DNA of 64,000 nucleotides from Streptomyces sp. NBC_00190. Its GTDB lineage: Bacteria; Actinomycetota; Actinomycetes; Streptomycetales; Streptomycetaceae. Where the stretch lies: contig NZ_CP108131.1 of NCBI RefSeq assembly GCF_036203305.1, positions 2,666,001-2,730,000 of the forward strand, in the 5' to 3' direction. Under the pieces are notes generated by a model. The model made no database searches and was not told the origin of the DNA. It saw nothing but the letters and a program-made list of their open reading frames with translations. A program made the position numbers and the translations under genes. Below, one piece after another: positions 1-64,000 of the stretch (the first letter of the stretch is position 1; every line of letters starts with the position of its first letter).

Positions 1-245
1 CTGATAGCGGCTCCCACCTGCAGGGATACCCGTCTCCCCCGAGGGCGGACGCCCCACCCCTGCTGCGAGGGCCACTAGTAAGCGGGCTCTTTGCCAGGGC
101 TCCGGGGGGTCTGTAGAACTGGATGAGTCGCAAGGCGGCAGGGGTACTTCACCTCCCGCCGACGAACCCCTCTCCTCCGCGTGAGTGGCTCACGCATGTC
201 TTCGGCATGCCGCGACTGCCCTTGTTCCCTTCGGAAGGTTCATCC

Positions 246-650
246 GTGTCCAACGCTGTCATCCGCCGCATCGCCGCTTCCAAGAAGTCCCTCGCGGGTA
301 CCGTCGTCGCCCTGGGTGTCGCCGGTTCCATGCTGGCCGCGGTTCCCGCGCAGGCCGCCCCGACGGGTGCCAAGGCGATCGCTCAGCAGATGATCAAGGA
401 CCCGGCCCAGTTCGCCGCCTTCGACAAGATCGTCTCGCACGAGAGCGGTTGGGACTACACCGCGACCAACTCTTCCTCCGGCGCGTACGGCCTGGTCCAG
501 GCCCTGCCGGCGTCGAAGATGTCCTCCGCGGGCTCGGACTGGAAGACCAACCCGGCCACCCAGATCAAGTGGGGCCTGGACTACATGAACTCCCGCTACG
601 GCAGCCCGGTCGACGCCTGGAACTTCTGGCAGGCCAACCACTGGTACTAA
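246..650 (+). CDS. Secreted transglycosylase SLT (lysozyme-fold) protein
   Basis: A 134-residue secreted protein. The GTG at 246 is preferred because it begins a proper signal peptide (basic MSNAVIRRIAASKK, hydrophobic core, AQAA cleavage near residue 35); a longer frame from 123 would bury the signal. The mature part has the goose-lysozyme/SLT pattern: catalytic Glu in SHESGW, then GAYGLVQALP, and a C-terminal DAWNFWQANHWY. Proteins of this kind cleave the glycan strand of peptidoglycan outside the cell, and the single-domain form without LysM is common in Streptomyces. It appears monocistronic, with a strong hairpin just downstream. Confidence 0.85.
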   Translation: MSNAVIRRIAASKKSLAGTVVALGVAGSMLAAVPAQAAPTGAKAIAQQMIKDPAQFAAFDKIVSHESGWDYTATNSSSGAYGLVQALPASKMSSAGSDWKTNPATQIKWGLDYMNSRYGSPVDAWNFWQANHWY

Positions 651-674
651 GCCACCAGCGGACAGCAGACATAC

Positions 675-721
675 GAAGGCCCCGGTGGCCGGCCTCCCCA
701 GGTCCGGCCACCGGGGCCTTC
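675..721. terminator. Bidirectional rho-independent terminator
   Basis: An 18-bp perfect inverted repeat (GAAGGCCCCGGTGGCCGG and its complement) with an 11-base loop lies between the convergent SLT gene and thiolase gene, so it can serve both. Confidence 0.85.
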
Positions 722-812
722 TGCATCCCATCCCACAGGGTTCAAAGGCGCCTGCACGCGAGGCCCGCAGTCGGTGTCACAGGCGGTGCCGCAGACGGTG
801 CCACAGGCCGCT

Positions 813-2177
<1,365 letters not shown>

Positions 2178-2223
2178 CCTTCAAGCCACCTTCTGATGGG
2201 CCGTCAGACTTTGGAGTCGCCCG

Positions 2224-3468
2224 ATGTCATGCCCCGCGCTGCCCGAAGGCTTCGACGCCACCGACCCCGACCTGCTCCAAAGCCGGGTCCCGCTGCCGGA
2301 GTTCGCACGACTGCGGCAGACCGCACCCGTGTGGTGGTGTCCGCAGCGGCGGGGCATCACCGGCTTCGACGACGACGGCTACTGGGCCGTGACCCGGCAC
2401 GCGGACGTCAAGTACGTCTCCACGCACCCGGAGCTCTTCTCCTCCACCACGAACACGGCGATCATCCGCTTCAACGAGCACATCCAGCGTGAGCAGATAG
2501 ATGCCCAGCGGCTGATCATGCTGAACATGGATCCGCCGGAGCACACGCGCGTACGCCAGATCGTGCAGCGCGGCTTCACCCCGCGAGCCATCCGCGGCCT
2601 GGAGGAGGCCCTGCGCGACCGGGCCCGGAAGATCGTCACGGAGGCGGCGGCCGTCTCGGGCGACGGCAGCTTCGACTTCGTCACGCAGGTGGCGTGCGAG
2701 CTCCCGCTCCAGGCGATCGCGGAGCTGATCGGCGTACCGCAGAAGGACCGCGCCAAGATCTTCGACTGGTCGAACAAGATGATCGCCTACGACGACCCGG
2801 AGTACGCGATCACCGAGGCGGTCGGCGCCGAAGCGGCGATGGAGCTCATCGGCTACGCGATGAACCTGTCCGCCGAGCGCAAGGAGTGCCCGGCCAAGGA
2901 CATCGTGACGCAGCTGGTGGCGGCCGAGGGCCAGGGCAACCTCGGCTCCGACGAGTTCGGCATGTTCGTGCTGCTGCTGGCGGTCGCGGGCAACGAGACC
3001 ACGCGCAACGCCATCAGTCACGGCATGCACGCCTTCCTGACCCACCCCGACCAGTGGGAGCTGTACAAGGCGACGCGTCCGTCGACGGCGGCGGAGGAGA
3101 TCGTGCGCTGGGCCACCCCGGTGGTGTCCTTCCAGCGCACCGCCACGCAGGACACGGAGCTGGGCGGCCAGAAGATCAAGGCGGGCGACCGGGTGGGGCT
3201 CTTCTACTCCTCCGCCAACCACGACCCCGAGGTCTTCGAGAACCCCGACGCCTTCGACATCACCCGCGACCCGAACCCCCACCTCGGCTTCGGCGGCGGC
3301 GGGCCGCACTTCTGCCTCGGCAAGTCCCTGGCCATCATGGAGATCGACCTGATCTTCAACGCCCTGGCCGACACCCTGCCCGGCCTCCGCCTGGCCGGCG
3401 AGGGCCCGCGCCGCCTGCGCGCGGCCTGGCTCAACGGCATCAAGGAGCTCCGGGTCAGCCACGGCTGA
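2224..3468 (+). CDS. cyp125: Cytochrome P450, CYP125 family (steroid C26/27 monooxygenase type)
   Basis: A 414-residue soluble P450. Landmarks are the I-helix AGNET motif (255-259), ExxR at E292-R295, and the heme loop FGGGGPHFCLG with the thiolate ligand C364. The N-terminal half (RLIMLNMDPPEHTRVR, then VQRGFTPRAI) is typical of CYP125. Family members oxidise the terminal methyl of the cholesterol or cholestenone side chain using ferredoxin electrons. The divergent thiolase and the KstR-like sites agree with a steroid-type role. The true substrate in this host is unknown. The ATG at 2224 follows a weak GGAG. Confidence 0.9.
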   Translation: MSCPALPEGFDATDPDLLQSRVPLPEFARLRQTAPVWWCPQRRGITGFDDDGYWAVTRHADVKYVSTHPELFSSTTNTAIIRFNEHIQREQIDAQRLIMLNMDPPEHTRVRQIVQRGFTPRAIRGLEEALRDRARKIVTEAAAVSGDGSFDFVTQVACELPLQAIAELIGVPQKDRAKIFDWSNKMIAYDDPEYAITEAVGAEAAMELIGYAMNLSAERKECPAKDIVTQLVAAEGQGNLGSDEFGMFVLLLAVAGNETTRNAISHGMHAFLTHPDQWELYKATRPSTAAEEIVRWATPVVSFQRTATQDTELGGQKIKAGDRVGLFYSSANHDPEVFENPDAFDITRDPNPHLGFGGGGPHFCLGKSLAIMEIDLIFNALADTLPGLRLAGEGPRRLRAAWLNGIKELRVSHG

Positions 3469-3480
3469 CCCGTGACCCAG

Positions 3481-3522
3481 GACGGCAGGGGCCACGTCCC
3501 CCCACGCCCGGCCCCTGCCGTC
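3481..3522 (+). terminator. Terminator after cyp125
   Basis: A 13-bp perfect stem, GACGGCAGGGGCC with its complement, lies 12 bases after the cyp125 stop. Confidence 0.7.
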
Positions 3523-3592
3523 CGCTGGTCCGCACCCGCTCGGGTGGCGGACCGGCCCGAGCGGGGCGATCCTGACTGACAGCGGCGATCCA

Positions 3593-3636
3593 GCCGAAGG
3601 GGCGCCGGGGCAGCTGTGCCCCGGCGCCCCTTCGGC
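3593..3636 (-). terminator. Terminator of the 6239-3641 unit
   Basis: A 20-bp perfect stem with a GCTG tetraloop (arms 3593-3612 and 3617-3636) lies immediately past the stop codon of the minus-strand membrane gene. Confidence 0.8.
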
Positions 3637-3640
3637 CTGC

Positions 3641-4144
3641 TCAGGCCACCCGCTTGTCCGGGCGGACGCGCCGCCGGGTGTAGAACACGAACCCGGCGAA
3701 CGCCACCACGGACACGATCGCGCCCGCCAGCGTCGCGCCCCGGAACCACGGCGCCTCCACGTCCATGACCCGCTGCCCGGCGTGCGCGGCGCCGCCCGCG
3801 CCCACCACCACGCTCAGCGTCCACAGGTTCGGCAGGGCGAGGACCACCGCCAGGGCGAGCCAGCCGGCCGTGGCCTTCCAGGGCCGCCGCGTGCGCAGGC
3901 CGATCCAGGCCACGATCAGGGGCAGCAGCGTGCAGGCGACGCCGAACACCAGCCCGAGCAGCAGCCCGGTGCCGAGACGGCCGCCGACGGCGGCCCCCAC
4001 CCGCTGGGACCACCAGCGCGGGGCGGTCTCGGCCATGAGGAAGTAGGCCACGACCATCACGCCCAGCGCCAGGCCGCCGAACACCAGCCACTTGCGCCGA
4101 TCGGGCCCGGCGGCCTGAGGGTTCCCCGTCCGCTGCGTGCTCAT
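3641..4144 (-). CDS. Small polytopic membrane protein, unknown function
   Basis: A 167-residue protein with four predicted membrane segments (about 20-40, 57-80, 92-115, 137-157) and a basic C-terminus (YTRRRVRPDKRVA). The ATG at 4144 gives MSTQRTGN; a longer frame upstream overlaps the neighbouring GT87-PAP2 gene. It lies 58 bases downstream of that gene on the same strand, so the two probably form an operon ending at the strong hairpin. I recognise no catalytic motif. Confidence 0.7.
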   Translation of the reverse strand: MSTQRTGNPQAAGPDRRKWLVFGGLALGVMVVAYFLMAETAPRWWSQRVGAAVGGRLGTGLLLGLVFGVACTLLPLIVAWIGLRTRRPWKATAGWLALAVVLALPNLWTLSVVVGAGGAAHAGQRVMDVEAPWFRGATLAGAIVSVVAFAGFVFYTRRRVRPDKRVA

Positions 4145-4202
4145 GATCCGATGCTTGCACCGACCCGCCCCGCCCGCAGCGCGACGGCGATCACGTCGGT
4201 AC

Positions 4203-6239
4203 CTACCTCGCCCGGGCCGGCACGTCGAGCCGCCGCTCCCGGTCCTCGCCGCCCTCGGCGTCCTGGCCGGCCGTCCGCTGCCCGGGAAGGCTCGCACGCA
4301 GCCGGCGCGGCCCGGACAGCGCGTACACGAGCCCGAATCCGGAGGCCACGACGACCGCGCCGCCCACCGCGTCGAGCACCCAATGGTTGGCGGTGGCGAC
4401 GATCGCGCACACCGTGATCAGCGGATGCAGCGCCCCCAGCAGCTTCTGCCAGCCCTTCGGCGCGAGCACCACGATCACGATCCCGCACCACAGCGACCAG
4501 CCGAAGTGCAGCGAGGGCATCGCCGCGTACTGGTTGGAGATCGCGGTCATGGCCCCGTACGACGGATTGGCCAGGTCCTGCGGTCCGTGGACGGTGTCGA
4601 TGAAGCCGAGGCCGGGCATCAGCCGCGGCGGCGCGAGCGGGTAGAGCCAGAACCCTATGAGCGCCAGCACGGTGGCCAGCCCCAGCGAGGCCCGCGCCCA
4701 GCGGTAGTCGCCCGGCCGGCGCCAGTACAGGACGCCCAGGATCGTCAGCGGGACCACGAAGTGGAAGGAGGTGTAGTAGAAGTTGAAGAACGCCTCCAGC
4801 CAGGGCGTGTTCACGACGGCGTGGTTCACGGCGTGCTCGATGTCGATGCCCAGCGCCCGCTCGATGCCGTGGATCTGGCTGCCGTTGCCCTCGGCGAGCG
4901 AGCGGCTGGTGGGGGCCGCGGCCCTGATGTGCGAGTAGAGCGAGTAGCCGACCCGTATCAGCAGGAGTTCCAGCAGCAGGTTGGGGCGGGACAGCACGCG
5001 CCGCCAGAACGGCAGCAGCGGCACCCGCGACCACCGGGCGGCCGCGGGGCGCCCGTAGGCCGTCGGGACGGGTTCGCGCCAGTACGGCGACGAGCGCGGC
5101 AGGAACGGCACCGCGCAGGCCGCGGCCAGCGCGGCGAGGAGCAGCACGTTGTCGCGTACGGGGGCCAGCGCGGCCAGGTTCGGCAGCAGCACGTCGCTCG
5201 GCAGGGTCATGGCGAGGACCACGGCCACCGGCCATACGGGCCGGTCGGCGGCGCGCCGCCCGACCTTGCCCGCGACGGCGAGCAGCACCCACAGCAGCTG
5301 GTGGCGCCAGCCGGTCGGGGACACGGCGACGGCCACGCAGCCGGTGACGGCGACGGCGAGCAGCAGCTGCCCGTCGGCGGCGTAGCGGGCCGCGCGGCGC
5401 AGGCCGATCCAGGCGATGCCGGCCGCGAGGGCGACGTACAGGAGGATCTCGACGGGTCCGGTGAGGCCGAGGCGCAGCAGCGCGCCGTGCAGGGACTGGT
5501 TGGCGAGGTGGTCGGGGGCCACGCCGAGACCGGTGCCCGCCAGGTGCTGGATCCAGTACGTCCAGGAGTCTCGGGGCATCGCCGCCCAGGTCAGGGCGGT
5601 GGCCCCGGCGAAGGTCACGGCGGCGGACCTGGCCGTGGCGCGGCGGCCGGTGAGCCACAGCAGCGGGGCGAAGAGCAGCAGCGCGGGCTGGAGGGCGGCG
5701 GCGAGGCCGACGAGGAAACCGGCCGGGCGTTCGCCGGGCACGCGGAAGACGGCCAGCAGCACCAGCAGCACGGGCAGGACGGCGGTCCGGCCGGGCGAGG
5801 CGGCCTCGCGGACGGGCAGCGAGACCATCATCAGGGCGGTCAGCACGGGCGCGGCCAGCAGGGCGGTGCGGCGCGGGACGGGGTCGGGCAGGCCGCGCGC
5901 GGCGACCAGGCCGATGGCGGCGACGAACAGCAGCGTCACGCAGATCCAGGCGAGCTCCAGCGACGGCGCGGCGAGGCCGAGGAGCGGCTTGAGTACCAGC
6001 CCGGCGAACGGCGTGCCGGTGAACTGTCCGGCGTCGTAGAGCGAGCCGGGCAGGCCGCCGGGGAGGTGGAAGCCGCTGAGCCACTCGCCCGGTGGGACGC
6101 GCAGCACGGCGGCGGCCTGTCTGACGGCGAGGGCGCCCGCCAGAGCCCACAGGAGGAGGCGTGCCGCCCCGAGCCTGCCGCTACCGCCTATGACTCCGGC
6201 ATGTCCGTTCGCACCGCTGTGCTCTGCCGCGTTAGCCAC
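4203..6239 (-). CDS. GT87 glycosyltransferase-like / PAP2 phosphatase fusion membrane protein
   Basis: A 678-residue polytopic protein with two parts. Residues 1 to about 400 resemble the GT-C GT87 family (polyprenyl-phosphate-sugar-dependent mannosyltransferases), with many TM helices. Residues 420-670 are a PAP2 phosphatase/transferase domain with AAMPSLHFGWS near 575 and ANHWVLDAVGG near 618, carrying the two catalytic His motifs. The PAP2_3 subgroup includes inositol-phosphoceramide synthase-like enzymes, so polar head-group or lipid-linked sugar remodelling in the membrane is plausible but inferred. The gene starts a probable two-gene operon with the small membrane protein downstream. 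Confidence 0.8.
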   Translation of the reverse strand: MANAAEHSGANGHAGVIGGSGRLGAARLLLWALAGALAVRQAAAVLRVPPGEWLSGFHLPGGLPGSLYDAGQFTGTPFAGLVLKPLLGLAAPSLELAWICVTLLFVAAIGLVAARGLPDPVPRRTALLAAPVLTALMMVSLPVREAASPGRTAVLPVLLVLLAVFRVPGERPAGFLVGLAAALQPALLLFAPLLWLTGRRATARSAAVTFAGATALTWAAMPRDSWTYWIQHLAGTGLGVAPDHLANQSLHGALLRLGLTGPVEILLYVALAAGIAWIGLRRAARYAADGQLLLAVAVTGCVAVAVSPTGWRHQLLWVLLAVAGKVGRRAADRPVWPVAVVLAMTLPSDVLLPNLAALAPVRDNVLLLAALAAACAVPFLPRSSPYWREPVPTAYGRPAAARWSRVPLLPFWRRVLSRPNLLLELLLIRVGYSLYSHIRAAAPTSRSLAEGNGSQIHGIERALGIDIEHAVNHAVVNTPWLEAFFNFYYTSFHFVVPLTILGVLYWRRPGDYRWARASLGLATVLALIGFWLYPLAPPRLMPGLGFIDTVHGPQDLANPSYGAMTAISNQYAAMPSLHFGWSLWCGIVIVVLAPKGWQKLLGALHPLITVCAIVATANHWVLDAVGGAVVVASGFGLVYALSGPRRLRASLPGQRTAGQDAEGGEDRERRLDVPARAR

Positions 6240-6642
6240 GCCTCGCCGGCCTCCCGCCCTGTTGACCGCAACCCTGACTTTGCCTGGCTGCCGCGTTTCG
6301 TGCCCCGTTCCATTACCTGGACGACGATATCCCGCGCGGGATACCCAGGGTGGCCCGCACGGGCATCGCGAAGATCAACAAGCCTGGCGTGACGTGGCTG
6401 ACGTAGTGAAGAGCGGTCCCCATGGCGTACCGCGCGTCGACGGAGCTCGACAAAAGTGGCAATGGGCTGGAAACCGGCACAAACTGGAAGCGTTTCGGGC
6501 AATCGGACCTTCAACGACCTCCCATCCATGGCCGCTTGGGCGGCATTTCGAGGTTGATGGTTGATGCGCCGACAGTGGGAGGCTCGAATAACTGCCCGAG
6601 CAACGGAATGAGCCCAGCACCCAACCCACTCAGGGAGCACCC
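6240..6642. other. Intergenic region without a recognisable gene
   Basis: About 400 bases between divergent genes. Several short open frames cross it on both strands, but none shows consistent third-position G/C bias or a good ribosome-binding site. It must hold both promoters; I cannot place them. Confidence 0.5.
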
Positions 6643-6981
6643 ATGAGCGCCGCGGAAAAGAAGTCGCTTCAATGTGAGCTGACAAGAGACCATTTCACGG
6701 CGGTCGCAACCATGCACGGCACCGAGGGGCGGCGAGTTACCGTCACGGGGCAGCTCTCCTGCCCGTCCATCGGCTTCACGTTGCACCTGGAAAAAGACGA
6801 TCCGGGAATCAACCCGCAGCCGAACGAGCTTGTTCTCAAGGTGGTCGAGGAGAAGCCGGACGGCGTGGTGCCGCCGGTACTGACCGACACCGAAGTGTCT
6901 GGCTACTTCCCGGTCAAACCCGAGGTGGACACCGTCGTGATCCGAAATCTCGACATCACCGTTCCGGTTAAGGACGAATAG
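6643..6981 (+). CDS. Hypothetical 112-residue protein
   Basis: The ATG is preceded by AGGGAGC at the right distance. The protein is soluble, lacks a signal peptide and TM segment, and alternates hydrophobic and charged residues in a way that suggests beta sheet (GRRVTVTGQLSC, TVVIRNLDITVPV). Two Cys are present. Codon use is less G+C-biased than the neighbours. I do not recognise the family. Confidence 0.65.
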   Translation: MSAAEKKSLQCELTRDHFTAVATMHGTEGRRVTVTGQLSCPSIGFTLHLEKDDPGINPQPNELVLKVVEEKPDGVVPPVLTDTEVSGYFPVKPEVDTVVIRNLDITVPVKDE

Positions 6982-7245
6982 GCCGGATCACAACGGGGCC
7001 GCCCGCCCCGAAATCCTCGCACGGTCGGCGTTTCCGCCGAGCACGGCGGCGCACCTCGGAGGGCGGGCCGGTCGCGGGCGGCGCAGTCCCCGCATCCGCC
7101 TCACGGCCCCAGCGCCCACCCACCCCGTAACACGCGGCCGCGTACACCTCATCGACGCCGACCAGCCCAACCGGATATAGGAGACTGCTCGCACGTGGTC
7201 AAGGCTAGGTGCGGTGCCCGGCCTGCGTTTCCTGAGAGGTGTCAT

Positions 7246-7575
7246 GTGCCTAGCGTCGTAAAAATCAACGCGCTGACCGTCCCCGCCGAGCAGCGGGAGG
7301 TGCTGGAGCAGCGCTTCGCCTCGCGGGCGGGCGCCGTGGAGAGTTCGGACGGGTTCGAGTGGTTCGAGCTGCTGCGCCCCGTCGAGGGCACCGACCAGTA
7401 CCTCGTCTACACGCGGTGGCGGTCCGAGGAGGACTTCCAGGCGTGGATGGAGGGACCGATGAAGGCCGCTCACCAGGGCGGGGCGGGTGGCGGCGAGCGG
7501 CCGAAGCCGGCTGCTTCCGGGTCCACGGTGTGGTCGTTCGAGGTCGTGCAGCAGGCGGCGCCGAAGAAGGCCTGA
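7246..7575 (+). CDS. Antibiotic biosynthesis monooxygenase (ABM) family protein
   Basis: A 109-residue dimeric alpha+beta barrel type protein. The GTG at 7246 (MPSVVKINALTV) follows GAGAGGT and is preferred over a GTG 51 bases upstream. ABM features are the initial KINALTVPAEQREVLEQRF strand-helix, WFELLRPVEGTDQYL and TRWRSEEDFQAWM. Relatives include quinone-forming monooxygenases and IsdG/MhuD-type heme-degrading enzymes. The exact reaction cannot be told from sequence. It ends 26 bases before a terminator hairpin. Confidence 0.8.
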   Translation: MPSVVKINALTVPAEQREVLEQRFASRAGAVESSDGFEWFELLRPVEGTDQYLVYTRWRSEEDFQAWMEGPMKAAHQGGAGGGERPKPAASGSTVWSFEVVQQAAPKKA

Positions 7576-7601
7576 CGCGTGAAGAAGACCTGACGCGGGC
7601 G

Positions 7602-7631
7602 GGAGGCCCGGGGCGCGCGCCCCGGGCCTCC
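7602..7631. terminator. Rho-independent terminator
   Basis: A perfect 15-bp palindromic arm pair centred on GCGC lies between the convergent ABM gene and the SnoaL-like gene. Confidence 0.75.
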
Positions 7632-7699
7632 GGCTCTCCACCCACCCCACATTCCCTGCCTTTCCTGCCTTTCCTGTCCCCGCCTTCCCCGCCGGCTCC

Positions 7700-8095
7700 T
7701 CAGCTCCAGAAGGCGTCTTCCTCGTCGATGTCCGCGGTGCACTGGTCGATGTCGGTGATCTTGTTGCCGATGATGGTGAAGAAGAGGCCTTCGCGGATCT
7801 CGATCCCGCGGTCACCGCGGTCGCCGCGCGCCGTGTGGAAACTCATCACGTGCCCCCGCCCGTCCGCGAGCACCGATTCCAGGTGCACCTGGAAGGTGCC
7901 GTTCGTCTCCGCTCCGAGCCGGCGGTAGAGGTCGATGACGTTCTCCCGCCCCTTGTGGTGCCCGGAGATCGGGCTGCTGCCGGGCACGTGGTGGATGACG
8001 TCGGCCGTGAACAGCGAGCTCAGCGTCTCCATGTCGCCCTTGCCGAAGGCCTCGTAGCCGCGGCGGACCAGGGCACAGTCTGGATGCTCGGACAT
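7700..8095 (-). CDS. SnoaL-like / NTF2-fold protein
   Basis: A 131-residue NTF2-like protein (GDMETLSSLFTADVIHHVPG, GHHKGRENVIDLYRRLG). The ATG at 8095 is about ten bases after GGAGGG; a GTG nine bases upstream would be too close to that site. NTF2-like folds include polyketide cyclases, ketosteroid isomerases and non-catalytic binding proteins. The His pair HH in the middle is typical of the SnoaL-type ester group, but a substrate cannot be assigned. It is divergent from the acetyltransferase at 8204. Confidence 0.75.
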   Translation of the reverse strand: MSEHPDCALVRRGYEAFGKGDMETLSSLFTADVIHHVPGSSPISGHHKGRENVIDLYRRLGAETNGTFQVHLESVLADGRGHVMSFHTARGDRGDRGIEIREGLFFTIIGNKITDIDQCTADIDEEDAFWS

Positions 8096-8203
8096 GTGTT
8101 TCACACCCTCCAGGTATGCGCGGTTTGCCCTTTTTTCCTATCATCAGCCCGCCACTGTGGATATTCCACGCGGGAGATCCGCGGCGAACTCCACAATGAC
8201 GCC

Positions 8204-8734
8204 ATGACCACTCACAGCGATCACACCACCGGCACCCGCACCCACGCCCGCACCCACGCCTGGACCGTCGCCCCCGAGCCGTTCACCACCGCCGACGCCA
8301 CCGTCCTGCGGCGCGCGTACTACGCCGAGGTCGCCGGCCGGTACTGGAAGCGGACCGTCACCGAGGCCGAGATCGATCAGGGGCTCCTGGACTTCCCGGA
8401 TGACGGCCTGGTCCCGCCGACGGGCCAGTTCGTGGTCGGCCGGCTGGACGGCGAGCCCCTGGCCTGCGGCGGGATACGCCTGCTCGACCCCGCCACCGCC
8501 GAGCTCACCAGGGTGTACGTCGACCGGCGCGCCCGCGGTACCGGCGGTGGGGCGGCCCTGCTCGAAGTCCTGGAGGCGGAGGCCCGCGCGCTGGGCGCCG
8601 ACCGGGTCCGGCTGGACACCCGCTCGGACCTGGTGGAGGCCCGGGCACTGTACGCGCGGCACGGGTACGCGGAGATACCCGCGTACAACTCGGGCCCGTA
8701 TGCGCAGCACTGGTTCGAGAAGCGCCTGGTCTGA
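8204..8734 (+). CDS. GNAT family N-acetyltransferase
   Basis: A 176-residue protein with the GNAT core: LTRVYVDRRARGTGGGAAL (acetyl-CoA pyrophosphate loop R-x-x-G-x-G/A) followed by LEVLEAEARALGADRVRLDT and the C-terminal YARHGYAEIPAYN. The ATG at 8204 begins a His/Thr-rich, likely disordered tail. It should transfer acetyl from acetyl-CoA to an amine; the substrate is unknown. It is convergent with the MFS gene, whose stop is 31 bases away. Confidence 0.85.
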   Translation: MTTHSDHTTGTRTHARTHAWTVAPEPFTTADATVLRRAYYAEVAGRYWKRTVTEAEIDQGLLDFPDDGLVPPTGQFVVGRLDGEPLACGGIRLLDPATAELTRVYVDRRARGTGGGAALLEVLEAEARALGADRVRLDTRSDLVEARALYARHGYAEIPAYNSGPYAQHWFEKRLV

Positions 8735-8765
8735 CCAGCTCCGGCCGGGCGGCGCTCCGCGGCGG

Positions 8766-10838
8766 TCAGTGCGCGGCGTGGTCCCTGCGCGAAGCGGCGT
8801 CGTAGGGCTCCTCGGCATCGGATCCGCAGAGCTCGGCGTTGATCTCGCGGACCAGCTCGACCAGGTCGGTCGGGCGGTCCGGACCCCACCAGTCACCGAG
8901 CAGTCCGGCGAGGGACTCCTCCCGGGCGGCGGCGAGCTCGGCCGCCGCCTCCCGCCCCTTGCCGGTCAGGACCAGCGCCAGCCCGTCCCGTACGGCGAGC
9001 CCGCGCTCCTCGGCCTGGCGGGCGGCGTCCGTGATGACCTTCAACGGCACGATGGTGCGGTCGGCGAGCATCGCGGGCTCCGCGGAGCCGTACTTGTTGA
9101 TCCGCAGCAGCAGCCAGCTCGTGGCGGGCAGCAGGTCGTAGCCCGCCTGCTCGGTGATCTTCTCGTAGACGTGCCGGCGGCCCTCCCTCGTACCGAGGAC
9201 CGACAGCGCGCGGGCGACCTCGTCGCGGGAGGAGCGCTCGACGGGGTTGGAGGCGAGGGTCTCGGTCACGTCGGGCGCGGTGACCGAGGCGCGGAGCTTG
9301 TCCTCCTTGAGGAACCAGGCCACCACGAAGGCGACGAGGACGACCGGCACGGCGTAGAGGAAAACGTCCGTGATGGCGGTGGCGTAGGCGTCGAGCACGC
9401 GGGGCTGCAGATCGGAGGGGAGCGCGCCGATGGCCCGCGGGTCGGCCTCCAGATCACCGACGCTCGCACCGGGCGGCAGCGTGACGCCCGCGAGTGAGGC
9501 GGCCAGCGTGGTGTCGAGCCGGTTGATGAAGATCGTGCCGAAGATGGCGACGCCGAAGGAGGCGCCGATGGAGCGGAAGAAGGTGGCACCGGAGGTGGCG
9601 ACGCCGAGGTCGGCGTAGGTGACGGCGTTCTGCACCACCACGACGAGTACCTGCATGACCAGGCCGAGTCCCGTACCGAAGACGAAGAAGTAGAGGCTCG
9701 TCTCCCAGGTGGAGCTGGTGCGGTGCAGCTGGTGCAGGAGGAGCAGGCCGATGGCGGTGACGGCGGTGCCGGTGATGGGGAAGACCTTCCACCGGCCGGT
9801 GCGGCTGACGATCTGGCCGGAGGCGGTGGAGGAGATCAGCATGCCGAGGACCATCGGCAGCATGTGGACGCCGGACAGGGTCGGCGAGACGCCCTGGACG
9901 ACCTGGAGGAAGGTCGGCAGGTAGACCAGCGCTCCGAACATGGCGAAGCCGACGATGAAGCTGATCACCGAGCAGAGGGTGAAGGTGCGGATGCGGAACA
10001 GTTTCAGCGGCAGGACGGGTTCGGCGGCCTTGCGCTCCACGAGTACGAAGGCGCCGAGCAGGATCACGCCGAGGACGGCGAGGCCGATGATCTGGGCCGA
10101 ACCCCAGGCCCAGGTGGTGCCGCCGAGCGAGGCGACCAGCACGAGACAGGTGGCGACCGAGGCGATGAGGAAGGTGCCGAGGTAGTCGATCGTGTGCTTC
10201 GAGGGACGCGCCGGGATGTGCAGCGCGGCGGCGATGACGACGAGCGCGACGAGACCGATGGGGAGGTTGATGTAGAAGACCCAGCGCCAGGACAGCTGGT
10301 CGACGAACAGGCCGCCCAGAAGCGGGCCGAGCACGCTGGTCGCGCCGAAGACGCCGCCGAAGAGGCCCTGGTACTTGCCGCGTTCGCGGGGCGGGACGAT
10401 GTCGCCGACGATCGCCATGGACAGCACGATGAGTCCGCCGCCGCCGAGGCCCTGCAGGGCGCGGAAGCCGATCAGTTGGGGCATGTTCTGGGCGAGGCCG
10501 CAGAGGGCGGAGCCGATGAGGAAGAGGACTATGGCGTACTGGTAGAGCTTCTTGCGCCCGTACTGGTCGCCGAGTTTGCCCCACAGGGGTGTGGCAGCGG
10601 TGGAGGCGAGCATGTAGGCGGTGACCACCCAGGACAGGTGGGCCATGCCGCCGAGCTCGCTGACGATGGTCGGCAGGGCGGTGGACACGATGGTCTGGTC
10701 GAGTGCGGCGATCAGCAGGCCCAGGAGCAGGGCGCTGATGGAGACGAGCACCTCACGGGAGGAGTGTTCGGCGGCGGGTCCGGAGCTCTTCGGGCCCGGA
10801 CCGGGTCCCCCGGCTTCCGTGGTCACATCCTGAGCCAT
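8766..10838 (-). CDS. DHA2 (EmrB/QacA) 14-TM drug exporter with C-terminal winged-helix-like domain
   Basis: A 690-residue protein. The ATG at 10838 follows GAGGAGGT. Residues about 35-515 form a 14-TM major facilitator of the drug:H+ antiporter-2 family (ALDQTIVSTALPTI in TM1, GKLGDQYGRKK motif A, SWRWVFYINLPIG motif C). After the last TM (WFLKEDK) comes about 174 cytoplasmic residues that read like a winged-helix or MarR-type domain (AGYDLLPATSWLLLRINKYG, then AEERGLAVRDGLALVLTGKG). The extension suggests self-sensing or regulation. No separate regulator gene is adjacent. Confidence 0.88.
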   Translation of the reverse strand: MAQDVTTEAGGPGPGPKSSGPAAEHSSREVLVSISALLLGLLIAALDQTIVSTALPTIVSELGGMAHLSWVVTAYMLASTAATPLWGKLGDQYGRKKLYQYAIVLFLIGSALCGLAQNMPQLIGFRALQGLGGGGLIVLSMAIVGDIVPPRERGKYQGLFGGVFGATSVLGPLLGGLFVDQLSWRWVFYINLPIGLVALVVIAAALHIPARPSKHTIDYLGTFLIASVATCLVLVASLGGTTWAWGSAQIIGLAVLGVILLGAFVLVERKAAEPVLPLKLFRIRTFTLCSVISFIVGFAMFGALVYLPTFLQVVQGVSPTLSGVHMLPMVLGMLISSTASGQIVSRTGRWKVFPITGTAVTAIGLLLLHQLHRTSSTWETSLYFFVFGTGLGLVMQVLVVVVQNAVTYADLGVATSGATFFRSIGASFGVAIFGTIFINRLDTTLAASLAGVTLPPGASVGDLEADPRAIGALPSDLQPRVLDAYATAITDVFLYAVPVVLVAFVVAWFLKEDKLRASVTAPDVTETLASNPVERSSRDEVARALSVLGTREGRRHVYEKITEQAGYDLLPATSWLLLRINKYGSAEPAMLADRTIVPLKVITDAARQAEERGLAVRDGLALVLTGKGREAAAELAAAREESLAGLLGDWWGPDRPTDLVELVREINAELCGSDAEEPYDAASRRDHAAH

Positions 10839-10966
10839 CGATACCTCCTCAGGCCGGATCAACATCTCCATCCTGCGTGGTGTGTCCGGTTATGGCCTCT
10901 CGGCAGGGGTTGGGGCGTGCCCGGCGGGTCTGCATAATCGCTGGCAGTGCCCAGGGAGGGATTCCA

Positions 10967-11902
10967 GTGAACGGTGAACACTGTCCAGATTGCGGTGCCC
11001 GCGGTGCCGCCTGCCGGTGTGCGCCGGGTGCGGGTTTCGACCCCCTGCGCATCCGCCCGTACGTGACGTTGCCCGACCCCCGCGAACCCGACGACGACGT
11101 GCCCGCGCCGCCGGTGGCGCGCATGGTGGTCCAGCCGCCGCAGCCGCCGCAGGACGACACCCCGGCGTACGGGATACCCGTGGCGCCGGCGCACCAGCCA
11201 TGGCCGGATGGCCCGGTGCCCGTGCCGGACCCGGCCGAGACGACACGTCTCCGGCAGGTCACGGCCCCCGGGCCCAGACCCGGCGGAGACGGAGGAGGGG
11301 GTGGGGGTGGGGGCGGGGGCCGGGAGAAGCGGACCGGCCCGGCCTTCCGACGCCTGCTGCCGCTCCTGATCGCATCCGCCGCGGTGGTCACCCTCGGTGG
11401 AACCGCCGTCGCACTGTGGGTGCTGCCGAGCTCCGCCGGGAGCGACACTGCGCTGCTGGACGCGAAGGCCTCGACGCCCGTGACGAGCCTGGCCCCGGCC
11501 GAGCCGTCCCCGACCCAGGCCACCCGGACGACCAGCCCGTCCCCCTCGGCCTCAGCATCGGCCTCACCGTCGCCGAGCGCCTCCAAGTCGGCGTCGCCGT
11601 CCCCCTCGCCGAGCGCGTCCCGCTCGTCGACGCCCCCTTCCCCGACCCCGTCACCGACCCCGCCCCGCGCCCCCAGCCCGTCGCCGCCCCCGAAGGCGCC
11701 GACCCTGCGGTACGGGGACTCGGGCGGGGATGTGGAGAAACTGCAGCGGCTGCTGGCGGCACGTGGCCTGTACAGCGGCAAGTTCAACGGAAAGTTCGAC
11801 TGGCGGGTGGAGAACGCCGTGTCGACTTTCCAGTACGAGAACAACATCGACGAGGAGTGGGGCGTCTACGGCCCTGCGACCCGCAAGGCGCTGGAGGGTT
11901 AG
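10967..11902 (+). CDS. Membrane-anchored peptidoglycan-binding domain protein
   Basis: A 311-residue protein starting at a GTG after AGGGAGGG. Order: an N-terminal zinc-ribbon-like CPDCGARGAACRC; a Pro-rich cytoplasmic segment with a Gly run; one TM helix near 130-150 (LIASAAVVTLGGTAVAL); a long extracellular Ser/Pro/Ala linker; and a C-terminal PG_binding_1 domain (LRYGDSGGDVEKLQRLLAARG, then GVYGPATRKALEG). Topology is type II, with the binding domain in the wall. It probably tethers or senses the cell wall. No catalytic domain is visible. Confidence 0.85.
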   Translation: MNGEHCPDCGARGAACRCAPGAGFDPLRIRPYVTLPDPREPDDDVPAPPVARMVVQPPQPPQDDTPAYGIPVAPAHQPWPDGPVPVPDPAETTRLRQVTAPGPRPGGDGGGGGGGGGGREKRTGPAFRRLLPLLIASAAVVTLGGTAVALWVLPSSAGSDTALLDAKASTPVTSLAPAEPSPTQATRTTSPSPSASASASPSPSASKSASPSPSPSASRSSTPPSPTPSPTPPRAPSPSPPPKAPTLRYGDSGGDVEKLQRLLAARGLYSGKFNGKFDWRVENAVSTFQYENNIDEEWGVYGPATRKALEG

Positions 11903-11976
11903 GGACGGGGTTAGGGACGAGGCTCACACGACGCCCGGTGGCGCGGACCCATCCTCTTTTGTATCGTGGAGGAACA

Positions 11977-12020
11977 AAGTGGTTCCGCCTTCACTCCCTG
12001 ACCGGTGGGCGGAACCACTT
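11977..12020 (+). terminator. 13-bp perfect stem-loop followed by T-rich tract
   Basis: AAGTGGTTCCGCC pairs with GGCGGAACCACTT across an 18-base loop and is followed by GTTCTCTTTT. The 3' arm ends only 34 bases before the HAD gene start, so it may end the upstream transcript or act as a leader structure for the HAD gene. Confidence 0.6.
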
Positions 12021-12054
12021 GTTCTCTTTTCCCGCCCCGTCTGGAGCACCGCCG

Positions 12055-12738
12055 ATGCCGGCAAGCACCACCACCGCGCCCGTCGCCCTCACCGCCAAGG
12101 CCCTGCTCCTGGACATGGACGGCACCATCGTCAATTCCGACGCGGTGGTCGAGCGCTGCTGGCGCGACTGGGCGCTGTTCCACGGGCTGGACCCGGAGGA
12201 GGCCCTCAAGGTGGTCCACGGCCGCCAGGGCTACGCCACCATGGCCGTCCTGCTGCCTGACCGCCCGATGGAGGTCAACCACGCGGAGAACGCCGTGATG
12301 CTGGCCCGCGAGACCGCCGACACCGACGGCGTGGTCCCGGTCGCGGGCGCCCCGGAGTTCATGGCCGCGATCCAAGGCCTGCCGCACGCCCTGGTCACCT
12401 CCGCCGACGCGCGCCTCGCCACGGCCCGGATGACCGCCGCAGGCCTGCCGATGCCCGCGGTACGGGTCACGGCCGAGTCCGTCCAGGCCAGCAAGCCCGA
12501 CCCCGAGGGCTTCCTCAAGGGCGCCGCCGCGCTGGGCGTGGACCCGGCCGACTGCATCGTGTTCGAGGACTCGGCCGCGGGCATAGCCGCGGGCCGGGCG
12601 GCGGGCATGCGCGTGATCGGCGTGGGCCCCCGCGCAGCCGCCCACACCCCCACGACCCACGTCCCGGACCTCACCACGCTCCACATCACGACCACCCCGG
12701 ACGGCTCGATCCAGCTGAGGATCACAGCCGGGGCATAA
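12055..12738 (+). CDS. HAD-superfamily sugar phosphatase (beta-phosphoglucomutase-like)
   Basis: A 227-residue HAD hydrolase. Motif I is LLLDMDGTIVNSD (nucleophile Asp and DxD partner), motif II is LVTSAD, the motif III Lys is in QASKPDPEGF, and motif IV is CIVFEDSAAGIAAG. The helical cap after motif I places it in the subgroup of small phospho-sugar phosphatases (GS1/DOG type). Start ATG with GGAGCACCGCCG upstream. It should dephosphorylate a small sugar phosphate in the cytoplasm; the substrate is unknown. A perfect stem-loop precedes the gene. Confidence 0.88.
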   Translation: MPASTTTAPVALTAKALLLDMDGTIVNSDAVVERCWRDWALFHGLDPEEALKVVHGRQGYATMAVLLPDRPMEVNHAENAVMLARETADTDGVVPVAGAPEFMAAIQGLPHALVTSADARLATARMTAAGLPMPAVRVTAESVQASKPDPEGFLKGAAALGVDPADCIVFEDSAAGIAAGRAAGMRVIGVGPRAAAHTPTTHVPDLTTLHITTTPDGSIQLRITAGA

Positions 12739-12913
12739 GGGGCAAGGCTCCGCCGGACAGCACGTGCGGGCGGGGGCTTCGGGGGCGGGATGTCCGCTGG
12801 TCGGCATCGGGGACGCGGGGCGGTGGCTCCGGGGGGCCGGGGCCGCCCCCACCCCGCACACAGGCGCCGGCGTCAGCCCCCTCTCGCCCAGGTGGCCGAC
12901 GAGCGCGCCCCGG

Positions 12914-13495
12914 TCACCCCGTGATCGCCTCGTACAGCGAGAACACGGCCAGCGCGCCCATCACCGCCGCCGCGACCTTGGTGATCAGCCGCAGCGGCAC
13001 GTACTTCATCAGGGTGCGCCCGCCCAGGATGCCGATGCCCGCGACCGCCCACAGGGCGAGCACGGCGCCGATGCCGACGGACACCGGGTTGTCGTACCGG
13101 GCAGCCAGGTTGGCGGTCATGATCTGGGTCAGGTCACCGAACTCCGCCACCAGGATCAGCATGAATCCGGCGCCGGAGACCTTCCAGAAGGACTGGTCCG
13201 CGGGCGGCTTGACCTCCTCCTCCCCGTCGTCCTTCTTCAGGAGCAGCATGGCCGCGCCCGCAAGGAAGAGGACGCCGACGACGGCCTGGACGATCCGGTG
13301 CGGGAGCAGCGTGAGGACGCTTCCCGCGGCGATGGCGAGGGATACGTGCACGGCGAAGGCGGCGGCGACGCCGGCGAAGACGTACGAGGCGCGGTAGCGG
13401 GTGCCGAGCATCAGGCCGGCGAGGGCCGTCTTGTCGGGGAGTTCGGCGAGGAAGACGACGCCGAACGCGATCGCCGTGACGGTGAAGCTGAACAC
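12914..13495 (-). CDS. TMEM165/GDT1 (UPF0016) family Mn2+/Ca2+ transporter
   Basis: A 193-residue six-TM protein with the two inverted family motifs: ELPDKTALAG in TM1 and AEFGDLTQIM in the second half (consensus E-x-G-D-K/R-T/S). Family members exchange Mn2+ or Ca2+ for protons; bacterial MneA-type members export Mn2+. The acidic cytoplasmic loop (KKDDGEEEVK) is typical. The GTG at 13495 is the likely start. A yybP-ykoY riboswitch-like leader on the same strand, ending about 140 bases upstream, fits Mn2+-induced expression. Confidence 0.88.
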   Translation of the reverse strand: MFSFTVTAIAFGVVFLAELPDKTALAGLMLGTRYRASYVFAGVAAAFAVHVSLAIAAGSVLTLLPHRIVQAVVGVLFLAGAAMLLLKKDDGEEEVKPPADQSFWKVSGAGFMLILVAEFGDLTQIMTANLAARYDNPVSVGIGAVLALWAVAGIGILGGRTLMKYVPLRLITKVAAAVMGALAVFSLYEAITG

Positions 13496-13633
13496 AGGGG
13501 TGAAACCTCAATCGGTCTGGCAGGACGCCATCGGGACCGAGAGACCTGGAATGTGTCAGGGGTCGCTTCGGCTCGGCGGCGCCCTGGCTTGCGCGTGCGC
13601 GTACGAAAATACGAACGCACCCGTGCATGAACA

Positions 13634-13746
13634 GGACACTGCGGCCGAAGGTCTCGCTGGCCGACCGTTGTCCGCGGCCTGCCTCCGGGCGCCGGCTGGG
13701 GTGACCCAGCAGTATGTCGACGGTCCGGCGAAGAGCTACTCCCCTT
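13634..13746 (-). promoter_or_regulatory. yybP-ykoY (Mn2+-sensing) riboswitch
   Basis: Read on the minus strand, the leader begins with the hallmark GGGGAGUAGC (13744-13735) and includes CAUACUGCUGGGU. It ends with the second conserved half GCGAGACCUUCGGCCGCAG around 13658-13640. This matches the two-helix yybP-ykoY layout, in which two conserved internal loops bind Mn2+. The gene downstream is a GDT1-type transporter, the usual partner class together with TerC. Boundaries are approximate. Confidence 0.82.
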
Positions 13747-14064
13747 CTGCTCCATCAGGGTACGCGACGCCGACGCGCGCCCGGAATAAGACCTTGGTCC
13801 CGCTCTCGCCCCCACCCTCGGTCCCGCTCCCGCTCCCGCCCTGGCGGCCTCCCCAGCGCCTCACCCACCCCCGCCGGGACCCTCCGCCCCCCACCGGAGC
13901 CTCAACTTCCGCTTGAGTGGGCTGTGTTGCGGCACTTGATGTGACGTGCTCATGTCGCCACGCTGTCACCTGGCGCCCATCCCGGCGAAACCTGGCGCCG
14001 CAACCATGGCCGCGCCCCTCCGGGGCCGCACGGCCCACATCCCCCCGCATCCAGGGAGCCCCTC
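13747..14064. other. Divergent intergenic region
   Basis: About 320 bases holding the promoter of the riboswitch-led transporter (leftward) and that of the HNH nuclease gene (rightward). It contains C-rich low-complexity stretches around 13800-13900. No coding region is supported. Confidence 0.45.
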
Positions 14065-14718
14065 ATGGCACTCATACCTGCCGTCTACGCGCGTCGAATC
14101 GGCGTGTTCGCATCAGCGGTCGCCCTCGCTTCCCTCACCTCCCTCGTCAACGCCCCCACCGCCCAGGCCGCCCCGCCGGCCCCCATCAGCGCCGCGGCCG
14201 CCCGCTCGTACCTGGCGACCGTGACGCCGAGCGCCGAGGGATCCACCGCTGGCTACAGCCGGAGCCTCTTCCCGCACTGGAGCACCGTCTCCGGCACCTG
14301 CAACACCCGCGAGACCGTCCTCAAGCGGGACGGCGTGAACGTCGTCCAGGACTCCGCCTGTGCCGCCGTGAGCGGAAGCTGGTACTCCGAGTACGACGGC
14401 GCCACCTGGACCGCCGCCTCCGACCTCGACATCGACCACGTGGTCCCGCTCGCCGAGGCCTGGCGCTCCGGCGCCAGCTCCTGGACCACGTCCAAGCGCC
14501 AGCAGTTCGCCAACGACCTCACCCGCCCGCAGCTCATCGCGGTCACGGACAACGTCAACCAGGCCAAGGGCGACCTCGACCCCGGCAAGTGGCTGCCGCC
14601 GCGGACCGCCTACCGCTGCACGTACGCGCGCATGTGGGTCAACGTGAAGCAGTACTGGGGCCTGAGCATGGACTCCGGCGAGAAGACGGCCCTGGTCAAC
14701 ATCCTCAACGGCTGCTGA
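14065..14718 (+). CDS. Secreted HNH/GmrSD-type endonuclease (DUF1524)
   Basis: A 217-residue exported protein with a signal peptide (VYARRIGVFASAVALASLTS, cleavage after AQA near 34). The nuclease core is DLDIDHVVPLAEAWRSG (DH of the beta-beta-alpha-metal motif), followed by NQAKGDLDPGKWLPP (the N/K...W part). Four Cys probably form disulfides. Streptomycetes export several such nucleases for nutrient scavenging; the role here is inferred. AGGGAGC precedes the ATG. Confidence 0.85.
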   Translation: MALIPAVYARRIGVFASAVALASLTSLVNAPTAQAAPPAPISAAAARSYLATVTPSAEGSTAGYSRSLFPHWSTVSGTCNTRETVLKRDGVNVVQDSACAAVSGSWYSEYDGATWTAASDLDIDHVVPLAEAWRSGASSWTTSKRQQFANDLTRPQLIAVTDNVNQAKGDLDPGKWLPPRTAYRCTYARMWVNVKQYWGLSMDSGEKTALVNILNGC

Positions 14719-14859
14719 GACCGACGCCGGAGTGCCGCCGGGACCAGCGCCGTCCCGCTGCTGACGAAGTCGGCCGATCATCTCCCCCGCCAGGGGGAGG
14801 CGGGGCTCCCCCTCGCCGTCGTACCGTGATCACAGGCGCTACGGATGAGGGGGAGTTCC

Positions 14860-16521
14860 ATGGCCGGACTGCGTCTGGGGCCGCTGCTTCGCTACGTCGA
14901 CTGGGACACGGGCGGGTCCGCCACGATATGGGTCGAGGCGGACCGCCCCTGCACGGCCGAGGTGTTGTGCGCCGACGGGGCGGGCGGCAGCGTGCGTACC
15001 TTCCAGATCGCCGGGCACCACTACGCGCTGGTACCGGTGACCGGCCTGACCCCGGGGACGGCGACGGCGTACGAGGTGCTGCTGGACGGCGTGCGCGTGT
15101 GGCCGCTGCCCGACAGCGGCTTCCCGCCGAGCACGATCACCGCCCCGGCCGTGGCCGGCTCCGGCCGGCCGGCGGCCGACGGGCTGCGCATCACCTTCGG
15201 TTCCTGCCGGCAGGCCGCGCCGCCCGCCGGACGGCACGGCCCCCACGGTCCGGACGCGCTCGACACCCTCGCGGCGCGGCTGGCCGCCGACCCGGAGGCG
15301 GTGCGGCCGGACGTCCTGCTGCTGCTCGGCGACCAGGTGTATGCCGACGCCCTGTCCCAGGAGACCCGGCAGTGGCTCGCGGCCCGGCGGGATCTGCGGG
15401 AGGCGCCCGGCGCCCAGGTCGCGGACTACGAGGAGTACACCCGGCTCTATGACGAGTCCTGGCTCGACCCGGAGATCCGCTGGCTGCTGTCGACCGTGCC
15501 GAGCCTGCACATATTCGACGACCACGACGTCATCGACGACTGGAACACGAGCGCGGCCTGGCTGTCGGAGATGCGAGCGACGCCGTGGTGGCAGGAGCGG
15601 GTGCTCAGCGGGCTGATGTCGTACTGGGTGTACCAGCACCTGGGCAATCTCTCGCCCGCCGAACTGGCGGCCGACGGGCTCTACAAGGCGATACGGCAGG
15701 CCCCTGACGGCACGGATCTGCTGCGCTCCTTCGCGTCCGCGGCGGACGCCGACCCGGCCTCGGTGCGTTGGAGCTACCGGCGCGACTTCGGCGGGACCCG
15801 GCTGCTGATGGTGGACACCCGGGGCGCGCGCGTGCTGGCCGAGGACGGACGGGCGATGCTCGACCCGGCGGAGCAGAGCTGGCTGCGGGAGAACGCGCTC
15901 GCGGGGCACGGAGGTTACGACCATCTGCTGATCGGGTCCTCCCTGCCGTGGCTGATGCCGCATCTGATCCACGATGCGGAGACGTGGAATGCCGCGATGT
16001 GCCGAGGGGAGCGGGGGCCGCGGTGGGCGCGCATAGGCGAGGATCTGCGCCGTCGCAGCGATCTGGAGCACTGGGCGGCGTTCCCGGCCTCGTTCGCGGC
16101 GCTGACCGATCTCATCGAGGAGGTCGGGACGGGGCCGCGGGCGCCGGCGACGGTGTGCGTGCTGTCGGGGGACGTGCACCACGCGTATGTGGCCGAGCCG
16201 CACATACCCAGCACGGCTCGCGTGTTCCAGCTGACGTGCTCGCCGGTGCACAACTCCATCCACACGGTGGTGAAGCTGGGCTTCCGGCTGGGCTGGTCGC
16301 GTACGGGGCGGTGGCTGGGGCGGGGCTTCTCCCGGCACGGGCGGACGGGGCGGCCGCCGCTCAGCTGGCGGCGTACGGGCGGGCCGTGGTTCGGGAACCA
16401 GCTGATGACGCTGGCGTTGGCGGGTCGGACGGCTCGGGTACGGCTGGATCAGGCGCACAAGAACCGTACGGGCGCCCGGTTGGTGAAGGTGCTGGACCGT
16501 GAGCTCACCGCGGCGGAGTAG
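14860..16521 (+). CDS. PhoD-like metallophosphatase / alkaline phosphatase D family protein
   Basis: A 553-residue protein. The ATG at 14860 has GGGGGAG upstream and is preferred to the ATG at 14845. An N-terminal Fn3-like domain (1-100) is followed by the PhoD metallophosphatase: FGSCRQ, LLLLGDQVYAD, FDDHDVIDDWN, LIGSSLPW and LSGDVHHAYV carry the metal-binding Asp, His and Cys set. No Tat signal is visible, unlike classical PhoD, so this is the cytoplasmic or unexported form common in actinomycetes. It likely hydrolyses phosphodiesters. Confidence 0.85.
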   Translation: MAGLRLGPLLRYVDWDTGGSATIWVEADRPCTAEVLCADGAGGSVRTFQIAGHHYALVPVTGLTPGTATAYEVLLDGVRVWPLPDSGFPPSTITAPAVAGSGRPAADGLRITFGSCRQAAPPAGRHGPHGPDALDTLAARLAADPEAVRPDVLLLLGDQVYADALSQETRQWLAARRDLREAPGAQVADYEEYTRLYDESWLDPEIRWLLSTVPSLHIFDDHDVIDDWNTSAAWLSEMRATPWWQERVLSGLMSYWVYQHLGNLSPAELAADGLYKAIRQAPDGTDLLRSFASAADADPASVRWSYRRDFGGTRLLMVDTRGARVLAEDGRAMLDPAEQSWLRENALAGHGGYDHLLIGSSLPWLMPHLIHDAETWNAAMCRGERGPRWARIGEDLRRRSDLEHWAAFPASFAALTDLIEEVGTGPRAPATVCVLSGDVHHAYVAEPHIPSTARVFQLTCSPVHNSIHTVVKLGFRLGWSRTGRWLGRGFSRHGRTGRPPLSWRRTGGPWFGNQLMTLALAGRTARVRLDQAHKNRTGARLVKVLDRELTAAE

Positions 16522-16652
16522 GGGCTGCCCCGGGCATCCGGGGAGCGAACCGCGGGCGTACGCTGTATGGCTGTCAAGCCGCTCCTGCCGCTCCCCCGCG
16601 ACGTCGCGGCGCTTCATGCCGCTGAACGTCCACCGGACTGGGGAGTCCCGCC

Positions 16653-17285
16653 TTGTTTGAGACTCTGGGGTCGCTGACCGCGAGCCCATGGATCTACGCC
16701 GTGGTGGCGGTGTCCGTCGTGCTCGACGTGTTCCTTCCGGTGCTGCCGAGCGGGGTTCTGGTGATCACCGCTGCGGCGGCCGCGGCGGCCGCCGGAGCGG
16801 CGGGGCCGGTGGCCGTGCCCGCGCAGGTGCCGGACATTCTGGCCCTGCTCGTGATCGCCACGACCGCCTCGGTGCTGGGGGACATGGCCGCGTACCGGCT
16901 GGCCCGGCGCGGCGGGGCCCGGCTGGACCGGGCCATCGCCCGCTCCCGTCGGCTGACACGGGCCCATGAGCGGCTCGGTACGGCTCTGGCCCGGGGCGGC
17001 GGCGCCCTGGTGGTGATCGCCCGTTTCGCGCCGGCCGGGCGCTCGGTGGTGTCCCTGGGAGCGGGCAAGACGCACCGCAAGGTGGCGGAGTTCCTGCCCT
17101 GGTCGGTCCTGGCGGGCATGGCCTGGGCGGGCTACAGCGTGTCGCTGGGCTACTTCGGTACCCAGTGGCTCGGTACCCAGTGGCTGGGGACGGCCGTCTC
17201 CGTCGTCGCCCTGTTCGCCGCGGGCGCGGTGGCCGCCTTCCTCGTCCGCCGCCCGGCCTCGCCGACGGCGGCGCCGGCAGCGTGA
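16653..17285 (+). CDS. DedA family membrane protein
   Basis: A 210-residue DedA/SNARE-associated family protein starting at TTG 16653 with GGGAG upstream. It has the family's reentrant motif region (FLPVLPSGVLVI) and the ARFAPAGRSVVSLGAGKTH segment corresponding to the conserved F/Y-x-R-x-x-P-x-x-R/G motif, then three C-terminal hydrophobic stretches. DedA proteins are linked to undecaprenyl-phosphate and phospholipid flipping and to proton-motive-force homeostasis. A short tandem duplication of GTQWL occurs near residue 170. Confidence 0.82.
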   Translation: MFETLGSLTASPWIYAVVAVSVVLDVFLPVLPSGVLVITAAAAAAAAGAAGPVAVPAQVPDILALLVIATTASVLGDMAAYRLARRGGARLDRAIARSRRLTRAHERLGTALARGGGALVVIARFAPAGRSVVSLGAGKTHRKVAEFLPWSVLAGMAWAGYSVSLGYFGTQWLGTQWLGTAVSVVALFAAGAVAAFLVRRPASPTAAPAA

Positions 17286-17464
17286 GCCGGTCCGGTCCTG
17301 CGGCGGCGTGCTCCCTCTGATGGAGCAGTGGCTCACCCGTTCACCCGGCCCCGATCGCCGTGCCCGGCCCGGGCTCCTAGCGTCCACAGCACGGTGCGCA
17401 ACCGAATCCGCGTCACATCCGTGCCCTGGCCGCGCCGTTTCGAGGAGCCCGAGGAGTTCTCTCC

Positions 17465-18019
17465 ATGCCCGCCAAGCCGCCTGTCACGCCACCCGTCTCC
17501 CCTCTCGCCCGACCGCTCGCGCGACCGCCCGCCCGGCGGTCCGCCGCGCCGCGCCGGCTGCTGGCCGTCGCGGCCGCGTCGCTCGCCATCGCCGCCGCCA
17601 CTCCCGCCTCACTCGCCTACGCCGCCCCCACCGCCTCCGTCTCCCCCACCACGGTCGCACCGGGTGGCCGGGTCTCCCTCAACATCGCGGGCTGCGGCAC
17701 CCAGACCGCCCGGGTCACCTCCAGCGCCTTCGGCGAGGCACGCCTGACCGCCGGCAGTGTGGATGCGAACAACCTCTTCGGCAACGCCACCGTCTACAAC
17801 AATGCCGGTCAGGGCACGCACCGCGTCACCTTCGAGTGCGGCGGTCCTGGCGGTGAGCGCGTCACCGTCTCGCTGGCTGTCGCCCCGGGGGGCGCGCGCG
17901 GCGGGACGGGCGGCAGCATCGACTCGGTGAGCCCGGGTCAGATCGCCATGGGCGGCGCCCTCGTCATGGGCGCGCTCGGCGCCGGGGTGTGGGTGGTGCG
18001 GCGCCGCGCGGCCGCCTGA
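17465..18019 (+). CDS. Secreted, C-terminally anchored surface protein
   Basis: A 184-residue exported protein. It has a long Arg/Pro-rich N-region and signal peptide to about residue 55 (AYAAP), an Ig-like segment starting ASVSPTTVAPGGRVSL with Cys in GCGTQ and ECGGPGG, a Gly-rich linker, then a TM helix (MGGALVMGALGAGVWVV) and RRRAAA tail. This is a sortase-like layout without an LPxTG motif, so it is likely held by the membrane helix. Similar small proteins are frequent in Streptomyces; function unknown. Confidence 0.75.
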   Translation: MPAKPPVTPPVSPLARPLARPPARRSAAPRRLLAVAAASLAIAAATPASLAYAAPTASVSPTTVAPGGRVSLNIAGCGTQTARVTSSAFGEARLTAGSVDANNLFGNATVYNNAGQGTHRVTFECGGPGGERVTVSLAVAPGGARGGTGGSIDSVSPGQIAMGGALVMGALGAGVWVVRRRAAA

Positions 18020-18053
18020 CCTCCCGCGTCGCGGGAGGCCGTAGGTCCCCGGG

Positions 18054-18287
18054 TCAGGCGGTGGCGGTTGCGGTGGCCTGGCCCCGTACCTGCAGACCGT
18101 CGAGGAGCAGCCGGGTGGCCTCTGCGACGGCGTCCACGGACGCCTCGAACACCTCTCGGTTGTGCGCGGCGGGGACCCGGAACCCGGACACCTTGCGTAC
18201 GTACTGCAGCGCGGCGGAGCGGATCTCCTCCTCGGTGGCCTTCTCGGGGATCGCGGGCGGGCGCAGGGTCTTAATGGAACGGCACAT
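18054..18287 (-). CDS. DUF2277 family protein
   Basis: A 77-residue protein opening with the diagnostic MCRSIKTLRPP and containing ALQYVRKVSGFRVP. The N-terminal Cys and helical core define DUF2277; function unknown. It follows the TRADD-N-associated membrane gene by 15 bases on the same strand and is probably cotranscribed with it. Confidence 0.85.
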   Translation of the reverse strand: MCRSIKTLRPPAIPEKATEEEIRSAALQYVRKVSGFRVPAAHNREVFEASVDAVAEATRLLLDGLQVRGQATATATA

Positions 18288-18302
18288 ACTCCTACTATCC
18301 CG

Positions 18303-18959
18303 CTAGCGAGGCAGCTCCGCCCCGGACAATTTCATGATCAATCCAGCTTGGAGCCGGCCCCTGAGTTCCGGGTCCGTGACCTCGTCCAGCAGCCCTATGG
18401 CCTGCTGGGTCGTCTCGGCGGCCCGCCGGTCGTCGCGCAGCGAGGCGGTCTGGTCGGCCATGTGCCTGAGCGCGATGTCGGCCCGCCGGTGGAAGAGCTG
18501 CCCGACCAGGGTCGTGACCAGGCCGACCGAGCTGGTCACGACCCCGAGGTACAGCTCCCCGCCGCCTTCGGCCTTCCAGACGGCCAGCGCCACCCCGCAG
18601 AGGAGGATCGCCGCTCCGACCCCGGCGAACCGCTGGCTGGTCGCGAAGCTGCTCCGCGCCTGGGTCAGCCCGTAGGCGTAGTACTCCACGAGGATGGGTG
18701 TGAAGTCGTCGCGGCGGTCGCCGAGTTGTGCCGGTGGGTGCGGCCGGATGCCGCCGACGTCGTCGAACTTCGGGTGTCCCGGCCCGCCGACGGCTTCACC
18801 ACCGGGCTCGGCCACCGGTTCGGCGACGTGCGCGAGCAACCGTGCCCGCTCCTCGTCCCGCTTGCGCTCGAAGCCCGCCCCGACCGCCCGCTCCAGCATC
18901 ACCACCAGGACCGCGGCCACCGCCACGGCCACCCCACCCCACGCGAGCCACTCGCCCAT
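18303..18959 (-). CDS. TRADD-N-associated two-TM domain protein
   Basis: A 218-residue protein starting at ATG 18959. An N-terminal TM (about 6-24) is followed by a charged linker. The C-terminal 125 residues begin VEYYAYGLTQARSSFATSQ, continue with two adjacent TM helices, and end with a helical tail (MADQTASLRDDRRAAETTQ, then LIMKLSG). This order matches the TRADD-N-associated membrane domain (CyanoTRADDas_TM), which appears in bacterial multi-component conflict systems as a membrane effector or anchor. No NTPase or protease lies in its own operon. The family call is from memory of the pattern. Confidence 0.6.
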   Translation of the reverse strand: MGEWLAWGGVAVAVAAVLVVMLERAVGAGFERKRDEERARLLAHVAEPVAEPGGEAVGGPGHPKFDDVGGIRPHPPAQLGDRRDDFTPILVEYYAYGLTQARSSFATSQRFAGVGAAILLCGVALAVWKAEGGGELYLGVVTSSVGLVTTLVGQLFHRRADIALRHMADQTASLRDDRRAAETTQQAIGLLDEVTDPELRGRLQAGLIMKLSGAELPR

Positions 18960-18997
18960 CCCCCGACGATCCCACGGCCCGATCGTCCGGCCAAGAC

Positions 18998-19441
18998 CTA
19001 GTAGCCCCAGCGCGGTTGGCTGCCGTCCTGGCGGCAGTAGATCAGGCGGCCGTTGCCCGCGTGCGTGGACCGGCCGAGGTCGGCCTTGCGGCAGAACTGG
19101 CCCGCGTTGTAGCAGTTCCCCGCGTTGGAGACGATCTCGCACGCGGGGTCCGCGGGCTCGGCCGGCGGACTCGTCGGAGCCTTGGTCGTGCGCTTGGGCG
19201 CCGGGGCGGTGCTGGGTGCCTTCTGGTCGGGGGTGTCCGACGGGCTCGGGACCGCGGTCGGAGAAGGTGACGGAGCGAGGGACGGAGACGGCGGCGGAGT
19301 CGGGCTCGGGGAGGCGTTAGTCGGCACCGCCGAGACCGAGGGGAGGGTCGGCGGCGCGGACACCGCCGGCCCCTCACCCCCGGCGGGCCCGCAGGCGACG
19401 GCAGCACCGGCCACCAACAGCGCGACCACCGCCCGCCGCAC
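18998..19441 (-). CDS. Lipoprotein with Ser/Pro linker and Cys-rich C-terminal module
   Basis: A 147-residue protein from GTG 19441. The lipobox is AGAAVAC with Cys17. A long Pro/Ser/Thr spacer (about 20-100) leads to a compact 48-residue module with four Cys (DPACEIVSNAGNCYNAGQF, then RLIYCRQDGSQPRWGY), probably a small disulfide-bonded binding domain. It is the first gene of a probable three-gene operon with the TRADD-N-associated and DUF2277 genes. Function unknown. Confidence 0.75.
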   Translation of the reverse strand: MRRAVVALLVAGAAVACGPAGGEGPAVSAPPTLPSVSAVPTNASPSPTPPPSPSLAPSPSPTAVPSPSDTPDQKAPSTAPAPKRTTKAPTSPPAEPADPACEIVSNAGNCYNAGQFCRKADLGRSTHAGNGRLIYCRQDGSQPRWGY

Positions 19442-19552
19442 AACGCCCCCGGCCCGCCGAGTACGACCTCTGCCGCCCTCACCGTGTCACTGCTGCGCAT
19501 CGCTGACATCGGAGACACGGATCAGTGCCCAGGCAGCATGGGATGCGAAAGA

Positions 19553-19576
19553 CCCCCCGCCGTGATCGGCGGGGGG
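19553..19576 (-). terminator. Terminator at left end of the integrated element
   Basis: CCCCCCGCCG-TGAT-CGGCGGGGGG is a perfect 10-bp stem followed on the minus strand by TCTTTC. It is presumably the original terminator of tRNA-Val before the element separated the two. Confidence 0.7.
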
Positions 19577-19630
19577 CCTTTTGACTGGTGGGCACGGACG
19601 GTTTCGAACCGCCGAAAACTGCTTTGTAAG
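19572..19630 (-). repeat. Left attachment repeat (tRNA-Val 3' half)
   Basis: This direct repeat of 23350-23408 has three mismatches. It begins at the anticodon-loop edge (CTTACAAAGC on the minus strand), keeps the T-arm GGTTCGAAACC and ends in the terminator stem. Two of the mismatches fall in the variable/anticodon-stem area. Without a 5' half it cannot be a functional tRNA. Confidence 0.8.
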
Positions 19631-20018
19631 TTCGACCAACTGGCTGGCCTACCTGCCTGGCCAATGGCAAGACGTAACCCAAGCAGCGAGAGGCCTTCAA
19701 GTCCCTTCATGTTCCCTGACGTTGCCGTCAAAAACTGCCGTCACTGCAATGGTCCACCAAAAGGTCAACGGGCTCGTCTGGGTCCTGCCGTCGCTCGGTC
19801 CTACTGAGCAAGACACGACTCCGGAGGCTTTTTGGAATCCGGACAGCGCAGCAGGTCACGGCCCTGCACGTGGCGGATCAGGTGGGACGAGAAGGCGGAT
19901 AGTCCACGGCCAGCTGAACACCGCATAGCCGTTCGATCGGGAATCATAACCGCACCTGGAGCTCACCGACCACATTGTCCCTCGAGTGAAAACACCTCGA
20001 ATCCGCAAACTTACGATC
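19631..20018. other. Left non-coding end of the element
   Basis: About 390 bases of moderate G+C with no credible gene on either strand. It contains the left arm-like repeat at 19722-19743. The remainder may be the remnant of lost element genes. Confidence 0.45.
19722..19743 (+). repeat. Arm-type-like repeat, left copy
   Basis: TTGCCGTCAAAAACTGCCGTCA holds two TGCCGTCA half-sites 13 bases apart. A 20/22 identical copy occurs at 23305-23326, just after the integrase. Paired repeats of this sort near attachment sites fit integrase arm-binding sites. Confidence 0.5.
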
Positions 20019-20804
20019 TTACCCCCGCGGCAAGAACCACACCAACACCATCACGCCGATGATGGCAGCCAGAGAAAACAAAGAGAGGAAAACTGCTACC
20101 CGGAGCTGCGCTGCGGCTGTAACAGCATACCCTTGATATTGGTCGTACCAATCCTCAAGATTCTCTGTGCCGACTCTGACTGCTCGCGGCCAGCCATATG
20201 CGGCCTTGTAGCCAGAGATGACCGCAAGAACCGCTAGCGTTACGCCAGCCACGAGTGCTAGTGCCACACCCCACTTCGAAGCAGCATTCATCCCTGTCAA
20301 CGCATCCTTTGCCGTGGCAATACCGGTCAGGGAAAACAGTGCATAGATAGCAGAAACAGCCCCCAGCCATTTCTCTGCGGAATATTGAACACGCTTGTCC
20401 TGAGCGGCCAGAGCTTCATTTAGCGCCGCTGCTGCGGGCAATAGCCGAAGGTTCTTCTCTGTGCTCAATGCATAGGTTCCACCTTCCTGCTTAGTAAGCC
20501 TTCCAAGCCAGTATCGCCCACAGCCTCCCCGCACCCCCTCAGGCTGCTTGTGATCGCGCCGACAATTGCAGATGATCTGCGCGGTCCATTCCCGTGGCGT
20601 TGCTTGATCTTTCGCCGACGCACCCAGCCCACCCACCACTACGGTGTCTCTCACCTCGACTTCGCAATCATGGCCGCACGTCGGGCACAGCCCGGTTAGA
20701 ATGGGCAGTTTCCTATAACGGTCATGCACCTCCCAATGCGAGATCTGGTCGTCGCTCACCGTAATGAACTCATGGGCATAAACGAGTGCAGATGCGTCTG
20801 TCAT
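20019..20804 (-). CDS. Zinc-ribbon, three-TM membrane protein (cargo of element)
   Basis: A 261-residue protein; the ATG at 20804 has AAGGGGCTCTC upstream. The N-terminal half is cytoplasmic with six Cys in a ribbon-like layout: C40-x2-C43-x3-C47 and C79-x-C81...C95. The second half has TM helices at about 145-166, 177-198 and 231-257, with a charged loop between TM2 and TM3. No enzyme motif is seen. It is divergent from the subtilase, with only 24 bases between starts, so both must be controlled together. A membrane effector, anchor or protease target is plausible but unproven. Codon use is far less G+C-biased than the chromosome. Confidence 0.75.
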   Translation of the reverse strand: MTDASALVYAHEFITVSDDQISHWEVHDRYRKLPILTGLCPTCGHDCEVEVRDTVVVGGLGASAKDQATPREWTAQIICNCRRDHKQPEGVRGGCGRYWLGRLTKQEGGTYALSTEKNLRLLPAAAALNEALAAQDKRVQYSAEKWLGAVSAIYALFSLTGIATAKDALTGMNAASKWGVALALVAGVTLAVLAVISGYKAAYGWPRAVRVGTENLEDWYDQYQGYAVTAAAQLRVAVFLSLFSLAAIIGVMVLVWFLPRG

Positions 20805-20828
20805 GAGAGCCCCTTAAAATGGGAGTGG

Positions 20829-22127
20829 ATGCACCTGCCGACTCTAATACCGGTCGGCCATTTCGGTGACGAGCGCCGCGCCCTTGATGTGTACGTTCAC
20901 TCCAACGCCTTGGAGGTCGGAGTGTCACAAGATCAGACAAGGCCAATTTTCCCAAGTGTCGAGTGGTTTTCCAGGATGCTAAATGCGCCAGGAGCGCAAC
21001 CCCCTAAGGGCGCATTGGCCGAAAGCATGGATGTACCGGCGGCTGATTTTTCGACGTTGATCGGGCCTGAAGCTGATCTACTAGGGGTCTTGCGCGGCTG
21101 GCCTCAGTTGCGCGATAGAGCTGAGCTCCCGCCTTGGATCACAGCACCGCATCTCTTGCCCAGGCTGGACACTAATAGGCGACCGGAGTGGGCCCTGCGT
21201 GTGGCCGAGCTGCGTCATTCACCTGATGAAGGCCCGAGGATTGTTCGTGACGTGTCTCGCGCGCTCCAGTTGTATCAAAATGATGCCGCCTACATCGAGG
21301 CGGGCTACTTCTTCTCTCCTGTATCCGCCTCAGGAGAGACTCTGCATCCCAGGAAATGGTCAATCAATTGGGCTCCGGAGATTCATGAGAGACTGAATGA
21401 TTCGATTCAGATCTCACTGAGCAATGAAGTGCTGGGGTTGGATGCCATCGACTCCTGGCCCGCAGAACCGTGCATTGCGCTGCTCGATACAGGCGACCAG
21501 GATGCATCATTTCAGGTTAACTTGACGGGTGTCGCTGGGGGTCCGGAGTCGCCTCACGATCCAGACGGGCACGGAACGTCTATTGGAAGCCTTCTCCGAG
21601 CCGTAGCTCCGAATACCCATATGAACAGCTTTCGAGCGCTCAAGCCTGGCGATAAATACATCGAATCCCCTACGCTCATTAACGGCCTCAACGAGGCAAT
21701 GTGGCAGATAGGGCGATATCAAGTCATAGTCGTCGCACAGCGGGCCATGCTAGGAGTGAGGGACCAAAGCGGTCACGCTGGGTTCCTTCGGATCGCGCAG
21801 ACCAATTACAAGAGGGGCGTTACGATGCCCCTCGTTGTTTGCGCAGCAGGGAACGAAGGGCCAGATTATATGGCATACCCAGCAACAGTTCCTGGCTTCA
21901 TCGTTGCCTGTGGACTTGACTGGTACGGCCGGGTGGCAACATACAATTGTCGCACCCCAGAGGGTCTCACACTTCACGTGGTTGGCGCTCTGGGGGGTAC
22001 TAGCGAGAAGCCGCTGGGTACGTCAGCACCCGCAGCCATGCCGCATATCAAGAAAGACCTGTATGGAAGTTCATTTGCAACGGCTCTTATTGGTGCATCG
22101 CTCGCCTTGAACCGTCGGAGGCCATGA
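20829..22127 (+). CDS. Subtilisin-like (S8) serine protease without signal peptide
   Basis: A 432-residue protein; the ATG at 20829 is three bases after GGGAG. An in-frame ATG at 20772 would overlap the divergent gene. Residues 1-200 are not typical prodomain. The S8 catalytic set is complete: D220 (ALLDTGDQ), H248 (DPDGHGTSIGS), oxyanion N342 (CAAGNEG) and S415 (YGSSFATAL). No signal peptide or TM segment is present, so it acts in the cytoplasm, unlike nutritional subtilases. Cytoplasmic subtilases occur in bacterial conflict systems. Its divergent partner is a membrane zinc-ribbon protein, and a micro-ORF is coupled to its stop. G+C is low, as in the rest of the element. Confidence 0.85.
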   Translation: MHLPTLIPVGHFGDERRALDVYVHSNALEVGVSQDQTRPIFPSVEWFSRMLNAPGAQPPKGALAESMDVPAADFSTLIGPEADLLGVLRGWPQLRDRAELPPWITAPHLLPRLDTNRRPEWALRVAELRHSPDEGPRIVRDVSRALQLYQNDAAYIEAGYFFSPVSASGETLHPRKWSINWAPEIHERLNDSIQISLSNEVLGLDAIDSWPAEPCIALLDTGDQDASFQVNLTGVAGGPESPHDPDGHGTSIGSLLRAVAPNTHMNSFRALKPGDKYIESPTLINGLNEAMWQIGRYQVIVVAQRAMLGVRDQSGHAGFLRIAQTNYKRGVTMPLVVCAAGNEGPDYMAYPATVPGFIVACGLDWYGRVATYNCRTPEGLTLHVVGALGGTSEKPLGTSAPAAMPHIKKDLYGSSFATALIGASLALNRRRP

Positions 22128-22252
22128 TTAATTCCGGGATTTTGCCGAGTTGGGGGTGCCAACTTGGGGCCAGACGCTTGGCACTCCTAGCCGAATTGAC
22201 ATCCAGACCTTGGGGAGCAGACTTGTCACAGATCCTTCGTGACGGGCTGTGA
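22124..22252 (+). CDS. 42-residue ORF translationally coupled to the subtilase
   Basis: The ATG at 22124 overlaps the subtilase TGA as ATGA, the standard arrangement for coupled translation. The product starts MINSGILPSWGCQLG and continues with an amphipathic helix-like ARRLALLAELTSR and a Trp/Asp-rich tail ending SQILRDGL. No signal or TM segment. It may be a third component (inhibitor, adaptor or toxin-like peptide), or the remnant of a longer gene cut by the deletion that also damaged the integrase. Confidence 0.45.
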   Translation: MINSGILPSWGCQLGARRLALLAELTSRPWGADLSQILRDGL

Positions 22253-22548
22253 GGCAGCGCATCTCTGGTGCGCCTCAAAAGCTATTCCCCCAAAGCCGTG
22301 AGGCGCCCAGTGAAACTAGTCATCAGGCTGTAGAGCACCAGTTGCCCCTTCTCTGCTGTGACACGGGAAGGAAATCCGATGACCCCCGTCTTTGTGTACT
22401 CCTTCATTCCTACGGGTGAGCAGGAAGGGCCGGTGGCGGCCACTGACTGCACGTCAAGCATCACCACATCGGCTCCCGCGTCGGCGAGGCGAGCGGCACC
22501 CCGGCCATCCCGAAGTCGGAGCGCCCCCCGGCGGCGACGACCCGCGGG
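22253..22548. other. Junction between cargo and truncated integrase
   Basis: The left part (to about 22450) has element-like lower G+C; the right part (22450-22548) is very G+C-rich. Overlapping open frames occur on both strands, including a minus-strand frame ending near 22282, but none has a credible start and full domain. This looks like a deletion scar where the integrase N-terminus and perhaps xis were lost. Confidence 0.4.
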
Positions 22549-23304
22549 GCGTCGGCCGCCACCGCGAAGGAGTCGCACCGCGTACTGCGCAGTGCCATCT
22601 CCGCAGCATGCCGGGAGGAACTCATCAGCAGGAACGTCGTCCAGCTCGTGCCGGCGCCCCGAGTGCAGCCGCGGGAACTCCAGCCGTGGAACCTCGATCA
22701 GACGGTGATCTTCCTTGAGGCCTCCCGGCAGGACCCTCTGTACGCCGCGTTCGTGGTGGCTGTGACGCTCGGGCTGCGGCGCGGGGAGATTCTGGGGCTG
22801 CGCTGGCAGGACATCGACCTGGAGCGCCGGACGTTGACCGTGCGGAACCAGATCCAGCGGGTGCAGAAGGAGCTGTACGCGGACTCGACCAAGAACCGCC
22901 GGACCCGGGTCATTCCGATCCCGCTGATGTGCGTGGCCCCGCTCCGGTGGCAGCGTCTGCGCCAGGCCGCTCAGCGGGAAGCCGCCGGAACGGCCTGGCA
23001 GCAGAACGACTACGTGTTCACGACGCGTACCGGCCGTCCGGTGGAGCCGCGGAACATCAGCCGGTCGTTCGAGCGGATCGCGGACGGGGCGGGACTCCCC
23101 CGGGTGCGGCTGCACGATGCCCGACACGGGTGCGCCACCCTGCTCTTCGCCGCTGGGGTGCCGGCGAGGGTGGTCATGGAGATCCTCGGCCACTCGCAGA
23201 TCGCCGTCACGATGAACATCTACACGCACGTGTCCGAGGAGACGCGGAGGGAGGCCATCGGGCACATGGACCGGATGCTGCGGCGGCGGGGTCCGCGAGG
23301 CTGA
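22549..23304 (+). pseudogene. Tyrosine recombinase (integrase), N-terminally truncated
   Basis: Homology starts abruptly near 22549 inside the core-binding domain (SHRVLRSAISAACREELISRN) and continues to a full catalytic domain. Arg is in GLRRGEILGLRW, Lys region NRRTRVIPIP, HxxR in LHDARHGCATLLF, second His in LGHSQIAVT, and the nucleophile Tyr in MNIYTHVSEETRREAI. Typical Streptomyces element integrases are about 380-400 residues; here some 130-150 N-terminal residues are missing and no ATG/GTG exists upstream in frame after the stop at 22444. A 218-residue product from GTG 22648 is possible but would lack arm binding. Confidence 0.8.
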
Positions 23305-23326
23305 TTGCCGTCAAGAACTACCGTCA
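23305..23326 (+). repeat. Arm-type-like repeat, right copy
   Basis: TTGCCGTCAAGAACTACCGTCA begins directly after the integrase stop and matches 19722-19743 at 20 of 22 positions, in the same orientation. Confidence 0.5.
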
Positions 23327-23328
23327 AA

Positions 23329-23356
23329 GGCCCCCAGCCGCATGCGGCTGGGGGCC
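23329..23356 (-). terminator. Terminator of tRNA-Val / integrase
   Basis: A 28-base perfect palindrome (arms 23329-23342 and 23343-23356, centre GCATGC) with a TTTT tract on the plus strand and CTTTGACG on the minus strand. It can end both the integrase transcript and the tRNA transcript. Confidence 0.7.
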
Positions 23357-23408
23357 TTTTGACTGGTGGGCGCGGACGGTTTCGAACCGCCGACATCTGC
23401 TTTGTAAG
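23350..23408 (-). repeat. Right attachment repeat (inside tRNA-Val)
   Basis: The intact copy of the 59-bp attachment repeat. It stops at the anticodon loop of the tRNA, a known crossover site of tyrosine integrases that use tRNA genes. Confidence 0.8.
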
Positions 23409-23438
23409 AGCAGCGCTCTACCCCTGAGCTACGCACCC
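23364..23438 (-). tRNA. tRNA-Val(UAC)
   Basis: A 75-nt tRNA with encoded CCA. Acceptor stem GGGTGCG pairs with CGCGCCC (one G-T pair). The D-arm contains GTAGCTCAGGGGTAGAGC. The anticodon stem CTGCT/AGCAG encloses the loop CTTACAA, giving anticodon TAC. The T-arm is CGGCGGTTCGAAACCGTCC. The 3' half doubles as the attachment site of the element. Confidence 0.95.
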
Positions 23439-23543
23439 GTGGATGAGTGAACAGCCTACATGGCGAGCGCACCCCCCACGCAAACCCGTTCCCGTGAGGG
23501 AGAATGGTCCGGGGCATGGCGGACGCGGTACGGGAGAGGGATT

Positions 23544-24788
23544 GTGACAACAGCATCCCGGCGTTGGTTCGGTGGGCGGGACGAGAGTCGGCGGGCGGAT
23601 GCGCAGGCGGCCAAGGATGCCGCCGCCGCGGCGTTCTACGAGCTGGACACCGCGCAGCGGGATCTGCGGATCTCGATCGAGACCATCGCCGCCGCGGACG
23701 GGTCGCCCGCCGCGCGGCAGGCGAGCGAGGGGTTCGCCGCGCTGGGGCAGCGGATCGACCAGGTCAGCCATGTGTACATCGAGGCCGTCGACGCGCACGA
23801 CCTGGACCGGGTGGATCTTGAGGCCTCCGTCGCCACGCAGGCCCGGGAGCAGTTGACCCGGGCGCGCGATGAGCTGGTGCGGGCCAAAGGGGAGCTGGAC
23901 CGGTTCGCGCAGGGGCTGCAGCCGCTGCTGGACAAGGCCGAGACGCAGCTCGCCCGGGTCGCGCCGGCCCGGGAGCGGGCCAAGGCCGCGCTGCTGGCGG
24001 CCAGCGACGCGCTGGACGCCGTACGGGCGAAGGGGATGCGGGCCGATGATCTGGCGGCGCGGCTGGCCGCGCTGGGCCCGGAGCTGACCAAGCTGAACCA
24101 GGGCGCGGCCCAGCACGGGGTGCAGGAGACCGTGCAGCGCGCCGACCGGATCCTGCGGGACGCCGAGGGCGTACGGGCGGAGGCGGCGCGGCTGCCGGAG
24201 CGGGCCGCGGAGATCGACCGGCGGCTGGTGAGCCTGCGGACGCGGGCCCAGGCGCTGCGCAACCGGGCGGACCGGGTGGATCCGGTCCTGAGCGAGCTGC
24301 GTCGCCGGTTCAGCGCGGCCTGCTGGCAGGACCTGCAGCACGTCCCTGACCAGGCGATACGGGATGTCGCGCTGGCGGAGGACCGGCTCGAGGAGGCTTC
24401 CCGGGCGCGGGACGAGCAGCGCTGGGCCGACGTAGGGGTGCTGATCGACGGGGTACGGGCTTCGCTGGAGGCCACGGACGAGGCGGTGTCGGCCGCGCAG
24501 GACCGGCTGACGCGGCTGGAGGAAGTGGCGCGGAACCCGCAGGCCGAGGTGGACCGGACCCGGTTCGCGATCCGGGATGCGCAGCGCCTCGCGATGGCGG
24601 GCCGCAGTGTGCCCGATCCGCGGCACGCGCGGCCGCTGGACGAGGCGGTGGCCCGGATGGAGCGGGCGCTGGCGGGGCTGGAGGGGCGGCACCCGGACTA
24701 CTGGCATTTCCTGCAGGAGATGGAGGAGGTCCGGATGGCGGTGGGCCGGGTGGTGGCGGATATGCGGGGCCGGAGCGCCGCAGGCTGA
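23544..24788 (+). CDS. Coiled-coil protein, unknown function
   Basis: A 414-residue cytoplasmic protein starting at GTG 23544 after GGAGAGGG; the longer upstream frame runs into the tRNA flank. Almost the whole sequence is helical with heptad-like Ala/Leu/Arg/Glu repeats (for example ARDELVRAKGELDRFAQGL, RVDPVLSELRRRF), so an extended coiled coil is expected. The N-terminus WFGGRDESRRADAQAAKDAA is basic. Similar proteins occur upstream of DUF4383 genes in Streptomyces. A scaffolding or TerB/PspA-like role would be speculation. Confidence 0.75.
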   Translation: MTTASRRWFGGRDESRRADAQAAKDAAAAAFYELDTAQRDLRISIETIAAADGSPAARQASEGFAALGQRIDQVSHVYIEAVDAHDLDRVDLEASVATQAREQLTRARDELVRAKGELDRFAQGLQPLLDKAETQLARVAPARERAKAALLAASDALDAVRAKGMRADDLAARLAALGPELTKLNQGAAQHGVQETVQRADRILRDAEGVRAEAARLPERAAEIDRRLVSLRTRAQALRNRADRVDPVLSELRRRFSAACWQDLQHVPDQAIRDVALAEDRLEEASRARDEQRWADVGVLIDGVRASLEATDEAVSAAQDRLTRLEEVARNPQAEVDRTRFAIRDAQRLAMAGRSVPDPRHARPLDEAVARMERALAGLEGRHPDYWHFLQEMEEVRMAVGRVVADMRGRSAAG

Positions 24789-24858
24789 GGCCGGGGTTGT
24801 CGGGGGGCAGGCATCGGCGGATGCTGGAGGGGCCGGAAACGGAGCAGAGGAGGGCGCA

Positions 24859-25587
24859 ATGGCTGCCCACACGTCCCACAAGCCTCGTGCAGCCCGTGCA
24901 CCCCAGGCACCGTCCGCACCGCAGGATTCCTACACGGCTCACGCGCTCTACGGGTGCACCGAGCCCCACGAGAACTACGCACCGTACGTGCCCCACGAGC
25001 CGTACGAGACCCACGAGCCGCCGGCCGGCCCCGGCAGGCTGCAGCGCCTTCTGCACCCGGTCAATGCCGAGCTCGACGAGCACCTGCCCGTCGACCACAA
25101 GCTCGGCAAGGTCTACCGGGTCGGCGCCGGCCTGACCGGACTGCTGCTGGTCGTCTTCGGCATCCTGGGGCTCATCGACGAGATCGGGTTCTTCGACACC
25201 GGCGGAGACACGGTGCTCGCGCTGAACACCAACGGCGCGCTGAGTGTCCTGTCGATCTGTATCGGGGTGCTGCTGTTCGTCGGGATGGTGATCGGCGGGA
25301 CCTTCGCCTCCACCTTGAACATCGTGCTCGGGGTGCTGTTCATCCTGAGTGGATTCGTCAATCTCGCCCTGCTGGACACCGGTTTCAACTTCCTGGCCTT
25401 CGAGATCCAGAACGTGCTGTTCAGTTTCGTCGTCGGCGTGATGCTGATGTGGTTCGGGATGTACGGGCGGGTGGGCAGCGCGCTGCCGCACGACAATCCG
25501 TACTGGCGGGCCCGCCATCCCGAGCAGGCGGCCCGGGAGCAGCGGGCGGCGGCACAGACCGGGAGGCGGGTCCAGGCCCTGCCGTAA
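24859..25587 (+). CDS. DUF4383 membrane protein
   Basis: A 242-residue protein. The first 70 residues are hydrophilic with repeated His/Pro/Tyr blocks (YVPHEPYETHEPP). From KLGKVYRVGAGLTGLLLVVFG onward there are four TM helices with the DUF4383 pattern (LNIVLGVLFILSGFVNL, NVLFSFVVGVMLMWFG), ending PHDNPYWRARHPEQA. Function unknown. It lies 70 bases after the coiled-coil gene and may be cotranscribed. Confidence 0.85.
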   Translation: MAAHTSHKPRAARAPQAPSAPQDSYTAHALYGCTEPHENYAPYVPHEPYETHEPPAGPGRLQRLLHPVNAELDEHLPVDHKLGKVYRVGAGLTGLLLVVFGILGLIDEIGFFDTGGDTVLALNTNGALSVLSICIGVLLFVGMVIGGTFASTLNIVLGVLFILSGFVNLALLDTGFNFLAFEIQNVLFSFVVGVMLMWFGMYGRVGSALPHDNPYWRARHPEQAAREQRAAAQTGRRVQALP

Positions 25588-25615
25588 TTCCTCCCGCCGC
25601 CGTTAACCTGGCCGC

Positions 25616-25831
25616 ATGCCTCGATACGAATTCCGCTGCCGGACCTGCGACGACACCTTTGAGGTGAGCCGGCCGATGGCCGAGTCCTCCGCGCCCGCCG
25701 ACTGCCCCGCCGGGCACGCCGACACCGTCAAGCTGCTCTCCGCCGTCGCCGTGGGCGGTACCAGCAGTGCCCCCGCGCCCGCCCGGGCGGGAGGCGGCGG
25801 GGGCTGCTGTGGTGGGGGCGGCTGCGGCTAA
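25616..25831 (+). CDS. FmdB-type zinc-ribbon protein
   Basis: A 71-residue protein beginning MPRYEFRCRTCDDTFEVSRP, the FmdB/CxxC_CXXC_SSSS regulatory zinc ribbon (C8, C11 and C-PAGH at about 30-34). The tail is Gly/Cys-rich (GGGGCCGGGGCG). Family members are small presumed regulators. Its stop overlaps the stop of the convergent methyltransferase by four bases. Confidence 0.85.
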   Translation: MPRYEFRCRTCDDTFEVSRPMAESSAPADCPAGHADTVKLLSAVAVGGTSSAPAPARAGGGGGCCGGGGCG

Positions 25832-26496
25832 ACGGTCTGGCGCTTGCGCGAGAGCGTCAGGCCGTCCGAGATCGCCAGCATCACGGACTCCATGCGGGAG
25901 TCGGCCGCGACGTGCTCGTTGAAGGCGCGGACACCGGCCGCCGAGCCGGTGGCCGACTCGTCGAGGACCGTGCCGTGGAACAGGGTGTTGTCCGTGACGA
26001 TCAGGCCGCCCGGACGCAGCCTCGGCACGAGCTCCTCCCAGTACGCGATCTGGCTCTCCTTGTCCGCATCCACGTAGGCCATGTCGATGTGCGGCTCGGC
26101 GGGCATCGCTCGGAGCGTGTCCAGCGCCGGCGCGATGCGCAGCTCGATGCGGTCCGCGACGCCCGCCGCCGCCCAGGCCTCCCTGCCGTACGCCGTCCAC
26201 TCCTCGGAGACGTCGCAGGCGATGAGACGGCCGTCCGCGGGCAGTGCCCGGGCCATCGACAGGGCCGAGAAGCCGGTGAAGGTGCCCACCTCCACGATGT
26301 GGCGGGCGCCCGTCAGCCGGACCAGGAAGGCCAGCAGCGGCCCCTGCTCCTGCGCCGACTGCATTCCGGCGACGTCCGGGAACTTGGCGTACGTCGTCTC
26401 CACCAGCCCCCGCTGGACCTCGTCCAGCGGGGGGTTGTGGTCGAGCATGTACCGGTAGAGATCGTCAGTGATCTTGGTGCTGTTGCCCTTGGTCAT
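25828..26496 (-). CDS. Class I SAM-dependent O-methyltransferase (COMT/CCoAOMT type)
   Basis: A 222-residue O-methyltransferase. The SAM loop is VEVGTFTGFSALSMARALP, followed by DGRLIACDVSEEW; the metal/catalytic residues are in DMAYVDADKESQIAYWEEL (D-x-D) and LIVTDNTLFHG (D-N). These enzymes methylate catechol-like hydroxyls using a divalent cation. The ATG at 26496 overlaps the stop of the HAD gene as ATGA, so it is translationally coupled to the Ter-linked operon. That suggests it modifies a product of those genes, although the substrate is unknown. Confidence 0.88.
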   Translation of the reverse strand: MTKGNSTKITDDLYRYMLDHNPPLDEVQRGLVETTYAKFPDVAGMQSAQEQGPLLAFLVRLTGARHIVEVGTFTGFSALSMARALPADGRLIACDVSEEWTAYGREAWAAAGVADRIELRIAPALDTLRAMPAEPHIDMAYVDADKESQIAYWEELVPRLRPGGLIVTDNTLFHGTVLDESATGSAAGVRAFNEHVAADSRMESVMLAISDGLTLSRKRQTV

Positions 26497-27314
26497 ACGG
26501 CCAGTGTCGCAACCGCCCTGCCGAATGCGCGGACGATTTCCTCACCTGCCAGCACTCCGGCCGCGGACAGGGCCGTCACCGTCGGCGCCGTCCAGGCGGC
26601 GTCCGCCAGCTCGCCGTGGCCCGGGCGCCAGGCCGCGTCCGCCGCCAGCAGCAGGTCGGCGTCCAGGAGCGAGTCGCCGGCGGCGAGGGTGGCCGTGGCG
26701 CCGGTCCGGCGGGCCACCTCGTGCATCGCCGCGCTCTTGGTCAGCGGACGCGGCACGGCGTAGATCTTGCGGCCCTGGAGCGAGACCGTCCAGCCGCGCT
26801 CCTGCGACCACTCGGTCAGCGACTTGAGCCACTCGTCGGGCACCAGGGCACGCTCGACGACCAGGTACGCGAACAGGTCCTCCGCCACCCGTGCCTTGCG
26901 CAGCCACGCCGGGTCCGCCGTCGCCAGCAGATGGGCGTGCACCTCCTCCAGCGGCGCGCACTCCCGCGCCAGGCGCGCCGCGACCTGCCGCCGCCAGTCC
27001 CGGTCCGGGACCCCGTCGACCAGCAGCTGGCCGCCGTTCGCGCAGATCGCGTACGGGGCCGGGCGGCCGGGGAAGCGGATCCGCTGGTACTGCTTGCGGG
27101 TCCGCGTCGTCGTCGGGACGAAGACGACCGACGGGTCCGCCGTCAGCTCCGCCAGCAGTCCCGCCGCCGTCTCCGTCATGTAGGACAGCGGCTTGCTCTC
27201 GTGGACCTCGACGCACAGCAGCCGCGGGGCCTCCGGGTCGGGCATGGTCAGGCCGAGGGCCGCCGCCGAGTAGATGAGCGTACGGTCGAGATCACTGGCT
27301 ACCAGGACAGTCAC
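26493..27314 (-). CDS. HAD-family hydrolase of the Ter-linked operon
   Basis: A 273-residue HAD phosphatase with a C2-type cap. Motif I is LVASDLDRTLIYS, motif II FVPTTTRTRKQY, motif III Lys in RPLTKSAAMHEV and motif IV LAAGDSLLDADLLL. It resembles the mannosyl-3-phosphoglycerate/sucrose-phosphate phosphatase group found in tellurite-type gene neighbourhoods. The GTG at 27314 overlaps the preceding gene's stop (GTGA) and its own stop overlaps the methyltransferase start, so it sits in the middle of a coupled four-gene chain. Confidence 0.85.
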   Translation of the reverse strand: MTVLVASDLDRTLIYSAAALGLTMPDPEAPRLLCVEVHESKPLSYMTETAAGLLAELTADPSVVFVPTTTRTRKQYQRIRFPGRPAPYAICANGGQLLVDGVPDRDWRRQVAARLARECAPLEEVHAHLLATADPAWLRKARVAEDLFAYLVVERALVPDEWLKSLTEWSQERGWTVSLQGRKIYAVPRPLTKSAAMHEVARRTGATATLAAGDSLLDADLLLAADAAWRPGHGELADAAWTAPTVTALSAAGVLAGEEIVRAFGRAVATLAV

Positions 27315-29875
27315 TTCGAGGCCACAGCCTTTCCGTCGGCGCCGGTGGCGCCGCGCGTGAATCGGGGGTGGATGAGTCCGACGCACGTGTAGGGCAGCCC
27401 GTCGACCTCCTCCACGGGGACACCGCGCTGCTCGGCGAGCAGCCGTACGTGGTCCAGGTCGGCGCCCGCGCCGCGCTGCGCGAGGATCTTCCACGGCACC
27501 CGGCGCAACAGCACCCGGGTGGTCTCGCCGACTCCGGGCTTGACCAGGTTCACGTCGTGGATGCCGTACTCCTCGCTGATCCGCTCCACCGCCTCCCAGC
27601 CCTCCCAGGCCGGCGTGCGGTCGGCCGCGAGCAGCTCCTTGACCTCGGCGGCGACGGCGTCGGCCACCTCGCCGAAGCGGGCGGCGACGGTGTCGACGAA
27701 GTCGACGGAGACGTCGGCTCCGGCGAGCTCGCGGTAGAACTTGGCACCGTGGAAGTCGGCGGGCCCGACCAGGTCGGACCTCAGCACCGTACGCGAGACG
27801 AGACCGGAGACGGTGGAGTTGAGGCAGGCGGACGGGATCAGGAAGTCCTCGCGGGTGCCGTACGTCCGCACGCACGAGCCGGGGTCGGCGAGGACCACGA
27901 TCTCCGGGTTGAAGCCGGGGCCCCCTTCTTCCTGCTGATGGGCCGTGAGGGCGGCGGCCAGCTCGCGCGTGATGGCGCCCTTGCCGGTCCAGCCGTCGAC
28001 GAAGACGACGTCGGCCGGGTCGTGGTGGGCGGCCAGCCAGCGCAGGGCGTTGGCGTCGATGCCGCGGCCGCGCACGATGGAGACGGCGTAGTGCGGGAGG
28101 TCCAGGCCGTGCCGGAGCTGGGCCCAGCGGCGCATGAGGACGCCGACGGGCGTTCCGGCGCGGGCCAGGGAGACCAGGACCGGGGACGGGGTGCGCTCGG
28201 CGAGGACGGTCTCGGTGACGGTGCCGACCGCTCGGGCGATGCGGGCCGCCGAGGCGGTCAGGGCGCTCTGGTAGAGGTTCTGGTACTGCGGGGAGGGCTG
28301 GTACTCGACGGGCAGCGATTCCGCGTAGTGGGCGCCGCCCGCCTGTATCGCCTCCTCGCGCTCCTCGGTCGGGGCCTCCAGCTCGGCGCCGGAGAGGTCC
28401 TGGAGCAGCCAGCCGACGTCCTCGGCGGCGTAGGAGGAGAAGGCGGGCCCGCGCAACGGCTCGCGCAACGGCCCGCGCGTAATCGTCTCGTGCGTGATCG
28501 GCTCGTCCGTGATCGGCTCGGTCATGATCGGCTCTTGCTCCTGCCGGTCGGGTACGTAGGAAGGTACGGCGGCCAGCAGGACGCGGCCGGTGTGCGGAGC
28601 CAGGCTCGCGAGCAGTCCCGACCGCAGCTCGGGGGTGTCCCCTGCAGAGTCGACGACGGCGACGACGGCGTCGAAACCGGCACCCGCGACGTTGTACGCG
28701 TACCGGTCTCCGGGGCCGTCGGCCGGGGCGTCGTGCGCGGGGAAGACCAGCCGGGTGCGGATGGCGTAGCCCGGGTCGTCCACGGCGAGGACGGGCGAGC
28801 GGGTGGTGGTGGAGAAGCGGACCTCGCGGGCCGCGCCCGCCTCCTCCAGGGCCTTGGCGAGGCGCAGCGGCGCGTACATCAGCTCCTCGTTGCCGAGTAC
28901 GAGGACACGGCCGGGCCGCTCGCCGAGCGCGGCCGTGAGCCGGTCGGTCAGGGCCGGCAGGGCCGCGTCCAGCGCTTCGCGGTGCGCGGACGTGAAACCG
29001 TGGCGGCCGCCGTCCGGGACCCGGGCGGGCCAGCCGAGGTCGACGCGCTCGTGGTCCGGGCGCGGGCCGTCCGCCGGGGCCGGTGCCTGCGGGCGGGGCG
29101 CGATGCCGTCGGCGGCCGCCTCGTGCTCCTCGACCAGGGCCTGGCCCTCGGCCAGGACGCCGGGCGGGAGGGACACCGTGCCCGAGGCCAGGGCGACGAG
29201 GTCCACGCGGGCGCCCAGTTCGGCGGCGAAGGCGGTGAGCCGGTCGCGGTCGGCCGCGGAGCGCATGTCGACGAGGGCGACGACCACGTAGTGCGAGCGC
29301 GGGTGGCGGGTGTGGAGGTCGCGGATGGTGTTCAGCACGGTGTTGCCGGTGGAGAACTCGTCGTCGACGAGGACCAGCGGGCCGCTGCCGGCCAGCAGCG
29401 CGGGGTCCTCGGGGAGCAGCAGGTGTGAGGTGGCGTGCGAGTGGGCCTCCTCGAAGCCTCCCGCGGGCTCCACTCCGGGCACGGGCCGACGGGTGGAGTG
29501 CAGGTAGGGGGCCGGGCCCAGGCCGTCCGCCACGCAGTGGCCGAGGCCGGTGGCGGTCTCGGCGTAGCCGAGGACCACCGCCGAGGCGGCCCCGTCCGCG
29601 CCGAGCAGGGCCCGGACCCGCTCGCCGAGCCCGTATCCGGCGGCGTAGACGGCCGCCGGGGACTGCGGGACGTGCTTGCCCAGGACCTGCGAGACCAGCA
29701 GGTGCGCCCGCTTGGGGTTGCGCCGCAGCGCCAGCCCGAGGAGTTCCGTCAGCCGCGGTCCCCCGGCTCCCCCCTCGGCGTCCCGCAGTCGCACCCCGAG
29801 CCGGTCCGCGACCCATGTTCCCGACCACACCGTGTCGATCGTCTTGCCTTCCCTCGTCGTCACCGGCCCGCTCAC
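27311..29875 (-). CDS. PRTase-TRSP / StiP fusion protein of the Ter-linked operon
   Basis: An 854-residue open frame. Residues 1 to about 260 are a phosphoribosyltransferase-like domain (LVLVDDEFSTGNTVLN is the PRPP loop). Residues about 270-445 form a TRSP domain, including the name-giving TTTRSPVLAVDD. Residues about 470-854 are a StiP domain (VLVSLARAGTPVGVLMRRW, VVFVDGWTGKGAI, DPGSCVRTYGTREDFLIPSACLNSTVSG split across that region). In relatives I recall PRTase-TRSP and StiP as separate neighbours; here they are joined by the repetitive linker EPITDEPITHETIT. An internal ATG at 28525 with AGGAG upstream could still give separate StiP. The GTG at 29875 overlaps the lyase stop. Confidence 0.8.
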   Translation of the reverse strand: MSGPVTTREGKTIDTVWSGTWVADRLGVRLRDAEGGAGGPRLTELLGLALRRNPKRAHLLVSQVLGKHVPQSPAAVYAAGYGLGERVRALLGADGAASAVVLGYAETATGLGHCVADGLGPAPYLHSTRRPVPGVEPAGGFEEAHSHATSHLLLPEDPALLAGSGPLVLVDDEFSTGNTVLNTIRDLHTRHPRSHYVVVALVDMRSAADRDRLTAFAAELGARVDLVALASGTVSLPPGVLAEGQALVEEHEAAADGIAPRPQAPAPADGPRPDHERVDLGWPARVPDGGRHGFTSAHREALDAALPALTDRLTAALGERPGRVLVLGNEELMYAPLRLAKALEEAGAAREVRFSTTTRSPVLAVDDPGYAIRTRLVFPAHDAPADGPGDRYAYNVAGAGFDAVVAVVDSAGDTPELRSGLLASLAPHTGRVLLAAVPSYVPDRQEQEPIMTEPITDEPITHETITRGPLREPLRGPAFSSYAAEDVGWLLQDLSGAELEAPTEEREEAIQAGGAHYAESLPVEYQPSPQYQNLYQSALTASAARIARAVGTVTETVLAERTPSPVLVSLARAGTPVGVLMRRWAQLRHGLDLPHYAVSIVRGRGIDANALRWLAAHHDPADVVFVDGWTGKGAITRELAAALTAHQQEEGGPGFNPEIVVLADPGSCVRTYGTREDFLIPSACLNSTVSGLVSRTVLRSDLVGPADFHGAKFYRELAGADVSVDFVDTVAARFGEVADAVAAEVKELLAADRTPAWEGWEAVERISEEYGIHDVNLVKPGVGETTRVLLRRVPWKILAQRGAGADLDHVRLLAEQRGVPVEEVDGLPYTCVGLIHPRFTRGATGADGKAVASK

Positions 29876-31038
29876 ACCTGGAGCCCGGCCGTGAGCAGGT
29901 CGACGAAGCCGACCTCCTCCTTCGCCACACCGAAGGCCTCGGCGCGCTGCATGGTGCGCTCGGCCCAGGCCCGGTGGGGCTTCACCTCGTTCATTTTGTT
30001 CGTGTAGACGGAACGCATTACTCCGCCGCCGCCGCGCTCGGGGCGCAGGATGTCCTGGGCGTCGCTGAACTCCTCGTGGGAGACCACCGACAGCGCGTGG
30101 ACGGGCGTGACGTGGGCGGGGTGGATGCACGTCTTGCCGAGCAGTCCGTTGGCCCGGTCGAGCTCGATCTCGCGCAGCAGCCCGTCCAGGTCGTGTTCGA
30201 TCAGGGCGGTGCGCAGTTCCTCCACGCCTTCCGCCAGGAAGGGGCTGCGGCGCAGCTGGGGCTTGAAGAGGCGCTGCTGGCTGCGGAAGTACTCCCACAC
30301 CGGGCCGGTGACGGTGAAGCCGGTGCCGTCGGCGCGGCTGAGGACGTTGACGACGTCCGCGATCACGCCGGCCACGATCTGGACGTCGTAGGCGGTCATG
30401 TCGGGGGTGCGGCGCAGGCCGTAGGCGGAGCAGAAGTCGGTGACGCCGAGCCGCAGGGCCAGGACCCGGTCGCGGTGGTCGTTGACGGTGCGGGAGATGC
30501 CGGCGAGGGTCTCGACGCGGGTTTCGAGGTGGAGGAGGTCCGGGGTCTCCAGGACGGGCATCGCGTACAGCCGGCCCTGGCCGTAGGCGGCCTCGGCCTG
30601 GGCGACGGCGTCCAGGAAGGGAGTGCCACTGCTCTCGTTGAACTTCGGAAGTACGAATCCGGCCAGTCGCCGGGCGGAGCCGCCCAGGCGACGCACCAGG
30701 TCGGGTATCTGCTCGGGCGTGCGGACGCGGATGAACAGGAGCGGGAGCTCGGCGGTGTCCGCGTCGAGCTCGGCGAACTGCCGGACGAGGTTCTCCTCGG
30801 CCGCGGCGACCTCGCCGTCACTGATGGAATCCTCCAGGCAGAGGACCATCGAGACGACTCCGCGGCCGGCCTGCTTGCGGATGTCCCGGGCGAGCTGGGG
30901 GCGCGTGGCGGGGCTGTAGAGCGTCGCCCCCAGGGCCGCGGCGAGGACGCGGGCGGGCGAGGCTCCGGTGAATTCCGCCGGTTCCTGGTGGAAGAGGTCC
31001 TTGCGGACAGTGGGCGATATGTGCCCGAAGTGACGCAT
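29872..31038 (-). CDS. HpcH/HpaI aldolase / citrate-lyase-like protein of the Ter operon
   Basis: A 388-residue TIM-barrel protein of the CitE/HpcH group: GATLYSPATRPQLARDI, MVLCLEDSISDGEV (metal-binding E/D), FIRVRTPEQIPDLV, MPVLETPDLLHLE (second acidic ligand), and ALRLGVTDFCSAYGL. The C-terminus GLLGKTCIHPAHVTPVHAL matches the lyase family. Members with this layout are typical of the tellurite-linked biosynthetic operons, where the substrate is unknown. It is the first gene of the four-gene coupled operon and is divergent from a TerD gene; a 12-bp palindrome lies between. Confidence 0.88.
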   Translation of the reverse strand: MRHFGHISPTVRKDLFHQEPAEFTGASPARVLAAALGATLYSPATRPQLARDIRKQAGRGVVSMVLCLEDSISDGEVAAAEENLVRQFAELDADTAELPLLFIRVRTPEQIPDLVRRLGGSARRLAGFVLPKFNESSGTPFLDAVAQAEAAYGQGRLYAMPVLETPDLLHLETRVETLAGISRTVNDHRDRVLALRLGVTDFCSAYGLRRTPDMTAYDVQIVAGVIADVVNVLSRADGTGFTVTGPVWEYFRSQQRLFKPQLRRSPFLAEGVEELRTALIEHDLDGLLREIELDRANGLLGKTCIHPAHVTPVHALSVVSHEEFSDAQDILRPERGGGGVMRSVYTNKMNEVKPHRAWAERTMQRAEAFGVAKEEVGFVDLLTAGLQV

Positions 31039-31085
31039 GTGCTTCCCCCGTACTGCCTCGGCGGCCCAACTGGCGTGGCCGGTAA

Positions 31086-31097
31086 TAGTACGTACTA
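31086..31097. promoter_or_regulatory. 12-bp palindrome between divergent HpcH and TerD genes
   Basis: TAGTACGTACTA is a perfect palindrome 48 bases from the lyase start and 126 from the TerD start. Its place suggests an operator or promoter element; no consensus is known to me. Confidence 0.4.
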
Positions 31098-31223
31098 ACG
31101 TGAGTCAAGAGTTCCTCAAGCACATGAAGTTCAGGTAACCCTCTTGCACGATGCCCAGCTCTCGCGTTCGGGACAAGGCCCTACGGGGGGCCGCATTGTC
31201 CCGGTCCACCCCGGGAGGGCAGG

Positions 31224-32012
31224 ATGACGTGCATGACGCACGCGATGCAGAAGGGCTCGAACATCCCGGTGGCCCCCGTGGCGGTCCGGGCTGTGCTCCG
31301 TTGGACGGCCGGCCCCGAGGTGCCGGACGTGGACGCCTCCGCCCTGCTCGTGGGCGCCGACGGCCGGGTGCGTTCGGACGAGGACTTCGTCTTCTACAAC
31401 CAGCCGCGGCACCCCTCGGGGGCCGTCTGGCGACTCGGTAAGAAGCAGATCGGCGACGCGGTCACCGACGCCGTCCAGGCGGACCTGCGCACGGTGACCC
31501 CGGCGGTGGACCGGATCCTGGTGGTCGCCTCCGCCGAGGACGTCCCCTTCCAGCAGGTCCGCGACCTGCGGATCCTCCTGTACGACGCCACGGCGGCCGG
31601 CGGCTCCGAACCGCTGGCCTACTTCGACGTACGGCCCGAGACCGGTGCCGAGACGGCGCTGATCTGCGGTGAGCTGTACCGCCGGGGCGAGGGGTGGAAG
31701 TTCCGCGCCCTGGGCGAGGGCTACTCCGACGGGCTGGTCGGGCTGGCGACCGACCACGGGATCTCGGTCGACGAGAACGCCGCCGAGCCGGCCGCGGCCC
31801 CGGATGCCGGGCCCGCCGCCGGACCCGGCGCGGGGGCCACCTCCGAGCAGACGGCCGCGATGGCCCCGCCGGCACCGCCCACGCAGGCCCCGCCGCCGGT
31901 CCAGCCCGCCTATGGGTACCCGCAGCCGGTGTCCCCGGCCCCCGTGCCCGGTCCGGCCGCCGATCCGTCGTTCCGGCTGCCGGTGCAGGGCCCGCAGTTC
32001 ATCCGCCGCTGA
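31224..32012 (+). CDS. TerD-family protein with Pro/Ala-rich tail
   Basis: A 262-residue protein. Residues 1-180 are a TerD domain ([65 protein letters not shown] split over that range), with the Asp/Glu residues that bind Ca2+ in the family. Residues about 185-262 are a disordered Ala/Pro tail ending GPQFIRR. GGGAGGG lies five bases before ATG 31224; ATG 31233 is an alternative. It is transcribed away from the four-gene operon. Confidence 0.85.
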
Positions 32013-32074
32013 CGCCACTGCCGACACCACTGCTGACGTGACGCCCCCGCCCGGGGCCCCGACCGGGGCCCCGG

Positions 32075-32815
32075 TCAGGCCTTGGCGCTCTTGTAGCCCC
32101 GCCCCCACTGGAGCCCCCAGCCGTACAGCCGGTCCAGCTCGGCCTGGAACCCGTACACGAACTTCACCTCGCGCCGCACGACCAGCTCGCCCTTGACGCG
32201 CTCCACGGAGACCACCGCGCAGGAGCGGGCCTGCGGGTGCCGCTCCTCCAGGGGGATCTCGATCCGCGGCCCGGTCACCGGGAACAGGGTGACCAGGGCG
32301 TGGGTCCGGTCGAAGGCCGGGGTCTGGTCGTAGATGTAGACGAAGACCAGCAGCCGCTTGATCTCGTCGGCGTGGTCGAGATTGACGTAGAGCGTCTCGC
32401 CGGACGCCGAGCCGAACCGGTCGTCCCCGCTGAGCTTGACGTACGGCGGGTCGTTGATGTCGCCGAGCAGGTTGCCCAGCGGCTGGACGACTCCGCGGGT
32501 GCCGTCGGCCAGCTCGTAGAGGCAGCCCATGTCGAGGTCGACATTGACCATGCCCTGGGTGTGCGCCTGCACCATGTCGGGCTTGAACAGCTTGAACGGA
32601 TGCCGGAAGAGCTGGCCGCTCTGGCCGGAGCTGCCGCCGATGTCCGAGGTGCGCATGCGCCAGGACAGGTTGACGCGCAGATTGCCGTGGACCGCCCCCT
32701 GTTTGGTGAGCGACACGGTCGAATGCCGCTTGGTCAGCTCGATCGCGTTCGACGAGGCGCTGCCCGATTGGAACTGCACGGCGCGGCTGCCCATGATGCC
32801 GTCGAAGAAGCCCAT
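32075..32815 (-). CDS. TerA-like / TerD-superfamily protein
   Basis: A 246-residue protein beginning MGFFDGIMGSRAVQFQSGSAS. Its middle, NLRVNLSWRMRTSD..., VDLDMGCLYELADGTRGVVQPLGNLLGD in pieces, follows the tellurium-resistance TerA pattern (LDLDLGCLYEL...), with a DLD calcium-type motif. Its C-terminus KFVYGFQAELDRLYGWGLQW is hydrophobic-aromatic. It probably binds Ca2+ at the membrane surface with the other Ter proteins. It lies upstream (minus strand) of no close gene, and is convergent with the TerD gene at 31224. Confidence 0.75.
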   Translation of the reverse strand: MGFFDGIMGSRAVQFQSGSASSNAIELTKRHSTVSLTKQGAVHGNLRVNLSWRMRTSDIGGSSGQSGQLFRHPFKLFKPDMVQAHTQGMVNVDLDMGCLYELADGTRGVVQPLGNLLGDINDPPYVKLSGDDRFGSASGETLYVNLDHADEIKRLLVFVYIYDQTPAFDRTHALVTLFPVTGPRIEIPLEERHPQARSCAVVSVERVKGELVVRREVKFVYGFQAELDRLYGWGLQWGRGYKSAKA

Positions 32816-32938
32816 CCCTACCCCCCTTGATCCCTTGGTCCCCTGGTCCCCTGATACGTACGGAAGCGGGGCGGCCCGCCGGGTCCGTGGACCCCGTGGG
32901 CCGCCCCGCAGATGGAGCGTTCCGCATTACCGCCGCGG

Positions 32939-34060
32939 TCATGCCTCGGCGGCGGAACCCTCCAGTTCCAGGCGCTTGTTCCGGCGGACCGAGGACCAGA
33001 AGGACCAGGCGATCAGGATGACGCCGACGAGGCCGGTGATGACCTCGTTGATCTCGTACTGGATGGTGACGAGCAGGAGCACGGCGAGGGCGCCGATGGC
33101 GTAGTGCGCGCCGTGCTCCAGGTAGACGTAGTCGTCGAGGGTGCCCTGGCGGACCAGGTAGACGGTCAGCGACCGGACGTACATGGCACCGATACCGAGG
33201 CCGAGCGCCATGAGCACGATGTCGTTGGTGATGGCGAAGGCGCCGATGACTCCGTCGAAGGAGAAGGAGGCGTCGAGGACTTCGAGGTAGAGGAACATGA
33301 AGAACGCGGCCTTGCCGGCCATGGCGACGACCGAGACGGGCTTGCCGCTCTTCTTGGCCTCTTCCTCCGCCTCGTGTTCGGCTTCCTCCTCTTCCTCCAG
33401 CTTGTTCTCGAAGTAGCCGGAGAGACCGCCGACGATCATGTAGGTGATCAGGCCCAGGATGCCGGAGACCAGGACGGTCTGCGCCTTGTCCACGTGGACG
33501 CCACCGTGCTGGTGGGCCTGGGTGGCGAAGGTCATCGAGGTGATGACCAGGACGATCAGGGCGATGCACGCCGACAGCATGTCGATCTTGCCGAGCTTGG
33601 CCAGCGGGCGCTCCAGCCAGGCCAGCCACTTGATGTCGCGGTCCTCGAAGATGAAGTCGAGGAAGATCATCAGCAGGAACATGCCGCCGAAGGCGGCGAT
33701 GGACGGGTGGGCGTCCGTGACCAGCTGCTCGTACATCACCTTGTTGGAGAGGGCGAGGTCCACGGCCTCGATCGGACCGATCTTGGCACTGATGGCCACG
33801 ATCACGACGGGGAAGACCAGTCGCATACCGAAGACGGCGATGAGCACACCGACAGTGAGGAAGATCTTCTGCCAGAAGGCGTTCATCTTCTTCAGGATTC
33901 CGGCGTTGACCACCGCATTGTCGAAGGACAGCGAGATCTCAAGGACCGACAGGATCGCGACGATCCCGAAAGCCTGCCACCCCCCGTAGAACACCGCTGC
34001 GACCAGACCGAGCGCAGTGATTGCGAACGACCAGCCGAAGGTTTTGAGAACCACTGGCAC
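32939..34060 (-). CDS. TerC-superfamily DUF475 integral membrane protein
   Basis: A 373-residue polytopic protein. Two TerC-type acidic membrane motifs, VLEISLSFDNAVVNAG and LEVLDASFSFDGVIG, place conserved Glu/Asp residues inside helices, as in TerC/YkoY metal exporters. A highly acidic loop (LEEEEEAEHEAEEEAKKSG) lies between the halves and could bind cations. The GTG at 34060 or GTG at 34054 is the start. The TerD gene at 34655-34080 ends 19 bases upstream, so a TerD-TerC operon is likely. Related proteins export Mn2+; a metal substrate is inferred. Confidence 0.88.
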   Translation of the reverse strand: MPVVLKTFGWSFAITALGLVAAVFYGGWQAFGIVAILSVLEISLSFDNAVVNAGILKKMNAFWQKIFLTVGVLIAVFGMRLVFPVVIVAISAKIGPIEAVDLALSNKVMYEQLVTDAHPSIAAFGGMFLLMIFLDFIFEDRDIKWLAWLERPLAKLGKIDMLSACIALIVLVITSMTFATQAHQHGGVHVDKAQTVLVSGILGLITYMIVGGLSGYFENKLEEEEEAEHEAEEEAKKSGKPVSVVAMAGKAAFFMFLYLEVLDASFSFDGVIGAFAITNDIVLMALGLGIGAMYVRSLTVYLVRQGTLDDYVYLEHGAHYAIGALAVLLLVTIQYEINEVITGLVGVILIAWSFWSSVRRNKRLELEGSAAEA

Positions 34061-34079
34061 CCCATCGTCTTGTACGGCT

Positions 34080-34655
34080 TTACGAAACGTTGACCCCGAA
34101 GTCTAGAGCGATGCCCCTCAGGCCCGACGCGTACCCCTGCCCCACCGCACGGAACTTCCACTCGCCCCCGTACCGGTAGACCTCGCCGAAGATCATCGCG
34201 GTCTCGCTGGAGGCGTCCTCGGAGAGGTCGTAGCGGGCCAGTTCCTGGCCGTCCGCCTGGTTCACCACGCGGATGAAGGCGTTGCTGACCTGGCCGAAGC
34301 TCTGCCGGCGGGACTCCGCCTCGTGGATCGAGACCGGGAAGACGATCTTGTCGACCTCGGCCGGCACCTTGGTCAGGTCGATGATGATCGACTCGTCGTC
34401 GCCCTCACCCTCGCCGGTGAGGTTGTCCCCCGTGTGTTCGACGGAGCCGTCGGGGCTCTTCAGGTTGTTGTAGAAGACGAAGTACGCGTCCCCCAGGACC
34501 CGGCCGTCGCGGCACAGCAGCGCGCTGGCGTCGAGGTCGAAGTCCGCGCCCGTGGTCGAGCGCGCGTCCCATCCGAGGCCGATCAGGACCCGGGTGAGGT
34601 TCGGTGCGGCCTTGGAGAGGGAGACATTGCCCCCCTTGGCGAGTGTGACGCCCAT
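34080..34655 (-). CDS. terD: TerD family calcium-binding stress protein
   Basis: A 191-residue canonical Ter[69 protein letters not shown] (Ca2+-binding acidic loop), [37 protein letters not shown] split as listed. TerD proteins bind Ca2+ and accompany TerC-type membrane proteins in tellurite and envelope-stress responses. The copy at 35392-34817 is a close paralogue. It lies directly upstream of the DUF475 gene. Confidence 0.92.
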
Positions 34656-34763
34656 GCTGTGGTCCTCCCCGGACGACGGTGTGGCGATGGTGGCGGTGTG
34701 GCGGGTGTGTGGCGGGTCCTGCCGTGCGCGGGCCGTGCGGCCCCCGGAAGGGCCGTAAAGCCG

Positions 34764-34798
34764 GTCCGGCGCCGTACACACAGTGCACGGCGCCGGAC
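34764..34798 (-). terminator. Terminator after terD paralogue 35392-34817
   Basis: A 12-bp perfect stem, GTCCGGCGCCGT with its complement, separated by 11 bases, begins 19 bases past the stop codon. It implies that the two terD genes have separate transcripts. Confidence 0.75.
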
Positions 34799-34816
34799 GG
34801 GTGATGACTCTCGGGG

Positions 34817-35392
34817 TCAGACGTTGACGCCGAAGTCCTGCGCGATGCCGCGCAGGCCCGAGGCGTAGCCCTGGCCGATGGCGCGGAACTTCCACTCCGC
34901 ACCGTTGCGGTACAGCTCGCCGAAGACCATGGCGGTCTCGGTCGAGGCGTCCTCGGAGAGGTCGTAGCGGGCGAGCTCGCTGTTGTCGGCCTGGTTCACG
35001 ACGCGGATGTACGCGTTGCGGACCTGGCCGAAGCTCTGCTGGCGGCTCTCGGCCTCGTAGATCGAGACGGGAAAGACGATCTTGGCGACATCGGCCGGGA
35101 CACCGGCGAGGTTGACCTTGATCGCCTCGTCGTCGCCCTCGCCCTCACCGGTGGTGTTGTCACCGGTGTGCTCGACCGAGCCGTCGGGGCTCTTCAGGTT
35201 GTTGAAGAAGACGAAGTTCGCGTCGCTGGCGACCTTGCCCTGGTCGTTGGTCAGGATCGCGCTGGCGTCGAGGTCGAAGTCGACACCGGTGGTGGTGCGA
35301 GCGTCCCAGCCCAGACCGACGATGACCGCCGTCAGGTTAGGCGCGGCCTTGGTCAGCGAGACGTTGCCGCCCTTGCTGAGGCTGACTCCCAC
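34817..35392 (-). CDS. terD: TerD family calcium-binding stress protein (paralogue)
   Basis: A 191-residue TerD almost colinear with the gene at 34655 ([46 protein letters not shown]). It starts at GTG 35392 after GGAGGACCC. The strong similarity to its neighbour points to tandem duplication, with different promoters because a terminator lies between. Same expected Ca2+ binding and stress role. Confidence 0.92.
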
Positions 35393-35447
35393 GGGTCCTC
35401 CATTGGGTTCATGTGTATGGGGCGGTGCCCCGTCGTGCTGGGGGCCC

Positions 35448-35469
35448 CTCCCAGCGCTGGCTGGGGGAG
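35448..35469. repeat. Short imperfect palindrome (REP-like)
   Basis: CTCCCAGC and GCTGGGGGAG form an imperfect hairpin between the terD and peroxiredoxin genes. It resembles short palindromes often scattered through Streptomyces intergenic DNA. It is the only copy I see in this window. Confidence 0.35.
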
Positions 35470-35559
35470 CTACCGGATCAACGTTTCGATCCTAGTGACG
35501 GGTTCCCGCCTGTACGCGATTTTCACAGCGAACTGCGGCCGACGAGCCGACGACGGGCC

Positions 35560-36018
35560 TCAGAGGCTGTCGAGGGCCTTGATGTACTCGTTCAGGTCAC
35601 GCGCGTCGGGCAGTCCGTTGACGACAGTCCAGCGCACGACGCCGTCCTTGTCGATGATGAAGGTGCCGCGGACCGCGCACCCCTTCTCCTCGTCGAAGAC
35701 GCCGTACGCGCGGGAGGTCTCCCCGTGCGGCCAGAAGTCCGACAGCAGCGGGTAGTCCAGGCTCTCCTGCTCGCCGAAGACCCGGAGGGTCGGCACGGAG
35801 TCGTTGGAGACGGCGAGGAGCTGGACGTCGTCGTTCTGGAAGCGCGGCAGCTGGTCGCGCAGCTCGCACAGCTCGCCGGTGCAGACGCCCGTGAAGGCGA
35901 ACGGGTAGAAGAGCAGCACCACGGCCTTCTCCCCCCGGAAGTCGGAGAGCCGCACGGTGGCGCCGTGGTTGTCCTTGAGCTCGAAGTCGGGGGCCTTGTC
36001 GCCGACCTGGATCGCCAT
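35560..36018 (-). CDS. AhpE-like peroxiredoxin
   Basis: A 152-residue thiol peroxidase: [19 protein letters not shown], and the catalytic motif [20 protein letters not shown] with peroxidatic Cys in T-G-V-C. A second Cys four residues later may resolve it. FAFTGxCxGELC is the hallmark of the AhpE subgroup, which reduces peroxides and peroxynitrite with mycoredoxin or thioredoxin. The ATG at 36018 follows GGGACGCGAGAG. Its place beside the Ter genes fits a stress role. Confidence 0.88.
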
Positions 36019-36162
36019 CTCTCGCGTCCCTTCGTTCCTGCATACCTGCGTTGGGCTGTTCGGGTGAGGCAAAGCCTATGCACGCACCGGCCGCGAACGC
36101 ACGCACCCCGCCGACCGGGGTCGACGGGGTGGCGATATGTCCGCTCGGCTGCGGGACGCGGC

Positions 36163-36591
36163 TCAGCGCTTGGACTTGACGGCGGTCTTGGGCGTCACGA
36201 GCTTGGTGGCGCCCCACTCCTTGCCCACCGGGAGACCCTTGGCCAGCGAAAGGCCGGCCGTCTCCGCGGCTTCCTTGATGTCGCTGGCCTCGACGTAGCC
36301 GGGGCGGCCCGTCTTGGGGGTCAGCAGCAGGATCAGTGCGCCGTCCTCGATCAGCTCGGTGGCATCGACCAGTACGTCCGCCAGGTCGCCGTCGTCCTCC
36401 CGGAACCACAGCAACACGGCGTCGGCGACGTCGTCGAAGTCCTCGTCGACGAGTTCGCCGACGAGCCCGTCCACGACGTCACGGAATTCCTGATCGACGT
36501 CGTCGTCGTAGCCGATCTCCTGGACCACCTGTTCGGACTGGAAACCCAGCCGGGCGGCCAGGTTCTCCGCGTGGTCCGCGGTCGCGCTCAC
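36163..36591 (-). CDS. DUF3052 domain protein
   Basis: A 142-residue acidic protein starting at GTG 36591 with GGAGG eight bases upstream. The DUF3052 pattern is LAARLGFQSEQVVQEIGYDDDVD, then ALILLLTPKTGRPGYVEASDI. It is actinobacteria-specific, of unknown function, and is conserved beside aceE in streptomycetes as I recall. It is divergent from aceE. Confidence 0.85.
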   Translation of the reverse strand: MSATADHAENLAARLGFQSEQVVQEIGYDDDVDQEFRDVVDGLVGELVDEDFDDVADAVLLWFREDDGDLADVLVDATELIEDGALILLLTPKTGRPGYVEASDIKEAAETAGLSLAKGLPVGKEWGATKLVTPKTAVKSKR

Positions 36592-36864
36592 GGGGTGCCT
36601 CCTGCTCATGTTCGGTGAATGTTCTTCGGCGGCGCGCGTACGCGCAGCATTGGACGTAGTCCACACGGGCGCGGCGGATCGCGCAAGTACCCGGCCGCCG
36701 AGACCGTCGAAACGGTGACGATTGCGGCCGTCTCGCCGCAACTTTCAGCCCCTCCGTATACACCTCGGGTGATTCATCCCACACCATTCCGGTTCATTCG
36801 TCATCGCTTCAGGACTTTCCTACCTGTTTGAGGGACGAACGGCCTCACGAAGGAGGTGACCGAG

Positions 36865-36951
36865 TTGGGCGTAAGGTTGCGATTTGGCCGCACCTGCCAC
36901 CGACCCCCTCCTCAAGACTCCCTACCGTCTCCAGGGATTACCCAGTGGTAG
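36865..36951 (+). CDS. Possible 28-codon leader ORF upstream of aceE
   Basis: A perfect AAGGAGGTGA (36850-36859) sits eight bases before TTG 36865, followed by 28 codons rich in Arg, Pro and His ([14 protein letters not shown]) ending at TAG 36949. It is out of frame with aceE and ends 80 bases before the probable aceE start. It could be a translated regulatory leader, or the Shine-Dalgarno match could be chance. The rest of the 36592-37031 intergenic region shows no other gene. Confidence 0.4.
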
Positions 36952-37031
36952 AGATGACGATTTCGGCCGAGCGTAAGACCATGGGAGGCGGCGAACCCAA
37001 GGCACGACTCCCCCGACAGCGAAGGAACAGC

Positions 37032-39764
37032 GTGGCTTCCGCATCCGATCGCAATCCGATCATCATTGGCGGCCTGCCGAGTCAGGTCCCGGACTTCGAT
37101 CCGGAGGAGACGCAGGAGTGGCTCGACTCCCTGGACGCCGCAGTCGACGAGCGGGGCCGTGAACGCGCCCGCTACCTGATGCTGCGGCTGATCGAGCGGG
37201 CCCGTGAGAAGCGCGTGGCCGTGCCCGAGATGCGCAGCACGGACTACGTCAACACGATCGCCACCAAGGACGAGCCGTTCTTCCCCGGCAACGAGGAGAT
37301 CGAGCGCAAGGTCCTCAACGCCACCCGCTGGAACGCGGCCGTGATGGTCTCGCGCGCCCAGCGCCCGGGCATCGGGGTCGGCGGACACATCGCGACCTTC
37401 GCCTCCTCCGCCTCCCTCTACGACGTGGGCTTCAACCACTTCTTCCGGGGCAAGGACGAGGGCGACGGCGGCGACCAGATCTTCTTCCAGGGCCACGCGT
37501 CCCCCGGTATCTACGCCCGCGCCTACCTCCTGGACCGGCTCACCGAGCAGCAGCTCGACGCGTTCCGGCAGGAGAAGTCGAAGGCCCCGTACGGCCTTTC
37601 CAGCTACCCGCACCCGCGGCTGATGCCGGACTTCTGGGAGTTCCCGACCGTGTCGATGGGCCTCGGCCCGCTCGGTGCGATCTACCAGGCCCGGATGAAC
37701 CGGTACATGGAGGCGCGCGGGATCGCGGACACCTCCAAGTCCCACGTATGGGCGTATCTCGGTGACGGCGAGATGGACGAGCCGGAGTCGCTCGGCCAGC
37801 TGTCCATCGCGGCGCGCGAGGGTCTGGACAACCTGACCTTCGTCGTGAACTGCAACCTCCAGCGCCTCGACGGCCCGGTGCGCGGCAACGGCAAGATCAT
37901 CCAGGAACTGGAGTCGCAGTTCCGCGGCGCCGGCTGGAACGTCATCAAGCTGATCTGGGACCGCTCCTGGGACCCGCTGCTGGCCCAGGACCGTGACGGC
38001 ATCCTGGTCAACAAGATGAACTCCACCCCGGACGGGCAGTTCCAGACGTACGCCACCGAGTCGGGTGCGTACATCCGTGAGCACTTCTTCGGCGGGGACC
38101 AGCGGCTGCGCGCGATGGTCGAGAACATGACCGACTACCAGATCCAGCACCTGGGCCGCGGCGGACACGACCACAAGAAGGTCTACGCGGCGTACGCGGC
38201 GGCCAAGGCCCACAAGGGCCAGCCGACGGTGATCCTGGCGCAGACGGTCAAGGGCTGGACGCTCGGCCCGAACTTCGAGGGCCGCAACGCGACGCACCAG
38301 ATGAAGAAGCTGACGGTCGACGACCTCAAGCGCTTCCGCGACCGCCTGCACATCCCGATCACGGACGCGCAGCTGGAGAGCGGCGCCCCGCCGTACTACC
38401 ACCCGGGCCCGAAGTCGCCCGAGATCCAGTACATGCACGACCAGCGCAGCGCGCTCGGCGGCTACGTGCCGACCCGCGTGGTGCGCGCGAAGCCGCTGGA
38501 GCTGCCGGGCGACGCGACCTACGCGGCCGCCAAGAAGGGCTCGGGCCAGCAGTCGATCGCCACCACGATGGCGTTCGTCCGCATCCTGAAGGACCTGATG
38601 CGGGACAAGGAGATCGGCAAGCGCTTCGTGCTGATCGCGCCCGACGAGTACCGCACCTTCGGTATGGACGCCTTCTTCCCGAGCGCCAAGATCTACAACC
38701 CGCTGGGCCAGCAGTACGAGGCGGTCGACCGCGACCTGCTGCTCGCGTACAAGGAGTCCCCGACCGGCCAGATGCTGCACGACGGCATCTCGGAGGCGGG
38801 CTGCACGGCCTCGCTGATCGCCGCGGGTTCGGCGTACGCGACGCACGGCGAGCCGCTGATCCCGGTCTACGTCTTCTACTCGATGTTCGGTTTCCAGCGC
38901 ACGGGTGACCAGTTCTGGCAGATGGCCGATCAGCTGGCGCGCGGTTTCGTCCTCGGTGCGACCGCCGGCCGGACCACCCTGACGGGTGAGGGCCTGCAGC
39001 ACGCCGACGGCCACTCCCAGCTGCTGGCCTCGACGAACCCGGGCTGCGTCGCGTACGACCCGGCCTACGGCTACGAGATCGCGCACATCGTCGAGGACGG
39101 TCTGCGGCGCATGTACGGGCCAGAGTCGGAGGACGTCTTCTACTACCTGACCGTCTACAACGAGCCGATCCAGCACCCGGCCGAGCCGGCGGACGTCGAC
39201 GTGGACGGGATCCTGAGGGGCCTCCACCGGGTGTCGCGGGGCACGGAGGGCACCATCGGGGCGCAGCTCATGGCCTCGGGCGTGGCGGTGCCGTGGGCGC
39301 TGGAGGCGCAGCGGATCCTGGCCGCCGACTGGAACGTGCGGGCGGACGTCTGGTCGGCGACCTCCTGGAACGAGCTGCGCCGCGATGCCGTCGCGGTGGA
39401 GGAGCACAACCTGCTCCACCCGGAGGAGGAGCAGCGCGTCCCGTACGTGACGCGGAAGCTGTCGGGTGCGGAAGGTCCGTTCGTGGCGGTCTCCGACTGG
39501 ATGCGGTCGGTCCCGGACCAGATCTCGCGGTGGGTGCCCGGCCCGTACACCTCGCTGGGCGCGGACGGCTTCGGCTTCGCCGACACCCGCGGCGCGGCCC
39601 GGCGCTTCTTCCACATCGACGCGCAGTCGGTGGTCCTGGCCACGCTCACCGAGCTCGCCAAGGCGGGCCGGATCGACCGTTCGGTGCTGAAGCAGGCCGT
39701 CGACCGCTACCAGCTGCTGGACGTCGCGGCGGCCGACCCGGGCGCGGCGGGCGGAGACGCGTAG
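37032..39764 (+). CDS. aceE: Pyruvate dehydrogenase E1 component, homodimeric
   Basis: A 910-residue E1. The GTG at 37032 ([17 protein letters not shown]) has AAGGAAC upstream and matches the usual N-terminus; the frame is open to 36828 but the extra residues look non-coding. The ThDP/Mg2+ motif is YLGDGEMDE...NCNLQRLDG (about 240-275). The transketolase central part contains [14 protein letters not shown] and [17 protein letters not shown]. The E1 decarboxylates pyruvate and passes acetyl to the lipoyl E2, feeding the acetyl-CoA used by the fatty-acid cluster further along. It is followed by a strong terminator. Confidence 0.95.
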
Positions 39765-39780
39765 CCGTCACCCTTCCGTG

Positions 39781-39810
39781 GGGGCGCTGGGACATCTGTC
39801 CCAGCGCCCC
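39781..39810 (+). terminator. Terminator after aceE
   Basis: Perfect 14-bp arms (39781-39794 and 39797-39810) with a two-base centre, 16 bases after the aceE stop. Confidence 0.85.
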
Positions 39811-39834
39811 TTACGCGTTCTTTACGATGCTGGC

Positions 39835-40650
39835 ATGAAGGAACCCTCCCGCCAGGCGCGCTGGGAGCGCCGTACACAGACGCCCCTGCTGGTGCTCGCC
39901 CTGGCCTTCGCCGTCGCCTACGCCGTGCCCATCGTCGCGCCCGACGCGGATCCGTCGGTGCACCGGGCGTGCACGCACGCGGAGTGGGTGGTGTGGGGGG
40001 CCTTCGCCGTCGACTACCTGGTGCGGCTGGTGCTCGCGAGGGACCGCAGGGTCTTCGTACGGACGCACTGGCTGGACCTGGCCGCGGTGGTGCTGCCGCT
40101 GGTCCAGCCGTTGCGGCTGTTGCGGCTCGTCGCCACCTTGATGCTGGTGGGGCGCCGGGCCCGGATGGCTCCGCAGATCCGGCTGACGACCTATGTGGCC
40201 GGGGCGGTGGTGGGGCTGCTGATGTTCGGCTCTCTCGCGGTGCTGAGCGTGGAACGGGACGCCCCCGACGGGAACATCAAGAACCTGGGCGACGCGGTGT
40301 GGTGGTCCTTCACCACCATGACGACGGTCGGGTACGGCGACCACTCCCCCACGACCGGCCTCGGCCGGGTGCTGGCCGTCGGGCTGATGCTGTCCGGGAT
40401 CGCCCTGCTCGGTGTGGTGACCGCCAACATCGCCGCCTGGTTCATCGCCCGCTTCGAGCGGGACGACCAGGCGGAGCGGCTTCATGTGGCGGCCCTTCGG
40501 GAACTGCAGGCGGAGGTACGGGCGCTGCGCGCGGAGGTCGCGACGCTGGGCGGCGGGGCGGCCGGACCGGCCGGGCCGGCTGATCCGACCGGTCCGGCCG
40601 AGCTGGCCGGGGCCCCGGCGCCGCGCGAGGCTACGTCTCCCACACCTTGA
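39835..40650 (+). CDS. Voltage-gated-like potassium channel
   Basis: A 271-residue membrane channel. The selectivity filter TTVGYGD is at 163-169, preceded by the pore helix AVWWSFTTMT and followed by the inner helix (GLMLSGIALLGVVTANI). Upstream helices include an Arg-containing segment (PLRLLRLVATLMLVGRRARM) that may be an S4-like sensor. A short C-terminal coiled coil (LRELQAEVRALRAEVATL) could mediate tetramerisation, followed by a low-complexity Pro/Ala tail. Its last 20 bases overlap the convergent I36 inhibitor gene. Confidence 0.9.
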   Translation: MKEPSRQARWERRTQTPLLVLALAFAVAYAVPIVAPDADPSVHRACTHAEWVVWGAFAVDYLVRLVLARDRRVFVRTHWLDLAAVVLPLVQPLRLLRLVATLMLVGRRARMAPQIRLTTYVAGAVVGLLMFGSLAVLSVERDAPDGNIKNLGDAVWWSFTTMTTVGYGDHSPTTGLGRVLAVGLMLSGIALLGVVTANIAAWFIARFERDDQAERLHVAALRELQAEVRALRAEVATLGGGAAGPAGPADPTGPAELAGAPAPREATSPTP

Positions 40651-41011
40651 ACGCCCTGACCTGGTACGGCGACTGCGGCAGCCAGACCCCGTCGCCCGGG
40701 TAGGTCTGGAACTCGCCGGTCTCGGCGCACTGCGCCGACTGGTAGGTGGTCACCGGGCGGCCGAGCCGGTTGGTGAGGGACTGGGCGCTGGTCCCCGCGG
40801 GCAGGGCGGTGCAGCTGTTGATGTCCAGGGTGCTCAGCTCGTGGGTGTTCCGGGTGCCCTTGAACTCCGGCTTCGCCCACAGGCACAGCTGTCCGGTCGC
40901 ACAGGCCCCGAGGGTGGCCGGGCCGGCGGCGTGCGCCGCGCCGGACGTGCTCGGGACGAGAGCGGCGAGGGCCAGGCCGGCGACGGCGAAAGTGGTGCTC
41001 CACGTACGCAT
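40631..41011 (-). CDS. Secreted peptidase inhibitor family I36-like protein
   Basis: A 126-residue exported protein: signal peptide to about residue 28 (AAHAA), then a single beta-gamma-crystallin-like module (CATGQLCLWAKPEFKG, RLGRPVTTYQSAQC) with four Cys. The family prototype is the Streptomyces metalloproteinase inhibitor SMPI, so inhibition of extracellular proteases is possible; many members are uncharacterised. Convergent overlap with the channel gene. Confidence 0.8.
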   Translation of the reverse strand: MRTWSTTFAVAGLALAALVPSTSGAAHAAGPATLGACATGQLCLWAKPEFKGTRNTHELSTLDINSCTALPAGTSAQSLTNRLGRPVTTYQSAQCAETGEFQTYPGDGVWLPQSPYQVRAFKVWET

Positions 41012-41210
41012 GACGGGTCAACTCCTTGTGGACGAAACGTGCCCCGGGCTGTTGCCGGAGCTCCGCCGACACCACGCTGACCTGCGCCGACGGCCGGGCG
41101 GAAGAGGCCTCGGGCAGGTCCACCCTGATAGGCGACAGCCCCGCCGGAACCGTCCGGCAGGGCTGTCGTACGTACGGAGTTGACGCCTCCGCGGGCGCTG
41201 GAGCCGGGCC

Positions 41211-42818
41211 TCAGACGTGCGCGGCGCCCACCCCCGCGGCGGCGTTCTCGCCGCGCTTGGTGAAGCAGGCGACGACGGCGGCGAGGACCGCGACCACGCC
41301 GGCGACGGTGAAGGCGGTGCTCATGCCGGACACGAAGGTGTCGTGCGCGACGTCGGCGATCGCCTGCGCGACGGGCTCCGGGGTGCCCGGCTGGACGGGG
41401 GCCATGCCGACCTGGACCCCCTTCTCCACGAGAGCCTGCTCCTGCGGGGCGAGCGGAGGCAGCCCGGCGGCGTGCCAGTTGTCCCCGAACGAGTTGCCGA
41501 CGGCGCTGGCCATGACCGCGCCCAGGACGGCGGTGCCGAGGCTGCCGCCGACCTGCATGGCGGCCTGCTGGAGCCCGCCGGCCACGCCGGACAGCTCCAG
41601 CGGGGCGTTGCCGACGATGACCTCGGTGGCGCCGACCATGACGGGCGCGAGCCCGAGGCCGAGCAGGGCGAACCAGAGCGACATCGTGAGCGTGCCGGTG
41701 CCCGGGGTCAGCCGGGCCATCCCGAAGCAGGCGACGGCGGTGGCGACCATGCCCCCGACGAGCGGGATCCGCGGGCCGACCCAGGTGATGACGGCGCCGG
41801 CCAGCGGCGAACCGACGATCATCATGCCGGTCAGCGGAAGCAGGTGCAGACCGCTGTCGACCGGGCTCATGCCGTGCACGTTCTGCAGGTAGAAGGTGAC
41901 GAAGAACAGGCCGCCCATGAAGGCGAAGGCCATCAGCACCATCAGCACGGTGCCCGCGGACAGCGGCAGCGAGCGGAACATGCCCAGCGGGATCAGCGGT
42001 TCCGCGACCTTCGTCTCCCAGACGGCGAAGAACGCGAAGCAGAGCACGGAGGCGGCGAGGAAGAACAGGGTCTTCCAGTCGCCCCAGCCCCACTCCCCGG
42101 CCTTGATCAGGGCCCAGATGAGGGAGAACATCGCGCCCGACAGCAGCAGGATGCCCAGGATGTCGAAGGAGCGGGGGGCGTTCGGAGCGCGGTGGTCGAC
42201 GAGGATGAACAGGCCCAGGAGCAGCGCGACGACCCCGACGGGGACGTTGATGAAGAAGACGGACTGCCAGCTGCGGTGCTCGACGAGGAGGCCGCCGATG
42301 ATGGGCCCGGCGGCCGTCGAGGCCCCGATGACCATGCCCCAGATGCCGATGGCCATGTTGAGCTTCTCGGCGGGGAAGGTGGCGCGCAGCAGGCCGAGCG
42401 CGGCGGGCATCAGCAGCGCGCCGAAGAGGCCCTGCGCGACACGGGCGGTGATGACGAGCTCGACGCCCTCGGACATGCCGATCACGGCGGAGGAGAGCCC
42501 GAAGCCGGCGATGCCTATGAGGAAGGTCTGGCGGTGGCCGAAGCGGTCGCCGAGCTTGCCCGCGGTGATCAGGGAGACCGCGAGGGCCAGCATGTACCCG
42601 TTGGTGATCCACTGGATGTCGGCGAGCGAGGCATCGAGGTCCGCCGCGATCGCGGGGTTGGCGACGGCGACGATCGTGCCGTCGAGGGCGACCATCATGA
42701 CGCCGATCGCGACGGCGAAGAGGGTCAGCCAGGGGTGGCCGCGCAGGCCCGTACGGGCCGGTGCCGATCCTGGTTCCTTGGCGGGCACCTGCTCGTCGAC
42801 GGTGATCTGACTAGTCAT
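41211..42818 (-). CDS. DHA2 family 14-TM drug exporter
   Basis: A 535-residue major facilitator: VALDGTIVAVANPAIAADL (TM1), AGKLGDRFGHRQTF (motif A), SWQSVFFINVPVGV (motif C), and 14 hydrophobic segments. It lacks the long C-terminal domain of the exporter at 8766. It is divergent from a TetR regulator, the usual arrangement for an inducible multidrug pump, with repeated GACAG boxes between them. Substrates unknown. Confidence 0.92.
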   Translation of the reverse strand: MTSQITVDEQVPAKEPGSAPARTGLRGHPWLTLFAVAIGVMMVALDGTIVAVANPAIAADLDASLADIQWITNGYMLALAVSLITAGKLGDRFGHRQTFLIGIAGFGLSSAVIGMSEGVELVITARVAQGLFGALLMPAALGLLRATFPAEKLNMAIGIWGMVIGASTAAGPIIGGLLVEHRSWQSVFFINVPVGVVALLLGLFILVDHRAPNAPRSFDILGILLLSGAMFSLIWALIKAGEWGWGDWKTLFFLAASVLCFAFFAVWETKVAEPLIPLGMFRSLPLSAGTVLMVLMAFAFMGGLFFVTFYLQNVHGMSPVDSGLHLLPLTGMMIVGSPLAGAVITWVGPRIPLVGGMVATAVACFGMARLTPGTGTLTMSLWFALLGLGLAPVMVGATEVIVGNAPLELSGVAGGLQQAAMQVGGSLGTAVLGAVMASAVGNSFGDNWHAAGLPPLAPQEQALVEKGVQVGMAPVQPGTPEPVAQAIADVAHDTFVSGMSTAFTVAGVVAVLAAVVACFTKRGENAAAGVGAAHV

Positions 42819-42831
42819 GCGAACAGGCTAG

Positions 42832-42871
42832 TGACAGCGACTGACAGTTCACAAACGGCTCAGTGGGACAG
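42832..42871. promoter_or_regulatory. Candidate TetR operator region
   Basis: TGACAG occurs at 42832 and 42842, GGACAG at 42866, and ACTGACAGT (42840-42848) is a 9-bp inverted repeat. All lie between the divergent exporter and TetR genes. Confidence 0.35.
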
Positions 42872-42953
42872 TCTTTGTCGCGTGGGTCACAGGTAACCTG
42901 ACCGCTCACCCGGCGTCAGAAGAGCAGAAGAACATCGGAAAGGAGCCCCCCCG

Positions 42954-43637
42954 GTGATGACCGACGAACGGCCGGCGCCGGCCGCACCGGTGGCGGCGGG
43001 CCTGCGCGAACGCAAGAAGCGGCGCACCCGGGACGCGCTGCTGCGCGCCGCCCTGCTGCTCTTCATCTCCCAGGGGTACGAGCGGACCACCGTCGACGAG
43101 ATCACCGACGCCGTGGACGTGTCGCAGCGGACCTTCTTCCGCTACTTCGCGAACAAGGAGGAGGTCGCCTTCGCCGTCCAGGACCTGGTCGAGTCGCACT
43201 TCTTCGCCGAGCTGCAGGCCCGGCCGCCCTCCGAGGGCCCCTTCGCGGCGATGCGGGGCGCGGTGCTCGCCGCCTGGGACACCGTCGAGGAGGCCATCTC
43301 CGAGGTGGTCCCCGTCGACCTCTACATGCGCAGCTACCAGCTGATCGAGTCCACCCCGGCCCTCCTCGCCGTGCACCTGCGTCGCTCCACCGAGTTGGAG
43401 GAGCGGATCGCCCGGCTGATCGCCGCCCGCGAGGGACTGGACGTGGACGCCGATCCCCGGCCGCGGGTGGCCGTCGCCGCGTTCTCGGGTGTGATGCGAG
43501 TCACGGGCCGGCTGTGGGGGCAGGGCGAGGACACCAGCGTGGCCGCGATCCGGCGGATGACCGAGGCGTACCTGGACCAGATCGGCCCCGCCCTGGCTGC
43601 GGATTGGCGCCGTACGCCCGCCACGGGCCGGGACTGA
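42954..43637 (+). CDS. TetR family transcriptional regulator
   Basis: A 227-residue regulator. GTG 42954 and ATG 42957 both fit the AAGGAG upstream. The HTH is LRERKKRRTRDALLRAALLL..., TTVDEITDAVDVSQRTFFRYFANKEEV in two parts (about 18-70). The ligand domain is helical with FSGVMRVTGRLW. It probably represses the divergent DHA2 exporter and itself until a drug-like ligand binds. Confidence 0.9.
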   Translation: MMTDERPAPAAPVAAGLRERKKRRTRDALLRAALLLFISQGYERTTVDEITDAVDVSQRTFFRYFANKEEVAFAVQDLVESHFFAELQARPPSEGPFAAMRGAVLAAWDTVEEAISEVVPVDLYMRSYQLIESTPALLAVHLRRSTELEERIARLIAAREGLDVDADPRPRVAVAAFSGVMRVTGRLWGQGEDTSVAAIRRMTEAYLDQIGPALAADWRRTPATGRD

Positions 43638-43756
43638 CCGGCGCTGCCGGGGCCTGCCGGGCAGCAGGGTGACCGGAGTTGTGGAGCGACCCGGTGGGCC
43701 GTGAGTCCCGTCACCCGGGGCGCCGTGGCCGGAAGGCGTCTCCTACGCTGGTCGCA

Positions 43757-44992
43757 GTGAAACTGTCAGGCCTTGCCCACCCCACCGCCCCCGGCGCCGA
43801 CCCGCGCCCCGCCGCCCTGCGCACCCTGCTCGCGCTCGCGGTGGTCTTCGTCCTGCTGGCGACCACCGGCTGGACGGCCGTGCACCGCCCCGAGGGCGGC
43901 ACCCCGCTGCGGGCCGCGAGCCTCGCCTCCTGGGCCGCGGCCCGGGTCGACGGCCGCCCGGTACCGCCCGCGGATGCCCCCGTACGGACGGTGGCCCGCT
44001 TCTTCGCCGGGCTCGACGACGCCCAGCGGGCCCGGCTCGCCGACGGCTACCCCTTCGTCGTGGGCAATCTCGGCGGGGTCCCCGCCGACACCCGCTACCG
44101 GGCCAACCGGATCGGCCTGGAGCAGGCTGTCCAGGTCGAGGAAGCCCGCGGCCGCGACGTCGCCCTGACCCCGGCCGACCGCGCCACGGCAGTCCGCCGC
44201 TCCCACCGCTTCGCCTCGCTCGCCGAGCCCCGCCGGCAGATCCTCACCTTCGACCCCACCGGCGACGGCCTCGTCGCCGAGGTCTTCGGCGACCTCGACG
44301 AGGCCCGCCGCGTCTCGGTGATCGTCCCCGGCGTCGACACCGACGCGCTCACCTTCGAGCGCACCCAGCGCCGTTTCACCGCCCCGGTCGGCATGGCCGA
44401 GTCCCTGTACCAGGCCCAGCGCGCGGCCGCGCCGGACAGCCGGACCGCGGTCATCGCCTGGGCCGGCTACACCGCTCCCACCGGGGTCGGCATGGACGCC
44501 GCCACCGGCCGGATGGCCGTCGACGGCGCCGCCCGGCTCAGGGCGCTGACCATGGCCCTGCCCGGGGACTCCCGCGTGGCGCTGTTCTGCCACAGCTACG
44601 GATCGGTGGTGTGCGGCGTCGCCGCGCACGAACTGCCCGCCCGCGTGACGGACGTCGTCGTGGCGGGCAGCCCCGGGATGCGCGCGGAGAACGTTGCCGG
44701 ACTGCACACCTCGGCCCGGGTCTGGGCCACGCGGGACGAGGGCGACTGGATCGCGGACGTGCCGCACCTGGAGGTCGGCGGGCTGGGCCACGGTGCCGAT
44801 CCGGTGTCCCCGGCGTTCGGCGCGCGGCTGCTGTCCTCGGCGACGGCCAAGAATCACACCGGCTATTTCACGCCAGGGACCGACTCGGTGGACAACTTCG
44901 CCAAAATCGGAACCGGCGCGTTCGCCTCCGTGGTCTGCGCGACCGGCGACGACGCGTGCCGCCGTGGAACTTCCGGAACAGAGACGGACTGA
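43757..44992 (+). CDS. Alpha/beta hydrolase (DUF1023 type)
   Basis: A 411-residue protein from GTG 43757 with an N-terminal signal anchor (TLLALAVVFVLLATTGWTAV). The catalytic half shows VSVIVPGVDTDALTFER and the nucleophile elbow FCHSYGSVVCG. His candidates are in GLGHGADPVSPAFG and NHTGYF. DUF1023 hydrolases are actinobacterial and their substrates are unknown; the anchor places this one outside the membrane. Two C-terminal Cys (VVCATGDDAC) could pair. Confidence 0.85.
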   Translation: MKLSGLAHPTAPGADPRPAALRTLLALAVVFVLLATTGWTAVHRPEGGTPLRAASLASWAAARVDGRPVPPADAPVRTVARFFAGLDDAQRARLADGYPFVVGNLGGVPADTRYRANRIGLEQAVQVEEARGRDVALTPADRATAVRRSHRFASLAEPRRQILTFDPTGDGLVAEVFGDLDEARRVSVIVPGVDTDALTFERTQRRFTAPVGMAESLYQAQRAAAPDSRTAVIAWAGYTAPTGVGMDAATGRMAVDGAARLRALTMALPGDSRVALFCHSYGSVVCGVAAHELPARVTDVVVAGSPGMRAENVAGLHTSARVWATRDEGDWIADVPHLEVGGLGHGADPVSPAFGARLLSSATAKNHTGYFTPGTDSVDNFAKIGTGAFASVVCATGDDACRRGTSGTETD

Positions 44993-45067
44993 CGCGCGTA
45001 GAGGAGCGGAAATCGGCCCTCGCGCCGAGGGGGACGTGCGGGGACCTCTCCCCTTACCATGTGCCGC

Positions 45068-45910
45068 ATGGGTGACGTACTGGCCGGAAACCATGCCGTC
45101 TGGGAGTTCGACTCGGACTCGGTGCTCATCCGCTTCGCACGGGGGATAAGGACGCCGAGACTCTTTCACGCCCTCGGCTCGCGCCGGATCCCCGTGGAAG
45201 CGGTGTCCGGGGTGACCGTGACCGCCGGGAAGCGGGACACGGTGGTGCTGCGCGCCCGCCCTCGGCCGGGCGCCGATCCACTGATGGAGGCCGCGGCCGG
45301 GCAGCTGAAGGAGTCCTGCGACCCGTACCGGCTCGTGCTGCCGGGCGAGCGGGCCCCGCGCGCCGCCGCCTTCGCCGAAGCCCTGCGCCTGCGGCTCGGG
45401 CCGGACGCCGCCGAGCCGGCCGACCGCTTCCTGGTCGACGTACCCGGCCCGCCGCGGCACCTGAAGGCGTACGACGCGCGGGTGGGCTTCGACGGCTCGG
45501 CGGTCGCCTTCCACTGGTCCCGTACGGGCGCCACCTCCACCAAGTGGAAGGCGGGCGACCAGCGTTACCCCCTCTCGGCCGTGACCGGCGTGGAGTGGAG
45601 GTCCCCGGACGGATCCGGCGGGCACCTGCGGCTGCTGCTGCGGGAGCGGGACACCGCCGCCGACCCCCGGCCGGACCACGACCTCGCGGCCGCCGTCTTC
45701 GGCGTGGGGTACGGGGCGGCGCACGAGTCGCTGCCGTTCGCCGCGGCGGTCCTCGCCGCCGTGCGGGGCCGCGCCGCGGTGTCCGCGGTCCCCCGGGCCC
45801 GCTCCGGCGACGACCGTCTGCGGCACCTGAGCGAGCTGTACTCGGAGGGGCTGCTCACGGACGCCGAGTACACGGCACTGCGGGATCGTTTCGCCGCCGA
45901 TTCCCGGTAG
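45068..45910 (+). CDS. DUF4429 domain protein with SHOCT-like tail
   Basis: A 280-residue cytoplasmic protein; the ATG at 45068 (MGDVLAGNHAVWEFD) is preferred to the ATG nine bases earlier. Two PH-like beta modules (7-110 and 135-230) each begin G-x-x-A-x-x-F/W. The C-terminus LRHLSELYSEGLLTDAEYTAL is a SHOCT-type short helix pair. Proteins of this sort are thought to bind ligands at membranes or other proteins; function unknown. Confidence 0.8.
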   Translation: MGDVLAGNHAVWEFDSDSVLIRFARGIRTPRLFHALGSRRIPVEAVSGVTVTAGKRDTVVLRARPRPGADPLMEAAAGQLKESCDPYRLVLPGERAPRAAAFAEALRLRLGPDAAEPADRFLVDVPGPPRHLKAYDARVGFDGSAVAFHWSRTGATSTKWKAGDQRYPLSAVTGVEWRSPDGSGGHLRLLLRERDTAADPRPDHDLAAAVFGVGYGAAHESLPFAAAVLAAVRGRAAVSAVPRARSGDDRLRHLSELYSEGLLTDAEYTALRDRFAADSR

Positions 45911-45925
45911 GCCGGGCCAGGGCGG

Positions 45926-46951
45926 TCAGGCTTCGCGGGCCGCCGAGGTGAAGGTCATGTCCGGGTAGCGGTCGCCCGCGACCTGCGAGGCGATCGGCTC
46001 CAGCAGGGCCAGTTCCGCGTCCGACAGGGTGATCCGGGCCGCCGCGACGTTCTCGCGGACGCGGACCGCCTTGCGGGTGCCCGGGATCGGGACGACGGTC
46101 AGCCCGTGCACCCGCGCCCGCTGCTGCACCCAGGCCAGGGCGATCTGCGCCGGGCTCGCCCCGCGCGCCTCGGCGATCGCCCGGACCGGTGCCAGCAGAG
46201 CCGCGTTGGCCTGCGCGTTGTCACCGGAGAACCGCGGCTGGTGGCGCCGGAAGTCGTCCTGCGACAGCTCCACGGACGCGTCCGCGAAGGCCCCGGTCAA
46301 GAAGCCCCGGCCCAGCGGCGAATACGGCACGAAGGCCACGCCCAGCTCGGCCGCCGCACCCACCGCGCTGCGCTCCACGTCCCTGCTGAACAGCGACCAC
46401 TCCGACTGCAGCGCCGCGATCGGGTGCACGGCGTGCGCCTCGCGCAGTTCCGCGCCGGTGACCTCGCTGAGCCCGAGGTGGCGCACCTTCCCCTCCCGCA
46501 CCAGCTCCGCCATGGCGCCCACCGACTCGGCGAACGGCACGGCCGGGTCGCGCCGGTGCATGTAGTAGAGGTCGATGACGTCCACACCGAGCCGGCGCAG
46601 GCTGTCCTCCACCGCCCGGCGGATGTACGGGCGGTCGTTGCGCACGCCCCGGTAGTGCGGGTCGTCGCTCCGCTCTATGGCGAACTTCGTCGCCAGGGTG
46701 ATCTCGTCCCGGTGCGCGGCCACGAACGGAGCGAGGAACTCCTCGTTCCGGCCCTGCCCGTAGGTGTCCGCGGTGTCGAAGAGGGTGACCCCGGCGGCCA
46801 GCGCCGCGTCGAGGGTCTCGCGGGCCGCCACCTCGTCGGTGTCCCCGTAGAACTCGCTCATGCCCATGCAGCCGAGGCCCTGGACGCCGACCAGCGGGCC
46901 GCCCTTGCCGAGTTCGGCCTGCGCGAGGGTGGTGCCGTCGTACTCCGTCAT
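45926..46951 (-). CDS. Aldo/keto reductase
   Basis: A 341-residue NADPH-dependent oxidoreductase. The catalytic tetrad is visible: Asp and Tyr in LFDTADTYGQGRNEE, Lys in LATKFAI, His in DLYYMHRRDP. The NADPH pocket is in VPIPGTRKAVRVREN. It belongs to the YakC/AKR13-like class of broad aldehyde and ketone reductases. The ATG overlaps the stop of the upstream MerR gene (ATGA), so the regulator and enzyme are co-translated. Confidence 0.92.
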   Translation of the reverse strand: MTEYDGTTLAQAELGKGGPLVGVQGLGCMGMSEFYGDTDEVAARETLDAALAAGVTLFDTADTYGQGRNEEFLAPFVAAHRDEITLATKFAIERSDDPHYRGVRNDRPYIRRAVEDSLRRLGVDVIDLYYMHRRDPAVPFAESVGAMAELVREGKVRHLGLSEVTGAELREAHAVHPIAALQSEWSLFSRDVERSAVGAAAELGVAFVPYSPLGRGFLTGAFADASVELSQDDFRRHQPRFSGDNAQANAALLAPVRAIAEARGASPAQIALAWVQQRARVHGLTVVPIPGTRKAVRVRENVAAARITLSDAELALLEPIASQVAGDRYPDMTFTSAAREA

Positions 46952-47346
46952 GACTGTGCCTTCCCCGCGATCTCTTTCATCGCATAAAGATCGATCTTGT
47001 AGTCCAGTACGGCCAGCGCGTCCGTCAGCTCCGACAGCCTCGCCCGCACGTCGCGCCGCGTCCGCTCCAGCAGCTCGCGGCGCTCGTCGACCGTGTGCTC
47101 GCCCTCGCGCACCAGTTCGGCGTAGCGGACCATGTCCGCCACCGACATCCCGGTGGCGCGCAGCTTGCCGACGAAGGCCAGCCAGTTCAGGTCCCCGTCG
47201 CTGAAGCGCCGCTGTCCCGAGTGGGAGCGGTCCACGTGCGGCATCAGGCCGATCCGCTCGTACCAGCGCAGCGTGTGCTGGGTCAGCCCGGTCCGGGCCT
47301 CGACCTCGCTGATCGTGTACCGCGTCTGCATCAGGCTCTGGTCCAT
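46948..47346 (-). CDS. MerR family transcriptional regulator
   Basis: A 132-residue regulator: N-terminal winged helix YTISEVEARTGLTQHTLRWYERIGL, then the dimerisation helix (TVDERRELLERTRRDVRARL). No Cys metal site is present, so it probably senses an organic compound. It is the first gene of an operon with the aldo/keto reductase and is autoregulated through the operator just upstream. The ATG at 47346 is chosen; the frame extends upstream without MerR similarity. Confidence 0.9.
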   Translation of the reverse strand: MDQSLMQTRYTISEVEARTGLTQHTLRWYERIGLMPHVDRSHSGQRRFSDGDLNWLAFVGKLRATGMSVADMVRYAELVREGEHTVDERRELLERTRRDVRARLSELTDALAVLDYKIDLYAMKEIAGKAQS

Positions 47347-47364
47347 GGCCTCCACGCTAAAACC

Positions 47365-47381
47365 CTTGAGCGCACTCCAAG
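47365..47381. promoter_or_regulatory. MerR-type operator
   Basis: CTTGAGCGCACTCCAAG is a 17-bp imperfect dyad. The minus strand reads CTTGGAGTGCGCTCAAG, the form typical of MerR/SoxR promoters with a long spacer. It lies 18 bases before the merR start and also 17 bases before the divergent serine hydrolase start. Confidence 0.6.
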
Positions 47382-47398
47382 CAAGTAGGCTCGGCCGC

Positions 47399-48244
47399 AT
47401 GGAGAGCTTGGAGGCCGTGAACAGCATGGAAAGCCTGCGGATCATCGAGAGCTGGCCGGTGCCGACCGCCGCGGCGGCCGCCGTACGCGCCGACGGGAGC
47501 CTGGCCGGTTCCCACGGGCCGGTCGACCACCGCTTCGCCCTGGCCTCGGTCACCAAGCCGCTCGCCGCGTACGCGGCCCTCGTCGCGTACGAGGAGGGTG
47601 CGATCGAGCTGGACGAGCCGGCCGGACCCGAGGGCTCGACGGTCCGTCACCTCCTCGCGCACACCAGCGGGCTGGCCTTCGACGAGCACCGGGTGACCGC
47701 CCCGCCCGGGCAGCGCCGGCTGTACTCGAACGCCGGTTTCGAGGTGCTCGGCGACCACATCACCAAGGCCACCGGCATCCCGTTCACCGAGTACGTGCAC
47801 CAGGCGGTGTTCGAGCCGCTGGGCATGACGGCGACCACCCTGGAGGGCTCGCCCGCCAAGGACGGCGTCTCGACCGTCCGCGACCTCGTGCGGTTCGCCG
47901 CCGAACTGCAGGCGCCCCGGCTGCTCGACGTCCGCACGGTCGCCGCGGCCACGTCCGTGGTCCACCCCGGCCTCAAGGGCGTCCTGCCGGGGTACGGGCA
48001 CCAGGCGCCCAACGACTGGGGGCTCGGCCTGGAGATCCGCGACGGCAAGTCCCCGCACTGGACGGGCGGCTCCTCCTCGCCGCGCACGTTCGGCCACTTC
48101 GGCCAGGCCGGCACCTTCCTGTGGGTGGACCCGGACGCGCGCGCCGCGTGCGTGGCCCTGACGGACCGCGCCTTCGGTCCGTGGGCCGTCGAGGCCTGGC
48201 CCCCGTTCACCGACGCGGTCCTGGCCGAGCTCGCCGCCCGCTAA
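47399..48244 (+). CDS. Beta-lactamase family serine hydrolase
   Basis: A 281-residue cytoplasmic protein of the class C beta-lactamase/DD-peptidase fold. The nucleophile motif is ASVTKPLAAY (S-x-x-K), the second motif LYSNAGFEVLG (Y-x-N), and the C-terminal motif HFGQAGTFLWVD stands in for the KTG strand (H-x-G). No signal peptide, so it is likely an esterase. ATG 47399 or ATG 47429 may be the start. Its promoter overlaps the MerR operator. Confidence 0.85.
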   Translation: MESLEAVNSMESLRIIESWPVPTAAAAAVRADGSLAGSHGPVDHRFALASVTKPLAAYAALVAYEEGAIELDEPAGPEGSTVRHLLAHTSGLAFDEHRVTAPPGQRRLYSNAGFEVLGDHITKATGIPFTEYVHQAVFEPLGMTATTLEGSPAKDGVSTVRDLVRFAAELQAPRLLDVRTVAAATSVVHPGLKGVLPGYGHQAPNDWGLGLEIRDGKSPHWTGGSSSPRTFGHFGQAGTFLWVDPDARAACVALTDRAFGPWAVEAWPPFTDAVLAELAAR

Positions 48245-48897
48245 GCGGGAAGCTCCCAGATCAGCAGCTCGCCCGGGGACCCGGCGACGATCTCCAGGTC
48301 CCGCTCGCCGGTGATCCGGACCGAGTCCCCCGGGCCGAGTTCCTCGCCGTCCAGGCGCAGGTCCCCGCGCACCACGTGCAGGTACACCCGGCCCGCCGCC
48401 GGTACGGGGACCCGCTCGCCCGCGCCCGGGCGCCGCACGTGCAGCACGGCGCCGGCCCCGGGCACCTCGCAGGGTGCGGCGTCGCTGACGTCCCGGATCA
48501 CCTCGTACGAGGGCTCCCCGCCCGCGGCGAGCGGCGCCAGCCACATCTGCACGAAGCGGAGCCGCCCGGTGCCGTCGTTGCGCTCCACGTGCCGCGCCCC
48601 GGATCCGGCGCTGAGCCGCTGTATGTCCCCCGGCCGGACCACGCCCTTCTCGCCGGTGCTGTCCTGATGGGTGAGCTCGCCTTCGACCACCCAGGTGACG
48701 ATCTCGGTGTGGCTGTGCGGGTGCTCGTCGAAGCCGGCGCCCGGGGCGAGGGTCTCCTCGTTGCAGGCCAGGACCGGTCCGAAGCGCAGGTTGTCCGGGT
48801 CGTAGAAGGACCCGAAGGAGAAGGCGTGCCGGGTCGTGATCCCGGCGGCCGGGTCCCCGCCCTCGTACCGGTCGGCGCCGCGGCGTACATCAATCAT
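48241..48897 (-). CDS. Pirin family protein
   Basis: A 218-residue bicupin. The N-terminal metal site is FDEHPHSHTEIVTWVVEG (His59, His61, His63 and Glu), followed by HQDSTGEKGVVRPGD and SAGSGARHVERN. The C-terminal cupin is degenerate. Pirin-like proteins include quercetin dioxygenases and redox-responsive regulators. The stop overlaps the serine hydrolase stop by four bases (convergent). Confidence 0.9.
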   Translation of the reverse strand: MIDVRRGADRYEGGDPAAGITTRHAFSFGSFYDPDNLRFGPVLACNEETLAPGAGFDEHPHSHTEIVTWVVEGELTHQDSTGEKGVVRPGDIQRLSAGSGARHVERNDGTGRLRFVQMWLAPLAAGGEPSYEVIRDVSDAAPCEVPGAGAVLHVRRPGAGERVPVPAAGRVYLHVVRGDLRLDGEELGPGDSVRITGERDLEIVAGSPGELLIWELPA

Positions 48898-48989
48898 GGG
48901 GGCCACCGTAGCCCCAGCCACGGGAGGGGGCCCGGCCCGGACACGGGACCGGACTCCGCACAGCGTTCCCGATAAGGCAGTCTTGTCCC

Positions 48990-50207
48990 GTGCCCCAACC
49001 CGAACGTGAGCATTCCCCCGCGACACACACCGCGCATCCCGCGCCCGTCCATCCGCATACCGCGACGCTGCGCCGACTGGAGAAGTCCTCCGGCCGGCTC
49101 GCCGCCAACGCGATCGCGCGGATGGACGAGACCCTGCCGTGGTACCGGGCGATGCCCCCGGAGAACCGGTCCTGGATCGGCCTGGTCGCACAGGCCGGTA
49201 TCGCCGCGTTCACGGAGTGGTTCCGGCACCCGGAGACCCCGCAGGCGATCTCCACCGACGTGTTCGGGACGGCTCCGCGCGAGCTGACCCGGGCGATCAC
49301 CCTGCGCCAGACCGTCGAGATGGTCCGCACCACGATCGAGGTCATGGAGGCCGCGATCGACGAGGTGGCGGCCCCGGGCGACGAGCAGATCCTGCGCGAG
49401 GCGCTGCTGGTGTACGCCCGGGAGATCGCCTTCGCGACGGCCCAGGTGTACGCGCAGGCCGCCGAGGCGCGCGGGGCGTGGGACGCGCGGCTGGAGTCGC
49501 TGGTCGTCAACGCGGTGCTGTCCGGCGAGGCCGACGAGGGCGCGCTGTCGCGGGCGGCGGCGCTGGGCTGGAACTCCCCGGAGCACGTGTGCGTGGTGCT
49601 GGGCACCGCGCCGGAGGGGGACAGCGAGCTGACGGTCGAAGCGATCCGGCGCGCAGCCCGCCACCACAAGCTCCAGGTCCTCACCGGTGTGCTCGGGGAC
49701 CGCCTGGTGGTCATCGCGGGCGGCAGCGACAACCCGATGCAGGTCGCGAAGTCGCTGATCGGACCGTTCGCGGCCGGCCCGGTGGTGGCCGGCCCGGTGG
49801 TGCCCGACCTGCTGAACGCGACGAAGTCGGCGCAGGCCGCCGCGGCCGGGCTGAAGGCCTGTACGGCGTGGCAGGACGCTCCGCGCCCGGTCCTGGCGGA
49901 CGATCTCCTGCCGGAGCGCGCGATCGCCTCGGATCCCTCCGCCCGGGAGCAGCTGGTGGAGGAGATCTACAGACCGCTTGAAGAAGCGGGCTCAGCTTTG
50001 CTTGAGACGCTGAGCGTGTACCTGGAGCAGGCGAGCAGCCTCGAAGGGGCTGCTCGGATGCTGTTCGTGCACCCCAACACGGTGCGCTACCGGCTGCGAC
50101 GTGTGACCGACGTCACCGGCTGGTCACCCTCTGATGTCCGTTCGGCGTTCACTCTGCGGATCGCCCTGATTCTCGGGCGTCTAGCCGACGGCGATCCTCA
50201 GTCCTAG
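48990..50207 (+). CDS. fasR: FasR-type activator of fatty-acid synthesis genes (PucR-HTH protein)
   Basis: A 405-residue protein. The N-terminal 170 residues are helical (RQTVEMVRTTIEVMEAAIDE), a GGDEF-like/CdaR middle follows, and the C-terminal PucR-type HTH is SLEGAARMLFVHPNTVRYRL followed by RRVTDVTGW. It lies 89 bases upstream of fabD in the same direction. In S. coelicolor the equivalent gene encodes FasR, an activator of the fabD-fabH-acpP-fabF operon; that function is transferred here on position and architecture. Start GTG 48990. Confidence 0.9.
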   Translation: MPQPEREHSPATHTAHPAPVHPHTATLRRLEKSSGRLAANAIARMDETLPWYRAMPPENRSWIGLVAQAGIAAFTEWFRHPETPQAISTDVFGTAPRELTRAITLRQTVEMVRTTIEVMEAAIDEVAAPGDEQILREALLVYAREIAFATAQVYAQAAEARGAWDARLESLVVNAVLSGEADEGALSRAAALGWNSPEHVCVVLGTAPEGDSELTVEAIRRAARHHKLQVLTGVLGDRLVVIAGGSDNPMQVAKSLIGPFAAGPVVAGPVVPDLLNATKSAQAAAAGLKACTAWQDAPRPVLADDLLPERAIASDPSAREQLVEEIYRPLEEAGSALLETLSVYLEQASSLEGAARMLFVHPNTVRYRLRRVTDVTGWSPSDVRSAFTLRIALILGRLADGDPQS

Positions 50208-50296
50208 ACTTTTGTCGGACATCAACAATTACCCCGACGGTTCTTGGTCCCTGTCCCCACGGGCGGCAGGGTCCATCCACAAGAGAGAGTGTGAGG
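50208..50296 (+). promoter_or_regulatory. fab operon promoter and presumed FasR target region
   Basis: An 89-base gap between fasR and fabD containing a TTGTCGG-like element and an interrupted inverted repeat CCCTG...CAGGG (50251-50273). FasR binding is known for this position in S. coelicolor; no exact box is assigned. Confidence 0.4.
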
Positions 50297-51229
50297 GTGC
50301 TCGTACTCGTCGCTCCCGGCCAAGGCGCTCAGACGCCCGGCTTCCTGACTCCCTGGCTCGACCTTCCCGGTGCCGCTGACCGCGTCGCCGCATGGTCGGA
50401 CGCCATCGGGCTCGACCTTGCCCACTACGGCACGAAGGCCGACGCGGACGAGATCCGCGACACGGCCGTGGCCCAGCCGCTGCTGGTCGCCGCGGGTCTG
50501 CTGTCCGCCGACGCACTGGCCACTTCCCATGGACACGGCCGTTCGGCCTTCGGCGCCGTCGCCGGCCACAGCGTCGGCGAGATCACCGCCGCCGCGTACG
50601 CCGGTGTGCTCGACCACGCCGACGCGCTGTCGTTCGTCCGTACCCGCGGTCTGGGCATGGCCGAGGCCGCCGCTGTCACCGAGACCGGCATGGCAGCGGT
50701 CCTCGGCGGCGATCGTGACGTGGTCGTCGCACACCTGGAGAAGCTGGGTCTGACACCCGCCAACATCAACGGCGCGGGCCAGATCGTGGCCGCCGGCACC
50801 ATGGAGCAGATCGCTGCCCTGGAGGCCGACAAGCCCGAAGGCTCCATGAAGGTCGTCGCCCTCAAGGTCGCGGGCGCCTTCCACACGCACCACATGGCCC
50901 CCGCGGTCGCCACGCTGGAGAAGGCCGCCGAGGCCCTCTCCCCGGCGGACCCGGCGCTGAAGTACGTCTCGAACAAGGACGGCCTCGTCGTCACCACGGG
51001 CGCCGACGTCGTCGCCCGCCTGGTCGGCCAGGTCGCGAACCCGGTCCGCTGGGACCTGTGCATGGAGACGTTCGCGGAGCTGGGTGTCACGGGGATCATC
51101 GAGCTGTGCCCCGGCGGCACTCTGACGGGTCTGGCCAAGCGCGCGCTGAAGGGCGTACCGAGCGTGGCCCTGAAGACCCCGGACGATCTCGACAAGGCCG
51201 CGGCGCTCGTCGCCGAGCAGACGGCCTGA
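50297..51229 (+). CDS. fabD: Malonyl-CoA:ACP S-malonyltransferase
   Basis: A 310-residue enzyme from GTG 50297, which has GAGAGAG at the right distance; GTG 50291 is an alternative. The oxyanion motif APGQGAQTPGF opens the protein, the nucleophile is S92 in AGHSVGEITAAAYAG, and the catalytic His is in AGAFHTHHMAPA. It loads malonate on ACP for chain elongation. First gene of the fabD-fabH-acpP-fabF cluster, with short gaps that imply one transcript. Confidence 0.95.
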   Translation: MLVLVAPGQGAQTPGFLTPWLDLPGAADRVAAWSDAIGLDLAHYGTKADADEIRDTAVAQPLLVAAGLLSADALATSHGHGRSAFGAVAGHSVGEITAAAYAGVLDHADALSFVRTRGLGMAEAAAVTETGMAAVLGGDRDVVVAHLEKLGLTPANINGAGQIVAAGTMEQIAALEADKPEGSMKVVALKVAGAFHTHHMAPAVATLEKAAEALSPADPALKYVSNKDGLVVTTGADVVARLVGQVANPVRWDLCMETFAELGVTGIIELCPGGTLTGLAKRALKGVPSVALKTPDDLDKAAALVAEQTA

Positions 51230-51248
51230 GAGAAGGAGCCCACACAGC

Positions 51249-52253
51249 ATGTCCAAGATCAAGCCGGCCAAGGGCTCCCCGTACGCCCGCATCCTCGGTG
51301 TCGGCGGCTACCGCCCGACCCGTGTGGTGCCCAACGAGGTCATCCTCGAGACGATCGACTCGTCCGACGAGTGGATCCGCTCCCGCTCGGGCATCGCGAC
51401 CCGGCACTGGGCCTCGCCCCAGGAGACCGTCGCCGCGATGTCGGTGGAGGCCTCGGGGAAGGCACTGGCCGACGCCGGTGTCTCCCCCGAGCAGATCGGT
51501 GCCGTGATCGTCTCGACGGTCTCGCACTTCAAGCAGACCCCGGCCGTCGCGACCGAGATCGCGCACCGGATCGGCGCGGTCAAGCCCGCCGCCTTCGACA
51601 TCTCCGCGGGCTGTGCCGGCTTCGGCTACGGCCTGACCCTGGCCAAGGGCATGGTGGTGGAGGGGTCGGCGGAGTACGTGCTCGTCATCGGCGTGGAGCG
51701 GCTCTCGGACCTGACCGACCTTGAGGACCGCGCGACGGCCTTCCTGTTCGGTGACGGCGCCGGCGCCGTGGTCGTCGGCCCCTCGGACGAGGCGGCCATC
51801 GGCCCCACGGTGTGGGGTTCGGAGGGCGACAAGTCCGAGACCATCAAGCAGACCGTGCCGTGGGACGAGTACCGGAGCAAGGACAGCGCCGAGAAGTTCC
51901 CGGCCATCACGCAGGAGGGTCAGGCGGTGTTCCGCTGGGCCGTCTTCGAGATGGCCAAGGTGGCCCAGCAGGCTCTCGACGCCGCCGGGATCACCGCCGA
52001 CGACCTGGACGTCTTCATTCCGCACCAGGCAAACATGCGGATCATCGACTCGATGGTGAAGACTCTGAAGCTGCCGGAGCACGTCACGGTCGCCCGTGAC
52101 GTGGAGACGACCGGCAACACCTCGGCCGCCTCGATCCCGCTCGCTATGGAGCGGCTCCTGGCGACCGGAGCGGCGAAGAGCGGCGACACCGCGCTCGTCA
52201 TCGGCTTCGGGGCGGGACTCGTCTACGCCGCGACGGTCGTTACTCTCCCCTAG
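51249..52253 (+). CDS. fabH: Beta-ketoacyl-ACP synthase III
   Basis: A 334-residue condensing enzyme that starts fatty-acid chains from acyl-CoA and malonyl-ACP. The nucleophile Cys122 is in DISAGCAGFGYG, His near 258 in FIPHQANMRI, and Asn near 288 in TTGNTSAAS. GAGAAGGAG is upstream of ATG 51249, 19 bases after fabD. In Streptomyces the enzyme prefers branched primers. Confidence 0.95.
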   Translation: MSKIKPAKGSPYARILGVGGYRPTRVVPNEVILETIDSSDEWIRSRSGIATRHWASPQETVAAMSVEASGKALADAGVSPEQIGAVIVSTVSHFKQTPAVATEIAHRIGAVKPAAFDISAGCAGFGYGLTLAKGMVVEGSAEYVLVIGVERLSDLTDLEDRATAFLFGDGAGAVVVGPSDEAAIGPTVWGSEGDKSETIKQTVPWDEYRSKDSAEKFPAITQEGQAVFRWAVFEMAKVAQQALDAAGITADDLDVFIPHQANMRIIDSMVKTLKLPEHVTVARDVETTGNTSAASIPLAMERLLATGAAKSGDTALVIGFGAGLVYAATVVTLP

Positions 52254-52310
52254 GACCGGGAACCACATTCCGGTCCTGCTTTACCCCGTTACCCAGAGAA
52301 GGAGCGCCAC

Positions 52311-52559
52311 ATGGCCGCCACGCAGGAAGAGATCGTCGCCGGTCTCGCGGACATCGTCAACGAGATCGCCGGCATCCCCGTCGAGGACGTCGAGATCGAC
52401 AAGTCCTTCACGGACGACCTGGACGTCGACTCCCTGTCCATGGTCGAGGTCGTCGTCGCCGCCGAAGAGCGCTTCGACGTCAAGATCCCGGACGAGGACG
52501 TCAAGAACCTCAAGACGGTCGGCGACGCCGCGAGCTACATCCTGAAGCACCAGGCCTGA
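52311..52559 (+). CDS. acpP: Acyl carrier protein
   Basis: An 82-residue acidic four-helix protein. The phosphopantetheine attachment is Ser41 in DLDVDSLSMVEVV. It carries growing acyl chains between the enzymes encoded around it. AGAAGGAG precedes the ATG. It is the housekeeping ACP rather than a polyketide ACP, judged by its place between fabH and fabF. Confidence 0.96.
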   Translation: MAATQEEIVAGLADIVNEIAGIPVEDVEIDKSFTDDLDVDSLSMVEVVVAAEERFDVKIPDEDVKNLKTVGDAASYILKHQA

Positions 52560-52638
52560 GCCTGACGAGCGTTTGTCGCCACCTGGCGGTGGCGCCGTGA
52601 CAATTCAGCACCCCCTGAGACGTGGAGAAAGAATTCCT

Positions 52639-53904
52639 GTGAGCCCGACCAATCGCACCGTGGTCGTCACCGGTATCGGCGCAACCACTCCGCTGGGTGG
52701 CGACAGCGCTTCGACCTGGGAAGGTCTGCTCGCCGGCCGTTCCGGCGTAAAGCCCCTCGAGGGCGAGCGGTTCGCCGAACTCCCGGTCCGTATCGCCGCA
52801 CCGGCCGCCGTGGACCCGAGCGAGGTCCTGCCCCGGCCGCTGGCCCGCAAGCTCGACCGCTCGGCGCAGTTCGCCCTCATCGCGGCCCGCGAGGCCTGGG
52901 CCGACGCCGGCTACACCGCCCCCGCGGGCGAGGACGCCGGTATCGCGCCCGAGCGCCTCGGCACCGTCATCGCCTCCGGCATCGGCGGCGTGACGACCCT
53001 GCTCGACCAGTACGACGTGCTGAAGGAGAAGGGTGTGCGCCGGGTCTCCCCGCACACCGTCCCGATGCTCATGCCGAACGGCCCGTCGGCCAACGTGGGC
53101 CTGGAGGTCAACGCCCAGGCGGGCGTGCACACTCCGGTCAGCGCCTGCGCGTCCGGCGCCGAGGCCATCGGCTACGCCGTCGAGATGATCCGTACCGGCC
53201 GTGCCGACGTGGTCGTCGCCGGCGGCACCGAGGCGGCGATCCACCCGCTGCCGATCGCGGCGTTCGCCAACATGATGGCGATGTCCAAGAACAACGAGAG
53301 CCCGACCACGGCCTCCCGCCCGTACGACAAGGCCCGCGACGGCTTCGTCCTCGGCGAGGGCGCCGGTGTCGTGGTCCTGGAGTCCGCCGAGCACGCCGCC
53401 GCGCGCGGTGCCCGGGTCTACTGCGAGGTGCTGGGCCAGGGCCTGTCCGCGGACAGCCACCACATCGCGCAGCCCGAGCCGACCGGCCGCGGTGTCGCGG
53501 CCGCGGTGCAGAACCTGCTCGACAACACGGGTCTCGACCCGGCCGAGCTGGTCCACCTGAACGCGCACGCCACCTCCACCCCGCAGGGTGACACGGCCGA
53601 GCTGAAGGCCCTGCGCAAGGTGCTGGGCGACGACCTCGACCACATCGCGATCTCCGCGACCAAGTCGATGACCGGTCACCTGCTGGGCGGCGCGGGCGGT
53701 ATCGAGACCGTCGCGACCGTGCTGGCGCTGCACAACCGGCTGGCCCCGCCGACGATCAACCTCGACGACATCGACGACGACATCGACGCGGACATCGTGC
53801 GCGGCGAGCCGCGCAAGCTGCCGGCCGACGGCCCCATCTCGGCGATCAACAACTCGTTCGGCTTCGGCGGACACAACGTGACCCTCGCGTTCCGCACCGT
53901 CTGA
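52639..53904 (+). CDS. fabF: Beta-ketoacyl-ACP synthase II
   Basis: A 421-residue elongating condensing enzyme; the GTG at 52639 (MSPTNRTVVVTGIGATTPLG) has GTGGAGAAAG upstream. The nucleophile Cys near 170 is in VSACASGAEAIGY, the two His are in NAHATSTPQGD and MTGHLLGGAG, and the C-terminal FGFGGHNVTL is typical. Last gene of the cluster, followed by a terminator. No fabG or fabI is in the operon, as usual for streptomycetes. Confidence 0.95.
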   Translation: MSPTNRTVVVTGIGATTPLGGDSASTWEGLLAGRSGVKPLEGERFAELPVRIAAPAAVDPSEVLPRPLARKLDRSAQFALIAAREAWADAGYTAPAGEDAGIAPERLGTVIASGIGGVTTLLDQYDVLKEKGVRRVSPHTVPMLMPNGPSANVGLEVNAQAGVHTPVSACASGAEAIGYAVEMIRTGRADVVVAGGTEAAIHPLPIAAFANMMAMSKNNESPTTASRPYDKARDGFVLGEGAGVVVLESAEHAAARGARVYCEVLGQGLSADSHHIAQPEPTGRGVAAAVQNLLDNTGLDPAELVHLNAHATSTPQGDTAELKALRKVLGDDLDHIAISATKSMTGHLLGGAGGIETVATVLALHNRLAPPTINLDDIDDDIDADIVRGEPRKLPADGPISAINNSFGFGGHNVTLAFRTV

Positions 53905-53918
53905 CCCCGTACGCACGA

Positions 53919-53954
53919 AAGGGCCCCGCCCGGCATCTGCCAGGCGGGGCCCTT
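53919..53954. terminator. Terminator at end of fab cluster
   Basis: A perfect 12-bp stem (AAGGGCCCCGCC and complement) with a 12-base loop, between convergent fabF and DUF3145 genes. Confidence 0.85.
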
Positions 53955-53970
53955 CGCGTGTACGGGCCGC

Positions 53971-54465
53971 TCAGACGACCTGGTGGAGCCAGCGCACCGG
54001 GGCGCCCTCGCCCGCGTAGCGGAAGGGCTCCAGTTCGTCGTCCCAGGGCTTGCCGAGCAGTTTGGCGATCTCCGCCTCCAGGTCGGTCTCGCCCTGTGCG
54101 GACCGGGCGAGGGCGGCGCGCAGCCGATCCTCCGGGATGAGGATGTCGCCGTGCATTCCGGTGACGGCGTGGAAGATGCCGAGCTCCGGGGTGGAGCTGT
54201 AGCGCTCCCCCTCGGCGGTCGGACAGGGTTCCGCGGTCACCTCGAAGCGCAGCAGGTGCCAGCCGCGCAGCGCGGAGGCGAGTTTCGAGGCGGTGCCCGC
54301 TTCGGCCTGCCAGGAGAACTCGGCTCTCCAGGTGCCCGGGGAGGCGGGCTGCCTGATCCAGTCGAGGTTCACCCGCACCCCGAGCACGCCCGCCACAGCC
54401 CATTCCACGTGCGGGCAGAGCGCGCGCGGTGCGGAATGCACGTACAGAACTCCACGTGTCGTCAC
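53971..54465 (-). CDS. DUF3145 family protein
   Basis: A 164-residue actinobacteria-specific protein: MTTRGVLYVHSAPRALCPHVEWA, GTWRAEFSWQAE, and FRYAGEGAPVRWLHQVV at the end. Function unknown, but it is conserved beside the fab cluster as far as I recall. The GTG at 54465 has GGAGGTCCC upstream. Confidence 0.88.
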   Translation of the reverse strand: MTTRGVLYVHSAPRALCPHVEWAVAGVLGVRVNLDWIRQPASPGTWRAEFSWQAEAGTASKLASALRGWHLLRFEVTAEPCPTAEGERYSSTPELGIFHAVTGMHGDILIPEDRLRAALARSAQGETDLEAEIAKLLGKPWDDELEPFRYAGEGAPVRWLHQVV

Positions 54466-54714
54466 CGGGACCTCCAGTGTGGGACGAGGTCGGGAATAAA
54501 CTCCAGAAAACGGACAGTATGTGACGTGATGTAATGTAACGGAAATTATTTGACATTGCGCAACGGGACCTGCGGCCGAAACGCCACGGGAAAAAGCTAC
54601 CGTGCGTCAGAGGTCATGGTGTGACGTACGGTCGCTCCAAGGCCCGTAAACACAGAGCTTTCACTCAGCAGGACCCCCCGAACGATGCGGGGGCGTCGAA
54701 GGGGAGACCATCCG

Positions 54715-55611
54715 ATGCGCACCACCGCTCCGCGCCGCCGCGCGCGCCGGACCCTCGCGGGCGCGGGAGCGGCGGCCGTCCTGCTGGCCGGAGCGGTGAC
54801 GGGGTGCGGGCCGAGCGGTTCGGGCGACGAGGGCGAGCGCGGGGCCCAGGCCGCGCCGCGCTGGAACACGGCGCCCACCTCGATCGCGGCGGTGGGCGAC
54901 TCCATCACCCGTGGTTTCGACGCCTGTTCGGTGCTCGCCGACTGCCCGGAGGTCTCCTGGGTCACGGGCAACGACCCCGCGGTCCACTCCCTGGCCGCGC
55001 GGCTGCTCGGGGAGGCGCAGGCACCCGTCCACAGCTGGAACCACGCGGTGACGGGCTCGCGCATGGCGGACCTGCCGGGGCAGCTGGCGGAGGCCGCCGG
55101 ACACAAGCCCGACCTGGTCACGGTGATGGTGGGCTCGAACGACGCCTGCCGGCCCGCGGCTTCGTCGATGACCCCGGTGGCGGAGTTCCGGGCCAGTTTC
55201 GAGCAGGCCCTCGCGTCGCTGCGGGCCGCGTCCCCCGCCACCCAGGTGTACGTCTCCAGCGTGCCGGACCTCCAACGGCTGTGGGAGCAGGGCAAGGACG
55301 ACCCGATGGTGCGGAAGATCTGGAGCCTGGGCATCTGCCAGTCGATGCTCGCCGATCCGCTGTCGGCGGCCTCGGGGGCGACGGCCCGGCGCGAGCGGGT
55401 GCGGGCACGGGTGGTCGAGTACAACGAGGTGCTCCGCGAGGTGTGCGCCAAGGACGCGCTGTGCCGCTACGACGGCGGTGCGGTCTTCCAGTACCCCTTC
55501 GCGGCGGACCAGTTGAGCCGCTGGGACTGGTTCCATCCGGGCAAGGACGGGCAGGCGCGGCTGGCGGAACTGGCCCACCGCCAGGTGACGGCGGCCGAAC
55601 CGCCGCGTTGA
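54715..55611 (+). CDS. SGNH/GDSL hydrolase lipoprotein
   Basis: A 298-residue exported lipoprotein: an Arg-rich start with RRRARRTL (Tat-like), then lipobox AGAVTGC. SGNH blocks are all present: block I VGDSITRGFD (Ser), block III VMVGSNDAC (Asn), and block V DWFHPGKDG (Asp, His). It is probably an esterase or lipase at the outer face of the membrane. ATG 54715 is preferred over ATG 54685 because it gives a normal signal peptide. Confidence 0.88.
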   Translation: MRTTAPRRRARRTLAGAGAAAVLLAGAVTGCGPSGSGDEGERGAQAAPRWNTAPTSIAAVGDSITRGFDACSVLADCPEVSWVTGNDPAVHSLAARLLGEAQAPVHSWNHAVTGSRMADLPGQLAEAAGHKPDLVTVMVGSNDACRPAASSMTPVAEFRASFEQALASLRAASPATQVYVSSVPDLQRLWEQGKDDPMVRKIWSLGICQSMLADPLSAASGATARRERVRARVVEYNEVLREVCAKDALCRYDGGAVFQYPFAADQLSRWDWFHPGKDGQARLAELAHRQVTAAEPPR

Positions 55612-55618
55612 CGCCGGT

Positions 55619-55661
55619 GGGCAGGGGGCGGGCGTCAGGACCCGCCCCCTGCCCGGTTTTT
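55619..55661. terminator. Rho-independent terminator
   Basis: GGGCAGGGGGCGGG pairs with CCCGCCCCCTGCCC and is followed by GGTTTTTG, between the convergent SGNH hydrolase and GH3 genes. Confidence 0.85.
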
Positions 55662-55698
55662 GGGGGTGTTTTCCGGCCATTCCTGTTGTTACGGTGTG

Positions 55699-58188
55699 TT
55701 ACGGGATGTCGAGCGTGGCCGACAGCCGCGTATCGCCGTGCGAGTGGCTCGCGCGGACCTCGTAGGTGCCGCCGATCCGCTGCCAGCCGCGGGTCTCCTC
55801 GTCCCAGATCTCGAAGGCCCGGGCGGGCAGGGCGATCTCGGTCTCGACGCTCTCGCCGGGGCCCGCCTCGACGCCCGCGAAGGCGGCCAGCCAGCTCGCC
55901 GGGCGCTCCACCGTCGCGCTCCGCGCGCCGTCGGACCCGGTCACCACGGGCGCCAGGTAGATCTGAACGACCTCGCGGCCGGGCCGGCTGCCCGTGTTGG
56001 TGACGCGGACCCGGGCCGTGGTGCCGGTGACCTCCAGGGACTCGTACGCCCAGTCGGTGTAGCCGAGGCCGTGGCCGAAGGGGAAGGCCGGAGTGATGGA
56101 CCCGGCCTCGTACGCCCGGTAGCCGATGAAGAGCCCCTCGCGGTACTCCAGGCGCCCCTCGGTGGGCACGACCTCGGCGACGGGCGCATCGGCGAGCCGG
56201 GCCGGCCAGGTCGTGGGCAGCCGGCCGCCGGGCTCCGCGTCCCCGAGGAGTACGTCGGCCAGCGCGGCCCCGCCCTCCTGCCCGGGGAACCATGTCAGCA
56301 GTACGGCGGCCACCTCCTCGCGCCACGGGAGCTCGACCGGGGAGCCGGCGTTGACGACGACCACGGTGTTCGGGTTGGCGGCGGCGACCGCGCGGACCAG
56401 GTCGTCCTGACGGCCCGGCAGGGTGAGGTCTCGGCGGTCGAAGCCCTCGGACTCCACGCGCTCGGTGGTGGCGACGACCACGACGGCGGTGTCGGCGGCG
56501 CGGGCGGCCGCCACGGCCTCGGCGATCAGCTCCTCCGGGTCGCGCCGCGGACCGAGGTGGAGCAGCGAGAACATGATCGCCTTGAGCGGCATCGCGGTCA
56601 TGTCGGGGACCTGGTAGGTCAACGACACCTCCACCGGCTCCCCCTCGGTGAGGGTGAGCCGGGCGCGCTCGCTGGGGGCGCCGAAGAAGGCCTCGAACGG
56701 GTCGGCCTCATCGCCCATCTCCTGGACGCCGTGCCACAAGGTCTCGCCGCCGACGGCGAGGGTGAAGGCCCCCAGCCCCCGGGTGCCGAAGGCGTGCTCA
56801 CCGCTCTCCCGCGGCACGAACGTCCCGGTGACTTCGATGGTGGCCATCGTCTCGTACGCGGCGCCCGCGGGCAGGTCCTCGCCGATCCACTGGACCTGGC
56901 CGGACGGGAGGCTGCCTTCGCCGAGGACGGCGCCGGAGGCGTCGCGGCAGACGGCGCGGAGCTCGAAGCCCTGCCCGGCGGGGGTCAGTTCGTCGGAGGG
57001 GTCGGCGCCGAGGGCGTAGGTGGGCGGTACCCCTGACCGGTCGCGGAGGGCGGCGGTGAGGCCGTCGAGCGGGGAGACGACCCGCTCGGGGAAGACGGTG
57101 GCGGAGCCGCCGCCGAGGACGCGGGCATCACGGGCGGCGGCGCCGATCAGGGCGACGGTGCGGCCTGCGGCCGCGTCGAGCGGCAGCACCGGGTTTTCGT
57201 CGAGCGCGGCCTCGTTGCGGACGAGGACGAAGCCGCGGGCGGCGAGCTCGCGGGCCAGCGCCTGGCCGTCGATGGCCTCCGGGGCCTCGGCGACGACCGC
57301 GGGGGCACCTTCCAGGACGCCGACGCGGGCGGCGAGCCGCAGCACGTTGCGTACGGCCGCGTCGACGGCGGACTCGGGAACCTCGCCGGCGCGGACGGCC
57401 TCGGCGAGGGCGCTTCCGTAGACGGTCTGCGGGCCGGGCATGGCCACGTCGAGGCCGCCCTCGATGTCGCCGGTGGTGGCGCGGGCGGCCATCCAGTCAG
57501 AGACGTTGTACCCGTCGAAGCCCCATTCGCCGCGCAGGACTTCGTTCACCAGGTACCGGTGCTCGGTCATGGTCGTGCCGTTGACCTGGTTGTAGGCGGT
57601 CATGATGCCCCAGGGATGGGCATTGGCGACGATGGCCTCGAAGGGCGCCAGGTACAGCTCGCGCAGCGGGCGCGGGGCGATGACGCTGTCGACGGTGAAG
57701 CGCTCGGTCTCGGCGTCGTTGCCGACGAAGTGCTTGACGGTGGTGCCGACCCCGCCGTCCTGGACGCCGTTCACATAGCCGGTGCCGATGGCGCCGGTGA
57801 GGTAGGGGTCCTCGGAGTAGCACTCGAAGTGGCGGCCGCCGAGCGGGGAGCGGTGCAGGTTGACGGTGGGCGCGAGGAGGACGTGGACGCCCTTTCGGCG
57901 GGCCTCCTGGGCGAGGAGGCGGCCGGCGCGGCGGGCGAGCGCGGGGTCCCAGGCCGCGGCGAGCGCGGTCGGGGAGGGCAGCGCGATGGACGGGTCGTCG
58001 GCGGTCCAGCGCACGCCGCGCACCCCGATGGGGCCGTCGGACATGACCAGGGACTGAAGCCCGATCTCGGGGAGGGCGGGCAGGGACCACATGTCCTGGC
58101 CGGCCAGCAGGCGGGCCTTGGTGTCGAGATCCAGCTTGCCCAGCGCCGCCTCGACGGCGTTCTCGCGGGCCTGATCGGCATCGGTCAC
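55699..58188 (-). CDS. Glycoside hydrolase family 3 (beta-glucosidase-like)
   Basis: An 829-residue enzyme without signal peptide. The N-terminal barrel carries substrate-site motifs MSDGPIGVRG, LAPTVNLHRSPLGGRHFE and VKHFVGND; the nucleophile is D231 in GYNVSDWMA. An inserted PA14-like domain occupies about 390-510, the alpha/beta sandwich contains DTAVVVVATTERVESEGFDR, and an Fn3-like domain ends the protein. It should cleave oligosaccharides imported to the cytoplasm. It is divergent from a TetR gene with a palindromic operator between. Confidence 0.92.
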   Translation of the reverse strand: MTDADQARENAVEAALGKLDLDTKARLLAGQDMWSLPALPEIGLQSLVMSDGPIGVRGVRWTADDPSIALPSPTALAAAWDPALARRAGRLLAQEARRKGVHVLLAPTVNLHRSPLGGRHFECYSEDPYLTGAIGTGYVNGVQDGGVGTTVKHFVGNDAETERFTVDSVIAPRPLRELYLAPFEAIVANAHPWGIMTAYNQVNGTTMTEHRYLVNEVLRGEWGFDGYNVSDWMAARATTGDIEGGLDVAMPGPQTVYGSALAEAVRAGEVPESAVDAAVRNVLRLAARVGVLEGAPAVVAEAPEAIDGQALARELAARGFVLVRNEAALDENPVLPLDAAAGRTVALIGAAARDARVLGGGSATVFPERVVSPLDGLTAALRDRSGVPPTYALGADPSDELTPAGQGFELRAVCRDASGAVLGEGSLPSGQVQWIGEDLPAGAAYETMATIEVTGTFVPRESGEHAFGTRGLGAFTLAVGGETLWHGVQEMGDEADPFEAFFGAPSERARLTLTEGEPVEVSLTYQVPDMTAMPLKAIMFSLLHLGPRRDPEELIAEAVAAARAADTAVVVVATTERVESEGFDRRDLTLPGRQDDLVRAVAAANPNTVVVVNAGSPVELPWREEVAAVLLTWFPGQEGGAALADVLLGDAEPGGRLPTTWPARLADAPVAEVVPTEGRLEYREGLFIGYRAYEAGSITPAFPFGHGLGYTDWAYESLEVTGTTARVRVTNTGSRPGREVVQIYLAPVVTGSDGARSATVERPASWLAAFAGVEAGPGESVETEIALPARAFEIWDEETRGWQRIGGTYEVRASHSHGDTRLSATLDIP

Positions 58189-58279
58189 AGCCGTGCCTCC
58201 TCGTTGGGTGCGGTGCGGGTGCGGTGCGGTGCCCCCATCGTGGACCGGATACCTGGCAAGCGGTAGGGTTCGTAATCTC

Positions 58280-58294
58280 TTCGTGATACACGAA
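58280..58294. promoter_or_regulatory. Perfect 15-bp palindrome, probable TetR operator
   Basis: TTCGTGATACACGAA (arms TTCGTG/CACGAA) lies between the divergent GH3 and TetR genes, 91 bases from the former and 48 from the latter. Confidence 0.65.
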
Positions 58295-58342
58295 TGGCGT
58301 ACGGTCCTGCTGGCAGCTGTGAACGGAAGGGGTGCCGGGGCG

Positions 58343-58921
58343 ATGGTCAGGGCAAGGAGCGAGGAGCGTCGCGGGGAGATCGTCCGCGCGGCCCTCGAAG
58401 TGATCGCGGAGCGCGGCTACCGCGGCGCGTCGCTGGGCGCGGTCGCCGAGCGCGTGGGCCTGACCCAGCAGGGGCTGCTGCACTACTTCCCGACCAAGGA
58501 GGCCCTGCTGGTCGCGGTGCTGGAGGAGCGCGACCGCTGGGACACGGGCGGCGGCTCGCGCGCCTCGGCCGGCAGCTGGCGCCTGGACCTGCTGGCCTCG
58601 CTGGTGGAGTACAACGCCATGCGCCCGGGCATCGTGCAGACCTTCTCGGCGCTGCTGGGCGAGAGCGTCACCGAAGGGCACCCGGCGCGGGAGTTCTTCA
58701 CCGAGCGCTACGCCCAGGTCCGCGGCGAGATGGCGGCGATGCTGCGCGCCGAGTTCGGCGAGCGCCTCCCCTCGGGCCTCACCCCGGAGCAGGCGGCCCC
58801 GCTGCTGGCGGCCGTCAGCGACGGCCTCCAGTACCAGTGGCTCCTCGCCCCCGAATCGGTGGACATGCCCGCCGCGTTCCGCGCCTTCCTCACCCTGCTG
58901 AGGGGCCCGGACGCCCCTTAG
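58343..58921 (+). CDS. TetR family transcriptional regulator
   Basis: A 192-residue regulator; the ATG at 58343 (MVRARSEERRGEIVRAALEV) has GGAAGGGG upstream. The HTH is GASLGAVAERVGLTQQGLLHY followed by FPTKEALL. Likely repressor of the divergent GH3 gene through the 15-bp palindrome. The nitrilase starts 10 bases after its stop, so the two share a transcript. Confidence 0.88.
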   Translation: MVRARSEERRGEIVRAALEVIAERGYRGASLGAVAERVGLTQQGLLHYFPTKEALLVAVLEERDRWDTGGGSRASAGSWRLDLLASLVEYNAMRPGIVQTFSALLGESVTEGHPAREFFTERYAQVRGEMAAMLRAEFGERLPSGLTPEQAAPLLAAVSDGLQYQWLLAPESVDMPAAFRAFLTLLRGPDAP

Positions 58922-58931
58922 GCTGAGCCGG

Positions 58932-59894
58932 GTGAAGATCGCCGCAGCGCAGCTGACCTGCGTACCCGCCGACGTCCGCGCCAATGCCGCGCAGGCCGCC
59001 GGCCTCGCCGTCCTGGCCCGTGAACAGGGCGCCGAGCTGGTGGTGTTCCCCGAGTTCACGCTCACCGGCTACGAACTGGACACGCTGGCAGCCGACCCGG
59101 GCCTGTGGACGGGCGCCGACGATCCCCGGCTGGACCCCTTGCGTTCCGCCGGCATCGCCACCGCGGTCAATGTCGCCCTGCCGACCGGCGGCGCGCGGCC
59201 CGCCATCGCGACGCTGGTGCACGACGCGGACGGCGCGCACGTGACCACGTACGCCAAGCAGCACCTCTACCGGCACGAGCAGGGCGTCTTCCGGCCCGGC
59301 GAGCACGACGGGCGCTTCGAACTCGGCGGGATCCGCTTCTCGTTGGGCGTCTGTTACGACAACCACTTCCCGGAGCTGACCGGCCGCGCCGCGGCCGACG
59401 GCTGCCGCGTCCACCTCGCGAGCTCCCTCTACGGGACGGGCGACGGGATCCACGAGCGCGCCACCGTCCACCCGGGGATCGCGAAGGAGCACGGCCTGTA
59501 CGTCGTCCTCGCCAACCACGTCGGCCCGGCGGGCCCGTGGACCGGGTGCGGCGGCGCGGCCGTATGGGGCCCGGACGGTGCGCTGCTGGCCGAGGCGGAC
59601 GACCGTACGCCGTCCGTGGTGACCGTCGAGGTCGCGGTGGCCGGGTCTGACGACCCCGGCCGTCAGGCGGGCTCGGGCACCCGGGAGTGGCGCCCGGGGT
59701 GCGGGGTGTCCCGGTCCGGGGGCTGCGGCGCGACGGGCCTCCGGTCCGACACCAGGGCCGGCACCACGAGCGCCGCGGCCGCGACCGTGTACACACCGAC
59801 CCACACGGCCCAGCCGCCCGGCGGGGCCCAGTGGGCGTGGGTCGCCACCCACGAGCCGCTGGTCCCGACCGCGAAGCGGCGCAGCGTCCAGTAG
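58932..59894 (+). CDS. Nitrilase / carbon-nitrogen hydrolase with abnormal C-terminal extension
   Basis: A 320-residue frame from GTG 58932. The triad is E41 (VVFPEFTLTGYE), K109 (TTYAKQHLY) and C141 (LGVCYDNHFPE). Homology ends near residue 238 (VTVEVAVA), the usual length. The remaining 82 residues are Gly/Arg/Thr-rich and are encoded antisense to the DUF2142 gene for 232 bases. A TGA at 59648 exists two bases out of frame, right where the protein should stop, so a single-base indel probably removed the native stop. The enzyme should hydrolyse an amide; substrate unknown. Confidence 0.85.
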   Translation: MKIAAAQLTCVPADVRANAAQAAGLAVLAREQGAELVVFPEFTLTGYELDTLAADPGLWTGADDPRLDPLRSAGIATAVNVALPTGGARPAIATLVHDADGAHVTTYAKQHLYRHEQGVFRPGEHDGRFELGGIRFSLGVCYDNHFPELTGRAAADGCRVHLASSLYGTGDGIHERATVHPGIAKEHGLYVVLANHVGPAGPWTGCGGAAVWGPDGALLAEADDRTPSVVTVEVAVAGSDDPGRQAGSGTREWRPGCGVSRSGGCGATGLRSDTRAGTTSAAAATVYTPTHTAQPPGGAQWAWVATHEPLVPTAKRRSVQ

Positions 59895-61246
59895 AACGCC
59901 GCCACGTCGGCCGCCGTGAGGGCGACGACGGAGAACCCGGCCAGCCGGCGCCAGGGGAATCCCCGGTCCGGGGAGCGCGTGGCGCAGATCAGCACGCTCA
60001 TCAGCGGCAGTCCGACCGCGAAGGGCAGGAGGTAGCGGCCCTGCCACACCATGCCGATCCGCTCCGCCTGCGAGGCCTGGGCGATCACCGGCACCATCAC
60101 GACGGCCGCCGTCATGCCGAGCACCGCGACCACTTCGCGCCCACGGCCGTACGCCAGCGCCAGCGCGGCGAACGTCGCGATCACACCGAACCAGAACAGC
60201 CAGGTGAGAGCGGGCGCGGGCGTGTCCAGCCAGCCGAAGAACCCGATCATCTGGTGGATGTAGTCGTTGGTGAAGCCGAGGGTGTGCTTCGCGGCCACCG
60301 CCGTGGTCAGGTCCTCCGGGATGTCTATCGCCGAGTTGTCCGGGTGCGTCGCCGCCCAGAGCAGCGCACCGGCCGCGGCCAGCCCCAGCAGGGCCGTCCA
60401 CAGCCAGAGGGCCTTGCGGCGCAGCACCGACCCGATCAGGCCGCGGCCCGCCAGCAGCAGGCTGAAGACCACCGCCCCCGCGAACCAGATCAGCCCGAGC
60501 GGCCGGATGTTTATCAGCACCAGGCCGGCGGTGCCCAGCCTGGCCAGCCGGCGGTTCAGCAGCCGCGGGTCCGGGGAGAGCACGATCGACAGCATCGCCG
60601 TCCACACCAGGATCCCCGCGGCGATCTCGCCGCCGCTGGGGTTGACCATGCCGCCCATGTACAGCGTCATCGGCGTGGCCGCGGCCAGTACGCCCAGCAC
60701 CGCCAGCGAGCGCCGCCGCCACTCGGCGGCCGTGACCAGCGCGCTGGCCAGCATGGCCGAGCAGAGCAGCGCCGACACGAAGCGCATGAGGTACAGCCCC
60801 TTGGGGCCGTCGACCAGCAGGCTCGGCCAGCCCGTCGCCAGGTAGTAGGCCGGGTGGTAGCGGCCGGCCGCGGTGGTGGCCTGCGTGATCTTCTCGGAGT
60901 TCCCGAGCGAGGGTGCGCAGGACGCGGGCGTCCGCTGCTTCCACGAGTAGCACTCGTGGAGCGTGGGGAGGTCCTTGTACCACTCCGGGACCTGCACGCC
61001 GGTCTCGGCGAACTGCCCCTCGATGCCCGCCACCACGTGCGGGACCATCACCTTGGGTCCGCCGATCTGCCCCCTGGCGACGGCCGCCGCGCGGATGAAG
61101 TGCGCGTGCTCGTCGGGAGAACTCGCGAGCGGGCTGGCGGCGGACCAGGAGCCCGTGAGCGCGAAGAACAGCGCGAAGGCGACCAGCCACAACCGCTTGG
61201 GGCTCCTGGCCGACCAGTCGGCCAGCCGCGTCAGTGCGGAGATCAT
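59663..61246 (-). CDS. DUF2142 polytopic membrane protein (GT-C-like)
   Basis: A 527-residue protein with about 12 TM helices. The DUF2142 signature is SPLASSPDEHAHFIRAAAVA after TM1 (the acidic DE in the first loop resembles GT-C active sites), and WQGRYLLPFAVGLPLMS near the C-terminal third. Relatives are predicted lipid-linked-sugar glycosyltransferases in wall polysaccharide synthesis. Start ATG 61246, 13 bases after the upstream gene's stop (61260) on the same strand, so the two form an operon. Confidence 0.85.
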   Translation of the reverse strand: MISALTRLADWSARSPKRLWLVAFALFFALTGSWSAASPLASSPDEHAHFIRAAAVARGQIGGPKVMVPHVVAGIEGQFAETGVQVPEWYKDLPTLHECYSWKQRTPASCAPSLGNSEKITQATTAAGRYHPAYYLATGWPSLLVDGPKGLYLMRFVSALLCSAMLASALVTAAEWRRRSLAVLGVLAAATPMTLYMGGMVNPSGGEIAAGILVWTAMLSIVLSPDPRLLNRRLARLGTAGLVLINIRPLGLIWFAGAVVFSLLLAGRGLIGSVLRRKALWLWTALLGLAAAGALLWAATHPDNSAIDIPEDLTTAVAAKHTLGFTNDYIHQMIGFFGWLDTPAPALTWLFWFGVIATFAALALAYGRGREVVAVLGMTAAVVMVPVIAQASQAERIGMVWQGRYLLPFAVGLPLMSVLICATRSPDRGFPWRRLAGFSVVALTAADVAAFYWTLRRFAVGTSGSWVATHAHWAPPGGWAVWVGVYTVAAAALVVPALVSDRRPVAPQPPDRDTPHPGRHSRVPEPA

Positions 61247-61259
61247 CGGTTTCCTCGAG

Positions 61260-62918
61260 TCATCGGATGAAGCTCAGCCAGCTCTGGTCGCCGTCCTTGG
61301 AGCAGGTACCGCCCGGGGCGAACTTCGGGCAGCTCCCGTCCCGCTCCGTGATCGTGTGCGACACCCACGGCAGGATCCGGTAGGTGCCGTCCTTGGCCGG
61401 CATGTACCGGTCGGCCATCGAGGAGGAGACCGTACCGAGGAGCAGCAGGAGGGCGCACAGGGCCCCGATCACCGCTCCTTCGCGTCCCGGGAAGCCGGTA
61501 CGGGACGTGCCGTCGCCCTCTGCCGTACGCCGGGCGGCGGCCATCCGCTGCGAGACCAGGTGGGCGACGAGCGCGCACAGCAGCAGCCCGCAGTAGAGCA
61601 GCTGGTTGTTGGTCCGGGTGTACAGCTGGACGGTCTGCGTCTCGTACATATGCGCGGCGATGTACATCCGCATCACCCACGCGCTGATGAACATGGCGGC
61701 GACGGTGACCACCATCGGCCTGCGGATGCCCAGCCAGATCGCGGCACCGAGGCAGAGGAAGGTGACCAGGGCGAAGAGCCCGACCCCGCCGTACTCGCCC
61801 GGCGGCGGCCAGTCGCCCACCTTGCCGGGCATGTCCGTGCGCCACATCAGGTAGTAGGCCGGGTCGGTGAAGTTGTCGAAGCGGAAGTTGTAGTCCTTGG
61901 TGGTCTGCCCCTCGGTCAGCATGACCGCCAGGTAGCGCCCGGCGACCACGAGGAAGGCCCCCAGGGTGGCGCCGAGGAACGCCGCGCCCTTGAGGCGGCC
62001 GGTCCGCCACGGGAAGTACAGCAGCGCGGCGAACAGCACGCCCGCCGCGCTCCACAGGAACCAGCCCGAGTACGTGAGGAACAGCAGGCCGAGCAGTGCG
62101 CCGAAGCCGGCGCCCTTGAGCAGCAGGGGCCGCCAGCCGTCGGTCCCGCTGCGGCGCAGCGACACCACCATCGCCACGAGCACGGGCACCAGCAGGACGA
62201 GGACCGTCTGGCTGTACGGCTTGTACGCGTCGATCAGCGCGAAGGCCGGCGCCACGCCGAAGGCGAGCGCGCGGACCGGGCTGAGCAGCATGCGCCAGCA
62301 GAGGTAGACCAGCGGACCGAAGGCGGCGGCGCCGAGGATCTGGAGGTCCTTGAAGGCGTACGCGGTGTTGCCGCCGCGGAACCACTCGGCGTAGTAGCCG
62401 AGGGTGTAGAGGGGGGCCGGCGGGTAGACCGGCGAGCCCGAGGGCCGGCCGTTGGCGACCGCCTGGGCCCACTCGACGATGCGGCCGCTGTCGCCGTTGA
62501 GGCCGAACATCGGCCACGGCGTGCCGTGGAGTGCGACGACGGCGCCGGCCGCGACGAAGCCGCTGGCCAGACCCGCGATGGCGGCGGCGGCGATCCGGGC
62601 GGCCAGGTCGAAGTGGCGGCCCCGGCGCAGCCGCATCGCGAGCCCCACCGCGGCGATGAACAGCAGGCCGACCAGCGCGAACCGCAGCTGGATCGCGGCG
62701 AGGCCGCTGACCTGCGCGATCCGGTCCAGCGGGTTGAGCCTGAAGCCGCGGGCCAGCACCGGGAGGACGAGCGCCGCCGCGAAGGCGACGGCCGCTTCGA
62801 GGAGCAGGAGCGTGCCCCGGGAGCGCAGCGTGCCCGAGACCGCCGGTATCGGGCGGGCGGGCGCGGCCGGTCCGCCCGTGGGCAGCACGGACACCGGGCC
62901 CGCGGTACTGACTGTCAC
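61260..62918 (-). CDS. GT-C membrane glycosyltransferase, arabinofuranosyltransferase-like
   Basis: A 552-residue polytopic protein with 12-13 TM helices and a short exported C-terminal part containing two Cys (GSCPKFAPGGTCSKDG). The first large loop reads GLNGDSGRIVEWAQAVANG followed by YPPAPLYTLGYYAEW, comparable to the acidic loop of AftA-type galactan arabinofuranosyltransferases. Streptomyces lack arabinogalactan, so another wall or teichulosonic-type polymer is more likely. Function is inferred from architecture only. Start GTG 62918. Confidence 0.7.
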   Translation of the reverse strand: MTVSTAGPVSVLPTGGPAAPARPIPAVSGTLRSRGTLLLLEAAVAFAAALVLPVLARGFRLNPLDRIAQVSGLAAIQLRFALVGLLFIAAVGLAMRLRRGRHFDLAARIAAAAIAGLASGFVAAGAVVALHGTPWPMFGLNGDSGRIVEWAQAVANGRPSGSPVYPPAPLYTLGYYAEWFRGGNTAYAFKDLQILGAAAFGPLVYLCWRMLLSPVRALAFGVAPAFALIDAYKPYSQTVLVLLVPVLVAMVVSLRRSGTDGWRPLLLKGAGFGALLGLLFLTYSGWFLWSAAGVLFAALLYFPWRTGRLKGAAFLGATLGAFLVVAGRYLAVMLTEGQTTKDYNFRFDNFTDPAYYLMWRTDMPGKVGDWPPPGEYGGVGLFALVTFLCLGAAIWLGIRRPMVVTVAAMFISAWVMRMYIAAHMYETQTVQLYTRTNNQLLYCGLLLCALVAHLVSQRMAAARRTAEGDGTSRTGFPGREGAVIGALCALLLLLGTVSSSMADRYMPAKDGTYRILPWVSHTITERDGSCPKFAPGGTCSKDGDQSWLSFIR

Positions 62919-63132
62919 TGCTGTGTCCCTACTGCTGGTCGGTCCTCGGCCCGACGGCCGGTCGTTGCTGGGGCAAGCCTCTGCCCGGCTCCGGACGCCC
63001 GTGCCGAAGCTCCGGGCGGGGCGGACTCAAGGGCGGTGAGCGACAGCCTTGGCACTTGCCGCCATGCATACTACGGGCCCCGCCTGGGAACAGCGGGGCT
63101 CGGGAAGGGACCGCCGGCGGCCGGACCGGGGC

Positions 63133-63468
63133 CTACGCCGAATCCGGGAGAAGGTGCCTGGCGCCCCATTTCCCGAGGTCTTCCAGGGCCGCGTTCAGCT
63201 CCTCCCCCAGCGGGGTCAGGGAGTACTCGACGCGCGGCGGGACCTCGTCGTAGACCTCGCGGTGCACGATGCCGTCCGTCTCCAGCTCGCGCAGCTGGGC
63301 GGCGAGCACCTTCTCCGAGACGCCCGGGACGAGACGGCGCAGTTCACCGAAGCGCCGCGGGCGCTGCTCCAGCCCCCACAGGAGCGAGACCTTCCACTTT
63401 CCGTCGATCACGGACATCGCCGCGGCGATCCCGCAGTGCTCCGCACCGGGCCTCCGTGCCACCGCCAC
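63133..63468 (-). CDS. HxlR family transcriptional regulator
   Basis: A 111-residue winged-helix regulator: CGIAAAMSVIDGKWKVSLLW, RFGELRRLVPGVSEKVL, then LRELETDGIVHREVYDEVPP and RVEYSLTPLGEEL. The N-terminal Cys in EHCGI is the redox- or electrophile-sensing position in HxlR/HypR/YodB relatives. It is divergent from a dehydrogenase with a 12-bp palindrome between, so repression of that gene is likely. Confidence 0.92.
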   Translation of the reverse strand: MAVARRPGAEHCGIAAAMSVIDGKWKVSLLWGLEQRPRRFGELRRLVPGVSEKVLAAQLRELETDGIVHREVYDEVPPRVEYSLTPLGEELNAALEDLGKWGARHLLPDSA

Positions 63469-63518
63469 CGCACATCCTTCCCACCTGCTCGCTCACCTTG
63501 GGGTAACCACCCACTCCA

Positions 63519-63530
63519 AAGTGCGTACTT
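63519..63530. promoter_or_regulatory. Candidate HxlR operator
   Basis: AAGTGCGTACTT is an inverted repeat (AAGT/ACTT around GCGT), 51 bases from the HxlR start and 35 from the divergent gene. Confidence 0.45.
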
Positions 63531-63564
63531 GAGCGCCTCATGGCCTGCCAGCAGGCTAAACGCC

Positions 63565-64000
63565 ATGACTGACAACACACCGCAGATTTCGCCCGCCCCG
63601 TTCGTCCCCCTCACCCTGCTCGGCCTCGGCGACATGGGCACCGCCCTGGCCCGCACCTGGCTCGCCGCCGGGCATCCCCTCACCGTCTGGAACCGCACCG
63701 CCGCCAAGGCCGAGGCCCTGGCCGCCGAGGGGGCCGTCGTCGCCGCGAGCCCCGCCGAGGCAGTGGCCGCGAACCGGCTCGTCGTGGTCTGCCTGCTGGA
63801 CGACGCCTCCGTCGGCTCGGCCCTGGACGGCGCCGACCTGACCGGCAAGGACCTGGTCAACCTCACCACCGGCACCCCGGCCGAGGGCCGCGCACGGGCC
63901 TCCTGGGCCGAGGCGCGCGGGGCCCGGTTCGCGGACGGCGGGATCATGGCGACGCCGACGATGATCGGCGCCCCTGAGGCCGGGGGATATGTCTTCTACA
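63565..64000 (+). CDS. NAD(P)-dependent beta-hydroxyacid dehydrogenase / imine-reductase-like (partial)
   Basis: The first 145 codons of a gene cut by the window end. The Rossmann motif LLGLGDMGTALARTWLAAG is followed by TVWNRTAAKAEAL and VVVCLLDDASV, the 6-phosphogluconate dehydrogenase NAD-binding pattern. The segment LVNLTTGTPAEGR and then DGGIMATPTMIGAPEA fits the imine-reductase branch of the family (P-T-M-I-G). Divergent from HxlR. Confidence 0.85.
   Translation, partial: MTDNTPQISPAPFVPLTLLGLGDMGTALARTWLAAGHPLTVWNRTAAKAEALAAEGAVVAASPAEAVAANRLVVVCLLDDASVGSALDGADLTGKDLVNLTTGTPAEGRARASWAEARGARFADGGIMATPTMIGAPEAGGYVFY

Follow-up and report, generated by a model that had tools for sequence, protein, structure and literature searches.

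Zinc-ribbon membrane proteins paired with several protease classes in Actinobacteria suggest a protease-controlled membrane switch

Why should a protease gene and a membrane-protein gene stand back to back in a small, low-G+C element of an actinobacterial genome? The question is raised by a 64,000-nucleotide stretch of Streptomyces sp. NBC_00190 (hereafter the window; contig NZ_CP108131.1, positions 2,666,001 to 2,730,000), which belongs to an 8.9 Mb genome assembled in 2 contigs. A preliminary description, made from the sequence of the window, had proposed that the two genes form a new conflict module in which the protease, activated by infection or stress, cuts or releases its membrane partner. 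Our analysis of both genes and their relatives suggests an undescribed protease-controlled membrane switch that probably functions in defence or cell death.

The two genes share a stretch of approximately 3.8 kb, bounded by a pair of end repeats, with an integrase fragment that comprises the catalytic part (Table 1). G+C content is 0.55-0.59 over positions 19600-22299 and 0.65-0.78 in the flanks shown, which agrees with the low-G+C cargo noted earlier. At 218 aa, the frame of the integrase is short and covers the catalytic part, so that the element resembles a remnant. The earlier assignment to a tRNA-borne element is borne out in the window by the 45-nt tRNA-Val end repeats, but tRNA linkage is not general, as a tRNA gene is present in 3 of the 45 relatives’ stretches. 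Likewise, the 42-codon ORF that overlaps the protease stop does exist, but its description as a coupled micro-ORF found no support: its product has no family match in Pfam, PADLOC or NCBIfam, and no overlapping gene of this kind is listed for the two plasmids that carry the module (L107 and L108), whose gene tables are incomplete. Just beyond the left end repeat, a gene on the minus strand (18303-19142) encodes a CyanoTRADDas two-helix domain (64.4 bits, cut-off 24.3). Homology between this gene and the membrane protein P0002 was rejected (hhalign probability 0.1, E 0.4). No ATPase was found among the seven window proteins scanned with Pfam.

Table 1. Features of the element and its two divergent genes (positions within the window).
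Feature	Position	Strand	Basis or remark
Left end repeat, duplicating the 3' end of tRNA-Val	19586..19630	.	42/45 identical
P0002, zinc-ribbon three-helix membrane protein, 261 aa	20019..20804	-	ORF, database matches, AF2, hydropathy
P0002 three predicted membrane helices, residues 146-261, conserved WFLPR at end	20022..20369	-	Alignment, hydropathy, AF2
P0002 zinc ribbon, ~residues 36-100 (CPxC ... CxCxxxH ... GCG)	20505..20699	-	Conserved Cys/His, weak Zn_ribbon_Brz match
P0002 variable ribbon loop, ~residues 55-72; candidate cut site	20589..20642	-	pLDDT, entropy, gaps
Gap between divergent first starts of P0002 and P0001	20805..20828	.	ORF coordinates
P0001, S8 protease without signal peptide, 432 aa; alternative start 21027	20829..22127	+	Pfam Peptidase_S8, D220/H248/N342/S415
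P0001 predicted subtilisin-like prodomain, ~residues 70-175	21036..21353	+	
P0001 S8 catalytic domain, ~residues 180-432	21366..22124	+	Pfam, structure model
42-codon ORF, unsupported as gene	22124..22252	+	No family match
Tyrosine integrase, catalytic part only	22648..23304	+	Phage_integrase 105 bits; frame opens at 22447
tRNA-Val; its 3' 45 nt (23364-23408) = right end repeat	23364..23438	-	

The protease, P0001, belongs to subtilisin family S8 (Pfam Peptidase_S8, 26.2 bits against a cut-off of 21.8). Aligned members of its family all have D220, H248 and N342, and S415 is missing from one row alone, that of P0003, which is P0001 itself in a frame-shifted version. This database copy changes frame near a six-G run (window 21992-21997) and loses the S415 region. 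A hydropathy window revealed no hydrophobic N-terminal stretch in three family members (P0001, P0004 and P0009). The S8 assignment, the complete catalytic set and the missing signal peptide of the preliminary description are thus confirmed, and an exported nutritional subtilase, which it had named as a refuting outcome, is not favoured. Identity as a type VII secretion mycosin was rejected (27.3 bits against an NCBIfam cut-off of 278.75), and a PADLOC scan at E 1 returned nothing for this protein. In our reading P0001 is a cytosolic S8 protease that is probably synthesised in an inactive form. Residues 1-66 have a pLDDT below 50 at nearly every position and align poorly with relatives, and an in-frame ATG lies at 21027. 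The distance to P0002, given earlier as 24 bases, therefore holds for the first starts and could instead be 222 bases.

A database search with P0002 returned 51 matches, self counted. P0002 has three hydrophobic stretches by hydropathy and cysteines at positions 40, 43, 47, 79, 81 and 95. Across an alignment of 45 sequences, C79, C81, H85 and C95 are invariant and C40 and C43 near-invariant, while C47 is neither. The six-cysteine ribbon layout and three transmembrane helices described earlier are consequently upheld, with C47 unconserved. The Pfam model Zn_ribbon_Brz matches P0002 weakly, under its cut-off. The AF2 model has a mean pLDDT of 87.8, and the lowest values within the ribbon fall in a loop. 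Within the ribbon, entropy and gap share of the family alignment also peak at this loop, at residues 61-70. The loop varies in length and sequence across loci and protease classes, and we consider it a candidate site of protease cleavage.

The earlier statement that no named system matches this gene set holds for the membrane protein in the curated libraries searched. P0002 reaches no Pfam or NCBIfam cut-off and has no PADLOC match. Ribbon/membrane proteins of its relatives are likewise never over cut-off (10 scanned in Pfam, 9 in NCBIfam) and have no PADLOC match (8 scanned). Solved structures yielded no convincing match to the family. Gasdermins are marked by a beta-rich pore-forming domain rather than by helical membrane spans. 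A gasdermin identity for P0002 was rejected, as no gasdermin family matched at E 1 in Pfam or PADLOC and three hydrophobic helices are predicted.

Are the two genes a unit? Adjacency of their homologues had been proposed as a test of the module, and we identified divergent protease and membrane homologues in five other fetched loci. These derive from Segeticoccus (L011), Catenulispora (L013), Nonomuraea (L010, where the protease is decayed and only its N-terminal part is recognised) and two near-identical Streptomyces plasmids (L107 and L108), on which the neighbour of the P0002 homologue is annotated as an S8/S53 peptidase. Six of nine further protease homologues in the database, a set that excludes the frame-shifted self copy P0003, have a longest contig identical in size to that of a P0002 homologue; Streptomyces sp. 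NPDC056660 is named on both sides among these six. The remaining three come from contigs of 1343-4329 bases. Distances among the S8 proteases correlate with distances among the membrane proteins (r 0.88, 11 pairs). Leaving out the duplicate plasmid lowers r to 0.80; it drops to 0.61 in a set of 8 pairs and to 0.40 (p 0.09) among the 7 closest, which weakens this line of evidence. The recurring divergent arrangement supports P0001 and P0002 as a conserved two-gene module. An LmuA-like nuclease gene lies near the S8 pair on one of the plasmids (L107:3320-4675).

We then identified 46 distinct loci with P0002 relatives alone as the query, the protease being no criterion. They comprise the window, 11 loci from public genomes, 27 from the 392 genomes searched within the genus, 5 from a sample of the class and 2 plasmids; one further record (G095) was dropped as a duplicate of the Streptomyces aureus locus L016. 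A protease or protease-like gene is present in 42 of the 46 loci, or in 36 when only well-supported cases are counted, which leaves out the decayed L010, L015 (on which Pfam is silent) and four M48-like loci below cut-off. The partner is an S8 protease of the P0001 kind in six loci (window, L010, L011, L013, L107, L108), the IetAS subtilase in one (L102, with PADLOC matches for IetA and IetS), an EAD1-trypsin in four (L012, L016, L017, L018), a C14 caspase in four (L014, L015, L060, L069), an HExxH M48-like protein in four (L050, L051, L052, L100) and a CHAT caspase in 23 (18 from the earlier sets and all five in the class sample; five are Pfam-checked). No protease partner was found in L009, L019, L068 or L104; the neighbour in L068 clusters with TPR-CHAT proteins, and no CHAT domain was seen in it. 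By gene content, the membrane protein is retained from locus to locus and the protease class is swapped. The idea of a protease paired with a membrane partner is strengthened by this recurrence across several unrelated protease classes.

In 38 of the 41 fetched loci that have a match, the nearest protease domain is encoded by a reading frame no more than 500 bases away (exceptions L051, L069 and L102); L057 and L069 additionally carry a second, generic S8 match. None of 40 random 12.2 kb stretches (5606 frames) from 15 of these genomes matches the same models at E 1e-5 (best E 0.0028), some case stretches being longer than the controls, up to 20.8 kb. CHAT domains number 48 across 19 genus genomes (own included), compared with a CHAT partner in 18 of the 27 Streptomyces stretches analysed. 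The CHAT, EAD1, trypsin, C14 and M48-like models drew their seeds partly from the same loci, and independent support therefore consists of Pfam, PADLOC, annotation and the low CHAT background. Pfam independently backs five CHAT loci, all four EAD1-trypsin loci and three of the four C14 loci; Pfam is silent on the fourth, L015, whose assignment derives from 29% identity to L014. The M48-like partners score below cut-off. Catalytic residues are kept in every class inspected: His and Cys in 23 of 23 CHAT proteins, H/D/S in 4 of 4 trypsins, His and Cys in both C14 pairs, HExxH in 4 of 4 M48-like proteins and D/H/N/S in 4 of 4 fetched S8 relatives.

How might such a pair act? From the pairing and the anatomy of the two proteins we infer that a triggered protease may cut or release the membrane protein, which would then harm the membrane, in the manner of a gasdermin pair without being one. 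We give this reading a probability of roughly 0.45. The trigger would sit on the protease side, because the protease genes of relatives carry or adjoin TPR, EAD1, HD-CE-type or AAA+ (IetA) domains; in the window it may act via the P0001 prodomain. Once triggered, the protease would cut the zinc-ribbon part, most likely in the variable loop. Ribbon and membrane part are encoded either by a single gene or by two coupled genes, with the start of the membrane gene overlapping the stop of the ribbon gene by 4 bases in 15 of the 19 split Streptomyces loci printed. Cutting a linker between the two parts thus cannot be a general switch. The cut would free or open the membrane part, which may depolarise or permeabilise the membrane, and the infected or stressed cell would be arrested or killed. 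No phage or viral relative was found in phage and viral records, so there is no direct link to infection. Tentatively, P0002-type proteins may constitute a previously unnamed actinobacterial family of protease-gated membrane executioners that combine with protease genes of five or six types, as an alpha-helical counterpart of gasdermins.

The roles could also be reversed. The constant membrane protein may detect damage via its outer tail or membrane part, and its ribbon may recruit and activate the paired protease, which would then be the executioner. Beyond the third helix, 37 of the 43 membrane proteins measured, from every partner class, have a C-terminal tail, 43-68 residues long, that contains exactly two cysteines. 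This tail is equally compatible with a sensor and an effector. Together with the proposal that the single-helix protein EACC1 is a membrane sensor for a caspase (available text of PMC7159879), it makes the sensor or anchor model the main and serious rival, and the conserved ribbon is also consistent with it. However, the tail is absent in the window protein, L009 and L010, which end right after the WFLPR-like motif. It has one cysteine or none in L011, L019, L155 and L159, and is cysteine-free in L011, L019 and L159. The TPR, EAD1, HD-CE-type and AAA+ domains or partners, moreover, sit on the protease side and not on the membrane side. We regard a sensor role as less likely than the effector reading.

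A membrane protein that keeps the protease inactive at the membrane, much as an antitoxin would, is improbable. The protease would in that case be a toxin or addiction factor that retains the element, as a divergent pair within a mobile-element remnant and two relatives on Streptomyces plasmids might suggest; but tRNA genes are scarce in the relatives’ stretches, and it is hard to envisage how one constant inhibitor would serve several unrelated protease folds. We also consider it improbable that the pair is a housekeeping quality-control or developmental protease with a membrane adaptor, a role that fits the lack of matches in phage records but not the patchy distribution (at least 28 of 392 genus genomes and at least 8 of 394 class genomes, own included, with 6 candidates scored per genome), the low-G+C element or the fact that some loci have IetAS, EAD1/AAA/VWA or LmuA-like genes nearby.

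The reading of P0002 as a protease-released effector draws on analogy with fungal HET-Q1/HET-Q2, bacterial gasdermins and gated nucleases, and can be set against known systems. IetAS is a tested antiphage system that has an S8 protease in common with the window pair, and the split genes of L102 are divergent from IetA-IetS; unlike in IetAS, the protease of the window matches nothing in PADLOC at E 1, and no ATPase turned up next to it. The fungal gasdermin HET-Q1 and the subtilase HET-Q2, with CHAT variants, similarly form a two-gene pair of a membrane-acting protein and an S8 or CHAT protease (available text of PMC10989679). According to the same text, a protease gene is located close to approximately 80% of the fungal gasdermin genes; approximately 60% of these proteases are S8 and 17% CHAT. 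In contrast to HET-Q1, P0002 has a zinc ribbon, is predicted to span the membrane three times with alpha-helices and has no gasdermin match; bacterial gasdermins and their proteases differ in the same respect, P0002 having none in Pfam or PADLOC. The gasdermin logic of a partner gene that adjoins proteases of different classes is nonetheless found here, in 42 of 46 loci.

Hachiman, AVAST and canu nuclease-protease pairs also combine a constant effector with swapped proteases, and pro-nucleases are paired with trypsin or caspase; in those systems disordered loops form the gate (available text of PMC12799240). Here the partner is a membrane protein and not a nuclease, and a gate loop is suspected. 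EACC1-caspase system 4 and the EAD systems likewise join an actinobacterial membrane protein to a caspase, or EAD1 to trypsin (Kaur et al. 2020, PMC7159879, available text). They differ from the window pair, which has three helices and a divergent S8 partner, in that EACC1 has one helix and is encoded by the 5' gene with the caspase as the 3' gene, and the available text of PMC7159879 describes no zinc-ribbon three-pass partner. Protease-gated logic is already known, whereas the membrane family and the breadth of its partners were not found in the family libraries or literature searched. Proteolytic activation is known for few bacterial effectors. If the effector reading is true, gasdermins would be joined by another, structurally unrelated route to protease-gated membrane attack, and further defence loci could be sought wherever the ribbon and helix motifs adjoin a protease of any class.

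Some neighbourhoods contain additional components. The HExxH protein near the split genes in L050, L051, L052 and L100 is conserved, approximately 385 aa long and weakly M48-like. Near the EAD1-trypsin and membrane genes of L016, one protein (L016:11586-13355) contains both EAD1 and a ThsA-type macro domain. In L102, split ribbon and membrane genes are divergent from IetA and IetS (L102:5273-9880), an arrangement seen at this one locus that may represent an expanded IetAS. In L060 and L069, the split genes are immediately preceded by genes for giant proteins (L060:6767-12385 and L069:6781-12120) that combine a caspase, an iHD-CE and an HSP90-associated winged-helix domain.
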